Of a stretch of DNA of 64,000 nt, positions 1-64,000 are shown one piece after another. The DNA lies in NCBI GenBank assembly GCA_903907995.1, contig CAIVQH010000024.1, forward strand, positions 62,001 through 126,000, given 5' to 3'. Below the pieces are notes generated by a model. It did no database searches, had not been told where the DNA came from, and saw only the letters and a list, made by a program, of their open reading frames with translations. Position numbers and translations under genes: made by a program. The stretch is from an uncultured Verrucomicrobiota bacterium (lineage in GTDB: Bacteria; Verrucomicrobiota; Verrucomicrobiia; Limisphaerales; UBA9464). Positions within the stretch are counted from its first letter, which is position 1. Every line of letters starts with the position of its first letter.

Positions 1-348
<348 letters not shown>

Positions 349-437
349 ACGCCCCGAAAAGGCGTCCTAGCCGAAGTAAGGTTGAGCAAACGGGGCAAAT
401 CGGTCGCGATCAGGCGGCGACGTTCAGACCGCACCTG

Positions 438-710
438 TCAGGCCGATTTCTTCGCCACGGCGGCGGCCATGGCGGCGACGCTTTGCAGCACGCCCTTGGC
501 GGCTTCAGCGTCGGTCAGCTTGAGGCCGTAGTTTTTGTCGAGGGCGACCACCAGTTGCAGGGCGTCCACGGAATCGAGGCCCAGGCCGCCCGGGCCGAAC
601 AGCGGCTGGTCGTCGGCGATCTCGGCCGCCGGGGTCTGCAGCATGAGGGTTTCCACCAGCAGGGCTTTCAGCTCGGCCAGCAGTTCGGGGCGGACGGGTT
701 CACTGTTCAT
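438..710 (-). CDS. Acyl carrier protein
   Basis: A 90-residue acidic helical protein with the phosphopantetheine attachment motif GLDSVDALQL; Ser47 is the expected modified serine. Length fits a stand-alone type II carrier protein, though it is not the canonical fatty-acid AcpP, whose motif is usually DSLD. It would carry acyl intermediates as thioesters in the cytoplasm. Immediately upstream on the same strand is the remnant of a flavin oxidoreductase of the halogenase/geranylgeranyl-reductase type, a combination common at type II FAS/PKS-like clusters, so this may be the edge of such a locus. No ketosynthase is visible here, so the pathway is unknown. Confidence 0.88.
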   Translation of the reverse strand: MNSEPVRPELLAELKALLVETLMLQTPAAEIADDQPLFGPGGLGLDSVDALQLVVALDKNYGLKLTDAEAAKGVLQSVAAMAAAVAKKSA

Positions 711-802
711 CAGAGTCGGTGCCCCAACATGCGGAGGATTCGGGCGGGCGACAACCGAAACGAGTTGTATTGGGGGAGAGTGTGTCGGTCGGCCGCACCG
801 CC

Positions 803-828
803 GTAGCGCAGGTTTTCAACCTGCCGTG
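803..828. repeat. REP-like palindromic repeat
   Basis: Contains the near-perfect palindrome GCAGGTTTTCAACCTGC preceded by GTAGC. The same pattern (GTAGCGCAG, then a GCAG-rich palindrome with a TTGCAA-like centre) recurs four times at 29158-29291, so it belongs to a dispersed family. It contains the stop codon of the truncated oxidoreductase at 816-1115. Confidence 0.6.
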
Positions 829-1115
829 AAACAGCCTTCGCGGAAAACGAATTTCAGCTCTTTCGAGGCGTTGCCGAGGTGGAACTGCGCGCCGTATTTG
901 GGCGCAAAACCGGCGGCCTGGATGGTCGGCATCACGCCGATCTCCTCAAAGATGGCCAGGTTATAGGGCAACAGCGACTCGCCGATGTGAAACCGGGGAA
1001 AGTGCTCCTTTTCCAGCAGCAACACCCGGCGGCCCGCCCGCGCGAGCACCGCGGCGGCACAGCTGCCGCCCGGCCCACCGCCGATGACGATCACGTCGAA
1101 CTCCGGTTGGTTCAT
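816..1115 (-). pseudogene. Truncated FAD-dependent oxidoreductase (halogenase / geranylgeranyl reductase type)
   Basis: The 99 residues begin with a perfect FAD-binding motif (VIVIGGGPGGSCAAAVLARAG) followed by LLLEKEHFPRFHIGESLLP, the signature of flavin-dependent halogenases and geranylgeranyl reductases, which normally run to about 400 residues or more. The frame ends inside a REP-like palindrome at 803-828, whose bases encode the last few residues and the stop. The catalytic and substrate domains are absent and do not reappear before the acyl carrier protein gene about 100 bases on. It is most simply a gene truncated by a repeat insertion or a deletion ending at the repeat. A functional short protein is unlikely because the FAD domain is incomplete. 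Confidence 0.75.
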
Positions 1116-1208
1116 GCCGCCAGTGTCCGCGAGGTGTCCCGGTGAAACAAGCCAATCGCCATCGCGGCCGCCATTCCACCTTGGTCTGCGAGAGTGAGCT
1201 CGCTCCGT

Positions 1209-4200
1209 TCACTTGCGCCCCAACTGCGACAGGTACTTCACCAAATCGCGCAGTTCTTCGCGGGTGAGCGTATCGGCCAGGCCGTCGGGCATGAGTGAGC
1301 CATGCTGGTGGCGCTCGGCGATCTGGTCGCGGCGCAGCCGGATGGTCTGCTGGCCCAGCGGATCAAACAGCACGACCTCATCCGCGGTCTCATTGCGGAT
1401 GTAGCCCTGATGGGATTCGCCGTCCTTCGTGACGAGTTCGAAGGCCATAAAGCCCTCCTTCACCTCTTTCTGGGGCTCCAGGATCGCCCCGATGATAAAT
1501 TCTGCGGTTTGCGCCGTGCCCAATGCGCCGAGATCGGGGCCAACCTTCCCCGCCGGCCCGGCAATCGCATGGCACGAACCGCAGTTCAGCTCAGGCCGCT
1601 GAAAGATCGCCGCACCGCGCCGGGCATCGCCCTGTGTTTGGACCTCACGAACGAGCGCCGCCAAGTCGCCCAACTTTACGGGCTGGGCCGAGCGTCCGAG
1701 ACCGGCCGCGCGGGTCAGCAGCTCGGCCAATTGCGGCTCGCGGCGTCCGCTGCTCGCCATCAGGCGCAGACCGATCTTGGCTGCCTCGGCGCTGGGGGCC
1801 TTGGCATTCAGGGCCGCACGCAAGGTGCTCGCGCCGTCCTTTTGCTGCAGGAATGCGGAGAGGACTTCGGTGGTGGCAGCTTCGTCCAGCGGCTCCGCCA
1901 GCAACGCCGCTGCCGTTGGCGCGGCTTGGGCCAAATTGATTCCCGCGATCTGACGGATCGCCGCCGCACGGATGGCGGCTGGTTCGCCTGCGCCAGACAA
2001 TCGAACCAATTCCGCTCGGTCGGATTCGGCGCCCAACCCGCCCAAAGCATCCACTGCCGCGCGCCGGATGGCTGGCGGTTCCGTGGCCGACTGGGCCACG
2101 CGTAAAACGTCGGCGCGCTGCCTCTCCAAGTGCCACGCGCCAATCAGGCGCAGAGCTTCCGCGCGAACTTCGGAAGCCGGGGAACTGAGCAGGGGTTGCA
2201 GGGCGGCGGTCAGATCGCCCTCCGGTCGCACCTGGCGGCGATACTCCAGCCCGGCCAGCTCGCGGAGCATCTGCGCGTGCAGCGTAGAATCGTAGCGCTC
2301 GCCAAAGGAGAACGCGCGCGGTGACAGCAGCACGCCCAGCTCCTTCGGTCCGCCCGACTCGGCGACGACCTGGAGCAGCGATTTCTGCGTCTCGGCCTCC
2401 AGCGCGACCTCGGCGATGCGGCGCAACCGGCCGGCGGCCTTCGCCACCGTGTCGGCGCTCTGGTCGGCACGCGCAAAGGCGGTCTGGCGCGCAGAAACGC
2501 CGCCGAAGCTCAGTTCACCGCGCACATTCGCGGCGCGCCAGAACGGCTTCAGCGCCTGCACGCATTGGGTGAAGGCGTAATCGAGGAACGGGTCCAGCGG
2601 CTGGTCGGCGGCGATGGCCGCCGTCTCCACCGCGTGCGCGTCGGGCACGTAGCTGCACGCCACCACCGCCTCCAACCGCACGCGCGGATGTGGATCGGCG
2701 GCGAGCCTGCCGAGCAGCTCCAGCGGCTTCGGCCAGCGGTCGGCCCAGTGCCCGAGCACGTGCGCCGCATACGCACGGGCCTCGGGTGTGTGGGCGATGG
2801 CCATGCGGTTGAGCAGGCCGGGTTCGACCACCTCATGCGAGGCATAGACACCCAGCGCCTCGCAAAGCGTGAGGTCGTCCAAAGTGTCTTTCCCCGCCGC
2901 CAGCCAACGGGCGAGCGCCGCGGTGACTTCCGGTGTGGGCCGGTCGGCGAGGACGCGCTTGGCGAGCTGGCGGTTCCAGCGTTCGGGCGATTTCAGCAGG
3001 TCCAGCAACTGCGGCGTGGGCAGGCTGCCGAGCTTCTGCCACGTCACGAGCGGACGGCCCTTCGCGGTGACGCGCCAGATACGGCCGTGCGCCTTGTCGC
3101 GATCCGGATGGCGGAAGCTGGCCTGATAATGGCCGATGACCGGATTGTACCAGTCGCAGAGATACAGCGCGCCATCGGGGCCGAAGCGCGCATCCACGAT
3201 GCGGAAGGCCGTGTTCGTGGACTCGATGAGCGGCGCGAGACGTTCGGCCTTAAAGCCCGCGCCGTCGTCGGTGATCCGGAACCGTTCAACCGTGTTTTGC
3301 AGGTAGCCGCCGGAGATGACCTCGTTGCGATTGGTCTCCGGCCAGTGGGAGTTCTCCACGAAGTCCCCGCCGCCGAACTTCCGGCCCTGGTTCCACAGCG
3401 ATTTCTGCTCAAGGAAGTGGTCCGTGCGGATCATCGCCGGTGTGAGGTAGTAAACCCCGTGCCCATTGCCTGCGAAGACGAAGGGCTGCCCCCAGCGGTC
3501 GAAGACATTGCCGAAGGGATTGTGCGCGCCCATCGCGCCGTCCCAGAAGGCGTCCAGCCGCAGCCGGCGCGGCCAGAAGCGCCACACCCCGGCCTGCCGC
3601 AGCTCCTCCACGCCCCACGGTGTCTCAATGCGGGAGACCGCGTGCAGCCCCTGGCTCAGCAGCAGTTCGCCGCTCGGACCCCAGGTGAAGGAATTGATCG
3701 TCTGGTGCGTGTCGCCGGTACCGAAGCCCTGGAAGACCACGCGCCGCTCGTCGGCCCGCCCGTCACCATCGGTGTCGCGCAGGTGCAGCAGCTCCGTGCC
3801 GCTGCCAACATAGACACCGCCATCGCCCAGCTCCAGACCGCTCGGGATCATCAGGCCGTCGGCAAAGACCGTCGTGTGGTCCGCGCGTCCGTCGCCGTCG
3901 CGATCTTCCAGCACCACGATGCTGTCCCGGGAGGGTTCGCCCGGCTTGATCTGCGGGTATGTCACGCTGCCGGCGATCCACAGGCGGCCATCAGGATCGA
4001 AGCGGAGCTGGATCGGCTTCACCACGCCGTTGGTCTCGCTGGCAAAGAGGTTTACCTCAAAGCCATCCAGCACGCGGAAGGAGGCCTGCTCGACGGCGGG
4101 ATCGGCGGGGTCCAGGTCCGTTGCCGCATTCAGCCGGGCGAGTGCCAACCCCAGGCAAAGCCAGCCGGCCAAAGTGCGGCGACGGACCATGGGTTTGGGC

Positions 4201-4214
4201 GGAAAAACGTTCAT
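1209..4214 (-). CDS. PVC-type secreted protein: beta-propeller dehydrogenase domain, HEAT-like repeats, C-terminal cytochrome c
   Basis: A 1001-residue protein with an N-terminal signal peptide (hydrophobic LAGWLCLGLALARLNA). Residues about 40-400 match the membrane-bound dehydrogenase / glucose-sorbosone-like propeller (FRVLDGFEVNLFASE, IRLRFDPDGRLW-type blades, DGALYLCDWYNPVIGHYQ). Residues about 410-850 are alanine-rich helical repeats of HEAT type. A single haem c site, CGSCH, lies at residues 878-882 within NCGSCHAIAGPAGKVGPDL. Such proteins are typical of planctomycetes and verrucomicrobia and are thought to act in the periplasm in polysaccharide or sugar oxidation; the substrate is unknown. 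Its ATG overlaps the stop of the upstream SGNH gene by four bases (ATGA), indicating translational coupling. Confidence 0.9.
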   Translation of the reverse strand: MNVFPPKPMVRRRTLAGWLCLGLALARLNAATDLDPADPAVEQASFRVLDGFEVNLFASETNGVVKPIQLRFDPDGRLWIAGSVTYPQIKPGEPSRDSIVVLEDRDGDGRADHTTVFADGLMIPSGLELGDGGVYVGSGTELLHLRDTDGDGRADERRVVFQGFGTGDTHQTINSFTWGPSGELLLSQGLHAVSRIETPWGVEELRQAGVWRFWPRRLRLDAFWDGAMGAHNPFGNVFDRWGQPFVFAGNGHGVYYLTPAMIRTDHFLEQKSLWNQGRKFGGGDFVENSHWPETNRNEVISGGYLQNTVERFRITDDGAGFKAERLAPLIESTNTAFRIVDARFGPDGALYLCDWYNPVIGHYQASFRHPDRDKAHGRIWRVTAKGRPLVTWQKLGSLPTPQLLDLLKSPERWNRQLAKRVLADRPTPEVTAALARWLAAGKDTLDDLTLCEALGVYASHEVVEPGLLNRMAIAHTPEARAYAAHVLGHWADRWPKPLELLGRLAADPHPRVRLEAVVACSYVPDAHAVETAAIAADQPLDPFLDYAFTQCVQALKPFWRAANVRGELSFGGVSARQTAFARADQSADTVAKAAGRLRRIAEVALEAETQKSLLQVVAESGGPKELGVLLSPRAFSFGERYDSTLHAQMLRELAGLEYRRQVRPEGDLTAALQPLLSSPASEVRAEALRLIGAWHLERQRADVLRVAQSATEPPAIRRAAVDALGGLGAESDRAELVRLSGAGEPAAIRAAAIRQIAGINLAQAAPTAAALLAEPLDEAATTEVLSAFLQQKDGASTLRAALNAKAPSAEAAKIGLRLMASSGRREPQLAELLTRAAGLGRSAQPVKLGDLAALVREVQTQGDARRGAAIFQRPELNCGSCHAIAGPAGKVGPDLGALGTAQTAEFIIGAILEPQKEVKEGFMAFELVTKDGESHQGYIRNETADEVVLFDPLGQQTIRLRRDQIAERHQHGSLMPDGLADTLTREELRDLVKYLSQLGRK

Positions 4215-5191
4215 CGCAGTGAGGGGTTGTTCGCCTTGCGGGCGAGTTCGTGGATCTCGTTTTCCGCCGTCGCGATGAGCGGGCCAAACTCCTCCATCTC
4301 TGTCGGGAACCAGCGCACCTTGGGATCGCGGTGGTCATGGCTGCTCGGCTGCTCGGTGCGGTCACCGCCGAGAAAGGCCCAGTTCGTCGGACGCGAGGCT
4401 TGGAACCACAGGCGGTTCTTCGCGATCACCTTCTGGCGGATCGCTTCGAAGGGCATGCCATTACGATCTTCGGCCACGCTTGGCATGGCCATCCGCAACG
4501 TGGCCTCCTCCACGCCGAGCTGGCGCGCCATGCTGGCGGCCACGCGGGCCTGCCCGGCGGGCGTCAGGTGCCACCCATCGCGGGTCAGCCGGCCCGAACT
4601 TCCCGGTACGGCCGGCACGGCTTTTCCGGAGAGATCAACCACCGCCGCCCCGTGTTTGGCGGCCAACGTGCGGATACTGGCGGCGTACTTGCCCAGATCG
4701 GCATTATGCCGGGTGAGATCCGGCAGGAGCGGATCGCCCGTGGCCTCAAACGGCGGCGGGATGACCACGATCAGGCGCGGCGACTGGCGGGCACACGCGA
4801 GGAGAAGCTGCTCATACGCTTGGATGAAATCCGCGCGCTTCGCCTCACCCGCACGGGCTTCGGTCTGGCCGAACTGAAAAACAATGACCGTCGCGCCGAT
4901 CTTCGCGAGTTGGTCGGTCAGGGATGGAAAGTTCAGCTCACGCGGCTGGGCAAATACCGTGTCGCCCTCCCACGCCAGACTCCGGAAGCGCAGCCGGTGC
5001 TCCGGGTACGCCAGCGTCAGCAGAGCCTCCAACTGCCCCGACTGTTGCGCCGCCACGACATTCGCGCCCCCGAGGAAGGCGACCACGTCGTTGGTCTGGA
5101 ATAGCGGGCCAGCGGCGACCGCCGTCCGCCAGGCGAGCCAGGCGAACAGCAGGAGGCTGCGGCGGGCACCGTATTTCGACAGGAATCTCAT
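4211..5191 (-). CDS. SGNH/GDSL-hydrolase-fold secreted protein with degenerate catalytic motifs
   Basis: An SGNH-fold protein of about 326 residues. I chose the start at 5191 because it places a clean signal peptide first (MRFLSKYGARRSLLLFAWLA, cleavage near AVAAG); upstream in-frame ATGs at 5212 and 5260 would extend it. The C-terminal DxxH block is present (RDGWHLTPAG), but the GDS nucleophile block reads AFLGGANV and the GxND block reads FQFGQTEA. The usual serine and asparagine are therefore missing. It may be a non-catalytic or altered-mechanism member. Its stop overlaps the ATG of the PVC-type cytochrome gene, so the two form one operon and probably share a periplasmic, carbohydrate-related job. 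Confidence 0.8.
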   Translation of the reverse strand: MRFLSKYGARRSLLLFAWLAWRTAVAAGPLFQTNDVVAFLGGANVVAAQQSGQLEALLTLAYPEHRLRFRSLAWEGDTVFAQPRELNFPSLTDQLAKIGATVIVFQFGQTEARAGEAKRADFIQAYEQLLLACARQSPRLIVVIPPPFEATGDPLLPDLTRHNADLGKYAASIRTLAAKHGAAVVDLSGKAVPAVPGSSGRLTRDGWHLTPAGQARVAASMARQLGVEEATLRMAMPSVAEDRNGMPFEAIRQKVIAKNRLWFQASRPTNWAFLGGDRTEQPSSHDHRDPKVRWFPTEMEEFGPLIATAENEIHELARKANNPSLR

Positions 5192-5453
5192 GCGGGGGAA
5201 CACCGCCAGCATGGCCCATCCGGTTGGCCTGAGGCGAGCGTGTTCCGACGATGGACGCAAATTTGGCGGGATCTTTTCAGAGCAGCGAACGGCAAGTGGT
5301 GGGCAATACCCGCGACGATTCCGGTATTCCGTATGGGCCTTTCAGCATCGAGCGAAACGGGAGGCGTTGGATTTTCCCGCTTCAAATTAGCCGGCTGCCG
5401 GCGCGCCTTGGGGCTTCCGTCTCCGCCCCGGCTCCGGCAAGCTGCGGCCTCTC

Positions 5454-6176
5454 ATGGGCGCACAATGGAAACAGAAGGGTCGTGAACTCGAGGCTCACAA
5501 GAAGGGCCAGGTCCACGGCAAACTCGTCCGCGAAATCATGGTCGCCGCCAAGCTCGGCGGCGCGGAACCCGACCTGAACGCGCGGCTCGCCGTCGCCGTC
5601 GAAAAGGCCAAAAAGGCCTCGGTGACGCGCGAAACGATCGATCGCGCCATCAAGAAGGGCAGCGGCCAGACCGAGGAGGCGGTCTCCATCGAGCTGGTCA
5701 CCTACGAGGGCTTCGGCCCGCACAAGATGCCCGTGATCGTCGAGTGCCTCACCGACAACCGGAACCGCACCGCGCCCGAAATCCGCCGCCTCTTCAAGGC
5801 CGGCGCGCTCGGCCAGCCGGGCAGCATGCACTTCTTCTTCGGCCACTGGGGCGTGGTCGAGGCCACCCACACCGACAAGTCCCGCGATCCCGAAGGCGAC
5901 GCCATCGAGGCGGGCGCGCAGAATGTCGAACCGCTCGAAGCCGACGAGATTCCCGAGGGCAGCCAGGGAGCGCGGTTCCTGACGGAGATCAAGGATCTCG
6001 CGGCCGTGAGCGCATGGCTGGCCAAGGCCGGCTGGAAGATCAGCGCCAGCGAGATGCGCTACATCGCCAAGACTCCGGTGCACCTTGAAGGGGCCGCCCA
6101 CCAGGAGGTCGTCGCCTTCCTCAATGAGCTGGATGACCACGACGACGTGCATCACGTGTACGCGGCGCTCGGCTGA
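5454..6176 (+). CDS. YebC/PmpR family protein
   Basis: A 240-residue full-length YebC-family protein. It starts with MGAQWKQKGRELEAHKKGQV, typical of the branch whose N-terminus is MGxxWxxK, and contains the conserved stretches GGAEPDLNARL, VTRETIDRAIKKGSG, YEGFGPHKMPVIVECLTDN and AAEIRRLF-like APEIRRLFKAG. Members act in the cytoplasm; some were described as DNA-binding regulators and more recently as translation factors that relieve ribosome stalling at proline stretches. Which applies here cannot be read from sequence. It is a single gene flanked by intergenic regions, with repeat-rich DNA downstream. Confidence 0.93.
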   Translation: MGAQWKQKGRELEAHKKGQVHGKLVREIMVAAKLGGAEPDLNARLAVAVEKAKKASVTRETIDRAIKKGSGQTEEAVSIELVTYEGFGPHKMPVIVECLTDNRNRTAPEIRRLFKAGALGQPGSMHFFFGHWGVVEATHTDKSRDPEGDAIEAGAQNVEPLEADEIPEGSQGARFLTEIKDLAAVSAWLAKAGWKISASEMRYIAKTPVHLEGAAHQEVVAFLNELDDHDDVHHVYAALG

Positions 6177-6189
6177 GCCGGATGCTCAA

Positions 6190-6450
6190 GCAACACAGGT
6201 GTTCCGTTCCTTATCCCAAGGGGATTGCATCAATCAGCCCAGCGTTGCGCGACGAAGTCGGGCTACGCTGGGTTAAGCAGTCGAAACAGTGGCCATCTCT
6301 GAAGGAGATGAATCGAAACCCGAAGGCCGGACGATCCAACCCACGTTGGGGTTGATGATTCTATTGCCGGAGAACGCGGGGTAGTCCCGCGCTGCGGTTC
6401 AACCCCGGGCTGAATGATGGAATCCCTTCGGGATTCTCGGAGCGGTTCTA
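6190..6450. repeat. Composite intergenic repeat region
   Basis: The 379-base gap between the YebC-family gene and queG holds no convincing gene. It has an inverted repeat CCCAGCGT (6238-6245) / ACGCTGGG (6265-6272) and further downstream palindrome-rich DNA, including AATCCCTTCGGGATT near 6420-6435. The style matches the dispersed repeats elsewhere in the window; copy number in the genome is not known. Confidence 0.4.
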
Positions 6451-6555
6451 GAAATTCACGGTTGAAGCGAGAATAAGCCACCCAGCGCCAACTCATTGGC
6501 GGCCGAATCACGCCAGGAAACCGCCGCGTTCAGGGACAGCATTCCTATCAAAGAA

Positions 6556-7680
6556 TTATTTCTGAACCCGCTCCGAAGCGTCGGCTCGCTGTCGGATCTG
6601 CGCCAGTGCCCAGATGGCATGTTCGGCAATCAGCGGTTCGGGATCGGCGACCGCGCGTTCCAGCGCGGGAATTGCCGACGCATCGCCGACATTCCCCAGC
6701 GCCACGCACACGTTACGCAACAGTCCGCGCCGCTTGGTCCGCAGGACCGGTGAGCCGGCGAACTTCGCCTTGAACGAGGAGTCATCCAGCGCCAGCAGGG
6801 CGAGCAGATCGGGTCGGATGAGGTCGGGTCGGGCGTGCGCCTTCATGAGCTGGCCTTCGCGGGCGAAGCGGTTCCACGGGCACGCGGCCAGGCAGTCATC
6901 GCAGCCGTAGATATGGTCGCCAATGAGCGGGCGCAGCTCGACCGGGATGCTGCCCTTCAGCTCGATCGTGAGGTAGGAGATGCAGCGGCGCGCATCCAGC
7001 GTGAAGGGCGCGGGCAGGGCCTGCGTGGGGCACGCCGTGAGGCAGCGCGTGCAGGAGCCACAGTGGTTGTGCTCCGCCGCATCCGGCTCCAGGGCAAGTG
7101 TCGTCAGGATTTCGGCGAGGAAGAACCAGTTCCCCAGTGAACGCGAAATCAGGTTTGTATGTTTGCCCACGAACCCCAGCCCGGCGCGCTGGGCCAGGTC
7201 GCGCTCCAGTACCGGCCCCGTGTCCACGTACCACAGCGAACGGGTACCGGCACCGCCGAGTTGATCGACAAACGCACTGAGCTGCTTCAACGGCTCCGCC
7301 AGCACATCGTGGTAGTCGGCGTAGCGGGCGTAGCGGGCAACTTGGCCGGAGTTATGAGTTTCGGGTTTCGGGTTTCGAGTTTCGGCGTGCGCGCGTCGGA
7401 CAGCTGTTCCCTGCTCGTCATTCGACACTCGCAATTCGAAATTCCGTGGCTCGTCACTTTCATAGCTTGCGGCGAGCACGACCAAGCTCTTGGCACCGGG
7501 CAGCACGAGCTGCGGGTCAGTGCGCTTCGCCGCGTTGCGGGCCAGCCAGGCCATTTCGCCGTGACGGCCCTCGGCCACGGCCTGCTGGAACTTCGCCGCG
7601 CTGGCCGGCGGTTCGGCGGAGGTGATGCGACAGGCCTCAAAGCCGAGCTCGCGGGCACGTTGCTGGACGGCGGCCTTCAC
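6556..7680 (-). CDS. queG: Epoxyqueuosine reductase
   Basis: A 374-residue cobalamin- and 4Fe-4S-dependent enzyme that reduces epoxyqueuosine to queuosine in tRNA, the last queuosine step. Visible hallmarks: catalytic-loop YVDTGPVLERD (Asp153), two ferredoxin-type cysteine sets (Cys207, 210, 213, 217 in CGSCTRCLTACP; Cys260, 263, 267 in CDDCLAACPWN, plus Cys233), and a HEAT-like C-terminal tail (RRGLLRNVCVALGNVGD). Oddly, residues about 79-110 form an arginine/asparagine/proline-rich segment between AASYESDEP and GQVARYARYADYHD, where relatives have only a short linker; its DNA looks like an inserted intergenic repeat kept in frame. aroK ends 12 bases before the window coordinate where this gene starts, so aroK and queG are probably cotranscribed. 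Confidence 0.92.
   Translation of the reverse strand: MKAAVQQRARELGFEACRITSAEPPASAAKFQQAVAEGRHGEMAWLARNAAKRTDPQLVLPGAKSLVVLAASYESDEPRNFELRVSNDEQGTAVRRAHAETRNPKPETHNSGQVARYARYADYHDVLAEPLKQLSAFVDQLGGAGTRSLWYVDTGPVLERDLAQRAGLGFVGKHTNLISRSLGNWFFLAEILTTLALEPDAAEHNHCGSCTRCLTACPTQALPAPFTLDARRCISYLTIELKGSIPVELRPLIGDHIYGCDDCLAACPWNRFAREGQLMKAHARPDLIRPDLLALLALDDSSFKAKFAGSPVLRTKRRGLLRNVCVALGNVGDASAIPALERAVADPEPLIAEHAIWALAQIRQRADASERVQK
7351..7446. repeat. Repeat-like insertion inside queG
   Basis: 96 bases (32 codons) made of near-tandem GGGTTTCGAGTTTCGG-like units at one end and AATTCGAAATTCC at the other. The composition differs from the flanking queG sequence and the encoded segment (NFELRVSNDEQ...ETRNPKPETHN) has no counterpart in the QueG family as I know it. 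It keeps frame and has no stop. Confidence 0.5.
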
Positions 7681-7692
7681 GTCGTAGGCACG

Positions 7693-8232
7693 TTAGGCCG
7701 GCACCGTCTGGAGCCGGCGCAGGGAGGCGGCGATGTGCCGGGCCGTCTCCTGGGGCGCGCGAAAATCCACGCCGACCAGCAGGTCCGCCTGCTTGTACAT
7801 CGGCGTGCGGGCTGCCAGCAGCTCGGCGATCTTGGCGAGCGGGTCGGGTGCCTGAAGCAGCGGCCGGTGTGACTGATGGCGCACGCGGTCGTAGATGACC
7901 TGAGGCGACGCCCACAGGCACGCCACGAGGGAATGCCGCTTCAGGCTGGCGAGGTTGTCGGGGTTCACCACCAGTCCGCCGCCCGTGGAGATCACCGTGT
8001 CCTTGGCGGATTCCAGCTCTTGCACCAGCGCGGACTCCAGTGCGCGGAAGGCCGGCTCGCCATCGGTGGCGAAGATGTCGCTGATGCGCCGGCCCGCCCG
8101 CTGCTCGATCACCTTGTCGGTGTCCACCAGCTCGTAACGGAGCAGCTCCGCCAAGAGGTAACCGACGGTGGATTTGCCCGCACCCATGAAGCCCACGAGG
8201 GCAACATTTCGAAACTGGCGTGGCGGCGACAT
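7693..8232 (-). CDS. aroK: Shikimate kinase
   Basis: A 179-residue kinase that phosphorylates shikimate at O3 in the chorismate pathway. The Walker A loop is GFMGAGKST at residues 14-22 from the chosen ATG (8232); a further nine codons upstream to 8259 are possible but would precede the conserved FRNVALVGF start. Other family marks: the DTD motif in LVDTDKVIE, the shikimate-binding EPAFRALE and TGGGLVVNPDN segments, and the lid arginine region RVRHQSHRPLL. Length is normal for AroK. The queG start lies 12 bases downstream on the same strand, suggesting a two-gene operon without functional link. Confidence 0.94.
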   Translation of the reverse strand: MSPPRQFRNVALVGFMGAGKSTVGYLLAELLRYELVDTDKVIEQRAGRRISDIFATDGEPAFRALESALVQELESAKDTVISTGGGLVVNPDNLASLKRHSLVACLWASPQVIYDRVRHQSHRPLLQAPDPLAKIAELLAARTPMYKQADLLVGVDFRAPQETARHIAASLRRLQTVPA

Positions 8233-8409
8233 GGCGGGAGACTGGACCCTGCGCCCCAATCTTTGAACCCCGAACTTGCCCGGCTCACATCAGGAACATT
8301 TTCCGCATCACGGTGACTCCGGCGGCAACATGGATCGCACGGGCACTCTTGCTCGGTGAGGCGAGCGTCCGCGCGCGCGCAGCGGCGGCCTGGGATTGGG
8401 GCGGCCCGT

Positions 8410-8433
8410 CTCGCGAGGCCGCTCGCCCCACCG
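8410..8433. repeat. Dispersed intergenic repeat copy (minus orientation)
   Basis: On the minus strand this reads CGGTGGGGCGAGCGGCCTCG followed by CGAG. A second copy with 20 of 24 bases identical lies at 39665-39688 on the plus strand. Both are between genes. The rest of the 8233-8476 gap shows no gene. Confidence 0.45.
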
Positions 8434-8476
8434 AAGCCGCTTTGATCCTTCAGCTTCCGCTCTTGCCGGCTTCGGC

Positions 8477-9340
8477 TCACGTCGCCGGCACGAAGCGCTG
8501 CCCCAGCAGCGACGCCAAGAACAGTCCACCAAAGACGGCGCAGCCTGCCCACGAGGGGGTGACTGCGAGCACATCCACCAGGCAGATGCCCGCCAACAGG
8601 CCCGCCACGGTGAGGCCGAGGTTGCGGTTTCCGGTCAGGAACGTATGCCGCAGGCACCACCCCGCCCAGGCCACCAGCACGACGGCGAGCACGAGCGCGC
8701 GGCCCTGCGACTCGGCGTGGAAATTGTACAGCGCGGCAAACAGCAGCGGCAGTGCGAGCGGGGCCAGTGGCCAGCGCTGGAGCTGCCCGGTCGTGCTCTC
8801 GCGCTTCGCCACGTAGCTCAGCCCGACGATCCATCCCGCGAGGGCCAGGGCGTTCCAGACACTTTCGCCGGTCACGCCCCCCTGGCTCGCCGAGGCCGCG
8901 ACGAGCAGCAGGAAGAAACGGCACGCGGCCATCAGCACCGGAGAAAACGCCACCGCCTTGTGGACCGCGTCATACACCAGCACCGCCACCACGAGCAGTG
9001 TGGCCAGCAGCGCGGAACTCCACCCCAGCAGGGCCAGCAGCAGCCAGCCGAGGCCGAGCAGTCCAAACCCGAGCTGCCACACCAGCCGCTCCTCGATGGC
9101 CCCGCTGGGGATGGGCCGCTCCCGCCGGAACTGCCGGTCAAACGAGGCGTCGAAGGCGTCGTTCAGGTACATGCCGCCGAGATACAGCAGAGATCCGCCC
9201 ACGCAGAGCTGCGCGAGCGCGCGGACCGGGCCGCCCCCGCCCAGCAGCCAGCCCGCGAAACAGTTCGACCAGACGGTCGGCAGGTTCGAGGCACGGCCCA
9301 GCACCAGCAGCGTGCGGGCGGATGGAAGCGATGAGGCCAC
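8477..9340 (-). CDS. UbiA-family prenyltransferase-like membrane protein
   Basis: A 287-residue, strongly hydrophobic protein with about eight to nine membrane helices. The first aspartate-rich motif is visible as NDAFDASFD at residues 60-68 followed by RRERPIPSG, the classic UbiA prenyl-diphosphate site. The second motif is reduced to YDAVHK around residue 124, with one aspartate where many relatives have two or more. UbiA enzymes attach prenyl chains to aromatic or other acceptors (quinone, haem, lipid pathways) in the inner membrane. No quinone or haem genes are adjacent, so the acceptor is unknown. It is divergent from the sigma-factor gene. Confidence 0.87.
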   Translation of the reverse strand: MASSLPSARTLLVLGRASNLPTVWSNCFAGWLLGGGGPVRALAQLCVGGSLLYLGGMYLNDAFDASFDRQFRRERPIPSGAIEERLVWQLGFGLLGLGWLLLALLGWSSALLATLLVVAVLVYDAVHKAVAFSPVLMAACRFFLLLVAASASQGGVTGESVWNALALAGWIVGLSYVAKRESTTGQLQRWPLAPLALPLLFAALYNFHAESQGRALVLAVVLVAWAGWCLRHTFLTGNRNLGLTVAGLLAGICLVDVLAVTPSWAGCAVFGGLFLASLLGQRFVPAT

Positions 9341-9423
9341 GGCCCGCGGAGACTAGGCGAACTGCCCCGCAACGGCACGCCAAACCATTTCAAGTCGTGG
9401 TCCTGTCCGAATCCGCCAATTTC

Positions 9424-9453
9424 TTGAAAGAAACTCGCCACCCATGCTTATAC
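9424..9453 (+). promoter_or_regulatory. Candidate sigma70-type promoter for the sigma-factor gene
   Basis: TTGAAA (9424-9429), 18 bases, then TTATAC (9448-9453), ending 12 bases before the ATG at 9466. A transcript starting here would have a very short leader. This is a motif match only; consensus elements of this phylum are poorly known. Confidence 0.3.
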
Positions 9454-9465
9454 AAGGGCGGAACG

Positions 9466-10119
9466 ATGCGCGGTGACCCCGAGAACGAGAGTTTCCTGCC
9501 CACCCGCCAGAGCCTGCTTTCACGCCTCAAAGATCAGGAGGATCAGGCGGGCTGGCGGGAATTTTTCGACACATACTGGCGGCTGATCTACAGCGTGGCC
9601 CGCAAGGCCGGCCTCTCGGACAGCGAGAGCCAGGATCTCGTCCAGGAGACCCTGGTGGTGGTCGCCCGCCATATGCCGGAGTTTCGCTACGATCCCGCAC
9701 GGGGTTCCTTCAAGGGCTGGCTGCACTCGGTGATCCGTTCGCGTCTCTCGGAGCATTTCCGCCGGGCGCGCAGGACCACGCAGCGCGAGGTCACACCCGC
9801 CGAGCCGGCCTCGGAAGCGGTGGCCGGTTTCTGGGAAAACGTTCCCGATCCGGCCGCCAGCGAGCTCGATCAGATCTGGCAGGCGGAATGGGAGCGGAAC
9901 CTGCTGGATGCCGCCCTGCGCCGGGTCCGCGCAAAGGTGAGCGCGCGGCAGTATCTCATCTTCAGCCTCGCCACGCTGAAGGAAACGTCGCTCGCCACCA
10001 TCCGGCGCAAGCTCGACGTGAACGTCGCCCAGATTTACCTTGCGAAACATCGCGTGCGGAAACTGGTCCGGGCCGAGGTCGCGCAACTGCGTCGCGAGGT
10101 CGGCGAGGCCGGTCCCTGA
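9466..10119 (+). CDS. RNA polymerase sigma factor, ECF-like
   Basis: A 217-residue sigma factor. The start at 9466 (MRGDPENESFLPTRQSLLSR) precedes the conserved region 2 beginning WREFFDTYWRLIYSVARKAGLS and continuing through SQDLVQETLVVVARHMPEF, GSFKGWLHSVIRSRLSEHFRR. Region 4 is recognisable as a helix-turn-helix near the end (KETSLATIRRKLDVNVAQIYLAKHRVRKLV). The same frame is open far upstream, but that part is low-complexity antisense of the prenyltransferase gene. It lies 42 bases before a transmembrane Ser/Thr kinase gene; sigma-kinase pairs of this type are typical of planctomycetes and verrucomicrobia, and the kinase may control this factor. No anti-sigma gene is adjacent. Confidence 0.88.
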   Translation: MRGDPENESFLPTRQSLLSRLKDQEDQAGWREFFDTYWRLIYSVARKAGLSDSESQDLVQETLVVVARHMPEFRYDPARGSFKGWLHSVIRSRLSEHFRRARRTTQREVTPAEPASEAVAGFWENVPDPAASELDQIWQAEWERNLLDAALRRVRAKVSARQYLIFSLATLKETSLATIRRKLDVNVAQIYLAKHRVRKLVRAEVAQLRREVGEAGP

Positions 10120-10161
10120 GCGCGCCATTCCGATCCGCCGTCACCAGGTCACCCGGCCACC

Positions 10162-13100
10162 GTGGCCCGTCCGTCCGCCGCCTTGAAACCGCCGCCGCCC
10201 ATTCCCGACCACGAACTGATCCGCCAGATCGGCCAGGGCAGCTACGGTGAGGTCTGGCTGGCGCGGAATGTCATGGGTGCCTATCGCGCCGTGAAGCTGG
10301 TGTACCGTGACCGCTTCGAGAGCGACCGGCCCTTCGAGCGCGAGTTCGCGGGCATCCAGCGGTACGAACCGATCAGCCGCTCGGCCGACGGGCTGGTCCA
10401 GATCCTCCATGTCGGGCGCAATCCGGTGGCCGGAAGCTTTTACTATGTGATGGAACTGGCCGACGACACGAACGCCGACACGGTGCATCTCGTGGGCGGC
10501 CACCAGGCGGTCGCGCTGGACCCCGAGACCTATGAGCCGCGCACGCTGCGGCATGACCTCGAACGCCTGAAACGCCTGCCGGTGGCTGAATGCGTGGACT
10601 TGGGCCTGGCGCTGGCGGCCGGGCTGGCGCACCTGCATCGCCACGGGTTGGTGCATCGCGACCTCAAACCGGCGAACATCATTTTCGTTAACGGGCGGGC
10701 CAAGCTGGCCGACCTCGGCCTGGTGGGCGAAATCAGCGGCTCGCGGACCTTTGTGGGCACGGAGGGCTACATCCCGCCGGAAGGTCCGGGCACGCCGGCC
10801 GCCGATGTGTTCGGGCTGGGAAGGGTTTTATATGAGGCCAGCACGGGGCTGGATCGTGAGCGGTTTCCCGAGCTGCCGGATGACTGGCTGACCGAGGACG
10901 ATGCGGATGGGGCGCTGGAATTCCATGAGATCAGTCTCCGGGCTGGGGAGGGCAATCCCGACCGCCGGTACCGCTCCGCCGCGGAATTGCAGGCCGACCT
11001 GGCCCTGCTGCAAAGCGGGCAGTCGGTCCGGCGCGTCCGGCAGCTGGAGCGGCGGCTGCGGCGCCTGCGGCGGGCGGCCGTGGTAGGCGGTCTGGCCATT
11101 GCGCTGACGGGCGGTGGCCTGTTGCTGGCGGGCTACCGGGCGCGTATCGGACGGGAAAATTTCCGGCGGGCGGAGCAGCTTCGGATACGGGCCGAAACCG
11201 CCGAACAGGCCGCCCGCGAGGAGCTGTTCGCCTCGCGGCTCGCGCGGGCCGCCGCCGAGCACGACAGCGGCCGGGCCGGCAGCCGCGCGACCGCGCTGGA
11301 GGAGTTGCGGACCGCCGCCAAGGTTCACCCCGATTCGGTCGCGCTACGCTCGATTGCCGCCACCATCCTGGCCCTGCCTGACGTCACGGAGCGCCGGCGC
11401 ATTTCCCTGACCGGCGAGGCCCGGGCCCGGGTGGCCGCCGATCCCTCGGCGGCACGGTACGCGCGGGTGGAAGCGGACGGCACAGTGTCCTTGCGGAGCT
11501 TGGAAGACGATGTGGTGGTACGCGAGCTGGAGCGGGGAGAAGGCGTGGTGAGCTCGCTGTGGGGCTTCAGCGGGGATGGCCGTTGGCTGGGTGGACTGGA
11601 CCGGGAGAACCACCTGCTCGCGTGGAATGTCGGCTCCGGCCAGCGGGTGAATTCGCCGTTGCTCACCAACATCTTCCAGGTCTGCGATTTCGTGACCGGC
11701 AAGGACGAGCTCGCGATCGCGCGTGCCGGTGGGCGGCTCGATTTCGTGAGCCTGCCCGCCGGTGTCGTGTCCCACTCGGTGGACCTGGGTATCGCGTCGC
11801 CTTGGTTTTCCGTGAGCCCGGATGCGCGGCATGTGGCGGTGACCGGCGGTGGCAGGGCCCGCCTGCTGAACGCCACCAATGGTGCGCCCGAACAGACATG
11901 GTCGCTGCCGGGCCTCCCGGAACGGCCGGCGATGGCGTGGAATGCCGACAGCCGCACCCTGGCCCTGACCGGCGACGGTTTTGATCTCGCGGTGCTGAGC
12001 CGCGAACCCTATCGCGAAAATCCGCTGTGGTTGCGCGGCCATTCCGCGGAGATTTCCAGCGCCGCCTTCAGTCCCGACGGCCGCTGGCTCGCCTCCTCGG
12101 GGTGGGATTCCACCACCCGAATCTGGGACCCGCGCTCGGGCCGCCTGCTGCTGACCCATCCGGAAGCGGGCGATGTGAACTGGAGCACCGACTCCCAGCT
12201 GGTGCGCTGGCAATTGGGTGAAAACCAAAGCCAGAGCCTGGTCGTGCTCCGTACGGATATCCCGCAGGTGTGCCGCCTGTTGGCGGAAGTTCCCCCCAGC
12301 CGTGATCCGGCCAGCCATAAGGGGCCGTGGATCGTGGAAACCCTGGCCGACGGAAGGGTGCTGGCGGTTCCGTCCTACGAGGGCGTGCGCCTCTGGGACC
12401 TGTCCACGGGAGCCGAGCTGGCCGAATTGCCCACGGATCACGCCACCAGCTGCAACGTCGTGGCCGATCCGCCCGCGTTGCTGCTGACGACGGCCGCCGG
12501 CATGGTGCGGTGGCCTTTCACTTGGGATGCTGCGACCAGGGAACTGCACTTTGACAGGCCGGTGCCGGTGAACACACTCGGCGTGGTTTTTGTCGCCGCG
12601 ACAGCGTTGGAGGGGCGGCGGATCTATGGCAGCATCGGTTCGCAAATCTTCGCCTGGGAAGCGGGCCGGCGCTGGCCGGTCGGTGAGCAGTGGGGACGAT
12701 TTCCCAAGCCGGTGGTCAGCCCCGACGGCCAGTCACTCGTGATCACTGTTCACGAATACGCCGGACTGACTCTCCGGAGCGGCACCAACGGTGCGGTGGT
12801 GCGGGAACTGACAGGGTCCGGGCTCGGATTGGTGGGATTCAGTCCCGACAACCGCTGGCTCGCGATCTCCTCGGGCCCGAATCTGCGCGTCGAGGAAGTT
12901 GCCACCGGCAAGGTCCGTTGGCGCGCGGTGCGATCGGATGGGGGCGCCCATGCCTGTCCGGTGTTGTTCTCACCGGATGGCTCCCTGCTCGCCGCCGAAT
13001 TCGACCGCAACGAGGTGGGCCTGTTCGAGGCCGCCACCGGCCGGATGATCGTGCGGCTGGTGCATCCCCAGCCGGAACTTATCTCCAGCTTTGCGTTCAC

Positions 13101-13275
13101 GCCCGACGGCAGCCGGTTGGCGGTGGCGTGCCCCACGCATGTGGTGCAGGTCTGGGACCTGCGGGAACTCGACCGTGAACAGACCGCGCTGGGACTTGAC
13201 TCGGGGCTGTCGGCGTTTCGCAGGCAACCCGCCCCCCGGGGCGGGCCCGTGCGCGTGACGGTGGCGGAGCGGTAG
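10162..13275 (+). CDS. Transmembrane Ser/Thr protein kinase with WD40-like repeat domain
   Basis: 1037 residues from a GTG start. The N-terminal kinase domain (about 18-280) has a glycine loop (IGQGSYGEVW), Lys45 in AVKLVYRD, HRDLKPANI at 165-173 and a DLG variant (184-186) in place of DFG, followed by VGTEGYIPPE as activation segment. A membrane helix spans about 305-325 (AAVVGGLAIALTGGGLLLAG) after an arginine-rich stop, then a short coiled-coil region. The extracytoplasmic part (about 370-1030) carries WD40-like blades such as GHSAEISSAAFSPDGRWLAS and FSPDNRWLAIS. Architecture suggests a sensor kinase. It follows the sigma-factor gene and precedes a giant surface protein gene on the same strand. 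Confidence 0.9.
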   Translation: MARPSAALKPPPPIPDHELIRQIGQGSYGEVWLARNVMGAYRAVKLVYRDRFESDRPFEREFAGIQRYEPISRSADGLVQILHVGRNPVAGSFYYVMELADDTNADTVHLVGGHQAVALDPETYEPRTLRHDLERLKRLPVAECVDLGLALAAGLAHLHRHGLVHRDLKPANIIFVNGRAKLADLGLVGEISGSRTFVGTEGYIPPEGPGTPAADVFGLGRVLYEASTGLDRERFPELPDDWLTEDDADGALEFHEISLRAGEGNPDRRYRSAAELQADLALLQSGQSVRRVRQLERRLRRLRRAAVVGGLAIALTGGGLLLAGYRARIGRENFRRAEQLRIRAETAEQAAREELFASRLARAAAEHDSGRAGSRATALEELRTAAKVHPDSVALRSIAATILALPDVTERRRISLTGEARARVAADPSAARYARVEADGTVSLRSLEDDVVVRELERGEGVVSSLWGFSGDGRWLGGLDRENHLLAWNVGSGQRVNSPLLTNIFQVCDFVTGKDELAIARAGGRLDFVSLPAGVVSHSVDLGIASPWFSVSPDARHVAVTGGGRARLLNATNGAPEQTWSLPGLPERPAMAWNADSRTLALTGDGFDLAVLSREPYRENPLWLRGHSAEISSAAFSPDGRWLASSGWDSTTRIWDPRSGRLLLTHPEAGDVNWSTDSQLVRWQLGENQSQSLVVLRTDIPQVCRLLAEVPPSRDPASHKGPWIVETLADGRVLAVPSYEGVRLWDLSTGAELAELPTDHATSCNVVADPPALLLTTAAGMVRWPFTWDAATRELHFDRPVPVNTLGVVFVAATALEGRRIYGSIGSQIFAWEAGRRWPVGEQWGRFPKPVVSPDGQSLVITVHEYAGLTLRSGTNGAVVRELTGSGLGLVGFSPDNRWLAISSGPNLRVEEVATGKVRWRAVRSDGGAHACPVLFSPDGSLLAAEFDRNEVGLFEAATGRMIVRLVHPQPELISSFAFTPDGSRLAVACPTHVVQVWDLRELDREQTALGLDSGLSAFRRQPAPRGGPVRVTVAER

Positions 13276-13328
13276 CCGCCCCCGAAAATAATTTCACCTC
13301 GGCTGAAAGAAGCGGCCGCGCGCCGCTT

Positions 13329-16300
13329 ATGGGTAAGGGTATGCGTTACGCCTTCCCGCTCCGCGCGCTTGCGCTTGCCGCCCTGGTCGCCGTCCCGTCC
13401 GGCCTGCAGGCCGCGCCGGCGAGTTTCAACTACGGCGGCCATCTCAACTTCAACGGCAATCCGGTCACCGGGGCCGCCGAGTTGCAGTTTCGGCTGTTTT
13501 CGGCACCGACGGGCGGCATCCTCGTGAATCCCAATCCGCCCGTGGTGCCCACCACGCTGAACAACGGCGATTTCAACGCCTCGGTGGATCTCAGCGCCCT
13601 GGGCGGGCTGGCCTCCATCCAGGACGACTCGCACTCGATTCAGGACAACTGGCTCGAAGTGTCCGTGCGGCGGCCCGGTGAGCAGAACTTCACGCCGCTG
13701 TCACCGCGCCAGCAGTTCTCACCCATTCCCGGCGCCTTGTATGCGGAGGAAACCGCCCACGCGGGGCTGGCCGACCGGGTGGCCGCCGCCGGCATCGGCC
13801 ACGCGCAGCTCGCCCCGGGCGCGGTGCAGGCCGACAGCCTGCTGAGCGGTACGGTGGTGCGTTCGCTGAACGGAATGACGGACGACGTGCACCTGCAGGG
13901 GGGCAACGGCGTGACCCTGCAAAGCGCCAACGGCACGATCACCATTTCGGCCACCGGCGGCGGGACGGGCGACGGATGGTCTTTGACGGGCAACGCCGGG
14001 ACGACCGACGGCCAGTTTCTTGGAACGACCGATTTTCACCCCCTGATCCTCAAGGCCGGTGGTATCGATGGACTCCGGCTGGAGCAGTCGGGAACTGACC
14101 CCGGATATGGTGTGAACCTGCTGGTGAACAAGGATGGGGGCAACACCATCGCGCAAGGTGTCCTGGCCAGTTCGGTCTTGGGGGGCCGGCAAAACGTCAT
14201 GGCTGGAATCGAATCCGCTGTGATTGGGGGCGGTGAAAACAATGTGATCACCAATGCCGACCTCAATTTTTACCATTACGACCGGGGACTTGCCGCCGTC
14301 ATTCCGGGGGGCATCAACAACTTCGCCTCGGGCAACTACAGTTTCGCGGCGGGCAGCCAGGCCGAGGCCATCCATCAGGGCGCCTTTGTCTGGGGGGATA
14401 CGAGCTTCGACGGCAATGGCGGCCATTATCCTGACACCGGACCGTTTCCGTCCATTCGCGAGAACGAATTTGCGGTGCGGGCGCGCGGCGGTGTCCGTTT
14501 TGTGACCGGTGGTACCGGCCTGATGCTGGACGGTCCGATCACGGGCAAAGGGGTGAGTCTGCCCGCCGGGTCGGTCACGCCACCCCAGCTCGCGGCCCCG
14601 AACGCGGCTCCGGGCCGCTTCCTGACGCTGGACGCTGATGGCGCGTTCGTCTGGTCCGACGCACCGGCGGGTGGTTCGGGGAATGGCTGGCTTCTAGGCG
14701 GCAATGCCGGCACGACGGGCGACCAGTTCCTCGGCACGACGGATCAGCGTCCGCTGATTCTCAAGGTGGGCGGCCTGCAGGCCGTGCGTTTCGAAATCGG
14801 CCAAAGCTCGGACAATGGCAACAACCCGCCGAACATCGTCGGCGGCCTGGCCAACAACTCGGCCGGGGCGGGAACCTATGGGAGTTTCATCGGCACGGGC
14901 AGTTACCTGACCAACGGTTCCTACTTCAGCTTTATCGGCGCGGGCAGCAGCCTGGAGATCGGCACCAATTCCCAATATAGCGTGTTGGTCGGCGGTTTTG
15001 ACAACTTCCTGGGGGACAACTCGAGTGGTGCTTTGATCGGCGGCGGTGAGAACAACCGGATTGCGGACTCGGTCGGTGCCGTGCTGACGGGCGGCATTGA
15101 GAATCTCATCACGAATTCCCCCGGATCGTCGATTGGCGGCGGCGAAGCCAACCGGATCCTGCCCACCGACGCTGGCAATCCCACTTCGGTGGCCGTGATC
15201 GCCGGCGGCGGCCAAAACCAGATCATCGGTTCCAGCTACGCCGCGATTGGCGGCGGTGCCAACAATGTCATCGGACTGGGCGGCGGCATTGGCACCATCG
15301 CCGGCGGCCAGCAGAACAAGATTGTGAACGGCGGCTGGCGCACGATCGGCGGCGGCATCAATAACCAGGTCAATGTGTCCGCGGGCGGCGGCACCATCGG
15401 CGGCGGGGCCAACAACAGCATCGGGCTTGGCAGCGGCTTCTACAATGCCGGTTACGCCACCGTGCCCGGCGGTTATGGCAACACGGCGGCGGGCGAGTTC
15501 AGTTTCGCGGCCGGCCTCTATGCCCAGGCGACCAATACGGGCGCCTTCGTCTGGAGCGACGGTATGGCCAACCAGTTCGATCAGTTCTTCTCGATCACCG
15601 AGAATGAGTTCGCCGTGCGCGCCCGGGGCGGAATCCGCTTCGACACCGGCGGCAAGGGGCTGGTCGTGGATGGGATCGTCTTCAATCCCGGCGGCAACGG
15701 CTTCGCGCTGGGGAACGGCGCGGTGACGGCGGCCAAGCTCTCCGCACCCAATCCGCAGCCGGGACAATTTCTGAGCGTGGATGGCAACGGTTCGCTGCTC
15801 TGGGCTCCCGCGCCCGGAGGTGGCGGCGGACCCGCCTGGCTGCTGGGGGGCAACGGCGGCACGATTGACGGCCAGTTTCTCGGCACGACCGACAACCGCC
15901 CGTTGGAACTGCGCGCGGGCAATCAGCCGGGGCTCCGCCTGGCCGCGGCCGCCAACGCCTCGGGTGAGACCGGTGTGAACGTGGTGGGCGGCTACGGCGG
16001 AAACTCCGTCGCCACCGGCGCGACCGGGGCCACCATCGGCGGCGGTGGCAAGCAGGATGCTGACGGCACGGCGCATCCGAACCGGATCCTCGGCAGCTAT
16101 GCGACCGTGGCGGGCGGCTTCGACAATTTCGGCGGCGACGTCGGCACCGTGGTGGGCGGCGGCTCCCGCAACCGCACCACGGATACCTATGCCACCGTGG
16201 CTGGCGGTCTGCAAAACTCAGCCTTGGGAAATTCCTCGACCGTCGGCGGAGGGTTTAACAACCAGGCCGGTTCGGCCAACGGGCTGTTTGCCACGACGGG

Positions 16301-17243
16301 CGGCGGAGCCAACAACATCGCCAGCGGCGAATTCGCCACGGTGCCGGGAGGCTCGCTGAACCAGGCCACCGGACTCTCAACCTTCGCCGCCGGCCATCGC
16401 GCCCTCGCCACCAACGACGGCGCCTTTGTCTGGGCCGACAGCACCGAGGCGGATTTTGGATCGCTCCTGGCGAATGAATTCGCCGTCCGGGCCCGGAACG
16501 GCGTGCGCTTCGACACGGGGGGAAGCGGCCTGACTCTGGACGGGACGTCCATCGGGGGGCTGCTCGGCGGTCTCGTCGTGGCCAACCAAAACACCGACCA
16601 GCAAGTGGTCCATGCCGGCATAACGGGCACCGATAACGGTCCCACGGGTAACGGTGTCATCGGCAGTTCGGCCCATGGAACGGGCGTTTCTGCCACCTCG
16701 GGCGATGGCTATGCCCTGCATGCTTACAGTGACACGGGAACGGGTCTCTTCTCTGTCAGTGCCGGAGCCGGCGGATCGGCGATCCAGGCGCAGGTGGTCA
16801 GCGGAGGCACGCTGATTCAAGGCTACCGCTACGATCCCAACTTCGGGGTTGTCCATATTTTCGACGTGGCCTCGGACGGCACCGTGACCGGCAAGGCCTT
16901 CAACACGACCAGTGACCGGCACGCCAAGGAGGGCTTCGCCGCGATCAACCCGCGCGAGGTGCTGGACAAGGTCGCGGCCCTGCCCATCAGCCAATGGCAG
17001 TTCAAGGGGGATGACAAGGTGAGCCACCTCGGCCCCATGGCGCAGGATTTCCACGCCGCCTTTGGCCTGGGCCAGGACGACAAACACATCGCCACCGTGG
17101 ACGAGGAAGGCGTGGCCCTCGCCGCCATCCAGGGGCTGCATCAGGTCATGCAGGAAAAGGACGCGGAGATTCACGACCTGAAACAGTCCGTGGCTGGGCT
17201 GAAGGCGATGGTGGAACAACTCGCCCAACGTCAGAACAAGTGA
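13329..17243 (+). CDS. Giant secreted surface protein with YadA-head-like repeats and C-terminal S74 chaperone domain
   Basis: 1304 residues with an N-terminal signal peptide (PLRALALAALVAVPSGLQA); an in-frame ATG at residue 5 is an alternative start. After an N-terminal domain the protein has three similar modules, each opening with a GQFLGTTD..PL.L..G segment, followed by many GGGxNNxI / GGxxN repeats like trimeric-adhesin heads, and closing with ENEFAVRARGGVRF..GG.GL. The C-terminus is a peptidase S74 intramolecular-chaperone domain: Ser1195 and Lys1200 in TSDRHAKEGF match the self-cleavage dyad, then LGPMAQDF, DEEGVALAAIQGL and a coiled coil. By analogy it trimerises and autoprocesses to form a fibre. 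A small secreted protein gene follows eight bases later. Confidence 0.87.
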   Translation: MGKGMRYAFPLRALALAALVAVPSGLQAAPASFNYGGHLNFNGNPVTGAAELQFRLFSAPTGGILVNPNPPVVPTTLNNGDFNASVDLSALGGLASIQDDSHSIQDNWLEVSVRRPGEQNFTPLSPRQQFSPIPGALYAEETAHAGLADRVAAAGIGHAQLAPGAVQADSLLSGTVVRSLNGMTDDVHLQGGNGVTLQSANGTITISATGGGTGDGWSLTGNAGTTDGQFLGTTDFHPLILKAGGIDGLRLEQSGTDPGYGVNLLVNKDGGNTIAQGVLASSVLGGRQNVMAGIESAVIGGGENNVITNADLNFYHYDRGLAAVIPGGINNFASGNYSFAAGSQAEAIHQGAFVWGDTSFDGNGGHYPDTGPFPSIRENEFAVRARGGVRFVTGGTGLMLDGPITGKGVSLPAGSVTPPQLAAPNAAPGRFLTLDADGAFVWSDAPAGGSGNGWLLGGNAGTTGDQFLGTTDQRPLILKVGGLQAVRFEIGQSSDNGNNPPNIVGGLANNSAGAGTYGSFIGTGSYLTNGSYFSFIGAGSSLEIGTNSQYSVLVGGFDNFLGDNSSGALIGGGENNRIADSVGAVLTGGIENLITNSPGSSIGGGEANRILPTDAGNPTSVAVIAGGGQNQIIGSSYAAIGGGANNVIGLGGGIGTIAGGQQNKIVNGGWRTIGGGINNQVNVSAGGGTIGGGANNSIGLGSGFYNAGYATVPGGYGNTAAGEFSFAAGLYAQATNTGAFVWSDGMANQFDQFFSITENEFAVRARGGIRFDTGGKGLVVDGIVFNPGGNGFALGNGAVTAAKLSAPNPQPGQFLSVDGNGSLLWAPAPGGGGGPAWLLGGNGGTIDGQFLGTTDNRPLELRAGNQPGLRLAAAANASGETGVNVVGGYGGNSVATGATGATIGGGGKQDADGTAHPNRILGSYATVAGGFDNFGGDVGTVVGGGSRNRTTDTYATVAGGLQNSALGNSSTVGGGFNNQAGSANGLFATTGGGANNIASGEFATVPGGSLNQATGLSTFAAGHRALATNDGAFVWADSTEADFGSLLANEFAVRARNGVRFDTGGSGLTLDGTSIGGLLGGLVVANQNTDQQVVHAGITGTDNGPTGNGVIGSSAHGTGVSATSGDGYALHAYSDTGTGLFSVSAGAGGSAIQAQVVSGGTLIQGYRYDPNFGVVHIFDVASDGTVTGKAFNTTSDRHAKEGFAAINPREVLDKVAALPISQWQFKGDDKVSHLGPMAQDFHAAFGLGQDDKHIATVDEEGVALAAIQGLHQVMQEKDAEIHDLKQSVAGLKAMVEQLAQRQNK

Positions 17244-17250
17244 GGCCCCG

Positions 17251-17688
17251 ATGAAAACCATCCTTCCCCTCCTTGTGTTCATCGGTTCCGTCGTCGCCCT
17301 CCGGTTGTCGGCCGCCGACGGCTACGAGCTGTCCAATCCCGGGACCGGCCGGCCGGCCCAGCTCCTCGCCGGTGGCGGCTACACGCTCAATGCTTCGGCG
17401 AGCCCAGCCGCGCCCACCGTCGTTGCCGGCGGTGCCTACCAGGGAATGACCGGACCCGTGAGCGTGTCCCCCGCCGTCGCGGTAGTTCCCGGCGCGGCCA
17501 CCCTCTTCATCGCCCGGGAAGGCGCGAGCCTCATCCTCACCTGGGCCGAGGATGGTGTGATCCTGGAATCGGCGGACAACCTGAATGGCCCCGTCAATTG
17601 GCAGCCGGTCACGCCTGCACCCACCGGCAAGAGCTTCGTGACCCCTGCCGACCAGCCCGCCCGATTCTTCCGCCTGAACCAGCCGTAG
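17251..17688 (+). CDS. Small secreted protein of unknown function, partner gene of the S74 surface protein
   Basis: A 145-residue protein with a clear signal peptide (MKTILPLLVFIGSVVALRLS, cleavage near SAADG). The mature part is rich in small residues and ends with ILTWAEDGVILESADNLNGP and RFFRLNQP, an ending seen in many verrucomicrobial secreted proteins as a small beta-type tail domain. No enzyme motif is visible. It starts seven bases after the stop of the S74 protein gene, so the two are almost certainly cotranscribed and the small protein may be an accessory or secretion partner; that is inference. Confidence 0.75.
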   Translation: MKTILPLLVFIGSVVALRLSAADGYELSNPGTGRPAQLLAGGGYTLNASASPAAPTVVAGGAYQGMTGPVSVSPAVAVVPGAATLFIAREGASLILTWAEDGVILESADNLNGPVNWQPVTPAPTGKSFVTPADQPARFFRLNQP

Positions 17689-17824
17689 CCCCGGCCCGAA
17701 CGGAAGCGGCCTGAACTTGTTTGGAGACTGCGGGTGTGGCGGACGCCAAACCGTCTTCGGGGCTTTCGTTGGGGCAAAGCCCCCATGTGACAACCCGTCC
17801 AAGCACCACTAGGGTACGGTTGCC

Positions 17825-18877
17825 ATGAGAACGACCTCTGCCCGCGCTTACGCCACGCCAAGCGCCACTTCCCCGCTTGCCGCCACCACCATCCAGCGTC
17901 GCGAGCCGACCGAGAACGACGTGCAGATCGAGATCCTCTTCTGCGGGGTCTGCCACTCCGACCTCCATTTCGCCCGCAACGAATGGGGCTTCACCCAATA
18001 TCCGGCCGTGCCCGGCCATGAGATCGTCGGGCGCGTGACGGCGGTGGGTGCCGGCGTGAAGAAGTTCAAGGTGGGCGACACCGTCGGCGTGGGCTGCCTC
18101 GTCGATTCGTGCCGCACGTGTCCCGATTGCCTCTCTGGCCTCGAACAGTTCTGCGCCGAGACGACGATGACTTACGGCAGCACGGACAAGCACCTCAGTG
18201 GACCGACGCTCGGCGGCTACTCCCAGAGCATTGTCGTCACCGAGGAATTCGTGCTGCGCCTGCCGGCCAATCTGGACCCCGCCGCCGCGGCACCGTTGCT
18301 GTGCGCGGGCATCACCACGTATTCCCCGCTGCGCCACTGGAAGGTGGGTCCCGGCCAGAAGGTCGGCATTGTCGGCCTCGGCGGTCTGGGCCACATGGGC
18401 GTGAAGTTTGCCCGGGCCTTCGGGGCTCACGTCGTGCTCTTCACCACCTCGCCCAGCAAGATTGCCGATGGCAAACGCCTGGGCGCGCATGAGGTCGTCA
18501 TCTCCACCGATCCCGCCCAGATGGCGGCCCAGACCGCCAGCTTCGACTTCATCCTTGATGCCGTTGCCGCCACCCACGACATCAACGCCTACCTCAACCT
18601 GCTGAAACGGGACGGCAACCTGACCCTGGTCGGCGCGCCGGAAAAGCCGCTCCCGGTGGCGGCCTTCCCGCTGATCATGCGCCGCCGCTCGTTCTCCGGC
18701 TCACTGATCGGCGGCCTGCCAGAGACGCAGGAGATGCTCGATTTCTGCGGCCAGCACAACATCACCTGCGACATCGAGATGATCCGCATGGACGAGATCA
18801 ACGGCGCCTACGAGCGCATGCTTACGAGCGACGTGAAGTACCGCTTCGTGATCGACATGGCCTCGCTCAGAGACTGA
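17825..18877 (+). CDS. Zinc-dependent NAD(P) alcohol/aldehyde dehydrogenase (cinnamyl-alcohol dehydrogenase-like)
   Basis: A 350-residue medium-chain dehydrogenase close to the YahK/cinnamyl-alcohol dehydrogenase branch. Catalytic zinc ligands are visible in GVCHSD (Cys43) and GHE (His65); the structural zinc site is Cys96, Cys99, Cys102 and Cys110. The cofactor-binding Rossmann motif is VGIVGLGGLGHMGVKFA. Such enzymes reduce aldehydes with NADPH in the cytoplasm; substrate is not predictable. Sixteen bases separate it from the cupin gene on the same strand, so the two are probably an operon. Confidence 0.93.
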   Translation: MRTTSARAYATPSATSPLAATTIQRREPTENDVQIEILFCGVCHSDLHFARNEWGFTQYPAVPGHEIVGRVTAVGAGVKKFKVGDTVGVGCLVDSCRTCPDCLSGLEQFCAETTMTYGSTDKHLSGPTLGGYSQSIVVTEEFVLRLPANLDPAAAAPLLCAGITTYSPLRHWKVGPGQKVGIVGLGGLGHMGVKFARAFGAHVVLFTTSPSKIADGKRLGAHEVVISTDPAQMAAQTASFDFILDAVAATHDINAYLNLLKRDGNLTLVGAPEKPLPVAAFPLIMRRRSFSGSLIGGLPETQEMLDFCGQHNITCDIEMIRMDEINGAYERMLTSDVKYRFVIDMASLRD

Positions 18878-18892
18878 ACCGCAGCAAGCCCC

Positions 18893-19288
18893 ATGAACAT
18901 CACCCGAAACGGTTCCCAGCCTTCCGCCAAAGGACCGGCCGACTGGTTTACCGGCACCGTGCGCATCGACGCGCCCTTCAAGGGAACCGCACCCGCCCGG
19001 GTCAGCGGTGCCGTCGTCACCTTCGAACCCGGTGCCCGCACCGCGTGGCATACGCATCCGCTGGGACAGACGCTGATCGTGACCGCCGGCAGCGGACGCG
19101 CACAGCGAGAGGGTGGTCCGGTGGAGGCGATTCATCCCGGCGATGTGGTGTGGTTTCCGCCGGGCGAAAAGCACTGGCATGGTGCCGCCACCACCACGGC
19201 CATGACGCACATCGCCATGGCCGAGGCGCTCGATGGCAAGGTCGTCGAGTGGCTGGAAAAGGTGACGGACGAACAGTACGGCGCCTGA
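18893..19288 (+). CDS. Single-domain cupin protein
   Basis: A 131-residue one-domain cupin. Motif 1 is visible as [20 protein letters not shown] with metal ligands His53, His55 and Gln59, and motif 2 as [17 protein letters not shown] with His94. The sequence resembles proteins annotated as cupin hydroxynitrile lyases or carboxymuconolactone-pathway cupins, but activity cannot be assigned. It follows the alcohol dehydrogenase by 15 bases, hinting at a shared role in aldehyde or ketone metabolism. Confidence 0.9.
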
Positions 19289-19330
19289 GCGTCGGCAGGT
19301 TCAAGGCATGCCCAGCACGACGAAGAATTC

Positions 19331-19385
19331 AGGGGTGCAGGGGCGAAGAGGAACGGCACAAAGCCATGCGTGGCCCTGCACCCCT
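19331..19385. repeat. Long inverted repeat plus short tandem repeat between convergent genes
   Basis: Perfect 12-base inverted repeat AGGGGTGCAGGG (19331-19342) / CCCTGCACCCCT (19374-19385) with a 31-base loop, followed to about 19446 by near-tandem CGCTCCGCGCTCCGCGTTCC units. It lies between the convergent cupin and DUF1501 genes. No T-run follows, so it is not a standard terminator. Confidence 0.45.
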
Positions 19386-19448
19386 GCTCCCTTTCCCCTC
19401 TGCACGCCGTTTCGCTCCGCGCTCCGCGTTCCCCGCTCCGCGCTCAGA

Positions 19449-20807
19449 TCAGCCCATGAAACCCAGGTCGGTCTTACCGAACAGGGCCTGGTTGGCGTAG
19501 AGGTTCGAGAAGATGGTCGGCAGGTCGGTGTCGGTGACGCCCAACCATTTCGCCAGGGTCGCGGCGAACTGTTCCGTCGAGCTAGAGGGAATAAACGCGC
19601 CGCGGGAGCCGGAGTCATCCGGCCCGCCCAGCGCCATCGTCGGGAAGGTGCCGTGCATCTGGCCGCCCTGCACCGAGCCGCCCATGATGAGGTGGTGGTT
19701 ACCCCAGCCGTGGTCGCAGCCGGTGCCGCTCGGCTGCAGCGTGCGTCCAAAGTCCGACAGCGTGAAGCTAGTGACCTTGTCGGCGACGCCCAACTCCTGC
19801 TCCGTGCACTGGTAGAAGGCCGCCATCGCGTCGCCCACCTGCTTGAGCAGGTCCCATTGCTGCCAGCTCTGCGAGCCGTGCGTGTCGAAGCCGCTGAGCG
19901 AGCAGAAGAACACCTGCCGCTTCACGCCCGTGGTGGTGCGCAGCTTGATGAGCTTGGCCACCTGCTGGAGCTGGTCGCCCAGGCTGGTGGGCGGGAAGGC
20001 GGTGGTGAGGGTGGCGCTGCCGCCGCGCATCAGCGCGTTGAGGTCGAGCGCGTCCTGGCGGACCTTGTTGGCGGCCTGCACGAGCGCGAGGCCGCTGTCG
20101 AACTGCAGGACCTGCTGGAGGCCATTGACCCGGCCGGTGGTCGCCGAGGCGGGCCAGAGGCTGAAGCCGGCGGGATCCAGGTCAAAGCCGGGCAGCAGGC
20201 TCGCGGACTGCACGATGTTGCCGGTGCAGAAAAGCGCCGGGCCCGCGCAGGAGATGGCCGCCGGGAAGGCGGAACCCACGTTCAGCCCCGCCACCATGTC
20301 CGCCGCCCGCGCACCCCAGCCCGTGCCGGCGGAGGACGAGGGGATCGCGGCCTGCATCTGCTGGATCTGGTCGGCGTGCGAGAAGAGGTTCGTGGGCAGG
20401 GGCACGGCATTGGTGATGAACTGCTGCCGCGAGGTGGGCTTCACCAGCATGCCGACATTGGCCAGCACGCCGAGCCGGCCCTGCGCCCACAGCGGCTGGA
20501 TGGCCGAGAGCCCGTTGTGGAAGCCGTAGGGCGTGCCATCCGGAGTCTCGACCGGCAGCAGCGGGCCGTTGCTGTCGGGCAGCGCCAGCGTGCCGCGGGC
20601 CGCCTTGTACGCGTTGAACTGCGACTGCGTGAGCGGGACGACCGTGTTGTGACCGTCGTTGCCGCCCACCAGAAAGATGCAGACCAGGGCCTTGTAGTCG
20701 GGCGGGTTGGCCTGCGCGAACGCGTTCATCAGGCCGAAGCGGGTGAGCATCGCGGTGGCACCGATGCTCTTGAGCAGGCTGCGGCGGGAAATGTAGTGCT
20801 GGTTCAT
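19449..20807 (-). CDS. DUF1501 family exported protein
   Basis: A 452-residue protein with a twin-arginine-like export signal (SRRSLLKSIGATAMLTRFG) followed by the DUF1501 core: LVCIFLVGGNDGHNTVVPL near residue 45, the GFHNGLSAIQPLW segment, FCSLSGFDTHGSQSWQQWDLL and TLQPSGTGCDHGWGNHHLIM. The fold is related to alkaline phosphatase/sulfatase-like enzymes, though the biochemical role of DUF1501 is not established. It lies 36 bases downstream of a DUF1800 gene on the same strand. The two families are nearly always paired and are abundant in verrucomicrobia and planctomycetes, so they probably act together outside the cytoplasm. Confidence 0.92.
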   Translation of the reverse strand: MNQHYISRRSLLKSIGATAMLTRFGLMNAFAQANPPDYKALVCIFLVGGNDGHNTVVPLTQSQFNAYKAARGTLALPDSNGPLLPVETPDGTPYGFHNGLSAIQPLWAQGRLGVLANVGMLVKPTSRQQFITNAVPLPTNLFSHADQIQQMQAAIPSSSAGTGWGARAADMVAGLNVGSAFPAAISCAGPALFCTGNIVQSASLLPGFDLDPAGFSLWPASATTGRVNGLQQVLQFDSGLALVQAANKVRQDALDLNALMRGGSATLTTAFPPTSLGDQLQQVAKLIKLRTTTGVKRQVFFCSLSGFDTHGSQSWQQWDLLKQVGDAMAAFYQCTEQELGVADKVTSFTLSDFGRTLQPSGTGCDHGWGNHHLIMGGSVQGGQMHGTFPTMALGGPDDSGSRGAFIPSSSTEQFAATLAKWLGVTDTDLPTIFSNLYANQALFGKTDLGFMG

Positions 20808-20843
20808 GGCGTGGAGTCTCGTTGGAGTTGGCCTGACAAAAGT

Positions 20844-23687
20844 TCAGTGCTGGACGGCGTAGTAACCGCTGAGCGCGGTGAGGTAGATCGCGGTTTCGAT
20901 GTGGGTCTTGGCGTCGTAGCCGGGGGCCGCCGCCGTGATGAGCGCCTGCTTCATCGCGGCCGGCATCTGGCCATAGAGCAGCTTCTGGTTTACCAGCTCG
21001 ACCAGCCCCTGCATGTCGTTGCCGAAGGCCTGGTAGGGCGAGAGGTCCAGCGTGAAGTCGGTGCCAGTCTGGCTGAGGAAGAACTCGAACAGGTTGCCCC
21101 GCAGGGTCGCCTCCGTGGGCGTGTAGATCTGGAACTCGGGGCCGAACAACGGGCTCTTCGGCACGTGGTATAGCGGCGAGAACCAACTGAAGACCGAGGG
21201 CGCGTCCAGCGGTGACTGCGCCATGTAGTCAAACTCGTAGGTGAGCCCCTCCGGGTTGTTGAAGTGCCCGTTCAGCGCCCGCAGGAAGCCGCAGGTGTGC
21301 AGGATCGAGTCCTTCAGCCGGCCCGACGTGGCGGTCGGCACGTCGTTGCGCGCCTCGGAGTCGGTGAGGATGGCCGTGATGGTCGCCTTCAGGTCGCCCC
21401 CGGTGGCGCTGAACACGCCGGCCACCCGCTGGACATAGCCCGGCGTGGGGTTGCTGGTCACCAGGCTCCGGATCAGCCGCGTGGAGATGAACGGCGCCAT
21501 GTTCGGGTGGTTCATCAGGATGGTGAGCAGGCTTTCCAGATCCTGGGACGGGCTCTGGCCGGCGGGAATGATCTGGCCGAGGACGGATTTCTGCGTGAGA
21601 TCGTGGTTGCCCGGCACCTCCACCATCGGCGCGCCTTGCCACTCATAGACGTTGCCACCGGGTGGCTGCGCGTAGGTCCAGCCGGTCAAGGTCAGCGCCA
21701 CCTGGGCCACGGTGCTCTGGTCGTAGGTCGGGATCGGCAGATTGTCGGAACCGAGCTTCTGCGAGCCGTCCTGGTTGAGCTGCCAGAGGCCGATGGTGAA
21801 GAGCTGCATCAGCTCCCGGGCGTAGTTCTCATTCGCGCCACCGCCCAGGCCCGGCTTCGTCGAATTGGCGAGGTCGAGATACTTGCCCATCGCGGGGCTC
21901 TTGGAGATGTCGCGCAGCAGGTTCTTGTAGTTGCCAAAGGCGTTCTGGCTCAGCGCGTTCATCCACGGGAGCATGGCGTCGGCGTAGATGTTCTTGTTGG
22001 CCGACACGACGATGATCTGGCTGAGCGCGTAGATCACGCGCTGGCGCAGCTGGTCGGGGGCGGTACAGAAGGTGTTGAGCTGCCACTGCTGGAGCGTGCC
22101 CACGGAATTGTCGGCCGGCACCGGAATGACCGTCGCCGGCAGCGAGAACTGCTGTGCGAGATAGCTCGGAATCCCCATCTGCTGCACCTGCGCGAGGCTG
22201 GCATCGTTCGGGCCGAAGGAGGACTGCTCCAGGAACCGCGCGGCCGAAAGCAGCGCCGAATAATCCACCGGCGGCGTCAGCGTCACGATGGCGTTCGCAC
22301 TCACCGTCGGATCCGCGATGGAGGTGGCCGTCACCGTGACCGTCGGCGAGGCCGGCATCGTCGCGGGCGTCACGTAGGCGCCGGTCGAATCAATCGTGCC
22401 ATTGGCCGAACCGCCCGCCACCGACCACGTCACGGCCTTGTTCGCCGAACCCAGGACGGTGGCGGTGAAAGTCTTCGCATTGCCGATCTGCACCGTCGCC
22501 GTGGCGGGAGCCACCGTCACGGTGACCGGCACCGGCGTCAGGGTCACCGTGGCATCGGCGTGAGAAAGCGCGTTGGCCACCGAGGTCGCGCGGACGATCA
22601 CGGTCGTCGGCGAAGGCATCACTGCCGGCGCGGTAAAGACGCCGGCGGAAGTGACCGCACCATTGGCCGCCCCGCCCACCACCGACCAGGTCACCGACGT
22701 GTTGGGGCTGCCCACGACCGAGGCGGTGAACGATTTGGTGGCGCCGAGCTGCACCGAGGCACTCGTCGGCAGGACCGCGACCGTCACCACCGGTGGCGTG
22801 GTGAGCGTCACGGTGGCATTGGCGAACACCGAGGAATTGGCCACCGAAGTGGCGCGAACTGTCACGGTCGGCGAGGCGGGCATGGCCGCCGGACCGGTAT
22901 AGACGCCGCCGGCGGTGATGGTGCCGTTGGACGCGCCACCGACCACCGACCAGGTGACCGCCTTGTTGGCATTGCCCGCAACGGTGGCGGTGAAGGTCTG
23001 GGAGTTACCCAACTGGACCGACGCCGAGGTCGGAGCAACCGTCACCGTGATTGTCACGGCGGTCACGGTCGCGGAGATGGTGTTGCCGGTGACCGCGCCC
23101 AGCCCAGGCTGGCGCACGGCGAAGTTGATCGCGCCCGGGGCGGCGGCCACGCCCGTGGCGGTCACCTTCGTCTTCGAGAAATAGGTCGTCGGCAGGTCCA
23201 CACCGTTGGCCTGCACCACCGAATCGGGCGCATAACCGCTGCCATTGAAACTCACCGAGTAGTTGCCCACCTGCAGGCTCGCCGGCGCAACGCTCCAGGT
23301 CCACGGATAGGGCCGCGTGACCGTCAGCGTGGTGGTCTTGAAGGAGGTCGGGAACGCCGTGCTCTGGGCCTTGATGGTCAGCACGTTGTTTGTCGGGGCG
23401 ACGGCGGGGGCCTGATAGAGGCCGGCGGGCGTGATCGTGCCCGTCGTGGAGTCGCCACCGATCTTGCCGTTCACCGACCAGGTGATCGTGTTGGGGCTGA
23501 TCGGCACGTAGGCCCCGAACTGCGTCGTGGCGCTGAGTTCGACCGAACTGTTCGCCGGCCAGACGTCAATCGCGCCGGCCACCTGGGCCTGGGTCAGGCC
23601 CAGGGTCAGCACGGAGAGCAGCGCGGCGAGCCACGTCGCCGCAGTCAGCACCATTTTGGAAATCGGGCGCGATGGATATGTCGTCAT
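20844..23687 (-). CDS. DUF1800 family secreted protein with tandem Ig-like domains
   Basis: About 947 residues. The start at 23687 gives a good signal peptide (VLTAATWLAALLSVLTLGLT); an upstream ATG at 23726 would add 13 residues. The N-terminal half holds Ig-like (Big-type) beta domains, three of them near-identical tandem units of about 86 residues (SASVQLG..TFTATV..VTWSVVGG.. pattern). From about residue 475 on comes the DUF1800 domain: RFLEQSSFGPNDASLAQVQ, ANENYARELMQLFTIGLWQL, LTGWTYA and KDSILHTCGFLRAL. The following DUF1501 gene is 36 bases downstream. Function is unknown; an extracellular role on polymers is inferred from the Ig domains. Confidence 0.9.
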   Translation of the reverse strand: MTTYPSRPISKMVLTAATWLAALLSVLTLGLTQAQVAGAIDVWPANSSVELSATTQFGAYVPISPNTITWSVNGKIGGDSTTGTITPAGLYQAPAVAPTNNVLTIKAQSTAFPTSFKTTTLTVTRPYPWTWSVAPASLQVGNYSVSFNGSGYAPDSVVQANGVDLPTTYFSKTKVTATGVAAAPGAINFAVRQPGLGAVTGNTISATVTAVTITVTVAPTSASVQLGNSQTFTATVAGNANKAVTWSVVGGASNGTITAGGVYTGPAAMPASPTVTVRATSVANSSVFANATVTLTTPPVVTVAVLPTSASVQLGATKSFTASVVGSPNTSVTWSVVGGAANGAVTSAGVFTAPAVMPSPTTVIVRATSVANALSHADATVTLTPVPVTVTVAPATATVQIGNAKTFTATVLGSANKAVTWSVAGGSANGTIDSTGAYVTPATMPASPTVTVTATSIADPTVSANAIVTLTPPVDYSALLSAARFLEQSSFGPNDASLAQVQQMGIPSYLAQQFSLPATVIPVPADNSVGTLQQWQLNTFCTAPDQLRQRVIYALSQIIVVSANKNIYADAMLPWMNALSQNAFGNYKNLLRDISKSPAMGKYLDLANSTKPGLGGGANENYARELMQLFTIGLWQLNQDGSQKLGSDNLPIPTYDQSTVAQVALTLTGWTYAQPPGGNVYEWQGAPMVEVPGNHDLTQKSVLGQIIPAGQSPSQDLESLLTILMNHPNMAPFISTRLIRSLVTSNPTPGYVQRVAGVFSATGGDLKATITAILTDSEARNDVPTATSGRLKDSILHTCGFLRALNGHFNNPEGLTYEFDYMAQSPLDAPSVFSWFSPLYHVPKSPLFGPEFQIYTPTEATLRGNLFEFFLSQTGTDFTLDLSPYQAFGNDMQGLVELVNQKLLYGQMPAAMKQALITAAAPGYDAKTHIETAIYLTALSGYYAVQH
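22272..23051. repeat. Three tandem Ig-domain repeats within the DUF1800 gene
   Basis: Three consecutive units of about 255-260 bases, each encoding the pattern (S/T)A(S/T)VQ-G...FTA(T/S)V.G..N..VTWSV.GG..NG. followed by a P.MP.SP(T)V.V.ATS. segment. The close similarity could allow recombination-driven copy number change. Confidence 0.65.
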
Positions 23688-24414
23688 AGGTCTGGAATGC
23701 TGCCGGCACCTTGGGGCCAGCGACACCTCGCCCTGGGGCGGAGTCGCTCGATGGCCATTTGACCGGCATTATTATTGTTCTTAACCCCCTATTGCCGGAA
23801 ATGGGGCGGCGAAATTACACGCAACTTTTGGCCCATTTACGGCTCGGGATTTTTCCGCTCACGGACTGCGGATTGATGGGTGTGATCCTTCCACCCGGCG
23901 GCGTTTTCTGGCAATTCGCCGAAGGGCGTAAGGAGCGCCCAGCCATCCCTACGCCGGCACCACTGGGCGGAAAGACTCAAGAGATCCGACGGCCGATGAG
24001 GCAGACCCAAAGTGAGCTTACCCCTCATCCCACACCTATCCATGAACCTCACCTCATCTACCGAGCCGCAGCGCTGAAAGCGCGGTCAAGGAATGGCTGG
24101 GGTGGAGCGAACACCGCGAGCGAAGCCCCAGGGACAGTCTCTTCAGAGGAGCCTGAGGGCTGAAGGCCCGACTCCATGGCTCCGCGGCTCTGGGACGCGC
24201 TTACAGCGCTCGATTGCTTTAGCTCAGCGGACCTGGGGCTGGGCTCGCACGGCTCGCTTCGCCCCAGGCATTCCTCGGACGGGCTTTCAGCCCTGCCAAT
24301 CAGGGCCTGCCATTATCTCTGAATTGCCCCCAGCGATCGCAAAATCTCACCACGCAACGCGCTTCGGCCTTCCGTCGGTCGAATTCGTCGCTAGGCTCTG
24401 CGTCCATCAGCCCC
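23688..24414. other. Gene-free, palindrome-rich intergenic region
   Basis: 727 bases between the divergent DUF1800 and PVC-type cytochrome genes. Open frames here lack coding character. The stretch from about 24060 to 24300 has inverted pieces such as CCTGGGGC / GCCCCAGG and several CTGAAAGC/CTGAAGGC-like short palindromes, in the style of the other dispersed repeats. Promoters for both flanking genes must lie here, but no convincing consensus element was found. Confidence 0.45.
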
Positions 24415-27400
24415 ATGCAAGTCCGTCACCATCTCACGCTCGCGCTCATTGCGCCGTTCGCCCTCGGCCTTTCCCTGCTGGCGGAGGACGAGTTCGACCT
24501 CAACATCCGCACCACGCCGCCACTCTCCACGGCGGAGCAGCGGGCCAAGTTCACGCTGCCGCCCGGCTTCGAGATCCAGCTCGTCGGCTCGGAGCCGGAC
24601 ATCAACAAGCCGATGAACCTGCAGTTCGACGCGACGGGCCGGCTCTGGGTCACCACGAGCGTGGAGTATCCCTTCCCCGCGAAGGACCGGCCCGGCCGTG
24701 ACCGGCTGATGATTTTCGAGGATTTCGGCCCGGATGGACACGCCCGCAAGGTCACCCAGTTTGCGGACGGCCTGAACGTTCCCATCGGCGTGTATCCCTT
24801 CCGGACCGATGACCGCCACTGGAAGGCCATCGTCTGGAGCATTCCCTACATCTGGCTGCTGGAGGACACCGACGGCGACGGCAAGGCGGACAAGCGCACG
24901 CAGCTTTTCGGCCCGTTTGACGTGAGCCGCGACACGCACGGGATGCAGGCGAGCTTCCGGCGCGGCTTCGACGGCTGGCTGTACGCGACGCACGGCTTCA
25001 ACAACGACTCGCACGTCACCGCGCCCGACGGCAGCCATGTGGATCTCAACTCCGGCAACACCTACCGGATGCGGATGGACGGCTCGCATATCGAGCAGCA
25101 CACGCACGGGCAGGTGAACCCCTTCGGCCTTGCGTGGGACGCGCGCGGCAACCTCTATTCCAGCGACTGCCACAGCGGGCCGATCTACCAGCTCATCGAC
25201 GGCGGCTACTATCCGAGCTTCGGCAAGCCGCACGACGGCCTCGGCTACGCGCCGACCCTGATGGAGCACCTGCACGGCAGCACCGCGATCGACGGCGCGG
25301 TCTATTACAGCGACAACCTCTGGCCGGCGGAATATCAGGACAATTTCTTCCTCGGCAACGTGATGACGAGCCGCATCAACCGCGACCGTTTTGTCTTCCA
25401 AGGCTCCACCCCGAAGGCCATCGAGCAGCCTGACTTCATGTCCACCACGGACCCGTGGTTCCGTCCGGTCGACAACCAGCTCGGGCCCGACGGCGCGTTT
25501 TACATCGCCGACTTCTACAACCGCATCATCGGCCACTACGAGGTGCCGCTGACGCATCCCGGCCGCGACCACGATCACGGCCGCATCTGGCGCGTCGTGT
25601 ACAAGGGCACGGACGGCCAGGCGAAGCTGCATCCGGTCGCGCTTCAGCAGGGTCTCGACGGACTGATTGCCGAGCTCGGCTCGCCGAACCTCACGCGCCG
25701 GATCCTGGCGATGAACGAGATTCACGACCGGTTTGGCAAACCGGCGCTGGGCAGAATTGAAAGCCTGCTGGGAACGACCAAGAATCCGTTCCAGACGGTT
25801 CACGCCCTTTGGCTGGTGCACCGGCTGGGCGGCGACGAACGGAAGATCAGCGCGGCCCTCGGCCATCCGGATGCACTCGTGCGAACCCACGCGCTCCGCA
25901 TCTTTCGGGAGCGGACGGCTTGGGATGACCGTGTTGCCGGAACGACCAGGAAGCTGCTGCTCACTGATCCGGACGCCCTCGTCCGGCGCTGCGCCGCCGA
26001 AGCGCTCGGCGCACACGCCGTATTTGGCAATTTGCGCCCGCTGCTGGATCTCCGCGCCAAGGTTTCCACCGACGACACCCACCTGCTCTACGTCGTGCGC
26101 AAGGTCATCCGCGACCACCTCAACCACGCCGACATCTTCCAGCAGGTCGTGGCGAAAAACGACTGGTCCGACACGGATCGCGCCGCGCTGTCCGATGTGG
26201 CCGCCGCCGTGGATTCGGCCCCGGCCGCCACGTTTTTGCTGGGCGAAATCGAGCGCGCGAAATCCGGCGACGCGAACGCCGACATGCTGAAGCACATCGC
26301 CCGCTATGCGCCCGAGACCGAGCTGCCGCGCCTCGCGGCCTTGGTGCGGGCGCGGTTTGCCACGCAGCCCGACTTCCAGCTCGTGCTCTTCAAGTCGGTG
26401 GATCAGGGGTTGAGCCAGCGGGGCATCGCCCTGCCCGCCGCCCTCCGGGAATGGGGCGCGGAACTTGCCGGCAAACTCCTGAGCACCGACGCCACGGCCG
26501 CCGGCGGCTGGGCCAACACGCCGCTCGAAGGCGCACCGACCGAAAATCCGTGGAATTTCCAAGAACGCAGCCGTTCTGACGGCCAGAAGTTCCAGGTGCT
26601 CTCCAGCATCGTCCGCGGCGAGCCTCTCACCGGCACGCTGCGGTCGCCGGAGTTCACGGCGGGCGGTTCGTTCAGCTTCTGGTTCTGCGGTCACGACGGA
26701 CCTCCCGATAAGCCGGTGCAGAAGAAAAACGTCGTTCGCCTCCGCGATGCGCAGACCGACGCCGTGCTCTTCGAGGCCTGGCCGCCGCGCAATGACGTCG
26801 CCCAGAAGGTCATCTGGGACACCAGCGGCTCCGCCGGCAAACGCGTTTATCTCGAAGCCACCGATGCCGACACCGGCGCGGCCTACGCCTGGATCGCTCT
26901 CGGGGCTTTTGAAGGCGGCCTGACCATGCCCACCGTCTCGCCGCGCGGCCTGGCGGAACGCGCCGCCGGAGCGGCCGATCTCGCGGGCCGACTGGGCCTC
27001 AAGGACGTGGCCCCGCGCCTGCGGGACGTCGCGCTGCATCGCGGTGATCCCGAGGTGCGCGCCGCGGCTGCGAAGTCGTTCGCCACGCTCGCTCCGGACC
27101 AGGCCACCGCCGCCTTCGCGCCCGTGCTGGCCGATGGCAGCCAGCCCATCGTCGTGCGCGAACGGATTGGTACGACCTTGGCGGAGCTGAATTCCGAACC
27201 GGCCCGCGCCGCCGTCATCACGGCGATGAAGGCCGCGCCGAACCGTTTGCAGGCGCGCTGGGCCACCGCGCTCACCGGCAGCAAGGAAGGCGCAGAGGCC
27301 TTGCTGGTGTCAGTCGAACAGGGCGCGGTGTCACCGCGGTTGCTCCAGTCCGTGGGCATGAAGAACCGGTTGCAGGCGGTGAAGCCGAACGACTGGGAAG

Positions 27401-27909
27401 CGCGCCTGACGAAACTCACGAAGGACCTTCCCCCCGGTGACGAGGCCCGCGACCGGCTCATCGCGGAACGGCGGGCCGCCTACACCGGTGCCAATGCCAA
27501 CCCCGCCGAGGGCGAGCGCGTGTTCACCCAGAACTGCGCCGTTTGCCATCAGATCGAAGGCAAGGGCGGACTGGTCGGCCCGCAGCTCACGGGCATCGGC
27601 AATCGCGGCCTCGATCGGCTCTGCGAGGACGTGCTCGACCCCAACCGCAACGTGGACCGCGCCTTCCGCCAGACCATCGTGAGCCTCAAGGATGGCGACG
27701 TGGTCAGTGGCCTCTTCCGCCGTGAGGATGGTGACCTGCTCGTCTTCGCCGACTCCACCGGCAAAGAATTCTCCGTGAAGAAGGCCAACGTGACCGAACG
27801 TAAGGAAAGCGAGCAGTCCCTGATGCCGGAAAACTTCAGCGAGACCATTCCGCCAGCGCAGTTTAACCAGTTGCTGGCCTTCCTGCTCTCGCAGCGCGCC
27901 GGGAAGTGA
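24415..27909 (+). CDS. PVC-type secreted protein: beta-propeller dehydrogenase domain, HEAT-like repeats, C-terminal cytochrome c
   Basis: 1164 residues with a signal peptide (HHLTLALIAPFALGLSLLA). The propeller domain (about 50-400) shows FTLPPGFEIQLVGSEPDINK, MNLQFDATGRLWVTTSVEYP and GAFYIADFYNRIIGHYEVP. Alanine-rich HEAT-like repeats follow, interrupted near residues 700-830 by a beta-rich insert (GSFSFWFCGHDGPPDKPV...). One haem c site lies at Cys1041-His1045 (CAVCH) in NCAVCHQIEGKGGLVGPQLTG. It shares architecture with the protein at 1209-4214 but is longer and carries the extra insert, so the two are diverged paralogues. Likely a periplasmic, electron-transferring enzyme acting on sugars; substrate unknown. 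Confidence 0.9.
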   Translation: MQVRHHLTLALIAPFALGLSLLAEDEFDLNIRTTPPLSTAEQRAKFTLPPGFEIQLVGSEPDINKPMNLQFDATGRLWVTTSVEYPFPAKDRPGRDRLMIFEDFGPDGHARKVTQFADGLNVPIGVYPFRTDDRHWKAIVWSIPYIWLLEDTDGDGKADKRTQLFGPFDVSRDTHGMQASFRRGFDGWLYATHGFNNDSHVTAPDGSHVDLNSGNTYRMRMDGSHIEQHTHGQVNPFGLAWDARGNLYSSDCHSGPIYQLIDGGYYPSFGKPHDGLGYAPTLMEHLHGSTAIDGAVYYSDNLWPAEYQDNFFLGNVMTSRINRDRFVFQGSTPKAIEQPDFMSTTDPWFRPVDNQLGPDGAFYIADFYNRIIGHYEVPLTHPGRDHDHGRIWRVVYKGTDGQAKLHPVALQQGLDGLIAELGSPNLTRRILAMNEIHDRFGKPALGRIESLLGTTKNPFQTVHALWLVHRLGGDERKISAALGHPDALVRTHALRIFRERTAWDDRVAGTTRKLLLTDPDALVRRCAAEALGAHAVFGNLRPLLDLRAKVSTDDTHLLYVVRKVIRDHLNHADIFQQVVAKNDWSDTDRAALSDVAAAVDSAPAATFLLGEIERAKSGDANADMLKHIARYAPETELPRLAALVRARFATQPDFQLVLFKSVDQGLSQRGIALPAALREWGAELAGKLLSTDATAAGGWANTPLEGAPTENPWNFQERSRSDGQKFQVLSSIVRGEPLTGTLRSPEFTAGGSFSFWFCGHDGPPDKPVQKKNVVRLRDAQTDAVLFEAWPPRNDVAQKVIWDTSGSAGKRVYLEATDADTGAAYAWIALGAFEGGLTMPTVSPRGLAERAAGAADLAGRLGLKDVAPRLRDVALHRGDPEVRAAAAKSFATLAPDQATAAFAPVLADGSQPIVVRERIGTTLAELNSEPARAAVITAMKAAPNRLQARWATALTGSKEGAEALLVSVEQGAVSPRLLQSVGMKNRLQAVKPNDWEARLTKLTKDLPPGDEARDRLIAERRAAYTGANANPAEGERVFTQNCAVCHQIEGKGGLVGPQLTGIGNRGLDRLCEDVLDPNRNVDRAFRQTIVSLKDGDVVSGLFRREDGDLLVFADSTGKEFSVKKANVTERKESEQSLMPENFSETIPPAQFNQLLAFLLSQRAGK

Positions 27910-27925
27910 TCTCGCAACCGCTCCG

Positions 27926-27951
27926 GGCACGCGGTGTTCACACCGCGTGCC
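27926..27951. repeat. Perfect hairpin between convergent genes
   Basis: An 11-base perfect stem GGCACGCGGTG (27926-27936) and its complement (27941-27951) around the loop TTCA, located between the convergent PVC-type and Spx/ArsC-like genes. There is no T-run on either strand. It may be a dispersed palindrome that also acts as a bidirectional transcription barrier. Confidence 0.5.
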
Positions 27952-27979
27952 TCCGGCCTCAGGTTCAGTCCCCCGAAAC

Positions 27980-28342
27980 TCAGGCCTTGCCCGCGACCAG
28001 CTTTTCCCATTCCTCCGGCTTGAAGCCGATAGTGCCGCCGGTCGGGGTCAGCACGAAGGGGCGTTTCACGAGATTTCCGTTCTGGGCGAGCAGGTCGAGC
28101 GCGGCCGCCTCGGTGAGCGTGGGGAGCTTCGCGCCGAGACCGAGCGCCCGGTAATCCTGCCCGGAGGTGTTGAACAACTTGCGCACCACGCCCGCCTGCA
28201 GGGCCAGCATCCGCTTCAGCTCGGCGCGGGTCGGCGGCTGCTCGCGGATGGGGATCACCTCGGGGCTGATGCCGTGTTCCTTGAGGAATTTCAGGGCGTT
28301 CCGGCAGGTGTCGCACCCGGCGTAGGCGTAAACTTTGAACAC
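27980..28342 (-). CDS. Spx/MgsR/arsenate-reductase-like (ArsC family) protein
   Basis: About 120 residues from a GTG start chosen so the protein begins at the conserved VFKVYAYAGCDTCRNALKFL; an in-frame ATG at 28435 would add an atypical 31-residue leader. The thioredoxin-fold ArsC family marks are the CDTC pair near residue 10, the IREQPPTRAELKRML segment and the C-terminal KRPFVLTPTGGTIGFKPEEW. Small ArsC-family proteins of this type include arsenate reductases and Spx-like regulators; the CxxC form is more like the YffB/Spx side. No arsenic resistance genes are adjacent. It converges on the PVC-type cytochrome gene. Confidence 0.85.
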   Translation of the reverse strand: MFKVYAYAGCDTCRNALKFLKEHGISPEVIPIREQPPTRAELKRMLALQAGVVRKLFNTSGQDYRALGLGAKLPTLTEAAALDLLAQNGNLVKRPFVLTPTGGTIGFKPEEWEKLVAGKA

Positions 28343-28449
28343 GTGCGGAAAGTAGCGAAAACGGGGCACGCCGGCGACTTTCAACCCGGTGAAATCGGGG
28401 CCGGAGAATGACGGAACCGGTGGGGCACGCCGCAACCGACCCTGATGGG

Positions 28450-28474
28450 GCCAGTAAAATAACTTGTTACTGGC
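28450..28474. other. Small stem-loop upstream of the RRM gene
   Basis: GCCAGTAA (28450-28457) pairs perfectly with TTACTGGC (28467-28474) around a nine-base loop. It sits between the divergent Spx/ArsC-like and RRM genes, about 160 bases before the RRM start. Function unknown; too short and without a T-run for a terminator call. Confidence 0.35.
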
Positions 28475-28632
28475 GGCCAGACAGGCATTGTGCCCCCGCT
28501 AACCGTCAGACGGCATGCGCTTCGGTACTTGGTGGATCTTCAGTTGAACCCGTTTCAGTGATGATTTGAAACCCGACAGTCGGGAACAGTTCGAGACTAG
28601 CAGCAGGCCGGCAGTACAAAGCAAACATCACT

Positions 28633-29025
28633 ATGGGTACCAAATTGTTCGTCGGAAACCTTTCCTTCAACACCACACAGAACCAGCTCCAGGACGCCTT
28701 TTCCCAACACGGCATTGTCGTCGAAGTGGCGCTGATGCTCGACCGCGAGACCGGTCGTTCCCGCGGCTTCGCCTTCGTCACCATGGACACCCCCGAGGCT
28801 GCCCAGGCGGCGATCGCGGCCATGAGCGGCGCGCAGCTCGACGGCCGTGCCCTCACGGTCAATGAGGCTCGTCCGAAGGAAGAGCGTCCCCGCACCGGCG
28901 GCTTCGGCGGTGGCGGCGGCGGCGGCTTCAGCGGCGGCCGTGGCGGCAGCGGCGGCGGTGGCCGTGGCGGCGACCGTGGCAGCCGTGGCGGCTACGGTGG
29001 CGGCGGCGGCGGCGGCCGTTACTAA
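28633..29025 (+). CDS. Glycine-rich RNA-recognition-motif protein
   Basis: 130 residues: one RRM domain (about 1-80) with RNP2 as KLFVGNLSF and RNP1 as RGFAFVTM, then a tail of about 45 residues almost entirely glycine with arginine and a few aromatic residues (RGG-like, ending GGRY). Such proteins bind single-stranded RNA; bacterial members are often cold-induced RNA chaperones. It is a single-gene unit with a long upstream spacer and its own strong terminator at 29058-29091. Cold regulation is inferred from family, not seen. Confidence 0.93.
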
Positions 29026-29057
29026 GATTGGGCTTCACGCCTAATTACGATTTCAAT

Positions 29058-29091
29058 GCGGAGGTGGGTTCGCCCACCTCCGCTTTTTTTT
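29058..29091 (+). terminator. Rho-independent terminator of the RRM gene
   Basis: Perfect 11-base GC-rich stem (GCGGAGGTGGG, 29058-29068, pairing with 29073-29083) around the loop TTCG, followed by eight T residues (29084-29091), 33 bases after the stop codon. Confidence 0.93.
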
Positions 29092-29157
29092 GTGCCCTGA
29101 TTCTGTGAGGCTGGGCGATTCATCGGTGGGTTGCCCACTGGGTTTGGGCGTCTGAAA

Positions 29158-29291
29158 GTAGCGCAGATTTGCAATCTGCCGTATCGCGGGTTTGCAACCC
29201 GCATCGGCACCAGGGTTTCCGGGCGCATCCGAGCATTCCACCCCGTGCAGCTTGAAAAGCTGCGGTACAGCAGGTTGCAAACCTGCGCTAC
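29158..29291. repeat. Composite REP-like element of four palindromes
   Basis: Four 17-base palindromes with related form: 29163-29179 (GCAGATTTGCAATCTGC), 29186-29202 (GCGGGTTTGCAACCCGC), 29247-29263 (GCAGCTTGAAAAGCTGC) and 29270-29286 (GCAGGTTGCAAACCTGC). The outer ends are GTAGCGCAG and CTGCGCTAC, so the whole is one larger inverted repeat. A single unit of the same family lies at 803-828. The remaining bases of the 29026-29375 gap show no gene. Confidence 0.7.
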
Positions 29292-29375
29292 ACCCGCGCC
29301 GCGCTTCTCCCTTCGAGGAGATCGTTGGCGATTCTTTGATGGGTCCAGCCACCTGTTTCCAGCATTCTGGTCGCC

Positions 29376-30506
29376 ATGAAGCGTGCCTTCGTGTGGTCAC
29401 TCCTCCTCTGGGCGGTCGTCACCCGTCTCTCCGGCGAATCGCCTCTGCCCGCCCTGCCCGACGGCCTTTACGCCGAAGTCACCACGCCGCGCGGAGTCGT
29501 GATCGGTGAGCTGCATTACCAGAAGGCTCCGCTTACCGTCGCCAACTTCGTCGGGCTCGCCGAAGGCACACTCGGACCCCAACCACGCAAGCCGTTCTTT
29601 GACGGGCTGACCTTTCATCGAGTCGTGCCCGATTTTGTCGCGCAGGGCGGCGACCCGACCGGCACGGGCGATGGCGGACCGGGCTACTCCTTCCCTGACG
29701 AATTTGTGCCCGGCCTGCGCCATGATTCCGCCGGTGTCATGCAGATGGCGAACGACGGTCCGGACACCAACGGCTCACAATGGTGCTTCATGCTGCGGGA
29801 GATGCCCCGGCTGAACTACCTCCACAGCGTCTTCGGGCACGTGGTACGCGGTCTGGAGGTGCTGCCACAGATCCGCCAAGGCGACACGATGCATGTGAAG
29901 ATCCTCCGTATCGGCGCGGCGGCCAAAGCGTTTAAGGCGGATGAGAAGACCTTTGCGAAACTCTCCGCGAAGGCGAAACGCTATGCCGGCCAGGCCGAAC
30001 CGGGCCCCAAGGCGCACTTCGATGATCCGGACAAGCTGCTGCCGAGCGATCCGGCCCGGTCGAAGCATTTCAACTTCAAGCTCGCAAACTTCGAGCGCGC
30101 GACCGGCGGGAAAATCTATGCGCGCGTGCTCGCGCACGCACCCGCCGGTCTCGTGGGCAACCAGCTTGGCCGCTACCTGAAGGAGCAGGCGCAACTGCTG
30201 GGCGTCGGGAAGGAAGGAGCGCTGGCGATCTATTTTAACGATCTCAAGGAGTGGCGGCTCTGGGTAGGCGACGCCTGGCTGCCGACCTTCGAAAAGGGTT
30301 CTGTGGCAGCCGATGGTTCGGTCAAACAGTTGGAGCTGCACGAGGCCAAGCAGGCCTTTTTCGCCGAGGTGCGGGCCAAGGCCGACGACGCCATTGCCTA
30401 CGCCGTCCAACACGCACCGGCCGACAAGCCCGTGCCGGAAAACCAGTGGCTCAAGCTGTGGACCGACGCGATCCTCGACGGGCTGATTTTCAAGTTCGAA
30501 CCGTGA
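29376..30506 (+). CDS. Secreted cyclophilin-type peptidyl-prolyl isomerase with C-terminal extension
   Basis: 376 residues with a signal peptide (FVWSLLLWAVVTRLSG). The cyclophilin domain covers about 30-180: PLTVANFVGLAEGT, FFDGLTFHRVVPDFVAQGGDPTG, QMANDGPDTNGSQWCFML and SVFGHVVRGLEVL, with the active-site FHRV arginine and Gln in VAQGGD present. Residues about 195-376 form an extension not found in minimal cyclophilins, apparently helical, with IYFNDLKEWRLWVGDAW; its role is unknown. The enzyme would accelerate proline isomerisation of exported proteins. It converges on the LysR gene, four bases apart. Confidence 0.9.
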   Translation: MKRAFVWSLLLWAVVTRLSGESPLPALPDGLYAEVTTPRGVVIGELHYQKAPLTVANFVGLAEGTLGPQPRKPFFDGLTFHRVVPDFVAQGGDPTGTGDGGPGYSFPDEFVPGLRHDSAGVMQMANDGPDTNGSQWCFMLREMPRLNYLHSVFGHVVRGLEVLPQIRQGDTMHVKILRIGAAAKAFKADEKTFAKLSAKAKRYAGQAEPGPKAHFDDPDKLLPSDPARSKHFNFKLANFERATGGKIYARVLAHAPAGLVGNQLGRYLKEQAQLLGVGKEGALAIYFNDLKEWRLWVGDAWLPTFEKGSVAADGSVKQLELHEAKQAFFAEVRAKADDAIAYAVQHAPADKPVPENQWLKLWTDAILDGLIFKFEP

Positions 30507-30510
30507 CGGG

Positions 30511-31428
30511 TCAGAACAGCACCGACTCGATAAACGAGGCCAGCGGTTCGGGATGCTGGCGGTTCTTGCGGACCACGACCGCGAGCTCGCGCGTGAAGCA
30601 CGGTCGGAGGGTGATGCGGCGGATTTTTCTCCGTTCGCCATAGAGCGCGAGGACACGGTGCGGGACAAGACTCACTCCCAGGCCGAGCGCGACGAGGTTT
30701 ACGATCACGTCGAAGCTGTCCAATTCCATGGCGGGTTCGATGGGCCAGTCCTGGCCGGCAAGCCAGTGCCGGAGCGCTCGGCCGGTCTCTCCCTGCGGAT
30801 CGATCAGCAGCCAGCGTTCTCCGGCCAGCAGTTTGCGGAGGGTGCGGACACTGGCGGAAGCCAGGTCGCGCGGGAGTTTTGAGTCGGGAGGCACCACCAG
30901 CGTGAACTCGTCGTCGAACCGGTGAGTAACAGCCAGCGCACCGGACATACGGCGAGGGGGAGACAGCAGGCCGGCATCCAGTGTCCGGGCCTCGACCGCT
31001 TCCAAAATCTCCCGGCTGGTGAGCTGGACAACCTGCAACTGAACTGCCGGCTGCCGCTTGCGAAACGCGAAGAAAAAGCCCGGGTAATAGGCCAGGCCGA
31101 TGCTCCGGGCCACCCCGATCCGCAGGGTCTGCGGGACCAGATGAAACTCCTCGCGGAGCTGCTTCAGCGTGGCCTCGGTCGCGGCAAGGATGGGCGTGGA
31201 TTTCTCGTAAAGCAGCCTGCCCGCAGAACTGAGGTTTACCTGCCGCGTCGTCCGCTCGAACAGGGCGACGCCCAGTTGCTCCTCCATACCCCGGATCTGT
31301 CGGGTGATGGCGCTCTGGCCCAGACCCGCCTTCTGTCCGGCTTTGGTGAAGCTGCCCAGCTCGGCCACGAGGCGGAACAGGCTCAGTTCGTAGAGGTCGA
31401 ACGGAGCTCTGGTCAGGAATTCATTCAT
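30511..31428 (-). CDS. LysR family transcriptional regulator
   Basis: 305 residues. The N-terminal winged helix-turn-helix is clear: LSLFRLVAELGSFTKAGQKA, then GQSAITRQIRGMEEQLGVAL and FERTTRQVNLSSAGRLL. The remainder is the periplasmic-binding-like effector domain (TLRIGVARSIGLAYYPGF...). It is divergent from a small ferredoxin gene with a 148-base gap containing a dyad at 31443-31456, 15 bases from its own start codon. This is the usual LysR arrangement, so it may control the ferredoxin gene and itself; the effector is unknown. Confidence 0.92.
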   Translation of the reverse strand: MNEFLTRAPFDLYELSLFRLVAELGSFTKAGQKAGLGQSAITRQIRGMEEQLGVALFERTTRQVNLSSAGRLLYEKSTPILAATEATLKQLREEFHLVPQTLRIGVARSIGLAYYPGFFFAFRKRQPAVQLQVVQLTSREILEAVEARTLDAGLLSPPRRMSGALAVTHRFDDEFTLVVPPDSKLPRDLASASVRTLRKLLAGERWLLIDPQGETGRALRHWLAGQDWPIEPAMELDSFDVIVNLVALGLGVSLVPHRVLALYGERRKIRRITLRPCFTRELAVVVRKNRQHPEPLASFIESVLF

Positions 31429-31442
31429 GCCGATTCTGAATC

Positions 31443-31456
31443 AGTCTGAACAGACT
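31443..31456. promoter_or_regulatory. Candidate LysR-type operator
   Basis: Perfect dyad AGTCTG-AA-CAGACT in the lysR/ferredoxin divergent gap; T at 31445 and A at 31457 also satisfy the T-N11-A LysR box. Placement just upstream of the regulator's own start suits autoregulation. Confidence 0.45.
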
Positions 31457-31576
31457 AATGCATTTCACGCAATGCTCATGTGCCCGCACTGTTTCCCAGT
31501 CAGGCCGAGGGTTCGTGGCTGTTCGGGAGAACGGCTGTCCTTCTGGCCGCCAACAAACTCAGTGAAAGAAATTACC

Positions 31577-31810
31577 ATGGCAACACCCAGTTTGCGGCTT
31601 CCGGAAAACGTGCCGGGACCGTTCTACGTCACCAGTGAGTGCATCGATTGCGACATGTGCCGGGAATTCGCCCCGACCGTTTTCCGTCGTGACGCCGACC
31701 TCAGTTCGAGCGTCGTCTTCCATCAGCCCGAAACCGAAGCGGAACGCGCCCAAGCTTTGGAAGGCATGCAGGGCTGTCCCGTGGAGGCGATTGGACTGGC
31801 TGAGGACTGA
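31577..31810 (+). CDS. Small single-cluster ferredoxin
   Basis: 77 residues from the ATG at 31577, preceded by the purine-rich AGTGAAAGAA; the frame extends further upstream but that part is not ferredoxin-like. Cluster ligands are Cys22, Cys25 and Cys28 (ECIDCDMCREFAPTVF) plus Cys67 in GCPVEAI, the pattern of one-cluster [4Fe-4S]/[3Fe-4S] ferredoxins. It would carry low-potential electrons in the cytoplasm. It is divergent from a LysR regulator. The nearby sulfite reductase operon lacks a flavoprotein subunit, so this ferredoxin is one possible donor, which is speculation. Confidence 0.9.
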   Translation: MATPSLRLPENVPGPFYVTSECIDCDMCREFAPTVFRRDADLSSSVVFHQPETEAERAQALEGMQGCPVEAIGLAED

Positions 31811-31834
31811 GCGGATTCGCCCAGCCGTTCCGGC

Positions 31835-32776
31835 TCACGGCTTCGTCGGCGGCGGGAGCAGTCCCTGATGTCGCAGCCATCGGGCGCAGGCTTCCGTCCA
31901 GGTGGAGCAGGGCTGGTCGCTTGGCCGGACGCCAAAATCATGCGTGGCTCCGGCGTAGATGTGCAGTTCGGACGGCACGCCTGCCCGTTGCAACGCGAGG
32001 TACATCAGCACGCTGTTTTCCGGGCTGCTGACGATGTCCGCGCCACCATGCACCAGGAATACCGGCGGCGTGTTGATGGGTACGCGGATGCCGGCGGCGA
32101 GTTCCGGTTTGTCGAGGTTCCTGAGGTAGCCCGGATAGACCGAGATCGCGAAGTCGGGCCGGCTGCTGAGCTGGTCCACGGCATCCAGCGCCGCGTAACT
32201 GCTCTGGTCAAAACGCGTGGCGGTCGCGATGGCCAGATGTCCGCCCGCCGAAAAGCCCACAATGCCGATGCGCTGGGGATGCAAGCCCCATTCGGCGGCG
32301 TGACTGCGGAGCAGGCGGATCGCGCGCTGGGCATCCTGCACGGGGCGCTTCGCCGGTTCGCGCTCAGCCTCACCGGGCCGGCGCGGTACGCGGTACTTCA
32401 GGATGACGCCGGTCATCCCAAGAGAGTTAGCCCAGTCGGCCACTTCCTCGCCTTCCAGCTGCCAGTAGAGATCCCAGTAGCCGCCGCCGGGACAGATGAG
32501 CAGCGCGGTGCCCGTATCCTTTTCCTTCACGGGCCGGCGGATGGTAATCGTCGGCTGCGTGACGCCGGTAATGAGACGCGTCGGCTCGGTGACCTCATGC
32601 CGTTTGCGGTCGGTCTTCGGCGACATGCGGACCCTTTCGGGACCGATGTTGCCGGGCTCATCGGGAGCCGTGGCCGGCCAAAGCCCGACCACCTGCGGAA
32701 CGTCCGCGCCGGCTGCCCGCCAAAGCACGCACATGCAGAGAAGCAATGAAGCCGTCGTGGCGAATGTCGCACTCAT
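31835..32776 (-). CDS. Secreted alpha/beta hydrolase (esterase, acetyl-xylan-esterase-like)
   Basis: 313 residues with a signal peptide (ATTASLLLCMCVLWRAAG). The catalytic serine is Ser176 in GIVGFSAGGH, the oxyanion region is CPGGGYWDL near 95-103, the acid lies in FLVHGGADIVSS and the histidine in YAGATHDFG. This is the BD-FAE/xylan-esterase-like branch of the fold, common in polysaccharide degraders, and would remove acetyl or similar groups from glycans outside the cytoplasm. It is separated from its neighbours by short gaps. Confidence 0.88.
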   Translation of the reverse strand: MSATFATTASLLLCMCVLWRAAGADVPQVVGLWPATAPDEPGNIGPERVRMSPKTDRKRHEVTEPTRLITGVTQPTITIRRPVKEKDTGTALLICPGGGYWDLYWQLEGEEVADWANSLGMTGVILKYRVPRRPGEAEREPAKRPVQDAQRAIRLLRSHAAEWGLHPQRIGIVGFSAGGHLAIATATRFDQSSYAALDAVDQLSSRPDFAISVYPGYLRNLDKPELAAGIRVPINTPPVFLVHGGADIVSSPENSVLMYLALQRAGVPSELHIYAGATHDFGVRPSDQPCSTWTEACARWLRHQGLLPPPTKP

Positions 32777-32830
32777 GGACGTTAGCGGGGTAAAGCCGAT
32801 AGGAAATGCGGGAAGCTGATGCGCACGACC

Positions 32831-33634
32831 TTACTTTTTCTCCAAAACCATTGCGAGGGTGGCCTTGGCCAGTGCCCTGGTTCCAACGGTTGAGTTGGTG
32901 GCTTGGGCCAGACTGCTCAGGAGCCTGACGCAATCCTCACGCTTTCCGATGGAGTCCAGCGTGGTGGCCCGATTGAGTGTGAGCAGGCCTTCGGTTTCGG
33001 CATCCGGGCTCAAGCCCAGGCCGTGCTCCAAATCGGCCAGCCGCTTTTCGGGCGTTTCCTGCAACAGGGCCGATTCCTTCCAGGCCGGCGCGAAGGTGGG
33101 AGCGCGCTTCAGCAGGTCCTCCACGATTTGTCGCTTCTCCGCGTCGGACTTCGCCCACTCGATCTGGAGATAGGTCTGGTAGATGCCCTTCGGGAAAGTG
33201 CCGGCCTGCTCCCGTGTGAGCGACCAGATGGCCGTTTTGGTGGTGAAAAATCCTTCGGGTGCCAGCCGGTCCACGCCCCGGTAGCTGGCCAATGCACCTT
33301 CAGGATCGCCGCTAAGGAGCTGCGTGTAGGCCTTGTCGTAGAGCGGATACGGCCACGTCGGCGCCAGGGCGGAAGCCCGGTCGAGGAGTTCGATGGCCTG
33401 TTTGAGGTCGCCCCGTTCGCCCAGGGTCCGGGCCCTTTCGTGCAGGGCCTTGGCCTCGGGCGGGATGCCCGGGGAAACGGGAGCCTGCCATTCCGAGGTT
33501 CCGGGTGCGTCATTCGCCGCCAGGTTCCGGCCCTCGGTTTTCTGCCGGCAACCCGCAAGGCCCACCAGAGCCGTCAGCAAGAGAAACGGAAGAATGGCGA
33601 AATCCCAATGCCGAAACCTGCGTGCGAGGTTCAT
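32831..33634 (-). CDS. TPR-containing lipoprotein
   Basis: 267 residues with a lipoprotein signal ending in the lipobox LVGLAGC. The mature part has tetratricopeptide-like repeats (AKALHERARTLGERGDLKQA, ELLDRASALAPTWPYPLYDKA, LLSGDPEGALASY). TPR lipoproteins act as scaffolds at the envelope; partner unknown. The ATG overlaps the TGA of the upstream nucleotidyltransferase-like gene by four bases (ATGA), so the two are translationally coupled, though no functional link is obvious. Confidence 0.82.
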   Translation of the reverse strand: MNLARRFRHWDFAILPFLLLTALVGLAGCRQKTEGRNLAANDAPGTSEWQAPVSPGIPPEAKALHERARTLGERGDLKQAIELLDRASALAPTWPYPLYDKAYTQLLSGDPEGALASYRGVDRLAPEGFFTTKTAIWSLTREQAGTFPKGIYQTYLQIEWAKSDAEKRQIVEDLLKRAPTFAPAWKESALLQETPEKRLADLEHGLGLSPDAETEGLLTLNRATTLDSIGKREDCVRLLSSLAQATNSTVGTRALAKATLAMVLEKK

Positions 33635-34197
33635 TCCGGATTTTCCAGCAGCTCTTTCAGCCGTATGGCCAAGGCCTGGGGCAGGCGCTCACACCACGAA
33701 GCATCCAGCAGGCCCAGCTCAATCAGGTCGCGAAGATGCGTCCGATCCTTGTCGCGGAAGCCGACCAGCTTCATCCGCACGAGGGCCGGTAGGGTTACGA
33801 GCCGGAACTGGTCACCGGCTTCCGACTCGGTCACATCGGGAGTGGCCAGCAGATTGTCGGCCCGCACTTTCTCTCCAGCCGGAACAATGTGGAGGGCGTC
33901 GCGGACGCTGGCCTCGGGACCATCCAGAAACGCCTCCAAGCCACCGGGCATGCCCAGTCCGGTCACGTGGCGATACGTAAAGCCCGCCTGCTCAAGCGCG
34001 CGGGTCGCCGCCGCCCAGTCGGAACGACGCAACAGAATATCGACGTCGCGGGTTGTGCGGACGGCGGCTTCATCCACCCGCGAGACATGCGCTGCGACCG
34101 CGTTGCCGCCGGCGATGGCATAGGGGATGCCGGCGGCTTCGAGCGCCCGGGCGGCACGCAACAGACGTTCGCGAACCTTTTCCACGGCGCGGATCAT
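33631..34197 (-). CDS. Nucleotidyltransferase-like protein (AbiEii/DUF6036-type fold)
   Basis: About 188 residues from the ATG at 34197 (MIRAVEKVRERLLRAARALE); an upstream ATG at 34284 would add 29 residues without family similarity. The minimal nucleotidyltransferase core is visible: AIAGGNAVAAHV followed by TRDVDILLRR, the DxD-type metal site, and a later RMKLVGFRDKDRTHLRDLIE that matches the helical end of this family. Some relatives are toxins of AbiE-type pairs, but no antitoxin-like partner is next to it; it is coupled instead to a TPR lipoprotein gene. Function not assignable. Confidence 0.75.
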   Translation of the reverse strand: MIRAVEKVRERLLRAARALEAAGIPYAIAGGNAVAAHVSRVDEAAVRTTRDVDILLRRSDWAAATRALEQAGFTYRHVTGLGMPGGLEAFLDGPEASVRDALHIVPAGEKVRADNLLATPDVTESEAGDQFRLVTLPALVRMKLVGFRDKDRTHLRDLIELGLLDASWCERLPQALAIRLKELLENPE

Positions 34198-34307
34198 CCG
34201 CGTCCATGAAACCGGAGCAAGCTCGGCGGCGTTCGCTGTCACGGCTCCAAACTGGCACACCGTCGCGGGAAAGTCAGCCCGCACATTTAGCCCGGATGAC
34301 TGCCGGC

Positions 34308-35624
34308 TCAGATCGCGAAGTCGTTGTACTCGGGCTTCACCGGCTCCAGCGGGGGTTGAAGCATGCCGGCACCGACGGTGGCGTTGGTGCCCTGCTCGAT
34401 GAGGATGAACGAGCCGGTCAGCCGGTTCGTCGCGTACCCGTCGAAAACCAGCGGCTTGGAGACCTTCAGGCGGATCTCGCCGATATCGTTCATCGTCAGT
34501 TCGGCCGGCTCGGGCTGCGGCTCGTAGGTGTGGATGTCGATGCGGTTTTCCAGCGAGGTCACCACGGCCTGCACGGTCTGGGTGGTGTGCTTGAGGAAAT
34601 ACTTCTTCCCCCGCTGGAGCGGGCGCGGGTGCATCCAGGCGATGCGGGCGTGCAGCTCGGTGTTCGCGCCGGGCATGGAATCGAGGCCGACGACCATGTC
34701 GCCCCGGCTGATGTCGAGATCATGCTCCAGCACGAGCGTGACGGACTGCGGGCAGAAGGCCTCCTGGAGCGGGCCGCTGTAGGTCCAGATCTCCTTCACG
34801 GTGCTCTTCAGGCCGCTGGGCAGCACCATGACCTTCTGGCCGAGCTTCACCGTGCCGCCGGCGATCTGGCCGCTCAGGCCGCGGAAGTCGTGCAGTTTCG
34901 GATCGCGCGGGTTGTTGGGCCGGTTCACCCACTGCACCGGGAAGCGGAAGCCCTGCAGGTTCCAGTCGCTGGCGATGTGCACATCCTCCAGGTGGCCGAG
35001 CAGGGTCGGGCCGACGTACCAGGGCGTGTGCTTCGAGGCATCGACGACGTTGTCGCCGTTGAGCGCGCTCATCGGAATGAATTTTACATCCTTCATGTCG
35101 AGGCGCGGCAGGAAGGACTCGAAGTTGTCGCGGATCTCGAGGAACCGCTCCTTGCTCCAGTCCACTAGGTCCATCTTGTTCACCGCGATGACGAGGTGCG
35201 GGATGCGCAGCAGCGAGGCGATGTAGGTATGCCGGCGCGACTGCTCGATGACGCCCTGGCGCGCATCGACGAGCACGATGGAGAGGTTTGCGGTCGAGGC
35301 GCCCGTGACCATGTTGCGCGTGTACTGCACATGCCCCGGGGTATCCGCCACGATGAACTTGCGGCGCGGTGTGGCGAAGTAGCGGTAGGCCACGTCGATC
35401 GTGATGCCCTGCTCCCGCTCGGCGCGGAGGCCGTCGGTCAGGTTGGCGAGATTGATCTGGCCGCCACCGGTGATGTCGGCGGAGCGCTCCAACGCCTCCA
35501 ACTGGTCCTCCATGAGGTTCTTGGAGTCATAGAGGAGCCGGCCGATGAGGGTGGATTTGCCGTCGTCCACACTGCCGCAGGTGTTGAAGCGGAGCAGTTC
35601 GATGGGATGGGTGGCGGAAGACAT
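34308..35624 (-). CDS. cysN: Sulfate adenylyltransferase subunit 1 (GTPase)
   Basis: 438 residues. The GTPase motifs are complete: GSVDDGKST (17-25), DTPGH (94-98) and NKMD (149-152), with the switch region EREQGITIDVAYRYF. CysN hydrolyses GTP to drive CysD-catalysed formation of adenosine phosphosulfate from sulfate and ATP. The length shows no fused APS-kinase domain, which is present in CysNC forms. It is the last cys gene of the minus-strand operon and is separated from cysD by a four-helix-bundle gene with flanking inverted repeats. Confidence 0.96.
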   Translation of the reverse strand: MSSATHPIELLRFNTCGSVDDGKSTLIGRLLYDSKNLMEDQLEALERSADITGGGQINLANLTDGLRAEREQGITIDVAYRYFATPRRKFIVADTPGHVQYTRNMVTGASTANLSIVLVDARQGVIEQSRRHTYIASLLRIPHLVIAVNKMDLVDWSKERFLEIRDNFESFLPRLDMKDVKFIPMSALNGDNVVDASKHTPWYVGPTLLGHLEDVHIASDWNLQGFRFPVQWVNRPNNPRDPKLHDFRGLSGQIAGGTVKLGQKVMVLPSGLKSTVKEIWTYSGPLQEAFCPQSVTLVLEHDLDISRGDMVVGLDSMPGANTELHARIAWMHPRPLQRGKKYFLKHTTQTVQAVVTSLENRIDIHTYEPQPEPAELTMNDIGEIRLKVSKPLVFDGYATNRLTGSFILIEQGTNATVGAGMLQPPLEPVKPEYNDFAI

Positions 35625-35627
35625 GCG

Positions 35628-36069
35628 GAGCAGATGGGAGATGGAAGATGGGAGATGGGAGTTAGGCGGATGCAGTTCGCAGCCGGGTGGAGCGGATGAG
35701 GCCTGAGATCAGGCGGCCAGTTTGGCTGACCAACGACAGCAACTGTTGCTGCTCAGTTGCTGAAATATAGCCGGCATCGAGCATTACATAAGAAAGGGAG
35801 CGAACTTCGCCGCAGGAGGCGCGGACTATGTTGTAGAACTGAAGCTTTTCCAATGCATGAACGCGTTCGAAGCCTTCGGCAACATTGGTCATGGCGGACA
35901 CGGCAGCGCGTTGTGCCTGATCTCTCAGGCCAAATTCCTTGGCCGCGAGTGGGCGACGAAAGCACTCGTAAACAAGGCGCACCAATTCCCTGGCGACCTT
36001 CCAGGCCTCCAGTTCCTCAAACGCGTTGATCTTCGCAGCCATCTCCCAACTCCCATCTCCTATCTGCTC
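35628..36069. mobile_element. Putative mobile cassette: four-helix-bundle gene inside 31-bp inverted repeats
   Basis: Left repeat 35628-35658 and right repeat 36039-36069 are imperfect inverted copies (28 of 31 positions match: GAGCAGATrGGAGATGG then rAGwTGGGAGATGG). They enclose one gene; the gene's start codon lies in the right repeat, and cysD's stop codon overlaps the outer edge of that repeat. The unit fills the cysD-cysN junction almost exactly (cysN starts at 35624). No transposase is encoded and no clear target duplication is visible, so mobility is inferred from structure. A gene-less relative is at 37014-37084. Confidence 0.5.
35662..36042 (-). CDS. Four-helix-bundle protein (23S rRNA intervening-sequence-protein family)
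   Basis: 126 residues, all helical by appearance, matching the four-helix-bundle/IVS protein family: INAFEELEAWKVARELVRLV near the start, FGLRDQAQRAAVSAMTNVAEGFER in the middle and LQFYNIVRASCGEVRSLSYV later. Family members occur inside 23S rRNA intervening sequences and scattered through many genomes; a distant relative (Avd) assists diversity-generating retroelements. No biochemical role is established. Here it interrupts the cysD-cysN pair and is enclosed by inverted repeats. It does not look functionally related to sulfate assimilation. Confidence 0.88.
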   Translation of the reverse strand: MAAKINAFEELEAWKVARELVRLVYECFRRPLAAKEFGLRDQAQRAAVSAMTNVAEGFERVHALEKLQFYNIVRASCGEVRSLSYVMLDAGYISATEQQQLLSLVSQTGRLISGLIRSTRLRTASA

Positions 36070-37006
36070 AGAAATATCCCGCCTTCTTGCGGTCTTCCAT
36101 CGCGGCTTCGCTGGCCTTGTCGTCGGCGCGGGTGCCGCGCTCGGTCACGCGGGCGGCGGCGATCTCATCAATGATGCCATCCACGCTGAAGACTTTGGAT
36201 TCAATCATGCCGGTGCTGATCATGTCGGCGATGGTGCGCACGCGTACGACCAGCTTCATGATGACTTCGCTTGGTTTGGGTCGCGCACCGGCAAACGGAT
36301 CGGGTTTTGTCAGATCGGTGTGGGGCGGCGGAACGGGCAGCCATTGGCCACCTCGGCGGAAGCAGTCGCGTTCATGGCTGAAATAGATGTTCGGCACCTC
36401 CAGCTTTTCCTGCCGGATGTATTCCCATACGTCCATCTCGGTCCAGTTGGAGAGAGGAAAGACGCGCATGTTTTCGCCGGCATTGAGGCGGGCGTTGTAC
36501 ACGTTCCAGATCTCGGGCCGCTGGCTCTTCGGGTCCCATTGGCCGAAGCCGTCGCGGAAGCTGAAAAAGCGTTCTTTGGCGCGGGCCTTCTCCTCGTCGC
36601 GCCGCGCGCCACCGATGGCGCAGTCGAAGCGGAATTCTTCAATGGCACCAAGCAGCACGGGAATCTGCAGCTTGTTGCGGCTGATCTCGCCGGGCGCAAC
36701 CATCGCCGTGCCGTTGGCGATGGCCTGGTCCACGGTGCGGACGATGAGCTTCGCGCCCAATTCCTTTGCCCGGCGGTCGCGGAACTCGATCAGTTCCGGG
36801 AACTCGTGGCCCGTCTCGACGTTCAAGAACGGCATCGGTAGGTCCGAAGGGCGGAAGGCCTTCTCGGCGAGCCGGAGCAGACAGATGGAGTCCTTGCCGC
36901 CGGAGAAGAGGAGCACGGGCCGCTCAAACTCCGCCGCCACCTCACGCATGATGTGGATGGCTTCGGTCTCCAAATATTGAAGATGATCCAGTTGGTAAGA
37001 GGACAT
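36068..37006 (-). CDS. cysD: Sulfate adenylyltransferase subunit 2
   Basis: 312 residues from the ATG at 37006 (MSSYQLDHLQYLETEAIHI); the frame is open upstream but that part is repeat-derived and not conserved. The ATP-pyrophosphatase PP-loop is LLFSGGKDS near residues 33-40. Further CysD marks: FRPSDLPMPFLNVETGHEFPE-like segment, CAIGGARRDEEKARAKER, and the C-terminal EAAMEDRKKAGYF. With CysN it activates sulfate to adenosine phosphosulfate. It lies between cysH upstream and the four-helix-bundle cassette downstream. Confidence 0.96.
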   Translation of the reverse strand: MSSYQLDHLQYLETEAIHIMREVAAEFERPVLLFSGGKDSICLLRLAEKAFRPSDLPMPFLNVETGHEFPELIEFRDRRAKELGAKLIVRTVDQAIANGTAMVAPGEISRNKLQIPVLLGAIEEFRFDCAIGGARRDEEKARAKERFFSFRDGFGQWDPKSQRPEIWNVYNARLNAGENMRVFPLSNWTEMDVWEYIRQEKLEVPNIYFSHERDCFRRGGQWLPVPPPHTDLTKPDPFAGARPKPSEVIMKLVVRVRTIADMISTGMIESKVFSVDGIIDEIAAARVTERGTRADDKASEAAMEDRKKAGYF

Positions 37007-37013
37007 GGAAAGA

Positions 37014-37084
37014 AAATGGGAGTTGGCAGTTGGAAGTTGGCGGCCAAAGTGCCCCATTTCCCAACTGCGATCTGCTAACTGCTC
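37014..37084. repeat. Gene-less relative of the four-helix-bundle cassette repeat
   Basis: In the cysH-cysD gap, 37054-37084 matches the right cassette repeat (36039-36069) at 26 of 31 bases. Next to it, 37014-37040 carries ATGGGAGTTGGCAGTTGG, similar to the left cassette repeat. The two arms are inverted (AAATGGG at 37014-37020, CCCATTT near 37053-37059). The right arm supplies the last codons and stop of cysH. Confidence 0.5.
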
Positions 37085-37746
37085 TTGCCGCCGACCGCCT
37101 TCCCACCCCAGGCCGCGTGCAGACCGCACTCGCGCTTCTCGTCGGCCTTGGCGGGGTCGAAATAATCCCACTCGTTCGGGAGGTTGTGCTGGGCGAGGTA
37201 GGCTTCCATCTCGGCGTCGCTCCAGTGGAAGACGGGGCTGACCTTCAGGGAGCCGAAATTGCCGTCGTGCGACACGATATCGAGCCCGGCGCGGTTCGGG
37301 TTCTGCACCTTGCGGAGCGCGGTGAGCCAGACGGTCGGCGCGAGTTCGCGCATGCCGCGCTGGAAGGGCTCCAGCTTCATGGTCGTGCTGAAGGCCTTGA
37401 TGAGTTCCTCGTTCTCGGGCGTCGGCTCGGGCATGCCGCCGAAGACGGCGTCGTAGTGCGCGGCGGTGAGCTTCGGCACGAAGGCCCGGATATTCAGCTT
37501 GAGCTGCGCCTTCAACGCCTCGGCGTGCTTGTAGGTGGCAGGACGATTATAGCCGTGATCCACCCACAGCACCTGGATGTCGGGCTGCACCTCCGTGACC
37601 AGGCGCAGGAGCACGGCCTCGTACGGCCGGAAGTTGGTGGACACGATGGCGCGACCGCCGGCCTGGGCGATGGCCCATCGGACGACTTCGAGGGCGGATT
37701 TGCCGTGCAGGTCGGAATTCGCCAGGGCGATTTGTTCAGGAGTCAT
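37075..37746 (-). CDS. cysH: Phosphoadenylyl-sulfate / adenylyl-sulfate reductase
   Basis: 223 residues of the PAPS-reductase family: AIVSTNFRPYEAVLLRLVTE, LWVDHGYNRPATYKHAE, SPVFHWSDAEMEAYL and the C-terminal catalytic ECGLH. This is the only cysteine in the protein; the paired cysteines that bind the iron-sulfur cluster in APS reductases are absent, so by classical rules it should use PAPS. Yet no APS kinase gene is in the window and CysN lacks a kinase domain. The substrate is therefore uncertain. Located between cysI and cysD in the sulfate operon; its last codons lie in a repeat element. Confidence 0.93.
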   Translation of the reverse strand: MTPEQIALANSDLHGKSALEVVRWAIAQAGGRAIVSTNFRPYEAVLLRLVTEVQPDIQVLWVDHGYNRPATYKHAEALKAQLKLNIRAFVPKLTAAHYDAVFGGMPEPTPENEELIKAFSTTMKLEPFQRGMRELAPTVWLTALRKVQNPNRAGLDIVSHDGNFGSLKVSPVFHWSDAEMEAYLAQHNLPNEWDYFDPAKADEKRECGLHAAWGGKAVGGKSS

Positions 37747-37815
37747 GGGAATCAGCAGCTAAATGGGAAAATCCGCGTGGGGCGCAATAAGCCCCACGCG
37801 GAAGAATTAATGGGA

Positions 37816-39522
37816 TCAGTTGGCCGCGGCCGTTTCCTTCCAAACCGCCCGCTCGACCCAGTCGCCGAAGCGCTCGGCACCGACGCGTTCCTGGGCGTAG
37901 CGTGTCAGGAGCGGGCGCAGCTCGTTGATGATCTCGGGATCCTTGACGACGTCCTTGTAGAGCCGGTTGAGGCGCGTGCAGGCCTCGTTGCCGCCGAGGT
38001 AGAGCTGGTAGCGGCCGGGGCCTTTGCCCACGAAGCCGATCTCCGCCATGTACGGACGGGCGCAGCCGTTCGGGCAGCCGGTCATGCGGATGATGATCTC
38101 CTGTTCCGACAGGCCGACCTCGGCCAGCAGGCCCTCGATGTTCGTCATCAGCGCCGGCAGGTAGCGTTCGCTCTCGGCGAGGCCGAGGCCGCAGGTGGGC
38201 ATGGACGGGCAGGCCATCGAGGCCCGGCGGATGGCCGTGGTCTGGTTGGCGACCGGGATGCCGTGATCCGCGAGCACCTGTGTGACGGCGGCCTGATCGG
38301 CGGCAGCAATGTTCGCGAGAATCACATTCTGCGACGGCGTCAGGCGGAACTCGGGGTTGAACTGCTCCGCGATCTTCACCAGCGCGGTCTTCAGGCGGTA
38401 GCCGTCCTTGTCCTTGATGCGGCCGGCCTCGACATACAGACCGAGGAACTTCGTGCCGTCGGCGGCCGTGTCCCAGCCGAAGTGGTCGCCCTGCTTCTCG
38501 AACTTGAAGGGCTTCGCGTCGGGCAGCTTGCAGCCGAGGCGCGTTTCGAGCTCCTCGCGGAACCAGGCGGCGCCCTTTTCCTCGAGCACGTACTTAAGGC
38601 GGGCATGCTTGCGGTTGGTGCGGTCGCCGAAGTCGCGGTGGATCTTCAGCACGTTCTGCGAAACTTCGATCAGCTGCTCCGGCGTGATGAACCCGATGAC
38701 ATCGGCGATGCGCGGATATGTCTCCTCGTTGCCGTGGCTGCGGCCGAGGCCGCCGCCGACGGTGAGGTTGTAGCCGATGAGCTTCCCGGCCTCCTCGATG
38801 GCGATGTAGCCGAGGCAGTTCGTGAGGATATCCACGTCGTTCGTCGGCTGGATGGCGAAAGCCGTCTTGAACTTCCGCGGCAGATAGGTCTGGCCATAGA
38901 GCGGGTCCACGAAGTCCTTGTTCTCCGGCGCGCTGAGGTCGAGTTGCACGCCTTCGACCCAGATGGAGTGGTACGCCTTGGTCTTCGGCGCGAGGGCGAG
39001 CGAGACGCGGCTCGCGTCGGCAAGCACCTGCGCCTGCAAGCCATTACGGGCCGGCGCGGGCGGGGCCATCACGTTGCGGTTCACGTCGCCGCAGGCCGCG
39101 ATGGTGTCCATCATGGCCTCATTGAGCTGCTTCATGAGCGGCCCAAGTCCCGACTTTACGACGCCGTGGAACTGGAAGCTCTGGCGCGAGGTGATGCGCA
39201 GCGTCTGGTTGCCGTAGTTTGTCGCCAGCCGGTCATAGACCAAGTACTGCCGCGAACTGAGCACGCCGCCGGGGATGCGCCCGCGGATCATCCAGATGTA
39301 GTGCTTCCCCGTCTTGCGCAGGTCCCGGTCGTCCTGCTGGTAGATCCCGTGGAATTTCATGAACTGCTCGTCATCCGCCGAAAAGCAGAGGGCGCTCGGG
39401 TCGTTCAGGGTCGCGGCAAGGTTGCCAGCGAGGGTCGGGATGGCGGTCTTCAGCTCTTCGTTGCGGGAGGGCTTGGCGCCGGGCGGGGCAATGGATACTG
39501 GAGCAGTCGCAGACATAATCAT
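37816..39522 (-). CDS. cysI: Sulfite reductase, haemoprotein subunit
   Basis: 568 residues; a second ATG two codons in (39516) is also possible. Sulfite reductase reduces sulfite to sulfide with six electrons. The siroheme-[4Fe-4S] ligands are visible as CPSMPTCGLGLAESE and TGCPNGCARPYMAEIGFVG. The N-terminal half has the ferredoxin-like repeats typical of CysI (YLVYDRLATNYGNQTLRITS, QFHGVVK). First gene of the minus-strand operon cysI-cysH-cysD-cysN. No cysJ flavoprotein gene is present, so ferredoxin may be the donor. Confidence 0.95.
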   Translation of the reverse strand: MIMSATAPVSIAPPGAKPSRNEELKTAIPTLAGNLAATLNDPSALCFSADDEQFMKFHGIYQQDDRDLRKTGKHYIWMIRGRIPGGVLSSRQYLVYDRLATNYGNQTLRITSRQSFQFHGVVKSGLGPLMKQLNEAMMDTIAACGDVNRNVMAPPAPARNGLQAQVLADASRVSLALAPKTKAYHSIWVEGVQLDLSAPENKDFVDPLYGQTYLPRKFKTAFAIQPTNDVDILTNCLGYIAIEEAGKLIGYNLTVGGGLGRSHGNEETYPRIADVIGFITPEQLIEVSQNVLKIHRDFGDRTNRKHARLKYVLEEKGAAWFREELETRLGCKLPDAKPFKFEKQGDHFGWDTAADGTKFLGLYVEAGRIKDKDGYRLKTALVKIAEQFNPEFRLTPSQNVILANIAAADQAAVTQVLADHGIPVANQTTAIRRASMACPSMPTCGLGLAESERYLPALMTNIEGLLAEVGLSEQEIIIRMTGCPNGCARPYMAEIGFVGKGPGRYQLYLGGNEACTRLNRLYKDVVKDPEIINELRPLLTRYAQERVGAERFGDWVERAVWKETAAAN

Positions 39523-39544
39523 TAGCGTGTCACAAAGGATGAGT

Positions 39545-39572
39545 ATCTTAACTCACAACGGAGGCCGGTCAA
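39545..39572 (-). promoter_or_regulatory. Candidate promoter of the cys operon
   Basis: On the minus strand TTGACC (39572-39567), 16 bases, TAAGAT (39550-39545), about 22 bases before the cysI start. Motif match only. Confidence 0.3.
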
Positions 39573-39664
39573 TGGCATTTCTGGCGTTCACTCACCCGAG
39601 AACGGTAAGCAAATCGCAGCCGTGGAAAAATGAAACAGCCAAGTTTTGCCGATTGAAGGGAGCC

Positions 39665-39688
39665 CGGTGGGGTGAGCGTCCCCGCGAG
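39665..39688. repeat. Dispersed intergenic repeat copy (plus orientation)
   Basis: CGGTGGGGTGAGCGTCCCCG then CGAG; 20 of 24 bases match the inverted copy at 8410-8433. It lies in the 242-base gap between cysI and the RND transporter gene, which otherwise shows only the cys promoter candidate. A downstream inverted piece (CTCGCCCCACC, near 39720) makes the region self-complementary. Confidence 0.45.
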
Positions 39689-39764
39689 CCGAGGCGATCT
39701 GAGGCCAGGCGGGTCCAGCTCGCCCCACCAAGTTTCTTTCGTTCGCCAGGCCCGGACCCGACCG

Positions 39765-42545
39765 TCAGACCGCCGGCTGCTTCGCCCGGCGACGGCGCTC
39801 CAACAGGGTCAGCACGGCGGGCAAAAACGTAAGGCCGGCAATCATGCACGCGGCGGTGCCGGTGGCCATGATGTACCCGAGGCTGCGAATGCCCCGGTGA
39901 TCCGCCACGATCAGGCTGCCAAAGCCCGCTATGGTCGTCAGGGCCGATACCAGCACGGCTTTGCCCGTGCTCTTCGCGAAAATGCTGGGACTGTGCTCCT
40001 CGGCAAAGCGGTTGAGGATGTGGATGCCGTTCGTCACCCCGATGCCGATGACGAGCGGCAGCATCATGATGTTAGCCGGGTTGAAGGGGACGCCCGCCCA
40101 GCCCATCATGCCAATCACCCAGACCGTGCCGATGAGCACCGGCAGGAGCGACAGCACCACGCTGTCCAGCCGGCGGAAATGGATGAAAACCAGCAGCACG
40201 ATCGCCGCGAGCGCCCACCACGCGGCCTTCACGTAGGAATTTTTCAGCAGCTCCGTGTAGTAGTAGAGCTGGACCGGCGTACCCGTCGCCTTCGGGGCCA
40301 CGCTCTGAAGTTCCTTCACAAACTCCTCCTGCGGCGCGCGCTCCCAGACATCGGCCTTGGGATACACTTGGATCAGATGCTGGCCGGTGACGCCGATGAA
40401 GCGGTTGCTCAGGGCCGTGGGCAGATCCTGGGGGCGGAGCCCACCCGAGGCATCCTGGTGCTGCAGCGTGGAAAAGGTGTCGTGAATGTCGTTGAACAGG
40501 GCCTGCTGGAAGCTGGCAAGCCGGCGGGCATTCTCCGCCTCCTCGGGGGCCTCACCATGGAACATGGCCACCCGGAAATCACCGATCGCGTCGATCAGCG
40601 ACTTGAGATTCGCCAGCAGTTCCTTCTCGTCGGTCTTGGCCACTTCATCCACGGCCAGGCGGAGATAGCCCTGGAGCGACCAGAGCGTCTGGCTCAGATC
40701 GGCAAGGTTGATCGCATTGGTGGCATCGGGCGGGGCGAACTGGACCGCGCCGGCGGTCTCGCCAATGGAACGGATCAGCGCGAGCTTGGATTCGGGCTTC
40801 TCCGCAAGATACCGCGCCATCGAGTCGGTGGAGGCGACCGAGGGCAGCTTCTGCAGCTTCGCCTCGAGCGCGACCGCCTCGTCTAGGTTGGTGGCAACCA
40901 CCGCGCCGTAGACCACGGATTTCTCGGCGGACTGGATCAGCTTGTGCTCGAAGACCACCGCCGGCAGGCCTTCGCTCTGCATGTTGAGCAGGTTGTAGTC
41001 GAAGAAGACGCGGGGAAAGGCCGCGACGGAAACCAGGCACAGCACGCCGATCACGCCGATAACGATCCAAGGCCGGTCGAGCCACACCCGCTCCAGCCGC
41101 GCCCGGGTGTCCACCGGCTCACCGCCGGCCTCAAAGGATTCCAGCGCCTCCTCCTTCATCTCCGAGGCCCCCGCTGCCTCGTCGATGACGTTCTGCCGGC
41201 CCGGCCGGAGCAGCAGCACGGGCAGCATGGTCATCATGGGCACCAGGCAGATCAGCAGGGCGCCACCGGTGATCACGCCCATTTCCTGGATGCCCTTGAA
41301 ATCGGTGAGTGCCATCGCGAAAAACGCCCCCGCCGTGGTGAACGCCCCGGTGAAAATGCCCTGCCCCGTGTTCACCATGGCCTTCTCCATCGCCACGTGC
41401 TCCGAGCGGCCATGGCGCAGCTCCTCCTCGAAACGCGTGATGAGATGGACGCCGAAATCAATCGCCAGGCCGATCAGCATCGGCACGAACGTGATCGTGA
41501 GGATGTTCAGGTGGCCGACCGTGAGCGTCGCGTAACCCATTGTGTAGCCGAGCCCGATGACGAGACAGGCCACCGCCTTCAGCGGGCGCCCGGTCTGGTT
41601 GTATCCAACCACGAAGATGATGGCCGAAAGCGCGAGTGAGATTACCGTGGCAATCGTCGAGTCCCGCTGCGACTGCTGCATCTCGTCGAACTCCAGCACC
41701 GGCTCCCCCGTCACGCCCACGTTCACGCCCTGGACCTCGTTCTTGGTGTCCGCGACGAGCTTGCGGAATTTTTCAACCGCCGCCTCGTTCAGGTCCTCGC
41801 TGCTGGCCTTAGCCGAGACGAGATAGATCCGCCCCTTGGCAAAGGTGATGTATTTGTCGCGCTCGGCCTCCTCGCCCGCGCCAAAGAGCGCATCCACGCC
41901 CGGCGACGGCGACTGGCCCGAGCGCGCCAGGCTCTGCTGGGCGCGCTTCACGATCCGCTCCAGCGCCGGCAGGGCCTTCATCAACGAATCCGTCTGCGCA
42001 TTCTGCTCGCGCCCGCTGGTGCGGATCTGCGTGTTCACCTTGCCGAAGAGCGACGACAGGTTCGACGAGGAGGCAAACTGCTTCAGGAAGGGCTGATAAT
42101 CGCCCAGCGCCTTTTGCAGCTCGATGAGGTTCGTCTCCGGCACGAACAGCAGCGCCTTGCGCCCCATGAGCTTCAGGTCGCCCTTGTAAAAGACGTCGGT
42201 GAACAGGTTTGTCGGCGAGACCTGGGTGGACAGCGCGTCCAGCCGGGCCCCCAGGCGCTCCACAAACTGGCGGTTCTTTTCCAGATCCTCCGACTCGATG
42301 ACCGCCACCAGGTCGTCCTGTCCGGGAAACTCCTTTTTCAGTGCGAGAAAGTTGCGGTGGTACTGCTTGTCCGACCCGACCAGATTGTTCCGGTCCATGT
42401 CGAACTGGAGCCGCATGATCGTGAACCACACGCATACGCCAAAGAGCACGACCTGCGGCCACAGGAACCAGCGCGGATGGGCAAAGACCATCGCCGCCAG
42501 CCGGCGGAGCAGTCGGAGGATCAGCGTGTCGTTCGATTCGGACAT
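39765..42545 (-). CDS. RND-superfamily (MMPL) transporter, HpnN-like
   Basis: 926 residues with two RND halves. A membrane helix near the N-terminus (WFLWPQVVLFGVCVWFTIM) is followed by a large periplasmic loop, then a helix cluster with LGYTMGYATLTVGHLNILTI and VPMLIGLAIDFGVHLITRFEEEL, the RND signature. The second half repeats this pattern (PLVIGIGVTNGIHILNRFAEEH). Length and these motifs match HpnN, which moves hopanoids to the outer membrane, but no hopanoid synthesis genes are nearby, so lipid cargo is inference. It is divergent from the glycosidase-like gene at 42708. Confidence 0.88.
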   Translation of the reverse strand: MSESNDTLILRLLRRLAAMVFAHPRWFLWPQVVLFGVCVWFTIMRLQFDMDRNNLVGSDKQYHRNFLALKKEFPGQDDLVAVIESEDLEKNRQFVERLGARLDALSTQVSPTNLFTDVFYKGDLKLMGRKALLFVPETNLIELQKALGDYQPFLKQFASSSNLSSLFGKVNTQIRTSGREQNAQTDSLMKALPALERIVKRAQQSLARSGQSPSPGVDALFGAGEEAERDKYITFAKGRIYLVSAKASSEDLNEAAVEKFRKLVADTKNEVQGVNVGVTGEPVLEFDEMQQSQRDSTIATVISLALSAIIFVVGYNQTGRPLKAVACLVIGLGYTMGYATLTVGHLNILTITFVPMLIGLAIDFGVHLITRFEEELRHGRSEHVAMEKAMVNTGQGIFTGAFTTAGAFFAMALTDFKGIQEMGVITGGALLICLVPMMTMLPVLLLRPGRQNVIDEAAGASEMKEEALESFEAGGEPVDTRARLERVWLDRPWIVIGVIGVLCLVSVAAFPRVFFDYNLLNMQSEGLPAVVFEHKLIQSAEKSVVYGAVVATNLDEAVALEAKLQKLPSVASTDSMARYLAEKPESKLALIRSIGETAGAVQFAPPDATNAINLADLSQTLWSLQGYLRLAVDEVAKTDEKELLANLKSLIDAIGDFRVAMFHGEAPEEAENARRLASFQQALFNDIHDTFSTLQHQDASGGLRPQDLPTALSNRFIGVTGQHLIQVYPKADVWERAPQEEFVKELQSVAPKATGTPVQLYYYTELLKNSYVKAAWWALAAIVLLVFIHFRRLDSVVLSLLPVLIGTVWVIGMMGWAGVPFNPANIMMLPLVIGIGVTNGIHILNRFAEEHSPSIFAKSTGKAVLVSALTTIAGFGSLIVADHRGIRSLGYIMATGTAACMIAGLTFLPAVLTLLERRRRAKQPAV

Positions 42546-42707
42546 TGCGGTCCTCCAAGGCTACACGGGGTCATCGAAAACACAAAGGATGGACACGGCT
42601 CTGACGCCATTTCGGTTCTCACCCCGGAAAATATGTAGGACGCTCATGCACGCGTTCGCAGCGGCTTCGCCCACGAATGCGTCCGCAGCCTGCCAACCGA
42701 GCCGACT

Positions 42708-44921
42708 TTGAAACCCCTGCATCAGGTTAAGAATTCCTTCGCCAGCCTTCTCGGCCTGCTGGCGCTGCTGGTTGCCGGTCCGGTCCAGGCGACCGAGTTC
42801 GGGGTGATGTGGGACTACCCGCGTACCGGAGAGCGCTGGACCGATCTCATGAGATCGTTGCGGACCAACGGCATCGAATGGGTGCGGATCGGGGCCGGAA
42901 CGCCGGTGCCTCCATTCAAACCGTCCGTGTTCTGGTGGCCTGCGGCGATGCCATACGGATCCACCCCCAGCGGCCCGATGATGCGACTGAGCGACGATCT
43001 CTGGTCGGTTTACTGGCAGGGCCGCACCAACGCGCCGCCGCAGTCCGCGGACGCGACCAGCTTCGAAATTGGTAACGAGCCGGACCTGTATTTTACCTCC
43101 GACCTGCCCGACCGCATGGCCGCCACGCTGAAGGCCGCCTGGTGGGGCTTGAAACAGGGCCATCCTGAACGAGCCGTGCTGATGCCGAGCCTCGCCACCG
43201 CCCCCGGGCCCTATGCCGAACAGCTTCTGAACAACGGCATCGGCCGCTACACCGACGGATGGAACGTGCATTTCTACGGCTGGGCGCAGGATTTTGCCGG
43301 GATGATCCGGGCGCATCGGCAGTTGCTGGCCAAGTCTGGGCGGGCCGATCTCCCCCTGTGGGTCACTGAGTTCGGTTTTGCCGATCTTCCCGCCGGGAAC
43401 GCGGTCAATGCAACCTTGCTGGCGCGTCAAAGGACGTTCTTTGAACGCGTGGCCGCAGAAGGGGCGGCGCTGGGGATCGCCAAACAATGGGCCTTCATGC
43501 TGCCGTCCTTCGTCGAGGCCGGACTCGACTTTGGCCTGCTCACGCCCGAGCTGGAGCCACGACCGTCGTTGCAAGGCCTGCTGGCCTGCACCCGGCTGCT
43601 GCACGGGGCGGAACCGCGCTATCGACTGGTGTTCCGAGCCACCGGCGACTGCGTGGGATATGTGTTTCGGCTGCGCGCCCAGGCTGGGGGCAAATCGCGC
43701 TACGCCACGATCCTGTTCAGCCCTTCGCGACGGGCCGATTTTTCCCTCCCAATCCGCAGGGGTGAAACTTCCGCTGTCGATGGTCCGGCGTCGTCCCTGT
43801 TCCCGCTGAAGCTGCATTTCCCGGCTGACTTGGAGCCGGTGACAATCGGACTCGGCTCCGGGCAGCAGCCATGGTCCGGCACCGACCTGGCCGTCACGGT
43901 CAGTGCCGCCACCAACCTCTTTCTGCTCACACCGGAGCGCCGCTTCGAAGTCGCGGATTGCGACTGGGTTCCCCTGCCCCGCTCCCGCCCGCTGCGGCGG
44001 CTGTCGTTCCATCCGGAAGTGGTGCGGGATTTTTCGCGTCAGGCCGCAGCCGTTCCCAGCCCCGTGATCGCCAGCCTGCGCCCCTTGGGTACCGATGTGG
44101 TCGCCGACAAGGGAGCCCTCGCCTACCGCTATCCCACGGAAGTGCCGCTGCGGTTTGAACTGCGCTGGCACAACTTCTCGGAACAGGTCCAACGGGGTAC
44201 CTGGGCGCTACGCCTGCCCGCCGGCTGGCAGCTCGAATCGCCAGCAGCCATCGCCGGCGAACTGACGCTGCCTCCGTTGGCGGATTCCGCGAGAGTGTTG
44301 GTTTTGCGGCCTCCGGCAGGGATCAGTTCGGCCCGACGCGATCCTATCGCCTTGGAATGGCGGGGGGCCCGGGGTGAGACGGATCAAAGCGTCCTCCAGA
44401 TGGCGGCGACCGGCCCCGCTTCCGGTCCGAAGGAAGCATTCCCCCCGGACTGGCAGTCACCCGGTGACTCGACCATGCAGTGGGCGCGCCAAGAAACCGG
44501 TCCGAACACCCGGTTGTTGCCAACCAAATTGGCACCCGGCACCACCCCCGGCCTGCTTCTGCCCCTGCACGACTTACGCGGGCTGGCCGCCGATGACGTG
44601 CTGCGCCTGCAGCTCCGGGTGGTCGAGGCGTCCCGCCCCGTCTCGCTCCGGTTTGAACTCATCACTCCGCATCGCGAAGTGTTCCGCTACGGCGAAGACC
44701 AGCCGCTCGGTACGGAGTGGCAGGCCTTCGAATGGCGCGTTGGCGACCTCACGCCCACCTTCTGGTCCCACGTCGGCTCCGGCAATCCCACGGAATCCCG
44801 GTATCTGCGTCTCGGACTATTCGGCCTCGCCGAAGGCCAGGCGCTGGAAATGGCCCCCCTGGAACTCATCCGGGTGCCAGCCAGCCCGGAAAATAAAAAA
44901 GCCCCGCCGAAGCGAGGCTGA
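42708..44921 (+). CDS. Secreted glycoside-hydrolase-like protein (clan GH-A type barrel)
   Basis: 737 residues from a TTG start, with a signal peptide (SLLGLLALLVAGPVQA). The N-terminal barrel (about 30-300) shows the clan GH-A pattern: acid/base Glu124 in SFEIGNEPDLYF and nucleophile Glu221 in LPLWVTEFGFADL, with WNVHFYGW in between, resembling GH39/GH5-type glycosidases. The C-terminal half is beta-rich, probably carbohydrate-binding or accessory domains. It sits at the edge of an exopolysaccharide locus and may trim or release that polymer. The last codons overlap the terminator of the converging cluster. Exact GH family not determined. Confidence 0.72.
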   Translation: MKPLHQVKNSFASLLGLLALLVAGPVQATEFGVMWDYPRTGERWTDLMRSLRTNGIEWVRIGAGTPVPPFKPSVFWWPAAMPYGSTPSGPMMRLSDDLWSVYWQGRTNAPPQSADATSFEIGNEPDLYFTSDLPDRMAATLKAAWWGLKQGHPERAVLMPSLATAPGPYAEQLLNNGIGRYTDGWNVHFYGWAQDFAGMIRAHRQLLAKSGRADLPLWVTEFGFADLPAGNAVNATLLARQRTFFERVAAEGAALGIAKQWAFMLPSFVEAGLDFGLLTPELEPRPSLQGLLACTRLLHGAEPRYRLVFRATGDCVGYVFRLRAQAGGKSRYATILFSPSRRADFSLPIRRGETSAVDGPASSLFPLKLHFPADLEPVTIGLGSGQQPWSGTDLAVTVSAATNLFLLTPERRFEVADCDWVPLPRSRPLRRLSFHPEVVRDFSRQAAAVPSPVIASLRPLGTDVVADKGALAYRYPTEVPLRFELRWHNFSEQVQRGTWALRLPAGWQLESPAAIAGELTLPPLADSARVLVLRPPAGISSARRDPIALEWRGARGETDQSVLQMAATGPASGPKEAFPPDWQSPGDSTMQWARQETGPNTRLLPTKLAPGTTPGLLLPLHDLRGLAADDVLRLQLRVVEASRPVSLRFELITPHREVFRYGEDQPLGTEWQAFEWRVGDLTPTFWSHVGSGNPTESRYLRLGLFGLAEGQALEMAPLELIRVPASPENKKAPPKRG
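44889..44918 (-). terminator. Terminator of the minus-strand polysaccharide cluster
   Basis: On the minus strand GCCTCGC-TTCG-GCGGGGC (44918-44901) is followed by a T-run (44900-44889, TTTTTTATTTTC). It ends transcription of the epimerase gene at 44950. The element lies inside the last codons of the converging plus-strand gene, which encode NKKAPPKRG. Confidence 0.85.
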
Positions 44922-44949
44922 TGAATGCGGTGAAAACGGGTGATCCAGC

Positions 44950-45957
44950 TCAGTGGAAGCTCTGGACGACCTTGCCTTCCTTCTTGGCAATCATCTGGTC
45001 GTAGATCCAGCGGTAGGTCTTTTCCATGCCGTCGCGCAGCTTGGTGGAGGGTTCCCAGCCAAACGCTTTCTGGATGAGCGTGTTGTCGGAGTTGCGGCCG
45101 TTCACGCCCTTCGGGGCCTTCAGGTTGTAGGAGCGCTGGAGCCTGATCCCGGCGATCTCCTCGACGATGTCCACGAGCTGGTTGATGGACACGAGCTCGC
45201 TGCTGCCGATGTTGATCGGCTCGATGAAGTCGCTGTGCGTGAGCATCTGCGTGCCCTTGAGGCAGTCGTCGATGTACATGAACGAGCGCGTCTGCAGGCC
45301 GTCGCCCCAGATTTCGATGTCATGCTTCCCGCTGAGCTTGGCGGCGATGACCTTGCGGCAGGTCGCGGCCGGGGCCTTTTCACGGCCGCCATCGTAGGTG
45401 CCGAACGGGCCGTAAACGTTGTGGTAGCGGGCCACGCGGGTCCAGATGCCGTAGTCCTCCCGGAAGTGGCGGCACATGCGCTCGCTGAACAGCTTCTCCC
45501 AACCGTAGCCGTCCTCGGGCAGGGCGGGATAGGCGTCCTCCTCCTTGAGCGCGGTGACGTTGGGGTCGCGCTGCTTGTCGCCGTTGTAAACGCAGGCGCT
45601 CGAGGCGTAGAAAAAGCGCTGGATGCCGACGTCCTTCGCCGCGATCAGCAGGTGCGTGTTGATGAGCACGCTCAGCATGCACAGGGCCTTGTTGTTCTCG
45701 ATGAACCCCATGCCGCCCATGTCGGCCGCCAGGTTGTACACGGTGTGCGCGCCCTGAAGGGCCGCATAGCAGTTCGCCCTGTCATCGAGGTCGAGCACGA
45801 GGTTTTCGACATCCGTAAAGCGCTGGTACCAGCCGGTCTGCGGCTTGATGTCCACGGAACGGATGCGGGTGAAACCCTGACGACGGAGATCCCCCACCAG
45901 GTGGCCGCCGATGAAGCCGCCACCGCCACAAACTACCACGAGGTCATCTTTGTTCAT
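44950..45957 (-). CDS. GDP-mannose 3,5-epimerase-like sugar-nucleotide epimerase
   Basis: 335 residues from the ATG at 45957 (MNKDDLVVVCGGGGFIGGHL). Extended SDR with glycine motif GGGGFIG, SSACVYNGDK and the YxxxK pair in DGYGWEKLFSERMCRHF. The segments AADMGGMGFIENNKALCM and GTYDGGREKAPAATCRKV closely resemble GDP-mannose 3,5-epimerases, which convert GDP-D-mannose to GDP-L-galactose and GDP-L-gulose. The enzyme is best known from plants; bacterial copies are few. Last gene of the cluster, ended by the hairpin at 44889-44918. Substrate specificity is inferred. Confidence 0.85.
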   Translation of the reverse strand: MNKDDLVVVCGGGGFIGGHLVGDLRRQGFTRIRSVDIKPQTGWYQRFTDVENLVLDLDDRANCYAALQGAHTVYNLAADMGGMGFIENNKALCMLSVLINTHLLIAAKDVGIQRFFYASSACVYNGDKQRDPNVTALKEEDAYPALPEDGYGWEKLFSERMCRHFREDYGIWTRVARYHNVYGPFGTYDGGREKAPAATCRKVIAAKLSGKHDIEIWGDGLQTRSFMYIDDCLKGTQMLTHSDFIEPINIGSSELVSINQLVDIVEEIAGIRLQRSYNLKAPKGVNGRNSDNTLIQKAFGWEPSTKLRDGMEKTYRWIYDQMIAKKEGKVVQSFH

Positions 45958-45992
45958 ATTTGTGTTCACTGATAATGCAATTGCGCTGTCGC

Positions 45993-46958
45993 TTAAAAAT
46001 CGCCCGGACTTTCCCGCCGCCAATGCTTCAGCGAGGCCGGAAAGTCATAGCGGAATTCGAACCCGGAGTTGATCAGAAATTGTGGCACGATGTGCGTGGA
46101 GGTCGCCACCTTGCGCACCCGGGCCGGATGGACCGAGCTGCGGCCCCCGGTCAGCACCTGCACGGCGGACGCCGCGGCGACCAGCAGCGGCAGCGGGATG
46201 GTGAGGGTCGGTCCGCTTTTGCCGAACTCCTGCTTCACCACCCGGACCAGGTCGCCCAGCTCCAGCGTTTCCCGCTCGACGTAGTTGTAGGCCAGCCGGC
46301 TTTCGGGACGGCCCATCACAAACTCGAAGCTGTCCAGCAGCCCCTCGATGTAGCCGTAGCTCTTGCGCAGGCGCTTGCTGGCGGGAAAGAGGAAATAGCC
46401 CCGGTTCACCGCCCGGATCATGCGCAGGATGTTGCCCGGATCGCCGGGGCCGTAGATCACGCCCGGACGGCACACGAGCAGGCGGCGCCCGGCACCCGCC
46501 CGCTGCCAGATTTCATGGATCAGCTCCGCCGACAGCTTGCTGATGCCGTAGGCGCTGACCGGGTGCAGGGGTGAGGATTCCGAGGTCGCGCGCGGCGTGG
46601 GGCCGTAGGTCGCGATGCTGCTGGTGAACAGGATGTTGGTGCATCCGGTCTGCTCGGCGTACTCGCACACATGGCGCGCGCCGGGCAGGTTGGTGTCGAA
46701 ATACTCCTCTCGTTCGTGACCCGGTTCCCGGTGAACCGCCGCGAAATTGAAGATCCAATCAGGCTTCAGCTCGCCCAACTGCGGCGCGATGGGCTGGCGC
46801 ACGTCACAGATGCGGAACTCGGCTCCCTTCGGTAACGGCAGCGTCGGCGGCTTCCGATCGGCCAGGATGATGGCATCAAACCGCCCCGTGGCGGCAAGCC
46901 GGCAAGCCCAGCGAAAACCGATGTAGCCGGCCCCGCCCAGAATAACGCAGGTCGTCAT
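45993..46958 (-). CDS. NAD-dependent epimerase/dehydratase (extended SDR)
   Basis: 321 residues from the ATG at 46958 (MTTCVILGGAGYIGFRWACR), chosen because it starts directly at the nucleotide-binding motif and lies 11 bases after the upstream stop; an ATG at 46991 would overlap the glycosyltransferase gene. SDR marks: ADRKPP, NFAAVHREPGH, FTSSIATYGPT and YGISKLSAELIHE (YxxxK), CRPGVIYGPGDPGN. Substrate not predictable. Located between the WcaI-like glycosyltransferase and the GDP-mannose epimerase genes. Confidence 0.88.
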   Translation of the reverse strand: MTTCVILGGAGYIGFRWACRLAATGRFDAIILADRKPPTLPLPKGAEFRICDVRQPIAPQLGELKPDWIFNFAAVHREPGHEREEYFDTNLPGARHVCEYAEQTGCTNILFTSSIATYGPTPRATSESSPLHPVSAYGISKLSAELIHEIWQRAGAGRRLLVCRPGVIYGPGDPGNILRMIRAVNRGYFLFPASKRLRKSYGYIEGLLDSFEFVMGRPESRLAYNYVERETLELGDLVRVVKQEFGKSGPTLTIPLPLLVAAASAVQVLTGGRSSVHPARVRKVATSTHIVPQFLINSGFEFRYDFPASLKHWRRESPGDF

Positions 46959-46968
46959 CGCCAGTGCT

Positions 46969-48213
46969 TCAGGGCTGGGCGTTTTTGCCACCGGTTACGG
47001 CTTCCTTGATCCACGACAGAAACCGGCTCAGCACGGTTTCCCGGTCAAACTGGCCGACCGCATTCCGGGCATTTTTGCCCAGCTCCTCCAGCAGTGCCGG
47101 ATTTTCCTGCAGCCGCCGGACCGCCTGGGCCAGCTCGCCGATGTCGCCGGCGCTGGCGGTCAGACCGCACTGATGCCGGCGGACAAAGGTGGACAGTTCC
47201 GACTCGTGATCCGCCGAGATCAGCACCGGCTTGGACATGGCCATGATGCCCAGCAGCTTGGAAGGGAAGAACACGTTGCCCGTGCCCTTGCGCTGCGCGA
47301 TGAAGGAAACTTGAATGTCGGCCAGCAGGTCGAAGTAATCCTCCTGCGAAAGGAACGGGAGGAAGGTCAGGTTCTTCAGATTTTTCTCCCCCGCCAACTT
47401 GATCAGCCGGTCCTTGTCCGCACCGTCGCCCGCGATGACCACGTGAATGGCCTCCACGGATTGCAGCGCCTCAGCCATGGAGATCAGCACCTCCACGCCC
47501 TGCTTCACGCCCATGTTGCCAGCGTAAGCGATGATCCATTTCCCGGCCAGCGCGGGATGCCGGGCGAGAAAGCGTCCGGTCGGCCGCGCGCGGCCCGTTT
47601 CCGCCACGTTGATCCAGTTGTAATACAGGCCGAGCTTTTCCCGGGGAATGCCCTTCTGGACCAGCCGCTCCCGCATGCCCTCCGTGATGGTGGCCACGTG
47701 GTCGGAGTGCCGGTAGATGAAGTTCTCAGCCCGGATCAGCGTGCGGGTCATGAACCCCTCCTTTACCATGCCGAGCGACAGCGCCGCATCGGTCTGGAGG
47801 TCCTGGATGTGGAAGACCAACTTGGCACCCCACAGCCATTTGAAAATGACCCCCACGAGTCCCAGCGTCAGCGGTGGCGAGATGATGACGATGCAGTCCT
47901 GCCGGCCGGCGCGCAGAAAGTTGAGAAAGGCAAAGCTGCTGAACGTCAGCTCATGGATGATGCGCTTCGCGGTGGTGACTTTCTGCGGCACATACAGGTA
48001 ACCCCGCAACGCCCTGACTCCTTTGAAGGTTTCCTGCCGAAACAGCTTCCCCTTGTCCTCCGGCAATTTTACCCAGGTGGGATAATAGGAAAAGCCGGTC
48101 ACCATGGTCACTTGCTGCTGCTTTTCCGCGAAGTAGATCGGCAAATCCGTGGAATAAAGCGCGATTCCGCTGTGGTCCGGATGAAAGTTGATGCTCGAAA
48201 CCAGTATTTTCAC
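46969..48213 (-). CDS. Glycosyltransferase family 4, WcaI-like
   Basis: 414 residues with the two-domain GT-B arrangement. The N-terminus MKILVSSINFHPDHSGIALY and the segment SYYPTWVKLPEDKGKLFRQE match the WcaI-type colanic-acid glycosyltransferases. The donor-binding C-terminal domain shows IIAYAGNMGVKQGVEVLI and FFPSKLLGIMAMSKPVLISAD, with the conserved EX7E-like region here as KLLGIMAMSKPV. It transfers a sugar onto the growing repeat unit at the inner membrane. It precedes two sugar-nucleotide epimerase genes. Confidence 0.9.
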   Translation of the reverse strand: MKILVSSINFHPDHSGIALYSTDLPIYFAEKQQQVTMVTGFSYYPTWVKLPEDKGKLFRQETFKGVRALRGYLYVPQKVTTAKRIIHELTFSSFAFLNFLRAGRQDCIVIISPPLTLGLVGVIFKWLWGAKLVFHIQDLQTDAALSLGMVKEGFMTRTLIRAENFIYRHSDHVATITEGMRERLVQKGIPREKLGLYYNWINVAETGRARPTGRFLARHPALAGKWIIAYAGNMGVKQGVEVLISMAEALQSVEAIHVVIAGDGADKDRLIKLAGEKNLKNLTFLPFLSQEDYFDLLADIQVSFIAQRKGTGNVFFPSKLLGIMAMSKPVLISADHESELSTFVRRHQCGLTASAGDIGELAQAVRRLQENPALLEELGKNARNAVGQFDRETVLSRFLSWIKEAVTGGKNAQP

Positions 48214-48295
48214 TCGGGAGGAAACGGAGGTGACTTCAGGGCCACCGGGGAAACTGCGATCGGAGTAGTTGGTGGGACAGCGATGTTCTGCGGGC

Positions 48296-48886
48296 TCACT
48301 CCTTGGGTGCTTCCGGGACGGCCCCGGCCCGGCGGCGGGCCAGCCAGCGGCGAAGCAGGGCGATCATCAATCCCAAGGCCGCCAGCGCGGAGACGCCGAG
48401 CAACAGCTTCCAGGCGGAGCTTTGCTGTAGGGACTGGCCCAGCCAGACGAAACCCAGCGTATAGATTGATTGTACGGCGATCGAAATGAGGAGGTAACGG
48501 CGGAAGTTCACCTCCGCGAGGCCGAGCAGGTAGTTCTGCACCACCAGCGGCATTCCCGGCGTGACGCGAAACAGCAGGATGAACGGAATCTCATCGGCTG
48601 CGGCCAGCTTCGGAATGGAATATCCCCGCCGTGTGAGCCAGCCGGACAACGGCACCCGCAGCCAGCGCCGGGACAGCCAATAGCCCAGGGTGAAGTTGAC
48701 GATCAGCCCGGCGAGGGCGAGCGCGAAGCCCCGCGCCGTGCCCATGCGCACGCCCGCCGCGATCAGCAGCGGACTGGCCGGCACGCCGACGAGCGGCAGC
48801 AGCGCGATGGCCAGGAATATGAGCGCCGGATGCGCCGTCCCCAGCGCGTCCATCACCGAATGCCAGACGTGAACAATGGTCTCCAC
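48296..48886 (-). CDS. VTT-domain (TVP38/DedA-like) membrane protein
   Basis: About 196 residues from a GTG at 48886, five bases after the stop of the upstream methyltransferase gene; an in-frame ATG at 48853 would give a shorter form. Several membrane helices are evident: HPALIFLAIALLPLVGVPAS, FALALAGLIVNFTLGYWLS and a C-terminal WKLLLGVSALAALGLMIALL. The conserved VTT-domain stretch is FRVTPGMPLVVQNYLLGLAEVNFRRY, of the SNARE-associated/TVP38 family, proteins recently linked to lipid scrambling or flipping. In a polysaccharide cluster it might help move undecaprenyl phosphate; inference only. Confidence 0.82.
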   Translation of the reverse strand: METIVHVWHSVMDALGTAHPALIFLAIALLPLVGVPASPLLIAAGVRMGTARGFALALAGLIVNFTLGYWLSRRWLRVPLSGWLTRRGYSIPKLAAADEIPFILLFRVTPGMPLVVQNYLLGLAEVNFRRYLLISIAVQSIYTLGFVWLGQSLQQSSAWKLLLGVSALAALGLMIALLRRWLARRRAGAVPEAPKE

Positions 48887-48891
48887 ACGAT

Positions 48892-49563
48892 TCAGGTGAG
48901 CGGCTTGCGCGCGACGACGAGGAACTGCCGGCCCTTCACCCACCAGAGCCAGGGCAGCGCAAGGTACAGCCGCACCAAGGCGACCGGGTACTCCGGCGCA
49001 TTCACCAGCGTGTAGGGCAGAAACCGGGCGACGACATGTTCAAGACCGAACCCCTCGATCTCCAGCGCCTCGCCCAGTGACGCCTCCGTGAGGATCGTGT
49101 GGTGGTCGAAAAAGTCCCAGTACTGGCCGGGCAGATACTTGATGTTCGGCCCCATCGCAATGAGTCGGCCACCCGGTTTCAGGCAGCGGAACGCCTGCCG
49201 CAGCGTGCGCTTGAGGCAGGCCTTGTCCGGGAGGTGTTCGAAGAAATTGCTGGTGAAGACCACATCCAGCGAGCCATCCGGCAGCGGCCAGACGGCGGAA
49301 CAGTCCTGCTCCAAAAACGTGACGCCCTTCGCCAAGTGGTTCGGCGCGTCCGGGTTCAGATCCATCGCCCATTTCCGCCCCGCGACGATGTTGTTGCTGA
49401 ACTCGCCGTAACCGCAGCCGAGGTCGAGCACCGCCGCATCCGGCGCGATCCACCGGCTGAAAAACGATGCCGTGAGCACCTGCCACACGCGGTTGCGATA
49501 GGCCGCCGTCTGGCTGAAGCGCCGGTGGTAGATTTTCTGGAGGTCTTGGGCGTTCTCAGCCAT
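48892..49563 (-). CDS. Class I SAM-dependent methyltransferase
   Basis: 223 residues. The SAM-binding motif I is VLDLGCGYGEFSNNI near residue 46, with WAMDLNPDAP as the next acidic strand and LDVVFTSNFFEHLPD as motif III/IV-type segment; the end LPWLWWVKGRQFLVVARK is hydrophobic. Probably methylates a sugar or lipid-linked intermediate of the exopolysaccharide. Located between the CDP-paratose-epimerase-like and the VTT gene, with short spacers. Confidence 0.9.
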   Translation of the reverse strand: MAENAQDLQKIYHRRFSQTAAYRNRVWQVLTASFFSRWIAPDAAVLDLGCGYGEFSNNIVAGRKWAMDLNPDAPNHLAKGVTFLEQDCSAVWPLPDGSLDVVFTSNFFEHLPDKACLKRTLRQAFRCLKPGGRLIAMGPNIKYLPGQYWDFFDHHTILTEASLGEALEIEGFGLEHVVARFLPYTLVNAPEYPVALVRLYLALPWLWWVKGRQFLVVARKPLT

Positions 49564-49617
49564 GGCGAAGGCGACTCTGCGCCCAGAGGCGGGCGCGACG
49601 GAAGGGCCGAATGGCGC

Positions 49618-50679
49618 TCACTTCGCCGTGCGTTTCAGCCACGACTGGTAAATCTCCTCGAACGTGGTGCGCAGGTTCTTGGTGATGTCCCAGCCGGGGT
49701 AGTGGGCCTTGAGCTTGTCGAGGTTCGAAATGTAGCAGATGTGGTCGCCCTGCCGGTTCTGGTCCACGTACTCGTGGCTCATCTTCTTGCCCGAGATTTC
49801 CGAGATGAGCGCGAACGCCTCGAGGATCGAGACGGAATTGTCGCGACCGCCGCCAAGGTTGTACACCTCGCCCTTGCGCGGGGACTCGATGAAGTGCCGC
49901 ATGAACTGCACAACGTCGTAGCTGTGGATGTTGTCTCGGACCTGCTTGCCCTTGTAGCCGAAGACCCGGTAGGTCTTGCCCTCAAGGTTGCACCGGATGA
50001 GGTAGCTCAGGAAGCCGTGCAGCTCCACGCCGCTGTGGTTCGGGCCGGTGAGGCACCCGCCGCGCAGGCAGCAGGTCGGCATGCCGAAGTAGCGGCCGTA
50101 CTCCTGCACCATCACGTCCGCCGCGACCTTTGAGGCACCGAACAGCGAGTGCTTCGACTGGTCGATGCGGAAGGTCTCCCTGATTCCGTCGGCATAGGCC
50201 GGATCGGCGTAGTCCCAGCGGGTGGGCAGCTCGCTGAGCGCGATCTCGTTGGGTGCGTCGCCATAGACCTTGTTCGTGCTCATGTGCACGAAGGGTGAGT
50301 CCGGGCAGGCCAGCCGCGCGGCCTCCAGCATGTTCAGCGTGCCCACGGCGTTCACGTCGAAGTCGTCAAACGGCCGGCTCGCCGCCAGGTCATGGCTCGG
50401 CTGCGCGGCGGTGTGCACGGTGGCGGTGGGCTTCACCTCCTGCAGCAGCGCCTTCACCGCTTCCCGGTTCCGGATGTCCACCTCGTGGTGGCGGAAGTTG
50501 GACCACGTTTCCCGGAGCCGGCCCAGGTTCCAGCGCGTGTCACCCTGCGGCCCGAAGAAATCGGCGCGCATGTTGTTATCCACGCCATGGACTTCCCAGC
50601 CGCTCGCCGCGAAATAGGCGACGACTTCACTGCCAATGAGGCCGCTGGAACCGGTGACGAGCAACTTTTTCACATTCAT
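49618..50679 (-). CDS. CDP-paratose 2-epimerase-like sugar-nucleotide epimerase
   Basis: 353 residues, extended SDR with [14 protein letters not shown] at the N-terminus and the segments [39 protein letters not shown] and [20 protein letters not shown]. The long stretch [20 protein letters not shown] is characteristic, from memory, of CDP-paratose 2-epimerases (tyvelose synthesis). The catalytic tyrosine position reads FGASK rather than YxxxK. It may make a dideoxy or other unusual hexose for the exopolysaccharide. No CDP-glucose dehydratase gene is present, so the substrate is not settled. Confidence 0.83.
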
Positions 50680-50753
50680 GCTTTGGTTAAAATCGGGAGG
50701 GCGAAAAACGGCTCAGACTTTTTGCAGATTTGGGATGACCAGCCGGATGGCGA

Positions 50754-51359
50754 TCAAGCCGCGGCGTTCGCGTCTGCCCACCGGTGGCGGACCGGAACAC
50801 AGGGATTGCCCTGGCAGACCATGCCCGCCGGCAGATCCCGCACCACGACCGAACCGGCGGTGATGACGGCATCCGTGCCGATGGTCAGGCCGGGGGCGAC
50901 GAAGCTTTGCGCACCGATCCACACGCCATCCCCGAGCGTGATCGGGGCGTTGCGGTAGGCCATGTCAGGCCGCCGGTAGTCGTGGTTGCCGGCACAGAGA
51001 AAGGCCCGTTGTGACAGGCAGCAGTGCGCCCCGATGGTCACCGGCTCAAAATTGTAAATGCACACTTCCTCACCCACCCAGGTGTGGTCACCCACCGTGA
51101 GTTTCCAGGGAAAATGGACGTTCACGCGGGGCTTCCAATAGACCCCCTCGCCAACGTTGGCCCCAAAGCAGCGCAGCAGCAGCGAGCGCCAGCCCGAGGG
51201 CCAGGGCAGCGGGGACAGGAAGAACATGCACTTGACGAGGTACCACAGCGCGAACACCCAGCCCGGACGGCCCACGGAGAAACCACGGGAGGCGTCGAAC
51301 AGGTCGTTGCGCACCCGGGTGGCCATTGGATCAGACGGCATGGGGCTGATGGGTTCCAA
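50754..51359 (-). CDS. WcaF-like hexapeptide-repeat acetyltransferase
   Basis: 201 residues of the WcaF/colanic-acid acetyltransferase type: VFALWYLVKCMFFLSPLPWP near the start, then left-handed beta-helix hexapeptide repeats (VGEGVYWKPRVNVHFPWKL, IGAQSFVAPGLTIGTDAVI, AGSVVVRDLPAGM) and the active-site-like AGNHDYRRPDM. It would O-acetylate a sugar of the polymer using acetyl-CoA. Alternative internal starts at 51341 and 51326 are possible. Confidence 0.9.
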   Translation of the reverse strand: MEPISPMPSDPMATRVRNDLFDASRGFSVGRPGWVFALWYLVKCMFFLSPLPWPSGWRSLLLRCFGANVGEGVYWKPRVNVHFPWKLTVGDHTWVGEEVCIYNFEPVTIGAHCCLSQRAFLCAGNHDYRRPDMAYRNAPITLGDGVWIGAQSFVAPGLTIGTDAVITAGSVVVRDLPAGMVCQGNPCVPVRHRWADANAAA

Positions 51360-51477
51360 AGATTGACATTGTCACGCCGCCTCCCCTTTCCCGTCACTTC
51401 CCAGATTGCGTCTTCACCGGAGGCAAAATTGGATACAGGTGTTCCCGGGCCGGATCGCGCTTCGGTGAGCTGTGCGG

Positions 51478-52550
51478 CTAATTTTTCCGGGCGAAGATAA
51501 AGGCGTTCTCTTCCGGAATTTCACCGGTCCTGGTGTAAACTTCCTCCAAATGAAACAGCAGCTCAAGGCAGGCCCGGTGCGTCGCAAGCTTCGGATCATA
51601 TCGGGCAAAGAATGAGGGTCCCAAAACATACTGGATGAGGCCGCCTCCGAAATATCTGACCTCCGCATCCGGGAACGATTGCTTCATGATCGGCAGGATC
51701 TCCGCGGCACGAACCCCTTCGGAAGGATCAGAAGACAGCAGGCGTTCCTTGGGCGAAACATGCACAACCCCGACCCCAACGCTGTCCTTGGCCGGCGTCA
51801 GGAACGCCTTGCCAAATTTCACCGCCAGCTTCTTCCATAACGGCCATGCCTCCGGTATGGTTTGGTTTTCCGATGAAGGTTGGCCGCCTTGGAGACGATC
51901 CTCCATCGCCAGCCACCGCCAAGAAACGGCACGCCGCGCAGTTCGCGCAATTCATCCGGGAGCAGGAATTTCGCCGCATTGATCAGTTCGACCTGGCGGG
52001 CACTCTGGTCCTGATGGGAGGGACCGACATATTCGCAGCAGTACAGGACGCCGCCCGGCCGCAAGGCCTGGCGCATGCCGGGCATGACAGCCTCCAGATT
52101 TGTGAGATGGTGCAGTGCCCCGTTCGCGATGATGAGATCGTATGCCTCAACCGGCCACTTGTAATTGTTGAGATCGGCGGTTTCGTAGCGGATCGGAAGG
52201 CCCTCGCTTGCGGCCCGCCGCGCGGCCTCCCTGAGGGCTCCCTCCGCCAGATCGACACCCAGGCACGACTCGACGGTTTTCAGCCGCTTCACCACGTAGC
52301 GTTCAACTTTTCCGAAGCCGCAGCAGAGGCTGAGAATGGAGCGGATGGGACGGTCGCTGGCATAGCGCCGCAGAAACACGTCAAGCGCCAGAGTTTCATC
52401 GCTGATACGGTCCGGCGCCACGTCATCTCCAAAGGCGCGCCGGTTCTTGTATTCGACGGTGAACGGTGAAATGTAGAAGCTTCCCGTCGAATCCCGGTCC
52501 GGCTCAAGACTTGACCAGTATGCGGCAATCTTTTCGCTTTCAGATGTCAT
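51478..52550 (-). pseudogene. Class I SAM methyltransferase gene split by a frameshift
   Basis: Two overlapping frames make up one protein. The first (52550 to about 51840) has the full SAM-binding N-terminal domain: SILSLCCGFGKVERYVVKRL, CLGVDLAEGALREAARRA, DLIIANGALHHLTNL and RQALRPGGVLYCCEYVG. It then runs into a short arginine-rich tail and stops. The second (from 51906 to 51478, shifted frame) holds the C-terminal half of the same family: DPSEGVRAAEILPIM, EVRYFGGGLIQYVLG, then an ending AFIFARK. The break lies in the 51819-51906 overlap, near the homopolymer at 51865-51875. It may be a genuine mutation, programmed shift or sequencing error. Confidence 0.75.
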
Positions 52551-52616
52551 ATTTTATATTGATAAAGTTATGCTGTTACGGCCTGCGATCTTTGCCGGCC
52601 CCTCCCGGCCTGTCCC

Positions 52617-53390
52617 TCACTTCCGTTTGGGATGCAAAACATGGTGCAACGCCTCCAGAACCCGGTGTGCCCCATAGCGCCGCGTCGCGCTGAGGGCGCG
52701 CTCCGGCCAGCTCAGCTTGAGCACGTCGCGCTGGATGTCGTAGGCCTCCCGCAGGCTGGCCGCGGCCTTTTTCATCGAGTTGCCACCGACCCCGAAGTCC
52801 GCCAGGGCCCGATCGACATAGCAGGCGCGCGCGCCTCGCGCGTAACAGCGGGCCGAGATGTAATAGTCGGCGCTGACCGGATACTTCAGATCGTACGGCG
52901 GGACGTCGAGGAACTCGCGCCGGTAGAAGGTGGCCTGATGCATGCCCGGCAGGCCGTGACGGATCGCCCGGGCAAAGGGCCGCGGCGCCCGGTATTGACG
53001 GTGGCCGTCGGCGAAGAGCCAGTTGGCCCCGCCGTAGCAGAGCTCCGGGTTGCCGGCCTGCTCCAGGGAGCGCCGCACGTCCGCGAGACACTGGGCATCG
53101 GAAAATGCGTCGCCGCCGTTCAGATACACGACGTATTGCCCCCGGGCGCGCGCCGTGCCCTTGTTCATCGCGTCAAAAATGCCCTTGTCCCGTTCGCTGG
53201 TCCAACTGAGGTAGGGCAGATCCAGTGTCTGAAGGAACTCCACGGCCCCGTCCTTCGAGCCGCCATCCACCACAATCCACTCAAAATCGCGGTCGGTCTG
53301 GGCGCGGACCGACTGCTCCGTTCGCCGCAGGCCGGCGGCATCGTTGAACACGACCGTAATCAGTGAGAAGAATGGGGGCTTGGCAGGCAT
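52617..53390 (-). CDS. Glycosyltransferase family 2
   Basis: 257 residues with a GT-A fold: FSLITVVFNDAAGLRRTEQS at the N-terminus, WIVVDGGSKDGAVEFL with the first aspartates, DKGIFDAMNKGTARARGQYV and LNGGDAFSD as the metal-binding DxD-type motif, then GLPGMHQATFYRREF. It transfers a single sugar to the growing glycan at the cytoplasmic face. Unlike the three paralogues downstream it has its own distinct C-terminus, so it is a separate activity. Confidence 0.9.
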   Translation of the reverse strand: MPAKPPFFSLITVVFNDAAGLRRTEQSVRAQTDRDFEWIVVDGGSKDGAVEFLQTLDLPYLSWTSERDKGIFDAMNKGTARARGQYVVYLNGGDAFSDAQCLADVRRSLEQAGNPELCYGGANWLFADGHRQYRAPRPFARAIRHGLPGMHQATFYRREFLDVPPYDLKYPVSADYYISARCYARGARACYVDRALADFGVGGNSMKKAAASLREAYDIQRDVLKLSWPERALSATRRYGAHRVLEALHHVLHPKRK

Positions 53391-53423
53391 GGCTCAGGTT
53401 GTTCACGGGGAGCTCCGGCAACG

Positions 53424-54227
53424 CTACTTCAGGTGTTGGGCCTTGATGGTCGCCGGAATGTTCAGAAATGAGTACAGGGCCCAGAGGCCATAGGTGAGGC
53501 CAAGGGGACGTTCCGGCGGATTGGCCACACCGCATTCCAGATAGTACTGCCGCCGGAACTTCTCGGAAATCTGCCCCTTCGTGAAAGCGAACGAGGCCAG
53601 CAGGCTGCACACGGTGCGCAACCGTGCGTGCTGCGCGAAACGGCGCCACAGCAGATAGTCCATCGCATAACCCTTGCCGCGCCCCTGACCCCGCAGCAGT
53701 TCGGCGGCACCCGCCCGCTCCCAGAGCGAGCGTCGCCAGAACATGGACTCCTGCTGCAGGAAGGGCAGCCAGCGCCCATTGTGCCACCCCCGGCGGACCG
53801 CCATCCGGGAATATACCGGGATCAGCGCCGTCGTGCAGACAATGTTGCTCTCTTCAAAATGATAGGCGGGGATGCCGCTGATCCAGTCCACCTCCGGGTA
53901 CATGGCGAAGACCCTTTCGACCAGCGCGAGCGTGAAAGGCAGGTAGGCATCGCCCGCGTTCAGCCAGGCGAGAATGTCACCCTTCGTGCGCGCGAAACCC
54001 CTGCTCAAAGCGTCATACAGGCCATGGTCCGGCTCCGAAACGAGGCTGATGTTGTAGCGCGACTTGTACTCGGACACCGTGACGGCAGTCCCGTCGGTGC
54101 TGCAGGCGTCCATCACCAGGTGCTCGAAAGGCACCGACTGCTGCTGCAGGGAATCCAGCGTGCGCCGGATCTGCGGCATGCCGTTATAGACCGGTGTGAC
54201 AATGCTGATAAAGGGTTTGTCTGCCAT
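53424..54227 (-). CDS. Glycosyltransferase family 2, paralogue A
   Basis: 267 residues: FISIVTPVYNGMPQIRRTLD at the start, VMDACSTDGTAVTVSEY, GLYDALSRGFARTKGDILAW and LNAGDAYLPF as the metal site, with a long C-terminal part including RGWHNGRWLPFLQQESMFWR. It is one of three close paralogues in this cluster (with 55666-56469 and 56466-57356), all sharing MFWRRSLWERAG and RTVCS/T segments, so they arose by duplication. Donor and acceptor sugars are unknown. Confidence 0.92.
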   Translation of the reverse strand: MADKPFISIVTPVYNGMPQIRRTLDSLQQQSVPFEHLVMDACSTDGTAVTVSEYKSRYNISLVSEPDHGLYDALSRGFARTKGDILAWLNAGDAYLPFTLALVERVFAMYPEVDWISGIPAYHFEESNIVCTTALIPVYSRMAVRRGWHNGRWLPFLQQESMFWRRSLWERAGAAELLRGQGRGKGYAMDYLLWRRFAQHARLRTVCSLLASFAFTKGQISEKFRRQYYLECGVANPPERPLGLTYGLWALYSFLNIPATIKAQHLK

Positions 54228-54393
54228 GGCAGTCCGACGCGGGGGTGATTCAGCCCATGGTTTCTTACAGGATTCGGATGCCGCGGCCCTCGCCGACCCG
54301 GATTTTCAGGTAAGGATTCCTGGGACTGCCAGGCCTTTCAACGGGGAGAAGTGATGCGATCATAGGCGGGACCGCGCAAGCGGCGCGGGCCTC

Positions 54394-55350
54394 CTAAAGC
54401 TTCAGCGACGGCGCAATGGCATTCCAAGACGCCGCATGGGCACGGTTGAGGGCGACCAGGTCGATTTGAAAGTATTGGGCCTTTGCTTCGGCCAATAGCG
54501 CTTTGAATTCCGATGTCAGATCAAGGTCATCAAAAGGCAGCGGCCGATCCTCCGCCCAATCGCCAATAACTATGGTCTGCGGATCATTGGGGACGCCTGT
54601 GACGAGCCCGATCCGGACGCCCAACGCCACAATTTTCTCCCGGAACACGGGGTCAAGTTTTGGGACGGCGAACTGAAGGCCTCCGGCGTAGATCACAAAC
54701 CCGGCGTCGCGCAGCTTCCGGACGCATCTTGCCCTCTCATCACCGCGAAGCATCTGCACCTCCGCCTTCACAAGCTTTACCTGGCGCAACATGTCCCCCA
54801 ATCCGTCGAGCGCCTCGGGTTCTCCGCCTTAGAGATCAAGTTTGACCACATCCGGAACCGTCTGCAGATCCGCGTCCAGCCGCACGACTTTTATCTGCAC
54901 CGTCTGCTTGGTCTCGCGGGACTTCATGCGACGGAGCATGTTTCCCAAAAAAAGACGGGCCGCGGCAATGTAGCCCTTGCGGAGATAGCCGCTGTAAGAG
55001 GTGCCCTCGGACCACCGGCCGGGAGCACCATGAATCCGGGAGGGGACCACGAACTGCGCAAAGTCAAGCCGGTCACCGATCGCGGCCTCACGAACCTCCA
55101 CTTTGGGAACCCCGGCGAAACGTTGCCGCAGGACTTTGGCGTTCTCCGGCAGCGGCTCGTACGCAATGATCTTCAGCGATGACGAGGGGATCGCCAGCAG
55201 GGGATTGAGGGTGTCCCCAATGCCCGCCCCTCCATCGATGACACAATTGATGAAACCTGGCGCGACGGAATTGGCCGCCGCGATCAGATTTGCCAGAGAG
55301 TCCTCGTCAGTGCCCGGCACATGGGGGAAAGCGCAAGCGGTCGATTTCAT
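54394..55350 (-). pseudogene. FkbM-family methyltransferase gene with a premature in-frame stop
   Basis: The frame from 55350 reads 173 residues (DGGAGIGDTLNPLLAI, IIAYEPLPENAKVLRQRF, VVRLDADLQTVPDVVKLDL) and then hits TAA at 54831-54829. In the same frame, immediately after, it continues GGEPEALDGLGDMLRQVKLV to a normal end at 54394 (about 318 residues overall). FkbM proteins have KxDxxGxE at this point, with glutamine expected before GGE, so CAA became TAA by a single C-to-T change. Either a recent pseudogene or a sequencing error; the rest looks intact. Would O-methylate a sugar or lipid. Confidence 0.8.
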
Positions 55351-55665
55351 AATATTGTTTTGGTACCTTCTGGATGCCGGCAGCGGTCATATTTTCGGCA
55401 TCCACATTGCCTATCGAAAGCGCCGTAATTGCTCTGTTTGCGGGATTTATCTCGCGCTGGCTTTCGCAGCCGCCCAAAATGTGTGCGGATTGATCGTGCA
55501 CTGCCCGGAGCCGGCCGCCTTTTCACCAATCCTGTCAGCCTGTCAGGCGCAGCCATCAAGGCGGGCGCAATGCCCTTCCAGTTGGACTCTCCGGTGCACG
55601 TTTCTCTCAGATCGCGCCTTCGGCCGCCCTCCGGGAGTTGCCCACCCCTGCCCGTTAATGAGGGG
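55351..55665. other. Intergenic gap without a recognisable gene
   Basis: 315 bases between the FkbM-family gene and paralogue B, both minus strand. Open frames are short and lack family motifs. Base composition is more AT-rich than the flanking genes near 55351-55480. A promoter for the FkbM gene and those beyond may lie here, but no clear element was found. Confidence 0.5.
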
Positions 55666-56469
55666 TTATTTCAGGTTTTTTTCCCGGAGGGAAGCCCGCA
55701 CCCTCAAGAGGGAATAGAACGCCCACAGGTAATTGGTGAGGCGCAGGGGATGGTCCGGAGGATTCTTTACGCCGCATTCCAGGAAGTATTGCTTGCGGAG
55801 TCTTTCCGAAATCTGGCCCGGGGCAAAGGCAAAGGTGGAAAGGACGGTGCAGACGGTATGCAGCCGCGCATGCTCCGCAAAGCGACGCCAGAGCAGGTAA
55901 TCCGCGGCCACCCCTTTTGTCGCGCCCCGCCCTCTCATCAGCTCCCCCGCCCCGGCACGCTCCCAGAGCGAGCGGCGCCAGAACATCGATTCCTGCTGCA
56001 GATGCGGCAACCAGTACCCGTTGTGCCACCCGCGCCGGATGACGCTCTGGGAATAGGCGGGAACAACCGGCTCCATGCATACCATGTCCCGGCTCTCGTA
56101 GTAATAGGCGGGAACTCCCGTGATCCAGTCGACCTCCGGATGGGTGGCAAAGACCCGCCTGACCATTGAGAGCGTGTAGGGCATGTAGGAATCACCGGCA
56201 TTCAGCCAGGCCATGACATCGCCCTGCGTGCGGGCGAAGCCCTTGCCGATCGCGTCATAAAGGCCTTCGTCCCGCTCCGAGACCACGGTGACACCATAGC
56301 GGGGCGTGTATTCGCGCACCACGTCCGCCGTGCCATCCTTGCTGCACGCGTCCATCACCAGATGCTCGAACGGAACCGATTGCCGCGCCAGCGACTCCAG
56401 CGTCCGCCGGATCTGGGGCAGGCCGTTGTAAACCGGCGTGACGATGCTGATGGTGGGCGGGTTTTTCAT
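55666..56469 (-). CDS. Glycosyltransferase family 2, paralogue B
   Basis: 267 residues from the ATG at 56469 (MKNPPTISIVTPVYNGLPQI). The ATG overlaps the TGA of the upstream paralogue C by four bases, supporting this start over the upstream ATG at 56694 and indicating translational coupling. Motifs: VMDACSKDGTADVVREY, GLYDAIGKGFARTQGDVMAW, LNAGDSYMPY as metal site, RGWHNGYWLPHLQQESMFWR. Same family and length as paralogues A and C; the last two are closest to each other. Confidence 0.93.
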   Translation of the reverse strand: MKNPPTISIVTPVYNGLPQIRRTLESLARQSVPFEHLVMDACSKDGTADVVREYTPRYGVTVVSERDEGLYDAIGKGFARTQGDVMAWLNAGDSYMPYTLSMVRRVFATHPEVDWITGVPAYYYESRDMVCMEPVVPAYSQSVIRRGWHNGYWLPHLQQESMFWRRSLWERAGAGELMRGRGATKGVAADYLLWRRFAEHARLHTVCTVLSTFAFAPGQISERLRKQYFLECGVKNPPDHPLRLTNYLWAFYSLLRVRASLREKNLK

Positions 56470-57356
56470 TCTCCCTTGGCGGCACCGCCGCCGGACCCCG
56501 TGCTGCGCCGCTTCAGATGATGCCCCTTGATGGTCGCCGGGAGCCGTAGAAATGAGTACAGGGCCCAGACATAATAGGGGAGCCGCAGTGAATGGGCTGG
56601 CGGCCTGGTCACGCCGCACTCGGCATAATACTGCTCCCGGTGCTTTTCTGAGATCTGCCCGTGCGTGAACGTGAAGGAGGAGAGCATGCTGCAAACGGTG
56701 CGCAACCGGGCGTGCCGGGCAAAATGCCGCCAGAGATGGTAGTCACACGCGTAGTTCTTCCCACGCCCCTTCCCCCGCAGCAGGGCGTCACCGCCGGCCC
56801 GCTCCCAGAGCGAGCGACGCCAGAACATCGATTCCTGTTCCAAGTGCGGCAGCCAATGGCCGTTGTGCCAGCCGCGCCGGATGGCAACCTGCGAGAACAC
56901 CGGAATCATGGGCTCCGTGAAAACGGCATCCCTTTCCTCATAGGAATAGGCCGGAATGCCGGAAATCCACTCCACCTCCGGATGGGTGGCGAAAATCCAT
57001 TCCACCAGGGACAGCGTGTGCGGCATGTAGGCATCCCCCGCGTTCAACCACGCCAGAATGTCTCCCTGAGTCCGCGCAAAACCTTTCGCAATCGCGTCAT
57101 AAAGGCCTTCGTCCCGCTCGGAGACCACGGTGACCCCATAGCGTGGCGTGAATTCACGCACCGCCTCGGCGGTCCCGTCCTTGCTGCACGCGTCCATCAC
57201 CACGTGCTCGAACGGCACCGACTGCCGTGCCATGGATTCGAGCGTCCGCCGGATTTGGGGCATACCGTTGTAAACCGGGGTGACGATGCTGATCGGCATA
57301 GGATGTGTTTCGGGTTGGGGCGGCTCGGATCCGTCGAGCGGATCACCGGGATTCAT
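56466..57356 (-). CDS. Glycosyltransferase family 2, paralogue C
   Basis: 296 residues from the ATG at 57356, whose ATGA overlaps the stop of the upstream heptosyltransferase-like gene; an internal ATG at 57299 (MPISIVTPVYNGMPQI) is the position homologous to paralogues A and B, so the first 19 residues may be an extension. Motifs: VMDACSKDGTAEAVREF, GLYDAIAKGFARTQGDILAW, LNAGDAYMPH, RGWHNGHWLPHLEQESMFWR. It has a longer C-terminal tail (RRSTGSGGGAAKGE) than its paralogues. Confidence 0.92.
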   Translation of the reverse strand: MNPGDPLDGSEPPQPETHPMPISIVTPVYNGMPQIRRTLESMARQSVPFEHVVMDACSKDGTAEAVREFTPRYGVTVVSERDEGLYDAIAKGFARTQGDILAWLNAGDAYMPHTLSLVEWIFATHPEVEWISGIPAYSYEERDAVFTEPMIPVFSQVAIRRGWHNGHWLPHLEQESMFWRRSLWERAGGDALLRGKGRGKNYACDYHLWRHFARHARLRTVCSMLSSFTFTHGQISEKHREQYYAECGVTRPPAHSLRLPYYVWALYSFLRLPATIKGHHLKRRSTGSGGGAAKGE

Positions 57357-58519
57357 CCTAGCGCCATGACATCCAGCAGCGCCCGGGCGGCGGCTGACGA
57401 CGCGATTTTGGTGAGGCAGTACGGTTCAGGATAGGGACACTGCCAATCACAATTGTAACAGTCCAGTGGGTGATCCAGCCAGACCTGCCGCCTACTGCGA
57501 TGCCAGGGCGCAAACAGCCCATGATGCCCGCCACCGAGCAGAATAACAGCCGGCCTGTCCAAGGCCACAGCCAGATGGGCCGGAGCGCTTTCAGTGCTCA
57601 GCACTATCCGGCAGCCCGCCATCTCTGCCAACAGCGAGTCAATTGTGGGCGTTGACACCACGAGTGGCCGAGGCAGACCGCCGGCGACCAATTCATCTGC
57701 ATATGCCTGGTAACGTGCCTGCTCGGCGGGGGCGGCAGCCAGGCGCAGCGACAGGGGCCTGTGCTGGCGAAACTCCTTGATCGCCGCAATGATCACCGAT
57801 GTGGGCAGCGTGCGCAGAGAGGAGCTCCCAAACGGGCACAGCAAGAGAGAATCGTGATGATGAACTCCAACGGGCGGAGCGAGGCGGGGAATCAGATCCT
57901 CGGCACTTATGTGGGTGTCGAAGGCGGCTTCCAACAACTGCCGATGGGCCTCCAGTTCGAGGCAGCCAGGTTTGCCGCTGGTGGAGGACAAGGAAACCTC
58001 ATGCGACAGTGAGGTGCTAATCCAGCGCTCCTCAATCGGATGGATGCCCATGGCCCGATTCGTCATGGCCCAGCGTTGTCGGCAATTCAGCCGGCTGAAC
58101 AGGAGTTCCTGCCAGGACGTGCGCTGGTGCCGTAGAGAAAGAGCCAAGTCATAGGGATGTTCCCACCAAGGATCTCTGGGCTGATTTCGAAAGGCGCGCC
58201 AGGCCGGCCACAACTCATCGGCAAAGGGAACCACCACCACGCGGGCGACATTCGGAAATTCGCGCTTCGCGAGTTCGCTGGCGTGTGACGAGATGAAGAG
58301 CACGCATTCACTCTCCCCCATTTCCTGCAGGATCCAACGGATCGCACCCAGCGCGAGTGTAAAGTCCCCCAGACGGTCCGGCTTGAAGATGGCCAGCTTC
58401 GATCCCGCTCGGGAAAGCCGCCGGCGGCCATGCAGGCGGAACGCCAGCACATTCTTCCCGGCCAAGATTCGGGCACGGACTCCCCAGCGTCCCCAACGAT
58501 TTGGCGGCGAGGGTCTCAC
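57353..58519 (-). CDS. Glycosyltransferase family 9 (heptosyltransferase-like)
   Basis: About 388 residues from a GTG at 58519; this GTG overlaps the stop of the upstream gene (GTGA), matching the tight coupling of the run. GT9 marks: LAIFKPDRLGDFTLALGAIR at the start of the first domain, DLALSLRHQRTSWQELLFSR, LLLCPFGSSSLRTLP, then the donor-binding VLSTESAPAHLAVALDRPAV and ILLGGGHHGLFAPWH. The C-terminal stretch has CYNCDWQCPYPEPYC, four cysteines clustered within about 15 residues, seen in some GT9 members. Transfers a sugar in exopolysaccharide or lipopolysaccharide assembly. Confidence 0.87.
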   Translation of the reverse strand: MRPSPPNRWGRWGVRARILAGKNVLAFRLHGRRRLSRAGSKLAIFKPDRLGDFTLALGAIRWILQEMGESECVLFISSHASELAKREFPNVARVVVVPFADELWPAWRAFRNQPRDPWWEHPYDLALSLRHQRTSWQELLFSRLNCRQRWAMTNRAMGIHPIEERWISTSLSHEVSLSSTSGKPGCLELEAHRQLLEAAFDTHISAEDLIPRLAPPVGVHHHDSLLLCPFGSSSLRTLPTSVIIAAIKEFRQHRPLSLRLAAAPAEQARYQAYADELVAGGLPRPLVVSTPTIDSLLAEMAGCRIVLSTESAPAHLAVALDRPAVILLGGGHHGLFAPWHRSRRQVWLDHPLDCYNCDWQCPYPEPYCLTKIASSAAARALLDVMALG

Positions 58520-59901
58520 GCTCTTAACCGCGGTGCATGCGCACGCTCGGGGCTGGCAACTTCGCGCACATTCTGAGCCCGGAATCCGGCCCCATTGGCC
58601 GCATGGATCAAATATCCGAGACATAAGCCCAGAAGGACGCTTCCCTGCACGTTCTCATAGTAAGGCGGAGCGAAGGGCCACAGATTTAAAGATATGACGT
58701 AGCTGGCAGCCACCGCGACCAGTGTTCTCTCACCTCCCGCCGGATTTCGATGGTACGCCCGCAAGCAGACCGCAGGCAGTGCGAGCAGGATAGCCAGATG
58801 ATAGATTATGCCGACCAGGCCCTCGCTTGCCCACAGTTCGGTCGTCCCGGTATGGAGCGGCACTATGCCTTCATTTGTGAAATCGTCGGAAATGCGTCTG
58901 ATCCCGTATGGCATTCCCGGACCGACGCCCAGAAAGCTTGACGACAACACGATCTCCTTCAGCGCCGCCTGGTCCTCCAGATAGACTGCATTTGAATTGC
59001 TGAAAGAACTTCCATCGCCGACTGTCCCAAGGCTGAAAACACGTTCCGAGGCGCTCGTAAAGCCAAAGACCATGACCATGACAAGAAACAAGCCCGCCAG
59101 CATGACAATGGACATTCCACCGACCCAAATGAGGCCGGTGGTCAACCGGTTGCGAAACCACGAATAGAATACGGTCGCCAGGGCCAGGGTCCCGATCAGC
59201 AACAGCATGACTGTCCTCCGATAACTGGCCGCCAGGGCCGCCGAAAAGACTGCGGCCGTGAGCAGCATCAGGAAACTGCCCCAGAGCCGGCTTCGGACAA
59301 AATATTCGAGTGTCTGGATTGCGGCCCAAACAGCGATAACCACCCATAGAATCAGCAACCCACCGTCCATCGCGATGGCCGGGGTTCCCTCGAATATTTG
59401 GACCCCTCCATAGCGCCGGTAACAATACGTGGCATAGATCAGCCGAAGCCCGCCGGCCCCGAGTATGCCATAGACAATGCCTGCTGACACTCGAGGGTTA
59501 TTGGCGAAGCCGCAGCAGACCAGGGCCGCCATGATCATGAGATATAGTCCAACCAAAGAAGAGGTGCGCAACAGCGTCCCCAGCGGCACACCGGCCATGG
59601 CCAACAGCAGCCAGCCATACATGACCAGCACCATGCTGCCGAGCAGGAAAAGTTTGAGGCGTGGATTCTGCTGCCATTTGGAAAAGGATGCCACGCATAG
59701 GCAGAACAATAGCAAGCAGACGAGCTTGCCATAGGTCCCCTGAAACCGATTCTCATCAAAGCTATGCGACAGAAGACTTACCAGTTGTGGCGTCGTGCTG
59801 AACGAGGAGGCGAAGCTATCCAGATCCGGCAGAAACACAAGGATCGTAAGGGCAGCAGCCAATAATGCAGCCGGATTGAGGAGATTTTTTAGGTTTAGCA
59901 T
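58516..59901 (-). CDS. O-antigen ligase/polymerase-like membrane protein
   Basis: 461 residues with about 11-12 predicted membrane helices (for example AALLAAALTILVFLPDL, FLLGSMVLVMYGWLLLAMAG, GLIWVGGMSIVMLAGLFLVM) and a large periplasmic loop near residues 290-360 containing FLGVGPGMPYGIRRISDDF, typical of Wzy/WaaL-type proteins (O-antigen ligase family). It would polymerise or ligate repeat units in the periplasm. Its stop overlaps the next gene's GTG, so the two are coupled. Confidence 0.83.
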   Translation of the reverse strand: MLNLKNLLNPAALLAAALTILVFLPDLDSFASSFSTTPQLVSLLSHSFDENRFQGTYGKLVCLLLFCLCVASFSKWQQNPRLKLFLLGSMVLVMYGWLLLAMAGVPLGTLLRTSSLVGLYLMIMAALVCCGFANNPRVSAGIVYGILGAGGLRLIYATYCYRRYGGVQIFEGTPAIAMDGGLLILWVVIAVWAAIQTLEYFVRSRLWGSFLMLLTAAVFSAALAASYRRTVMLLLIGTLALATVFYSWFRNRLTTGLIWVGGMSIVMLAGLFLVMVMVFGFTSASERVFSLGTVGDGSSFSNSNAVYLEDQAALKEIVLSSSFLGVGPGMPYGIRRISDDFTNEGIVPLHTGTTELWASEGLVGIIYHLAILLALPAVCLRAYHRNPAGGERTLVAVAASYVISLNLWPFAPPYYENVQGSVLLGLCLGYLIHAANGAGFRAQNVREVASPERAHAPRLRA

Positions 59902-59982
59902 GTCGGTCGCTTGTTGGAGCTAGACGGTGATTTCACAGGCGCAAGCTTTTCTGATCACTCGCATGTTCATATGCGGGCGGGC

Positions 59983-60588
59983 TTACGCAGAAACAGGTTC
60001 CAACAGAAACACCATTTCCTGAGGGATGTGCGGATTGCTGTGGATCTCCTTGGCCACCCGCCAGCCATGTTGCCCGGCAATTTCACGGATTTCTTCCAGC
60101 GTGAAATGGTTCACCCAGTCTTTCGCGAGACGGTCCACCTTGGAATCCCCGGCAAGGCGCACGTTGTAACTGAGGATGATCCCCCTATTCCATGCCGTTA
60201 CAAATTTGAAGAAACTGTCCGGATCAACGACGTATTCCAGAATGCCGCTGCAAATCGCAAGATCATGGACTTTGGGCACCTGCGGCAGAATCCCGCGGTT
60301 GAAATCGCAGATCAGCGTGTCCGGTGTCGTCGGAAACAGGTCGCAAGGCGTGTAGAGCGCAATTCCCTTGAGATGCTGCCGCATGGTCTGGGCGCCGGCC
60401 CCGATGTCCATTACCGTGATTCCGGGCGGGACCAGGGCCGCGATCACGCGGTTTCGGGAATCCCAGGTCGGAACTTCATGGATGTTTTTTGCCCAGCGCC
60501 GGACATTGGTTCCACGGATCACCGTCAGGAGTGCCCGCCACTTGGAAAAAACATGCCGATCCAGTCTGCGCAGTATCCTTTGTTTCAT
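59983..60588 (-). CDS. Class I SAM-dependent methyltransferase
   Basis: 201 residues with motif I TVMDIGAGAQTMRQHL, ICDFNRGILPQVPKVHDLAI, SGILEYVVDPDSFFKFV and ILSYNVRLAGDSKVDRLAK. The ATG abuts the TAA of the upstream flippase gene with no gap. Likely a sugar or lipid methyltransferase of the cluster; target unknown. Confidence 0.88.
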   Translation of the reverse strand: MKQRILRRLDRHVFSKWRALLTVIRGTNVRRWAKNIHEVPTWDSRNRVIAALVPPGITVMDIGAGAQTMRQHLKGIALYTPCDLFPTTPDTLICDFNRGILPQVPKVHDLAICSGILEYVVDPDSFFKFVTAWNRGIILSYNVRLAGDSKVDRLAKDWVNHFTLEEIREIAGQHGWRVAKEIHSNPHIPQEMVFLLEPVSA

Positions 60589-62160
60589 TTATGCCTTGCT
60601 GTTCGCCATGGCGTTGAGGGCGTCTGGGGTGATGCCACTGCCCTCATCGTTGGACAAATTCAGCCGGTTCAGTTCCGGCTGATAGACCAGGACGCTCAGG
60701 AGTGTCGTGGTGGTGATGGAGCCAAAGACGATGCCGGCGGCAACCCAGGGCTGTTCCGCCGCATGCTCGGACAGCTGCCATCGGAAATGGGCCAGCCAGA
60801 GCACTGCCAATCCGCCCAGGGTCGGCAGAAGGTGCCAGATGCAGATCAGGATGCGCCTGTCCTTCAGCATGAGCCGGCCAATGATGATGCGCGCAATCAG
60901 CCCCGGGAAGACATTCATCAGCTTGCCCACCCCCATGCCGACCAGCCCCATATAGCGGACAAACACCAGCGAACAGGGAATGATGGCCGCCATGCTCGAC
61001 ATGGTGAAGGCGGCGGTCAACCGGACGTAGCCGGCTCCGTTTAACAAAAATGACGGGACAATCGTCGTGCCCATCAGCGCGGCGAAGCTCGCCAGTACCA
61101 GGATCAGGTTATGGTCGTAATTCCCCAGGCTGTTTCCCATCCAGACAAACAGGATCGTCTGACCATAGACAAATATCAGGGCTCCGACCGCGAGGGAGGC
61201 AATGCTGGTCAGTTGCATGCTGGAAAGGAACAGGCGGCGCAACCCCAGCCACTGTTGCTTCACATAAAGCTCCGTCGCCAGAGGAAACAGATACGCAAAC
61301 GCCTGGCCAACCACGCCGCTGGCCATCTGGGTGAGTTGCAGGCAGATGTAATAGGGAGGGACGGCCGCTGGCCCCAAGGCATTGCTGACAATCAGACGGT
61401 CCGCCTGGTTTGTCAGCACGTACTCGATCATTTGGAACCAGCCAAAGAACCCATACGAGGCCAGCCGGCGCACATTTTCCCACCGGAACTTGGGCAGCAG
61501 CCAGCTGGCGGTCCCGATGAGCCGCGAGGAGCGCCAGCCGAGAAGCAGATTGTTCAGGCACATCACCCCGCAGTTGGCGGCGATCACCGCATTCAGTCCA
61601 TGACCTTGCGACACCAGCAGGCAGCTGGCCGCGGGTCCCACCAGCGAACCTACGACCGCAGTCGAAGATTCCACATCATGCCGGCGCAGGCCACGGCATA
61701 ATGATTGACCGACGGAATAGATCAGGCTCAGGAGCAATGATACGGAACCGATCCGGATGCCCATCATGGCATCATGGCGGAACTCAGGGCTGACGTTAAA
61801 CACCCGCTCGGCAAGCATCGGCGCCAGAAGATTGAGCACCACCACTGTCAGACCGCCCAACACCAAGTATAGCAGCAGCGTTGTCTGCAGCAGCATGACC
61901 AAGTCATGCCGCCGTTTCTGTGACTCGTATTCGGCAACGTATTTGACCGTAGCATCCCCGAGCCCAAAGGAACTCAGGCTGGACATCTGGATCACCGAGT
62001 TGACCAGCAACAGCACCCCGTAGATTTCACTGCCAAGATGGCGGATCAGGTAGGGCGCCGCCACCAGCTGGGAGGCCGGACCCGCCAGGTAAGCGGCCCC
62101 GCTCCACAGCATGTTGCGCCGTGTCCCGGGAGGCTGTGTGCCAGCATTCGTTTTGCCCAT
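60589..62160 (-). CDS. Oligosaccharide flippase (Wzx/MOP superfamily)
   Basis: 523 residues with about 14 hydrophobic helices. The N-terminus has NMLWSGAAYLAGPASQLVAA, then HLGSEIYGVLLLVNSVIQMS and SFGLGDATVKYVAEYESQKR, the usual start of polysaccharide flippases. It would flip undecaprenyl-linked repeat units to the periplasm for polymerisation. Followed without gap by a methyltransferase gene on the same strand. Confidence 0.92.
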   Translation of the reverse strand: MGKTNAGTQPPGTRRNMLWSGAAYLAGPASQLVAAPYLIRHLGSEIYGVLLLVNSVIQMSSLSSFGLGDATVKYVAEYESQKRRHDLVMLLQTTLLLYLVLGGLTVVVLNLLAPMLAERVFNVSPEFRHDAMMGIRIGSVSLLLSLIYSVGQSLCRGLRRHDVESSTAVVGSLVGPAASCLLVSQGHGLNAVIAANCGVMCLNNLLLGWRSSRLIGTASWLLPKFRWENVRRLASYGFFGWFQMIEYVLTNQADRLIVSNALGPAAVPPYYICLQLTQMASGVVGQAFAYLFPLATELYVKQQWLGLRRLFLSSMQLTSIASLAVGALIFVYGQTILFVWMGNSLGNYDHNLILVLASFAALMGTTIVPSFLLNGAGYVRLTAAFTMSSMAAIIPCSLVFVRYMGLVGMGVGKLMNVFPGLIARIIIGRLMLKDRRILICIWHLLPTLGGLAVLWLAHFRWQLSEHAAEQPWVAAGIVFGSITTTTLLSVLVYQPELNRLNLSNDEGSGITPDALNAMANSKA

Positions 62161-62207
62161 TTGGAGTTCTTATGACCGTGACCCGCCCCAACCGCTCCGG
62201 GGTCGGC

Positions 62208-63362
62208 TCAGTGATTCCGCAGGGCTCCGGTAAGGAGCTCCAAATAGCGGGCCTTCACCGACTCCTTTCGCGTCGCCATTTCCATGGCGTACCGATCTGA
62301 CTCCTGCTCCAGGCGGACGGCTGACGATGCCAGCCACTCTTCTGTCGCATCGTTTACGAACACCGAAGTGAGTCCAATCATCCCCGCCATTAGCGCCCGG
62401 CTGTCAGCCCCGATCACCACAGAAGGTTTGCCCAGGCTGCCCAGCGCAAAGGCCGCGTGGACGCGGTTCACGATCCCAAACCGGGCCTTGGCGTAGCAGC
62501 GCAGATAGTCCTCGTGCCGAGGGGACCAGAACGTCGCCACGCCCGGCAGGAGGCGACGGGCGGCCGCCAACTCCTTGTGATCGTGGCACACCAGCAGGCA
62601 CCGGTTCTTGACCGAAAACCTTTTAACGAAGGCGACAAAGCGGCTTTCCCACAGCTTCCCGTCGATGGGCTGCCCAAAAGCAAAATGTCCGCCTCCGGTC
62701 ATGAAATTCAAGACCACGTATTCGCCGGGTAGGGGGCTGATGCCCAGGCGGTCCACGGCGAAGATGGAGGTGCAGGGAAGCAGTTCAGCCTGCCGTCCGG
62801 CATGCCGGAGCACCTCGGTGCTAAGCCGGTCGCGGATCGTCGTCAGTTTGCACAGGTCGTAGTAGCGCCGGATGTATGCAAGGGTTTCCGGACGGGAGGC
62901 AAATTCCGAGGCGTCGCTGTGGTAATGCTGGCACGTGCCTCCGGCAAGGTTCAGGAAAGGCCCGCGCTTTGCACGCTTGCTCCAGCGGCGCTCAATGAGA
63001 GGTGCCCACCACTCGGTCTTGGAACAGTCGTCATCAGCGATCGCCCAGTAGATGGGCGCTCCCGACTGCACAAGGACATCGCTACGGAGAACCTTGTCCG
63101 TCCACGGAATCAGCGGGAGCATGGAATCAAGGCGGCTGGTTGCTCGCAGGGCCGAACCGGGGCGGCGGCCATCCATCCACCGGTCAATTCCCAGGCCATG
63201 CAACCATGAGCATTCCTGGCGTGTCGTGATCGGCAGATGTTTGTGGATCATCCGCAACCTCATCGGACCCAGCACGCGATCCAGCAGGTATAAGATGCCT
63301 TCACGGACAAAATCGTCACCCACGTTGTGTTGCAGGGTGGTTATGATAGTGACATCAGTCAT
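62208..63362 (-). CDS. Polysaccharide pyruvyl transferase family protein
   Basis: 384 residues from the ATG at 63362 (MTDVTIITTLQHNVGDDFV); an upstream ATG at 63386 would add eight residues. Family marks: the glycine-rich GAPIYWAIADDD, LNLAGGTCQHYHSD, YDLCKLTTIRDRLSTEVLR and the late segment FGIVNRVHAAFALGSLGKPS, where relatives have an arginine-histidine/glycine site. Such proteins add pyruvate ketal groups to sugars from PEP; some members have other roles. It is the first complete gene upstream of the flippase. Confidence 0.83.
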   Translation of the reverse strand: MTDVTIITTLQHNVGDDFVREGILYLLDRVLGPMRLRMIHKHLPITTRQECSWLHGLGIDRWMDGRRPGSALRATSRLDSMLPLIPWTDKVLRSDVLVQSGAPIYWAIADDDCSKTEWWAPLIERRWSKRAKRGPFLNLAGGTCQHYHSDASEFASRPETLAYIRRYYDLCKLTTIRDRLSTEVLRHAGRQAELLPCTSIFAVDRLGISPLPGEYVVLNFMTGGGHFAFGQPIDGKLWESRFVAFVKRFSVKNRCLLVCHDHKELAAARRLLPGVATFWSPRHEDYLRCYAKARFGIVNRVHAAFALGSLGKPSVVIGADSRALMAGMIGLTSVFVNDATEEWLASSAVRLEQESDRYAMEMATRKESVKARYLELLTGALRNH

Positions 63363-63615
63363 TTTATGGTGATTGCGGCGTGCCAATCGTTAGCTGGTGG
63401 CGCGGAAGAAGTGCGCCGATCAAGACCGCTGCAAGGACTCCTGAGGCGCCCGGTTTTGGGTAACTTTATTGGCAGATACTAGCCATGTTTGCATTGCTGT
63501 CTGCAGGTTAGATTATTTAATTACTATTACATCACCCCTGAATATCGAATGGAGCTTTACAAACTTTGATTCAAAGAGATGGAGTCTCAACACTTTCAGG
63601 TCTTCATCCTGCTGA
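63363..63615. other. AT-rich intergenic gap upstream of the pyruvyl transferase gene
   Basis: 253 bases with no gene. The middle part (about 63505-63530) is strikingly AT-rich (TTATTTAATTACTATTACAT), a likely promoter region for the minus-strand run 62208 to 44950; no precise -35/-10 pair is called. Confidence 0.4.
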
Positions 63616-64000
63616 TCACTTTCCATACAAGAGCCACCTGCCGAGCTGGATTCCTGGTTTTTCAATCAAACGATGCAGCGCATACGAGGCGGCTATTACA
63701 ATCGGCACAATCATGAGGCCACTGAGCAGAAATCTGACCGCTGGTGACAGGGCCGTAAACCAGCCAAATCGGATTGCAACGGCGCATAATGGCAGAAGCA
63801 CTAACTGATGCGTCAGGTATATCGGATATGATATGTCTCCAAAAAAGGCAAACGCCTCCCGTTTCAGCAGATTATCCAATTTCCGCATTATTCCCGATCT
63901 CTCGGTTCCAGCGAAGGCACAGGCAGCCATAATTGTGTATAGTACCAATAGCAGCCTGTTGTTTTGCAAACCACAGATTGATCCGGCCAGAACCAGCAAA
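63616..64000 (-). CDS. Acyltransferase family 3 protein, C-terminal part
   Basis: The C-terminal 128 residues of a membrane O-acyltransferase (OafA/YrhL-type); the rest lies beyond the window edge. Visible: hydrophobic helices and the conserved FFGDISYPIYLTHQLVLLPL, then a C-terminal IPIVIAASYALHRLIEKPG-like segment (here MIVPIVIAASYALHRLIEKP). It would acetylate a polysaccharide from the cytoplasmic side. Its base composition is less GC-rich than most of the window. The 5' end is missing, so no start can be given. Confidence 0.85.
   Translation of the reverse strand, partial: LLVLAGSICGLQNNRLLLVLYTIMAACAFAGTERSGIMRKLDNLLKREAFAFFGDISYPIYLTHQLVLLPLCAVAIRFGWFTALSPAVRFLLSGLMIVPIVIAASYALHRLIEKPGIQLGRWLLYGK

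Follow-up and report, generated by a model that had tools for sequence, protein, structure and literature searches.

A four-helix-bundle gene between cysD and cysN

The window, that is, the whole stretch of 64,000 nucleotides that was analysed, carries a single short gene of the S23/IVS four-helix-bundle (4HB) family between cysD and cysN, bracketed by two arrays of a repeated word in inverted orientation (Table 1). Such a gene, with its start codon in one of two 31-bp inverted flanks matching at 28 of 31 positions, had been proposed at this junction by an earlier, sequence-only reading; profile searches and alignment confirmed both the gene with its two neighbours and the flanks. The matching arms (35628-35658 and 36039-36069) are 31 nt long, 90% complementary and 380 nt apart. 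Their score of 23.5 was equalled at none of 3,876 random window positions of nearly the same geometry, where the maximum was 15.5. Both arms are tandem arrays of 7-bp words, AGATGGG in 4.3 copies and CCATCTC in 3.9 copies, in inverted orientation. The right arm contains the ATG of the 4HB gene (36040-36042), and its outer end overlaps the cysD stop.

Table 1. Coordinates, strand and supporting evidence for the 4HB unit and its surroundings in the window
Feature	Position	Strand	Evidence or remark
4HB gene (S23/IVS, PF05635), 126 aa	35662..36042	-	Pfam E 5e-25; TIGR02436 "four helix bundle protein"
Left arm, tandem AGATGGG array, inverted relative to right arm	35628..35661		Inverted-repeat and tandem-repeat detection
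Right arm, CCCATCT array	36039..36069		Contains 4HB ATG, overlaps cysD stop
cysD, operon neighbour upstream of 4HB gene	36068..37006	-	NF003587
cysN, downstream neighbour of 4HB gene	34308..35624	-	TIGR02034
Gene-less inverted heptad pair, AGTTGGC-type, cysH-cysD junction	37012..37084		By eye; TRF 37017-37041

Other heptad arrays were seen in the window. The gene-less pair at the cysH-cysD junction overlaps the 3' end of cysH (by eye), and the genomes G001 and G007 carry a 4HB gene on the opposite side of cysD (L337 and L089). Further arrays lie at 7349-7384 (GAGTTTCG-type) and 19413-19445 (CGCTCCG), where there is no PF05635 match.

The transcript of the unit is predicted to fold with a 29-bp terminal stem with two mismatches (-190 kcal/mol, z = -5.7), and the AF2 model of the protein reached a pLDDT of 96. 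Foldseek matched this model to 2gsc and 2rld, whose PDB entries have five chains apiece; weaker matches were to Avd (4dwl) and to the reverse transcriptase complex of diversity-generating retroelements (DGR; 8ub7, 8ub8, and 8ube), with E values of 0.03 to 0.3 and TM scores of about 0.65 to 0.85 (TM 0.73 to 0.85 and E 0.03 to 0.09 for 4dwl). We take 2gsc and Avd to be pentamers. Profile searches at the thresholds used identified no nuclease or transposase family in the 126-aa protein, and a match to an integrase arm-binding domain (0.038) lay below the cutoff. Carriage by phages was rejected, as a search of 50,697 phage records at E 1e-5 gave no match to the protein, and so was a role as a defence system, as no PADLOC family was matched at E ≤ 1.

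Inverted heptad arms recur around 4HB genes in many phyla

All seven PF05635 matches in the window's genome were bracketed by inverted arrays of short words, each locus using another word (GGTTTTC, GGAGTCA, AGATGGG, the 6-mer ATCTTA, ATGAATT, AAAAGGT, and AAGCTCC; words read by eye). Their inverted-arm scores ranged from 20.5 to 39.5, compared with 8 to 12.5 in direct orientation. Across these seven and 29 loci of relatives (n = 35, one of the 36 being left out for its short flank), the median score was 18.5 for inverted arms, 10.0 for direct ones and 9.0 when arms were swapped between loci. We also sampled named genomes, taking the best 80 of 550 relatives, which represent one subfamily by best match; 78 had usable flanks. 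The corresponding medians in these best-matching loci were 19.75, 9.5, and 9.0, and the 95th percentile of swapped pairs was reached by 49/78 inverted and 11/78 direct pairs, related loci not being independent of one another in any of these flank statistics. According to record titles, the named loci from the best 80 of 550 span Verrucomicrobia, Planctomycetes, Bacteroidetes, Acidobacteria, Nitrospirae, several proteobacterial groups, Chloroflexi, Armatimonadetes, and others, so that the anatomy of one 4HB gene between inverted heptad arms is found in many phyla.

Among the periods compared, 7 alone was enriched in the arms, with a mean score of 14.7 versus 4.0 to 6.3 at periods 4 to 6 and 8 to 12. 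With a period-7 array defined by a score of at least 12, a threshold chosen after the data were seen, arrays were present in 83 of the 156 flanks of the named loci from the best 80 of 550 (39/78 upstream and 44/78 downstream), versus 5 of 143 control flanks located 0.9 kb away. In the same best-matching loci, 53/78 had an array on at least one side and 30/78 on both; the other 25 had none at this threshold. The loci of relatives gave a similar picture (18/35 upstream, 22/35 downstream, 25 with at least one side, 15 with both, and 2/65 in controls), with no array at threshold 12 in 10/35. Most arms held four or five copies of the word (57 of the 83 arms in the named loci from the best 80). The motif RGTY occurred within 70 of these 83 arm words, against 16.5 expected (maximum of 26 in 300 shuffles), having been noticed in the very set in which it was counted; in the arm words of relatives, a set partly seen before, it occurred in 22/40 (6.1 expected). 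Similarity between words tracked similarity between proteins (61 loci; Mantel r = 0.27, with none of 2,000 permutations as high).

Relatives of the gene were also found on plasmids, in 14 records mostly from cyanobacteria and Riemerella. All 10 of the plasmid loci examined had inverted word arms, with scores of 14.5 to 31.5 and period 7 in 8/10, these counts standing without a control set. One plasmid unit lies between two ribonucleotide reductase genes. On a Picosynechococcus plasmid (L329), a 4HB unit separates cas10/cmr2 from cmr3 within a type III-B CRISPR operon.

The relation between gene and arrays was visible at the level of whole genomes. Across 58 related genomes, the number of PF05635 genes correlated with the number of RGTY-heptad hits (Spearman rho = 0.66), which overlap inside one array and are thus not array counts. 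The correlation was 0.68 when reversed heptads were added and 0.70 when each genus was represented by a single genome (n = 32). Reversed heptads alone performed on par (0.69), so the association concerns heptad arrays as a general class. For this reason RGTY was rejected as a genome-wide code and kept as a feature of the arms only. Octad patterns gave weaker correlations (0.31 and 0.39; 0.36 combined). The median number of RGTY-heptad hits was 2 in the 19 genomes without a 4HB gene and 88 in the 20 genomes with at least four. Exceptions were G055, which has 35 hits and no 4HB gene, and G014, G019, and G020, which have three or four genes and 0 to 4 hits. G000 has 31 period-7 arrays over 464 kb, and G003 has 35 over 391 kb; the counts include the window arms, and some of the stretches had been picked for containing known sites. 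The relatives are drafts, 54 to 98% complete (54 to 96% within the genus), in which short arrays may be misassembled.

Occupancy of operon junctions and divergence of the units

The occupancy of operon junctions is patchy between species. We identified cysN in 47/58 genomes and examined 30 cysN loci, 21 of them with cysD too. A 4HB relative lies in the cysD-cysN junction at 6 of these 21, the window's own included: in G000, G003, G001, G006, and G037, and as a truncated gene in G007. The remaining 15 had none (tblastn, E 1e-5) and had spacers of 8 to 1,122 nt; the unit is thus not fixed at this junction, the comparison that the sequence-only reading had proposed. Two genomes, G000 and G005, carry a unit at the metK-ahcY junction. 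The spacer there is 31 bp in G004 and longer, without a 4HB gene, in G007, and gene-less inverted heptad pairs made of other words occupy it in G003 and G002. A unit between lpxC/fabZ and lpxA occurs in G003 and G004, and spacers are short in G000, G001, G002, G005, and G007. The G000 spacer resembles those of the other vacant genomes, suggesting that the vacant state is ancestral there. When inspected by eye, this one site showed no target-site duplication, and about 19 nt of the vacant G000 sequence, including the start codon of the neighbour, were missing in G003.

In the cysD-cysN or cysN-upstream region (L035, L036, L059, and L060), other inserts have reading frames resembling fragments of nucleotidyltransferases or a PIN-type toxin (by eye), making it a possible insertion hotspot. 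G002 carries two 4HB units at paralogous junctions (L340 and L341) whose flanks are 66 to 69% identical, as if a target sequence were recognised or the operon had been duplicated together with its unit.

The word recurs in the genome, and the gene-bearing unit is not multicopy. Other copies of the repeat, which the sequence-only reading had proposed to look for, do exist: the arm word was found at 13 places in the genome (at most three mismatches; 25 overlapping hits before merging), two of them the unit's own arms, versus none for the reversed-pattern control. The unit named L007, present in G000 and absent from G003, has its word at at least 13 other places in G000 and at least two in G003 (merged hits, with 37 candidates scored per genome, which makes these numbers lower bounds). 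A multicopy gene-bearing element, which that reading would have counted as support for mobility, was not what we found: the maximum identity between 4HB proteins within each of eight genomes was 0.20 to 0.65. This comparison covered 42 of 44 PF05635 matches (all but the L007 gene and a single one from G007) and revealed no near-identical copies. The genes of one genome are thus only distantly related and give no sign of recent intragenomic copying, so that active transposition is not visible.

Five occupied sites are common to G000 and G003, and the genes adjoining the units have dS values of 0.19 to 0.47 between these genomes. At three of the sites, the dS of the 4HB gene is 1.28, 1.10, and 2.4, compared with 0.29/0.20, 0.40/0.44, and 0.47/0.27 for the adjacent genes; at the other two it is 0.33 and 0.09. 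The dN/dS ratio of the 4HB genes is 0.08 to 0.22 over the five sites and 0.08 to 0.16 at those of high divergence. Between G002 and G004, one of three sites, one of which has a single usable flank, shows high 4HB divergence (pS = 0.68, with flanks 96% identical). In total, at 4/8 shared sites the divergence of the 4HB gene far exceeds that of its neighbours; at the other four (L004, cysDN, L342/L347, and L340/L345) it is ordinary or low, which argues against a general local rate effect. When the four high-divergence sites were measured outward from the arms in 30-nt bins, seven of the eight flanks had regained near-background identity within one to three bins. The exception is the L006 site, where identity is reduced over about 150 nt beyond the downstream arm and where local evolution may be faster. 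The arm word also differs at this site, and an AU test did not reject the grouping of G000 with G003 (P = 0.275).

We read the high divergence as the likely trace of an exchange in which a diverged relative from the same site lineage took the place of the entire cassette; the four sites of ordinary or low divergence and the AU result count against this reading, and a local rate effect may account for the divergence instead. The closest 4HB relative occupies the same site in 31/42 cases, which is also expected from plain inheritance and hence is not specific to exchange. The correlation of word similarity with protein similarity is in line with the cassette reading and is equally predicted by plain inheritance.

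When the L005 site (the region of L153 9034-9414) was inspected by eye, two nested pairs of arms surrounded the 4HB gene of G000, and the left arm of the outer pair was almost the same as the sole left arm seen in G003. A UvrA-like protein (L092, L093, and L096) has a linker encoded by a heptad array, with the word CATCTSC in G000 and G003 and RATCCGC in G014. Insertion of a solo array into uvrA was not supported, since the length of the linker is unchanged relative to close relatives and the G014 array has another word there; the linker may reflect a change of word in place. A sorbosone-dehydrogenase-like protein (L117, L123, and L124) has a variable linker, which in G000 carries an inverted pair of the AGATGGG type. 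In G001 and G006, the same linker carries a GGAGATC-type array (deduced from the protein letters), the word of their cysDN unit.

A proposed site-bound cassette and its relation to known systems

Heptad arrays might grow by slippage in weakly constrained spacers in which 4HB genes merely reside. The arrays without a 4HB gene that are common in the genus (those counted in G000 and G003) and the reversed-pattern arrays, which track 4HB number equally well, are consistent with such bystanders. Nevertheless, the arms of one gene match each other far better in inverted than in direct orientation and far better than the arms of different genes, flanks only 0.9 kb away seldom have arrays, and the genomes devoid of 4HB genes have few RGTY-heptad hits, so we regard this explanation as unlikely. 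The upstream array, at the start codon, might alternatively be an operator through which the 4HB oligomer controls its own translation, with the downstream arm only closing the stem; the binding mode of TRAP is an analogy for an oligomer on such an array. The position of the ATG within the arm, the five chains in the crystals of solved relatives (2gsc and 2rld), and the peak of four to five copies per arm all point in this direction. Autoregulation leaves unexplained the symmetric second arm, the gene-less inverted pairs, the dispersed arrays, and the fact that high divergence is mostly confined between the arms. We give it a small chance, and it may be true in addition to the cassette reading favoured below.

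The sequence-only reading had seen a small mobile passenger devoid of its own transposase. What stands of it is the discrete unit of gene and inverted arms and the vacant orthologous sites of other units; a fixed terminal repeat common to the units was not found. A classical passenger or a miniature element (MITE) moved in trans by a transposase would account for the inverted ends, these vacant sites and the gene-less mini versions. It is very unlikely given that each unit has another word, that there are no near-identical copies, and that the lpxA site, the one inspected by eye, bore no target-site duplication. The absence of a fixed terminal inverted repeat and of identical copies led us to reject a classical transposon or MITE, and movement by a foreign transposase is not the best reading of the window unit. 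The Foldseek matches to Avd and to the DGR reverse transcriptase complex raise another scenario, a non-autonomous retroelement in which an Avd-like 4HB protein borrows a host reverse transcriptase. RVT_1 was found in 24/58 relatives, but had no match in the eight genomes of the genus (drafts 54 to 96% complete) despite their three to eight units each and many arrays, which makes a borrowed enzyme unlikely; the low dN/dS of the diverged genes is also unlike one error-prone copying event. We consider this scenario very unlikely as well.

On balance, the evidence leans modestly towards a compact cassette made of one 4HB gene and inverted arms of about four to five tandem, cassette-specific words of about 7 nt, belonging to a widespread class that is selfish and bound to its sites. 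In this cassette, the arms of the transcript would pair into the stem of about 29 bp and be cut by RNase III. Such a cut would separate the messages of cysD and cysN, and a unit placed between cistrons (or in rRNA) could thereby be tolerated. The 4HB protein, which would probably form a homopentamer as its solved relatives do, would recognise the repeated word at both ends; our most specific guess is that a pentamer reads the four to five repeats of each arm. The cassette would persist as a selfish lineage tied to its site and would pass between species in a homing-like manner, the part between the arms being replaced; recombination within the arms may be the simplest option for this, and arrays alone may scatter as by-products of the cassette.

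We know of no role for S23/IVS proteins, which occur in many bacterial phyla, nor of a source for the heptanucleotide repeats of cyanobacteria, Xanthomonas, and giant sulphur bacteria. A simple rule ties the two together (one gene, two inverted arms, one 7-bp word), making 4HB cassettes a possible source of these puzzling seven-letter repeats. A much more tentative proposal is that PF05635 genes and bacterial heptanucleotide repeats are the halves of one system. In such a system, pentamers of the 4HB protein would recognise a 7-nt word, with about five repeats serving five subunits. The cassette, selfish and tied to its site, would be exchanged in place between species while encoding no nuclease, transposase or reverse transcriptase, and it would seed solo and paired arrays in the genome, the 23S-rRNA IVS being its best-known and atypical address. 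Compact units do sit inside core operons (cysDN, metK-ahcY, and lpxC-lpxA), where they may be exchanged in place across species. Titles and abstract openings, with subscription journals and preprints largely uncovered, made no link between 4HB/S23 genes and flanking heptad arrays, which is weak evidence of novelty; in the portion of text available, a Flavobacterium columnare paper names four-helix proteins and tandem repeats (PMC5524665).

Several known systems share part of this anatomy. In RAYT/REP systems, a gene is flanked by inverted copies of a palindromic repeat dispersed in the genome. The window unit also has its gene between inverted copies of a dispersed repeat, but its 4HB protein has no transposase family and its repeats are heptad arrays rather than palindromes. 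Unlike MITEs, the units have neither a fixed terminal inverted repeat nor near-identical copies. The patchy occupancy of fixed sites and the raised divergence that ends near the arms at 4/8 sites might fit a homing element of the intron or intein type, with the AU test at P = 0.275; the 126-aa protein of the unit matched no nuclease family at the thresholds used. The fold resembles that of Avd of the diversity-generating retroelements (4dwl and 8ub7), from which the unit differs in that RVT_1 had no match in the window's genome or in the drafts of the genus.

The arms themselves belong with dispersed tandem repeats of 7-bp words, such as the STRR of cyanobacteria. The heptanucleotide GGGAATC of Xanthomonas and Nostoc, with 70 to 75 inverted convergent pairs in Xanthomonas (PMC4692102), and the heptamer TAACTGA of Beggiatoaceae (PMC4679880), as described in the available portions of these papers, are likewise tandem and dispersed, whereas the arrays described here are tied to a 4HB gene. 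Neither "four helix" nor "S23" occurs in the main texts of the two papers as far as these are available.

The closest counterpart is the IVS in the 23S rRNA of Coxiella burnetii, for which the available part of the source describes an S23 ORF, a 28-bp terminal stem, a tandem heptamer (GACAGAT) and cleavage by RNase III in vitro (PMC4990558). Both elements hold one S23-type ORF in about 430 bp, have terminal inverted repeats with a stem of 28 to 29 bp, and contain tandem heptamers, which lie in the 5' part of the IVS. RNase III excision, measured in vitro only for the IVS of Coxiella according to the same text, would be shared by the window unit. The latter lies between two protein genes, cysD and cysN, and not within a 23S rRNA gene; since it lacks this defining location, we did not file it as an rRNA IVS. 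It also differs from the Coxiella IVS in that the word changes from unit to unit and the pattern recurs at several junctions per genome. The window unit probably works like, and is, an IVS-type element.
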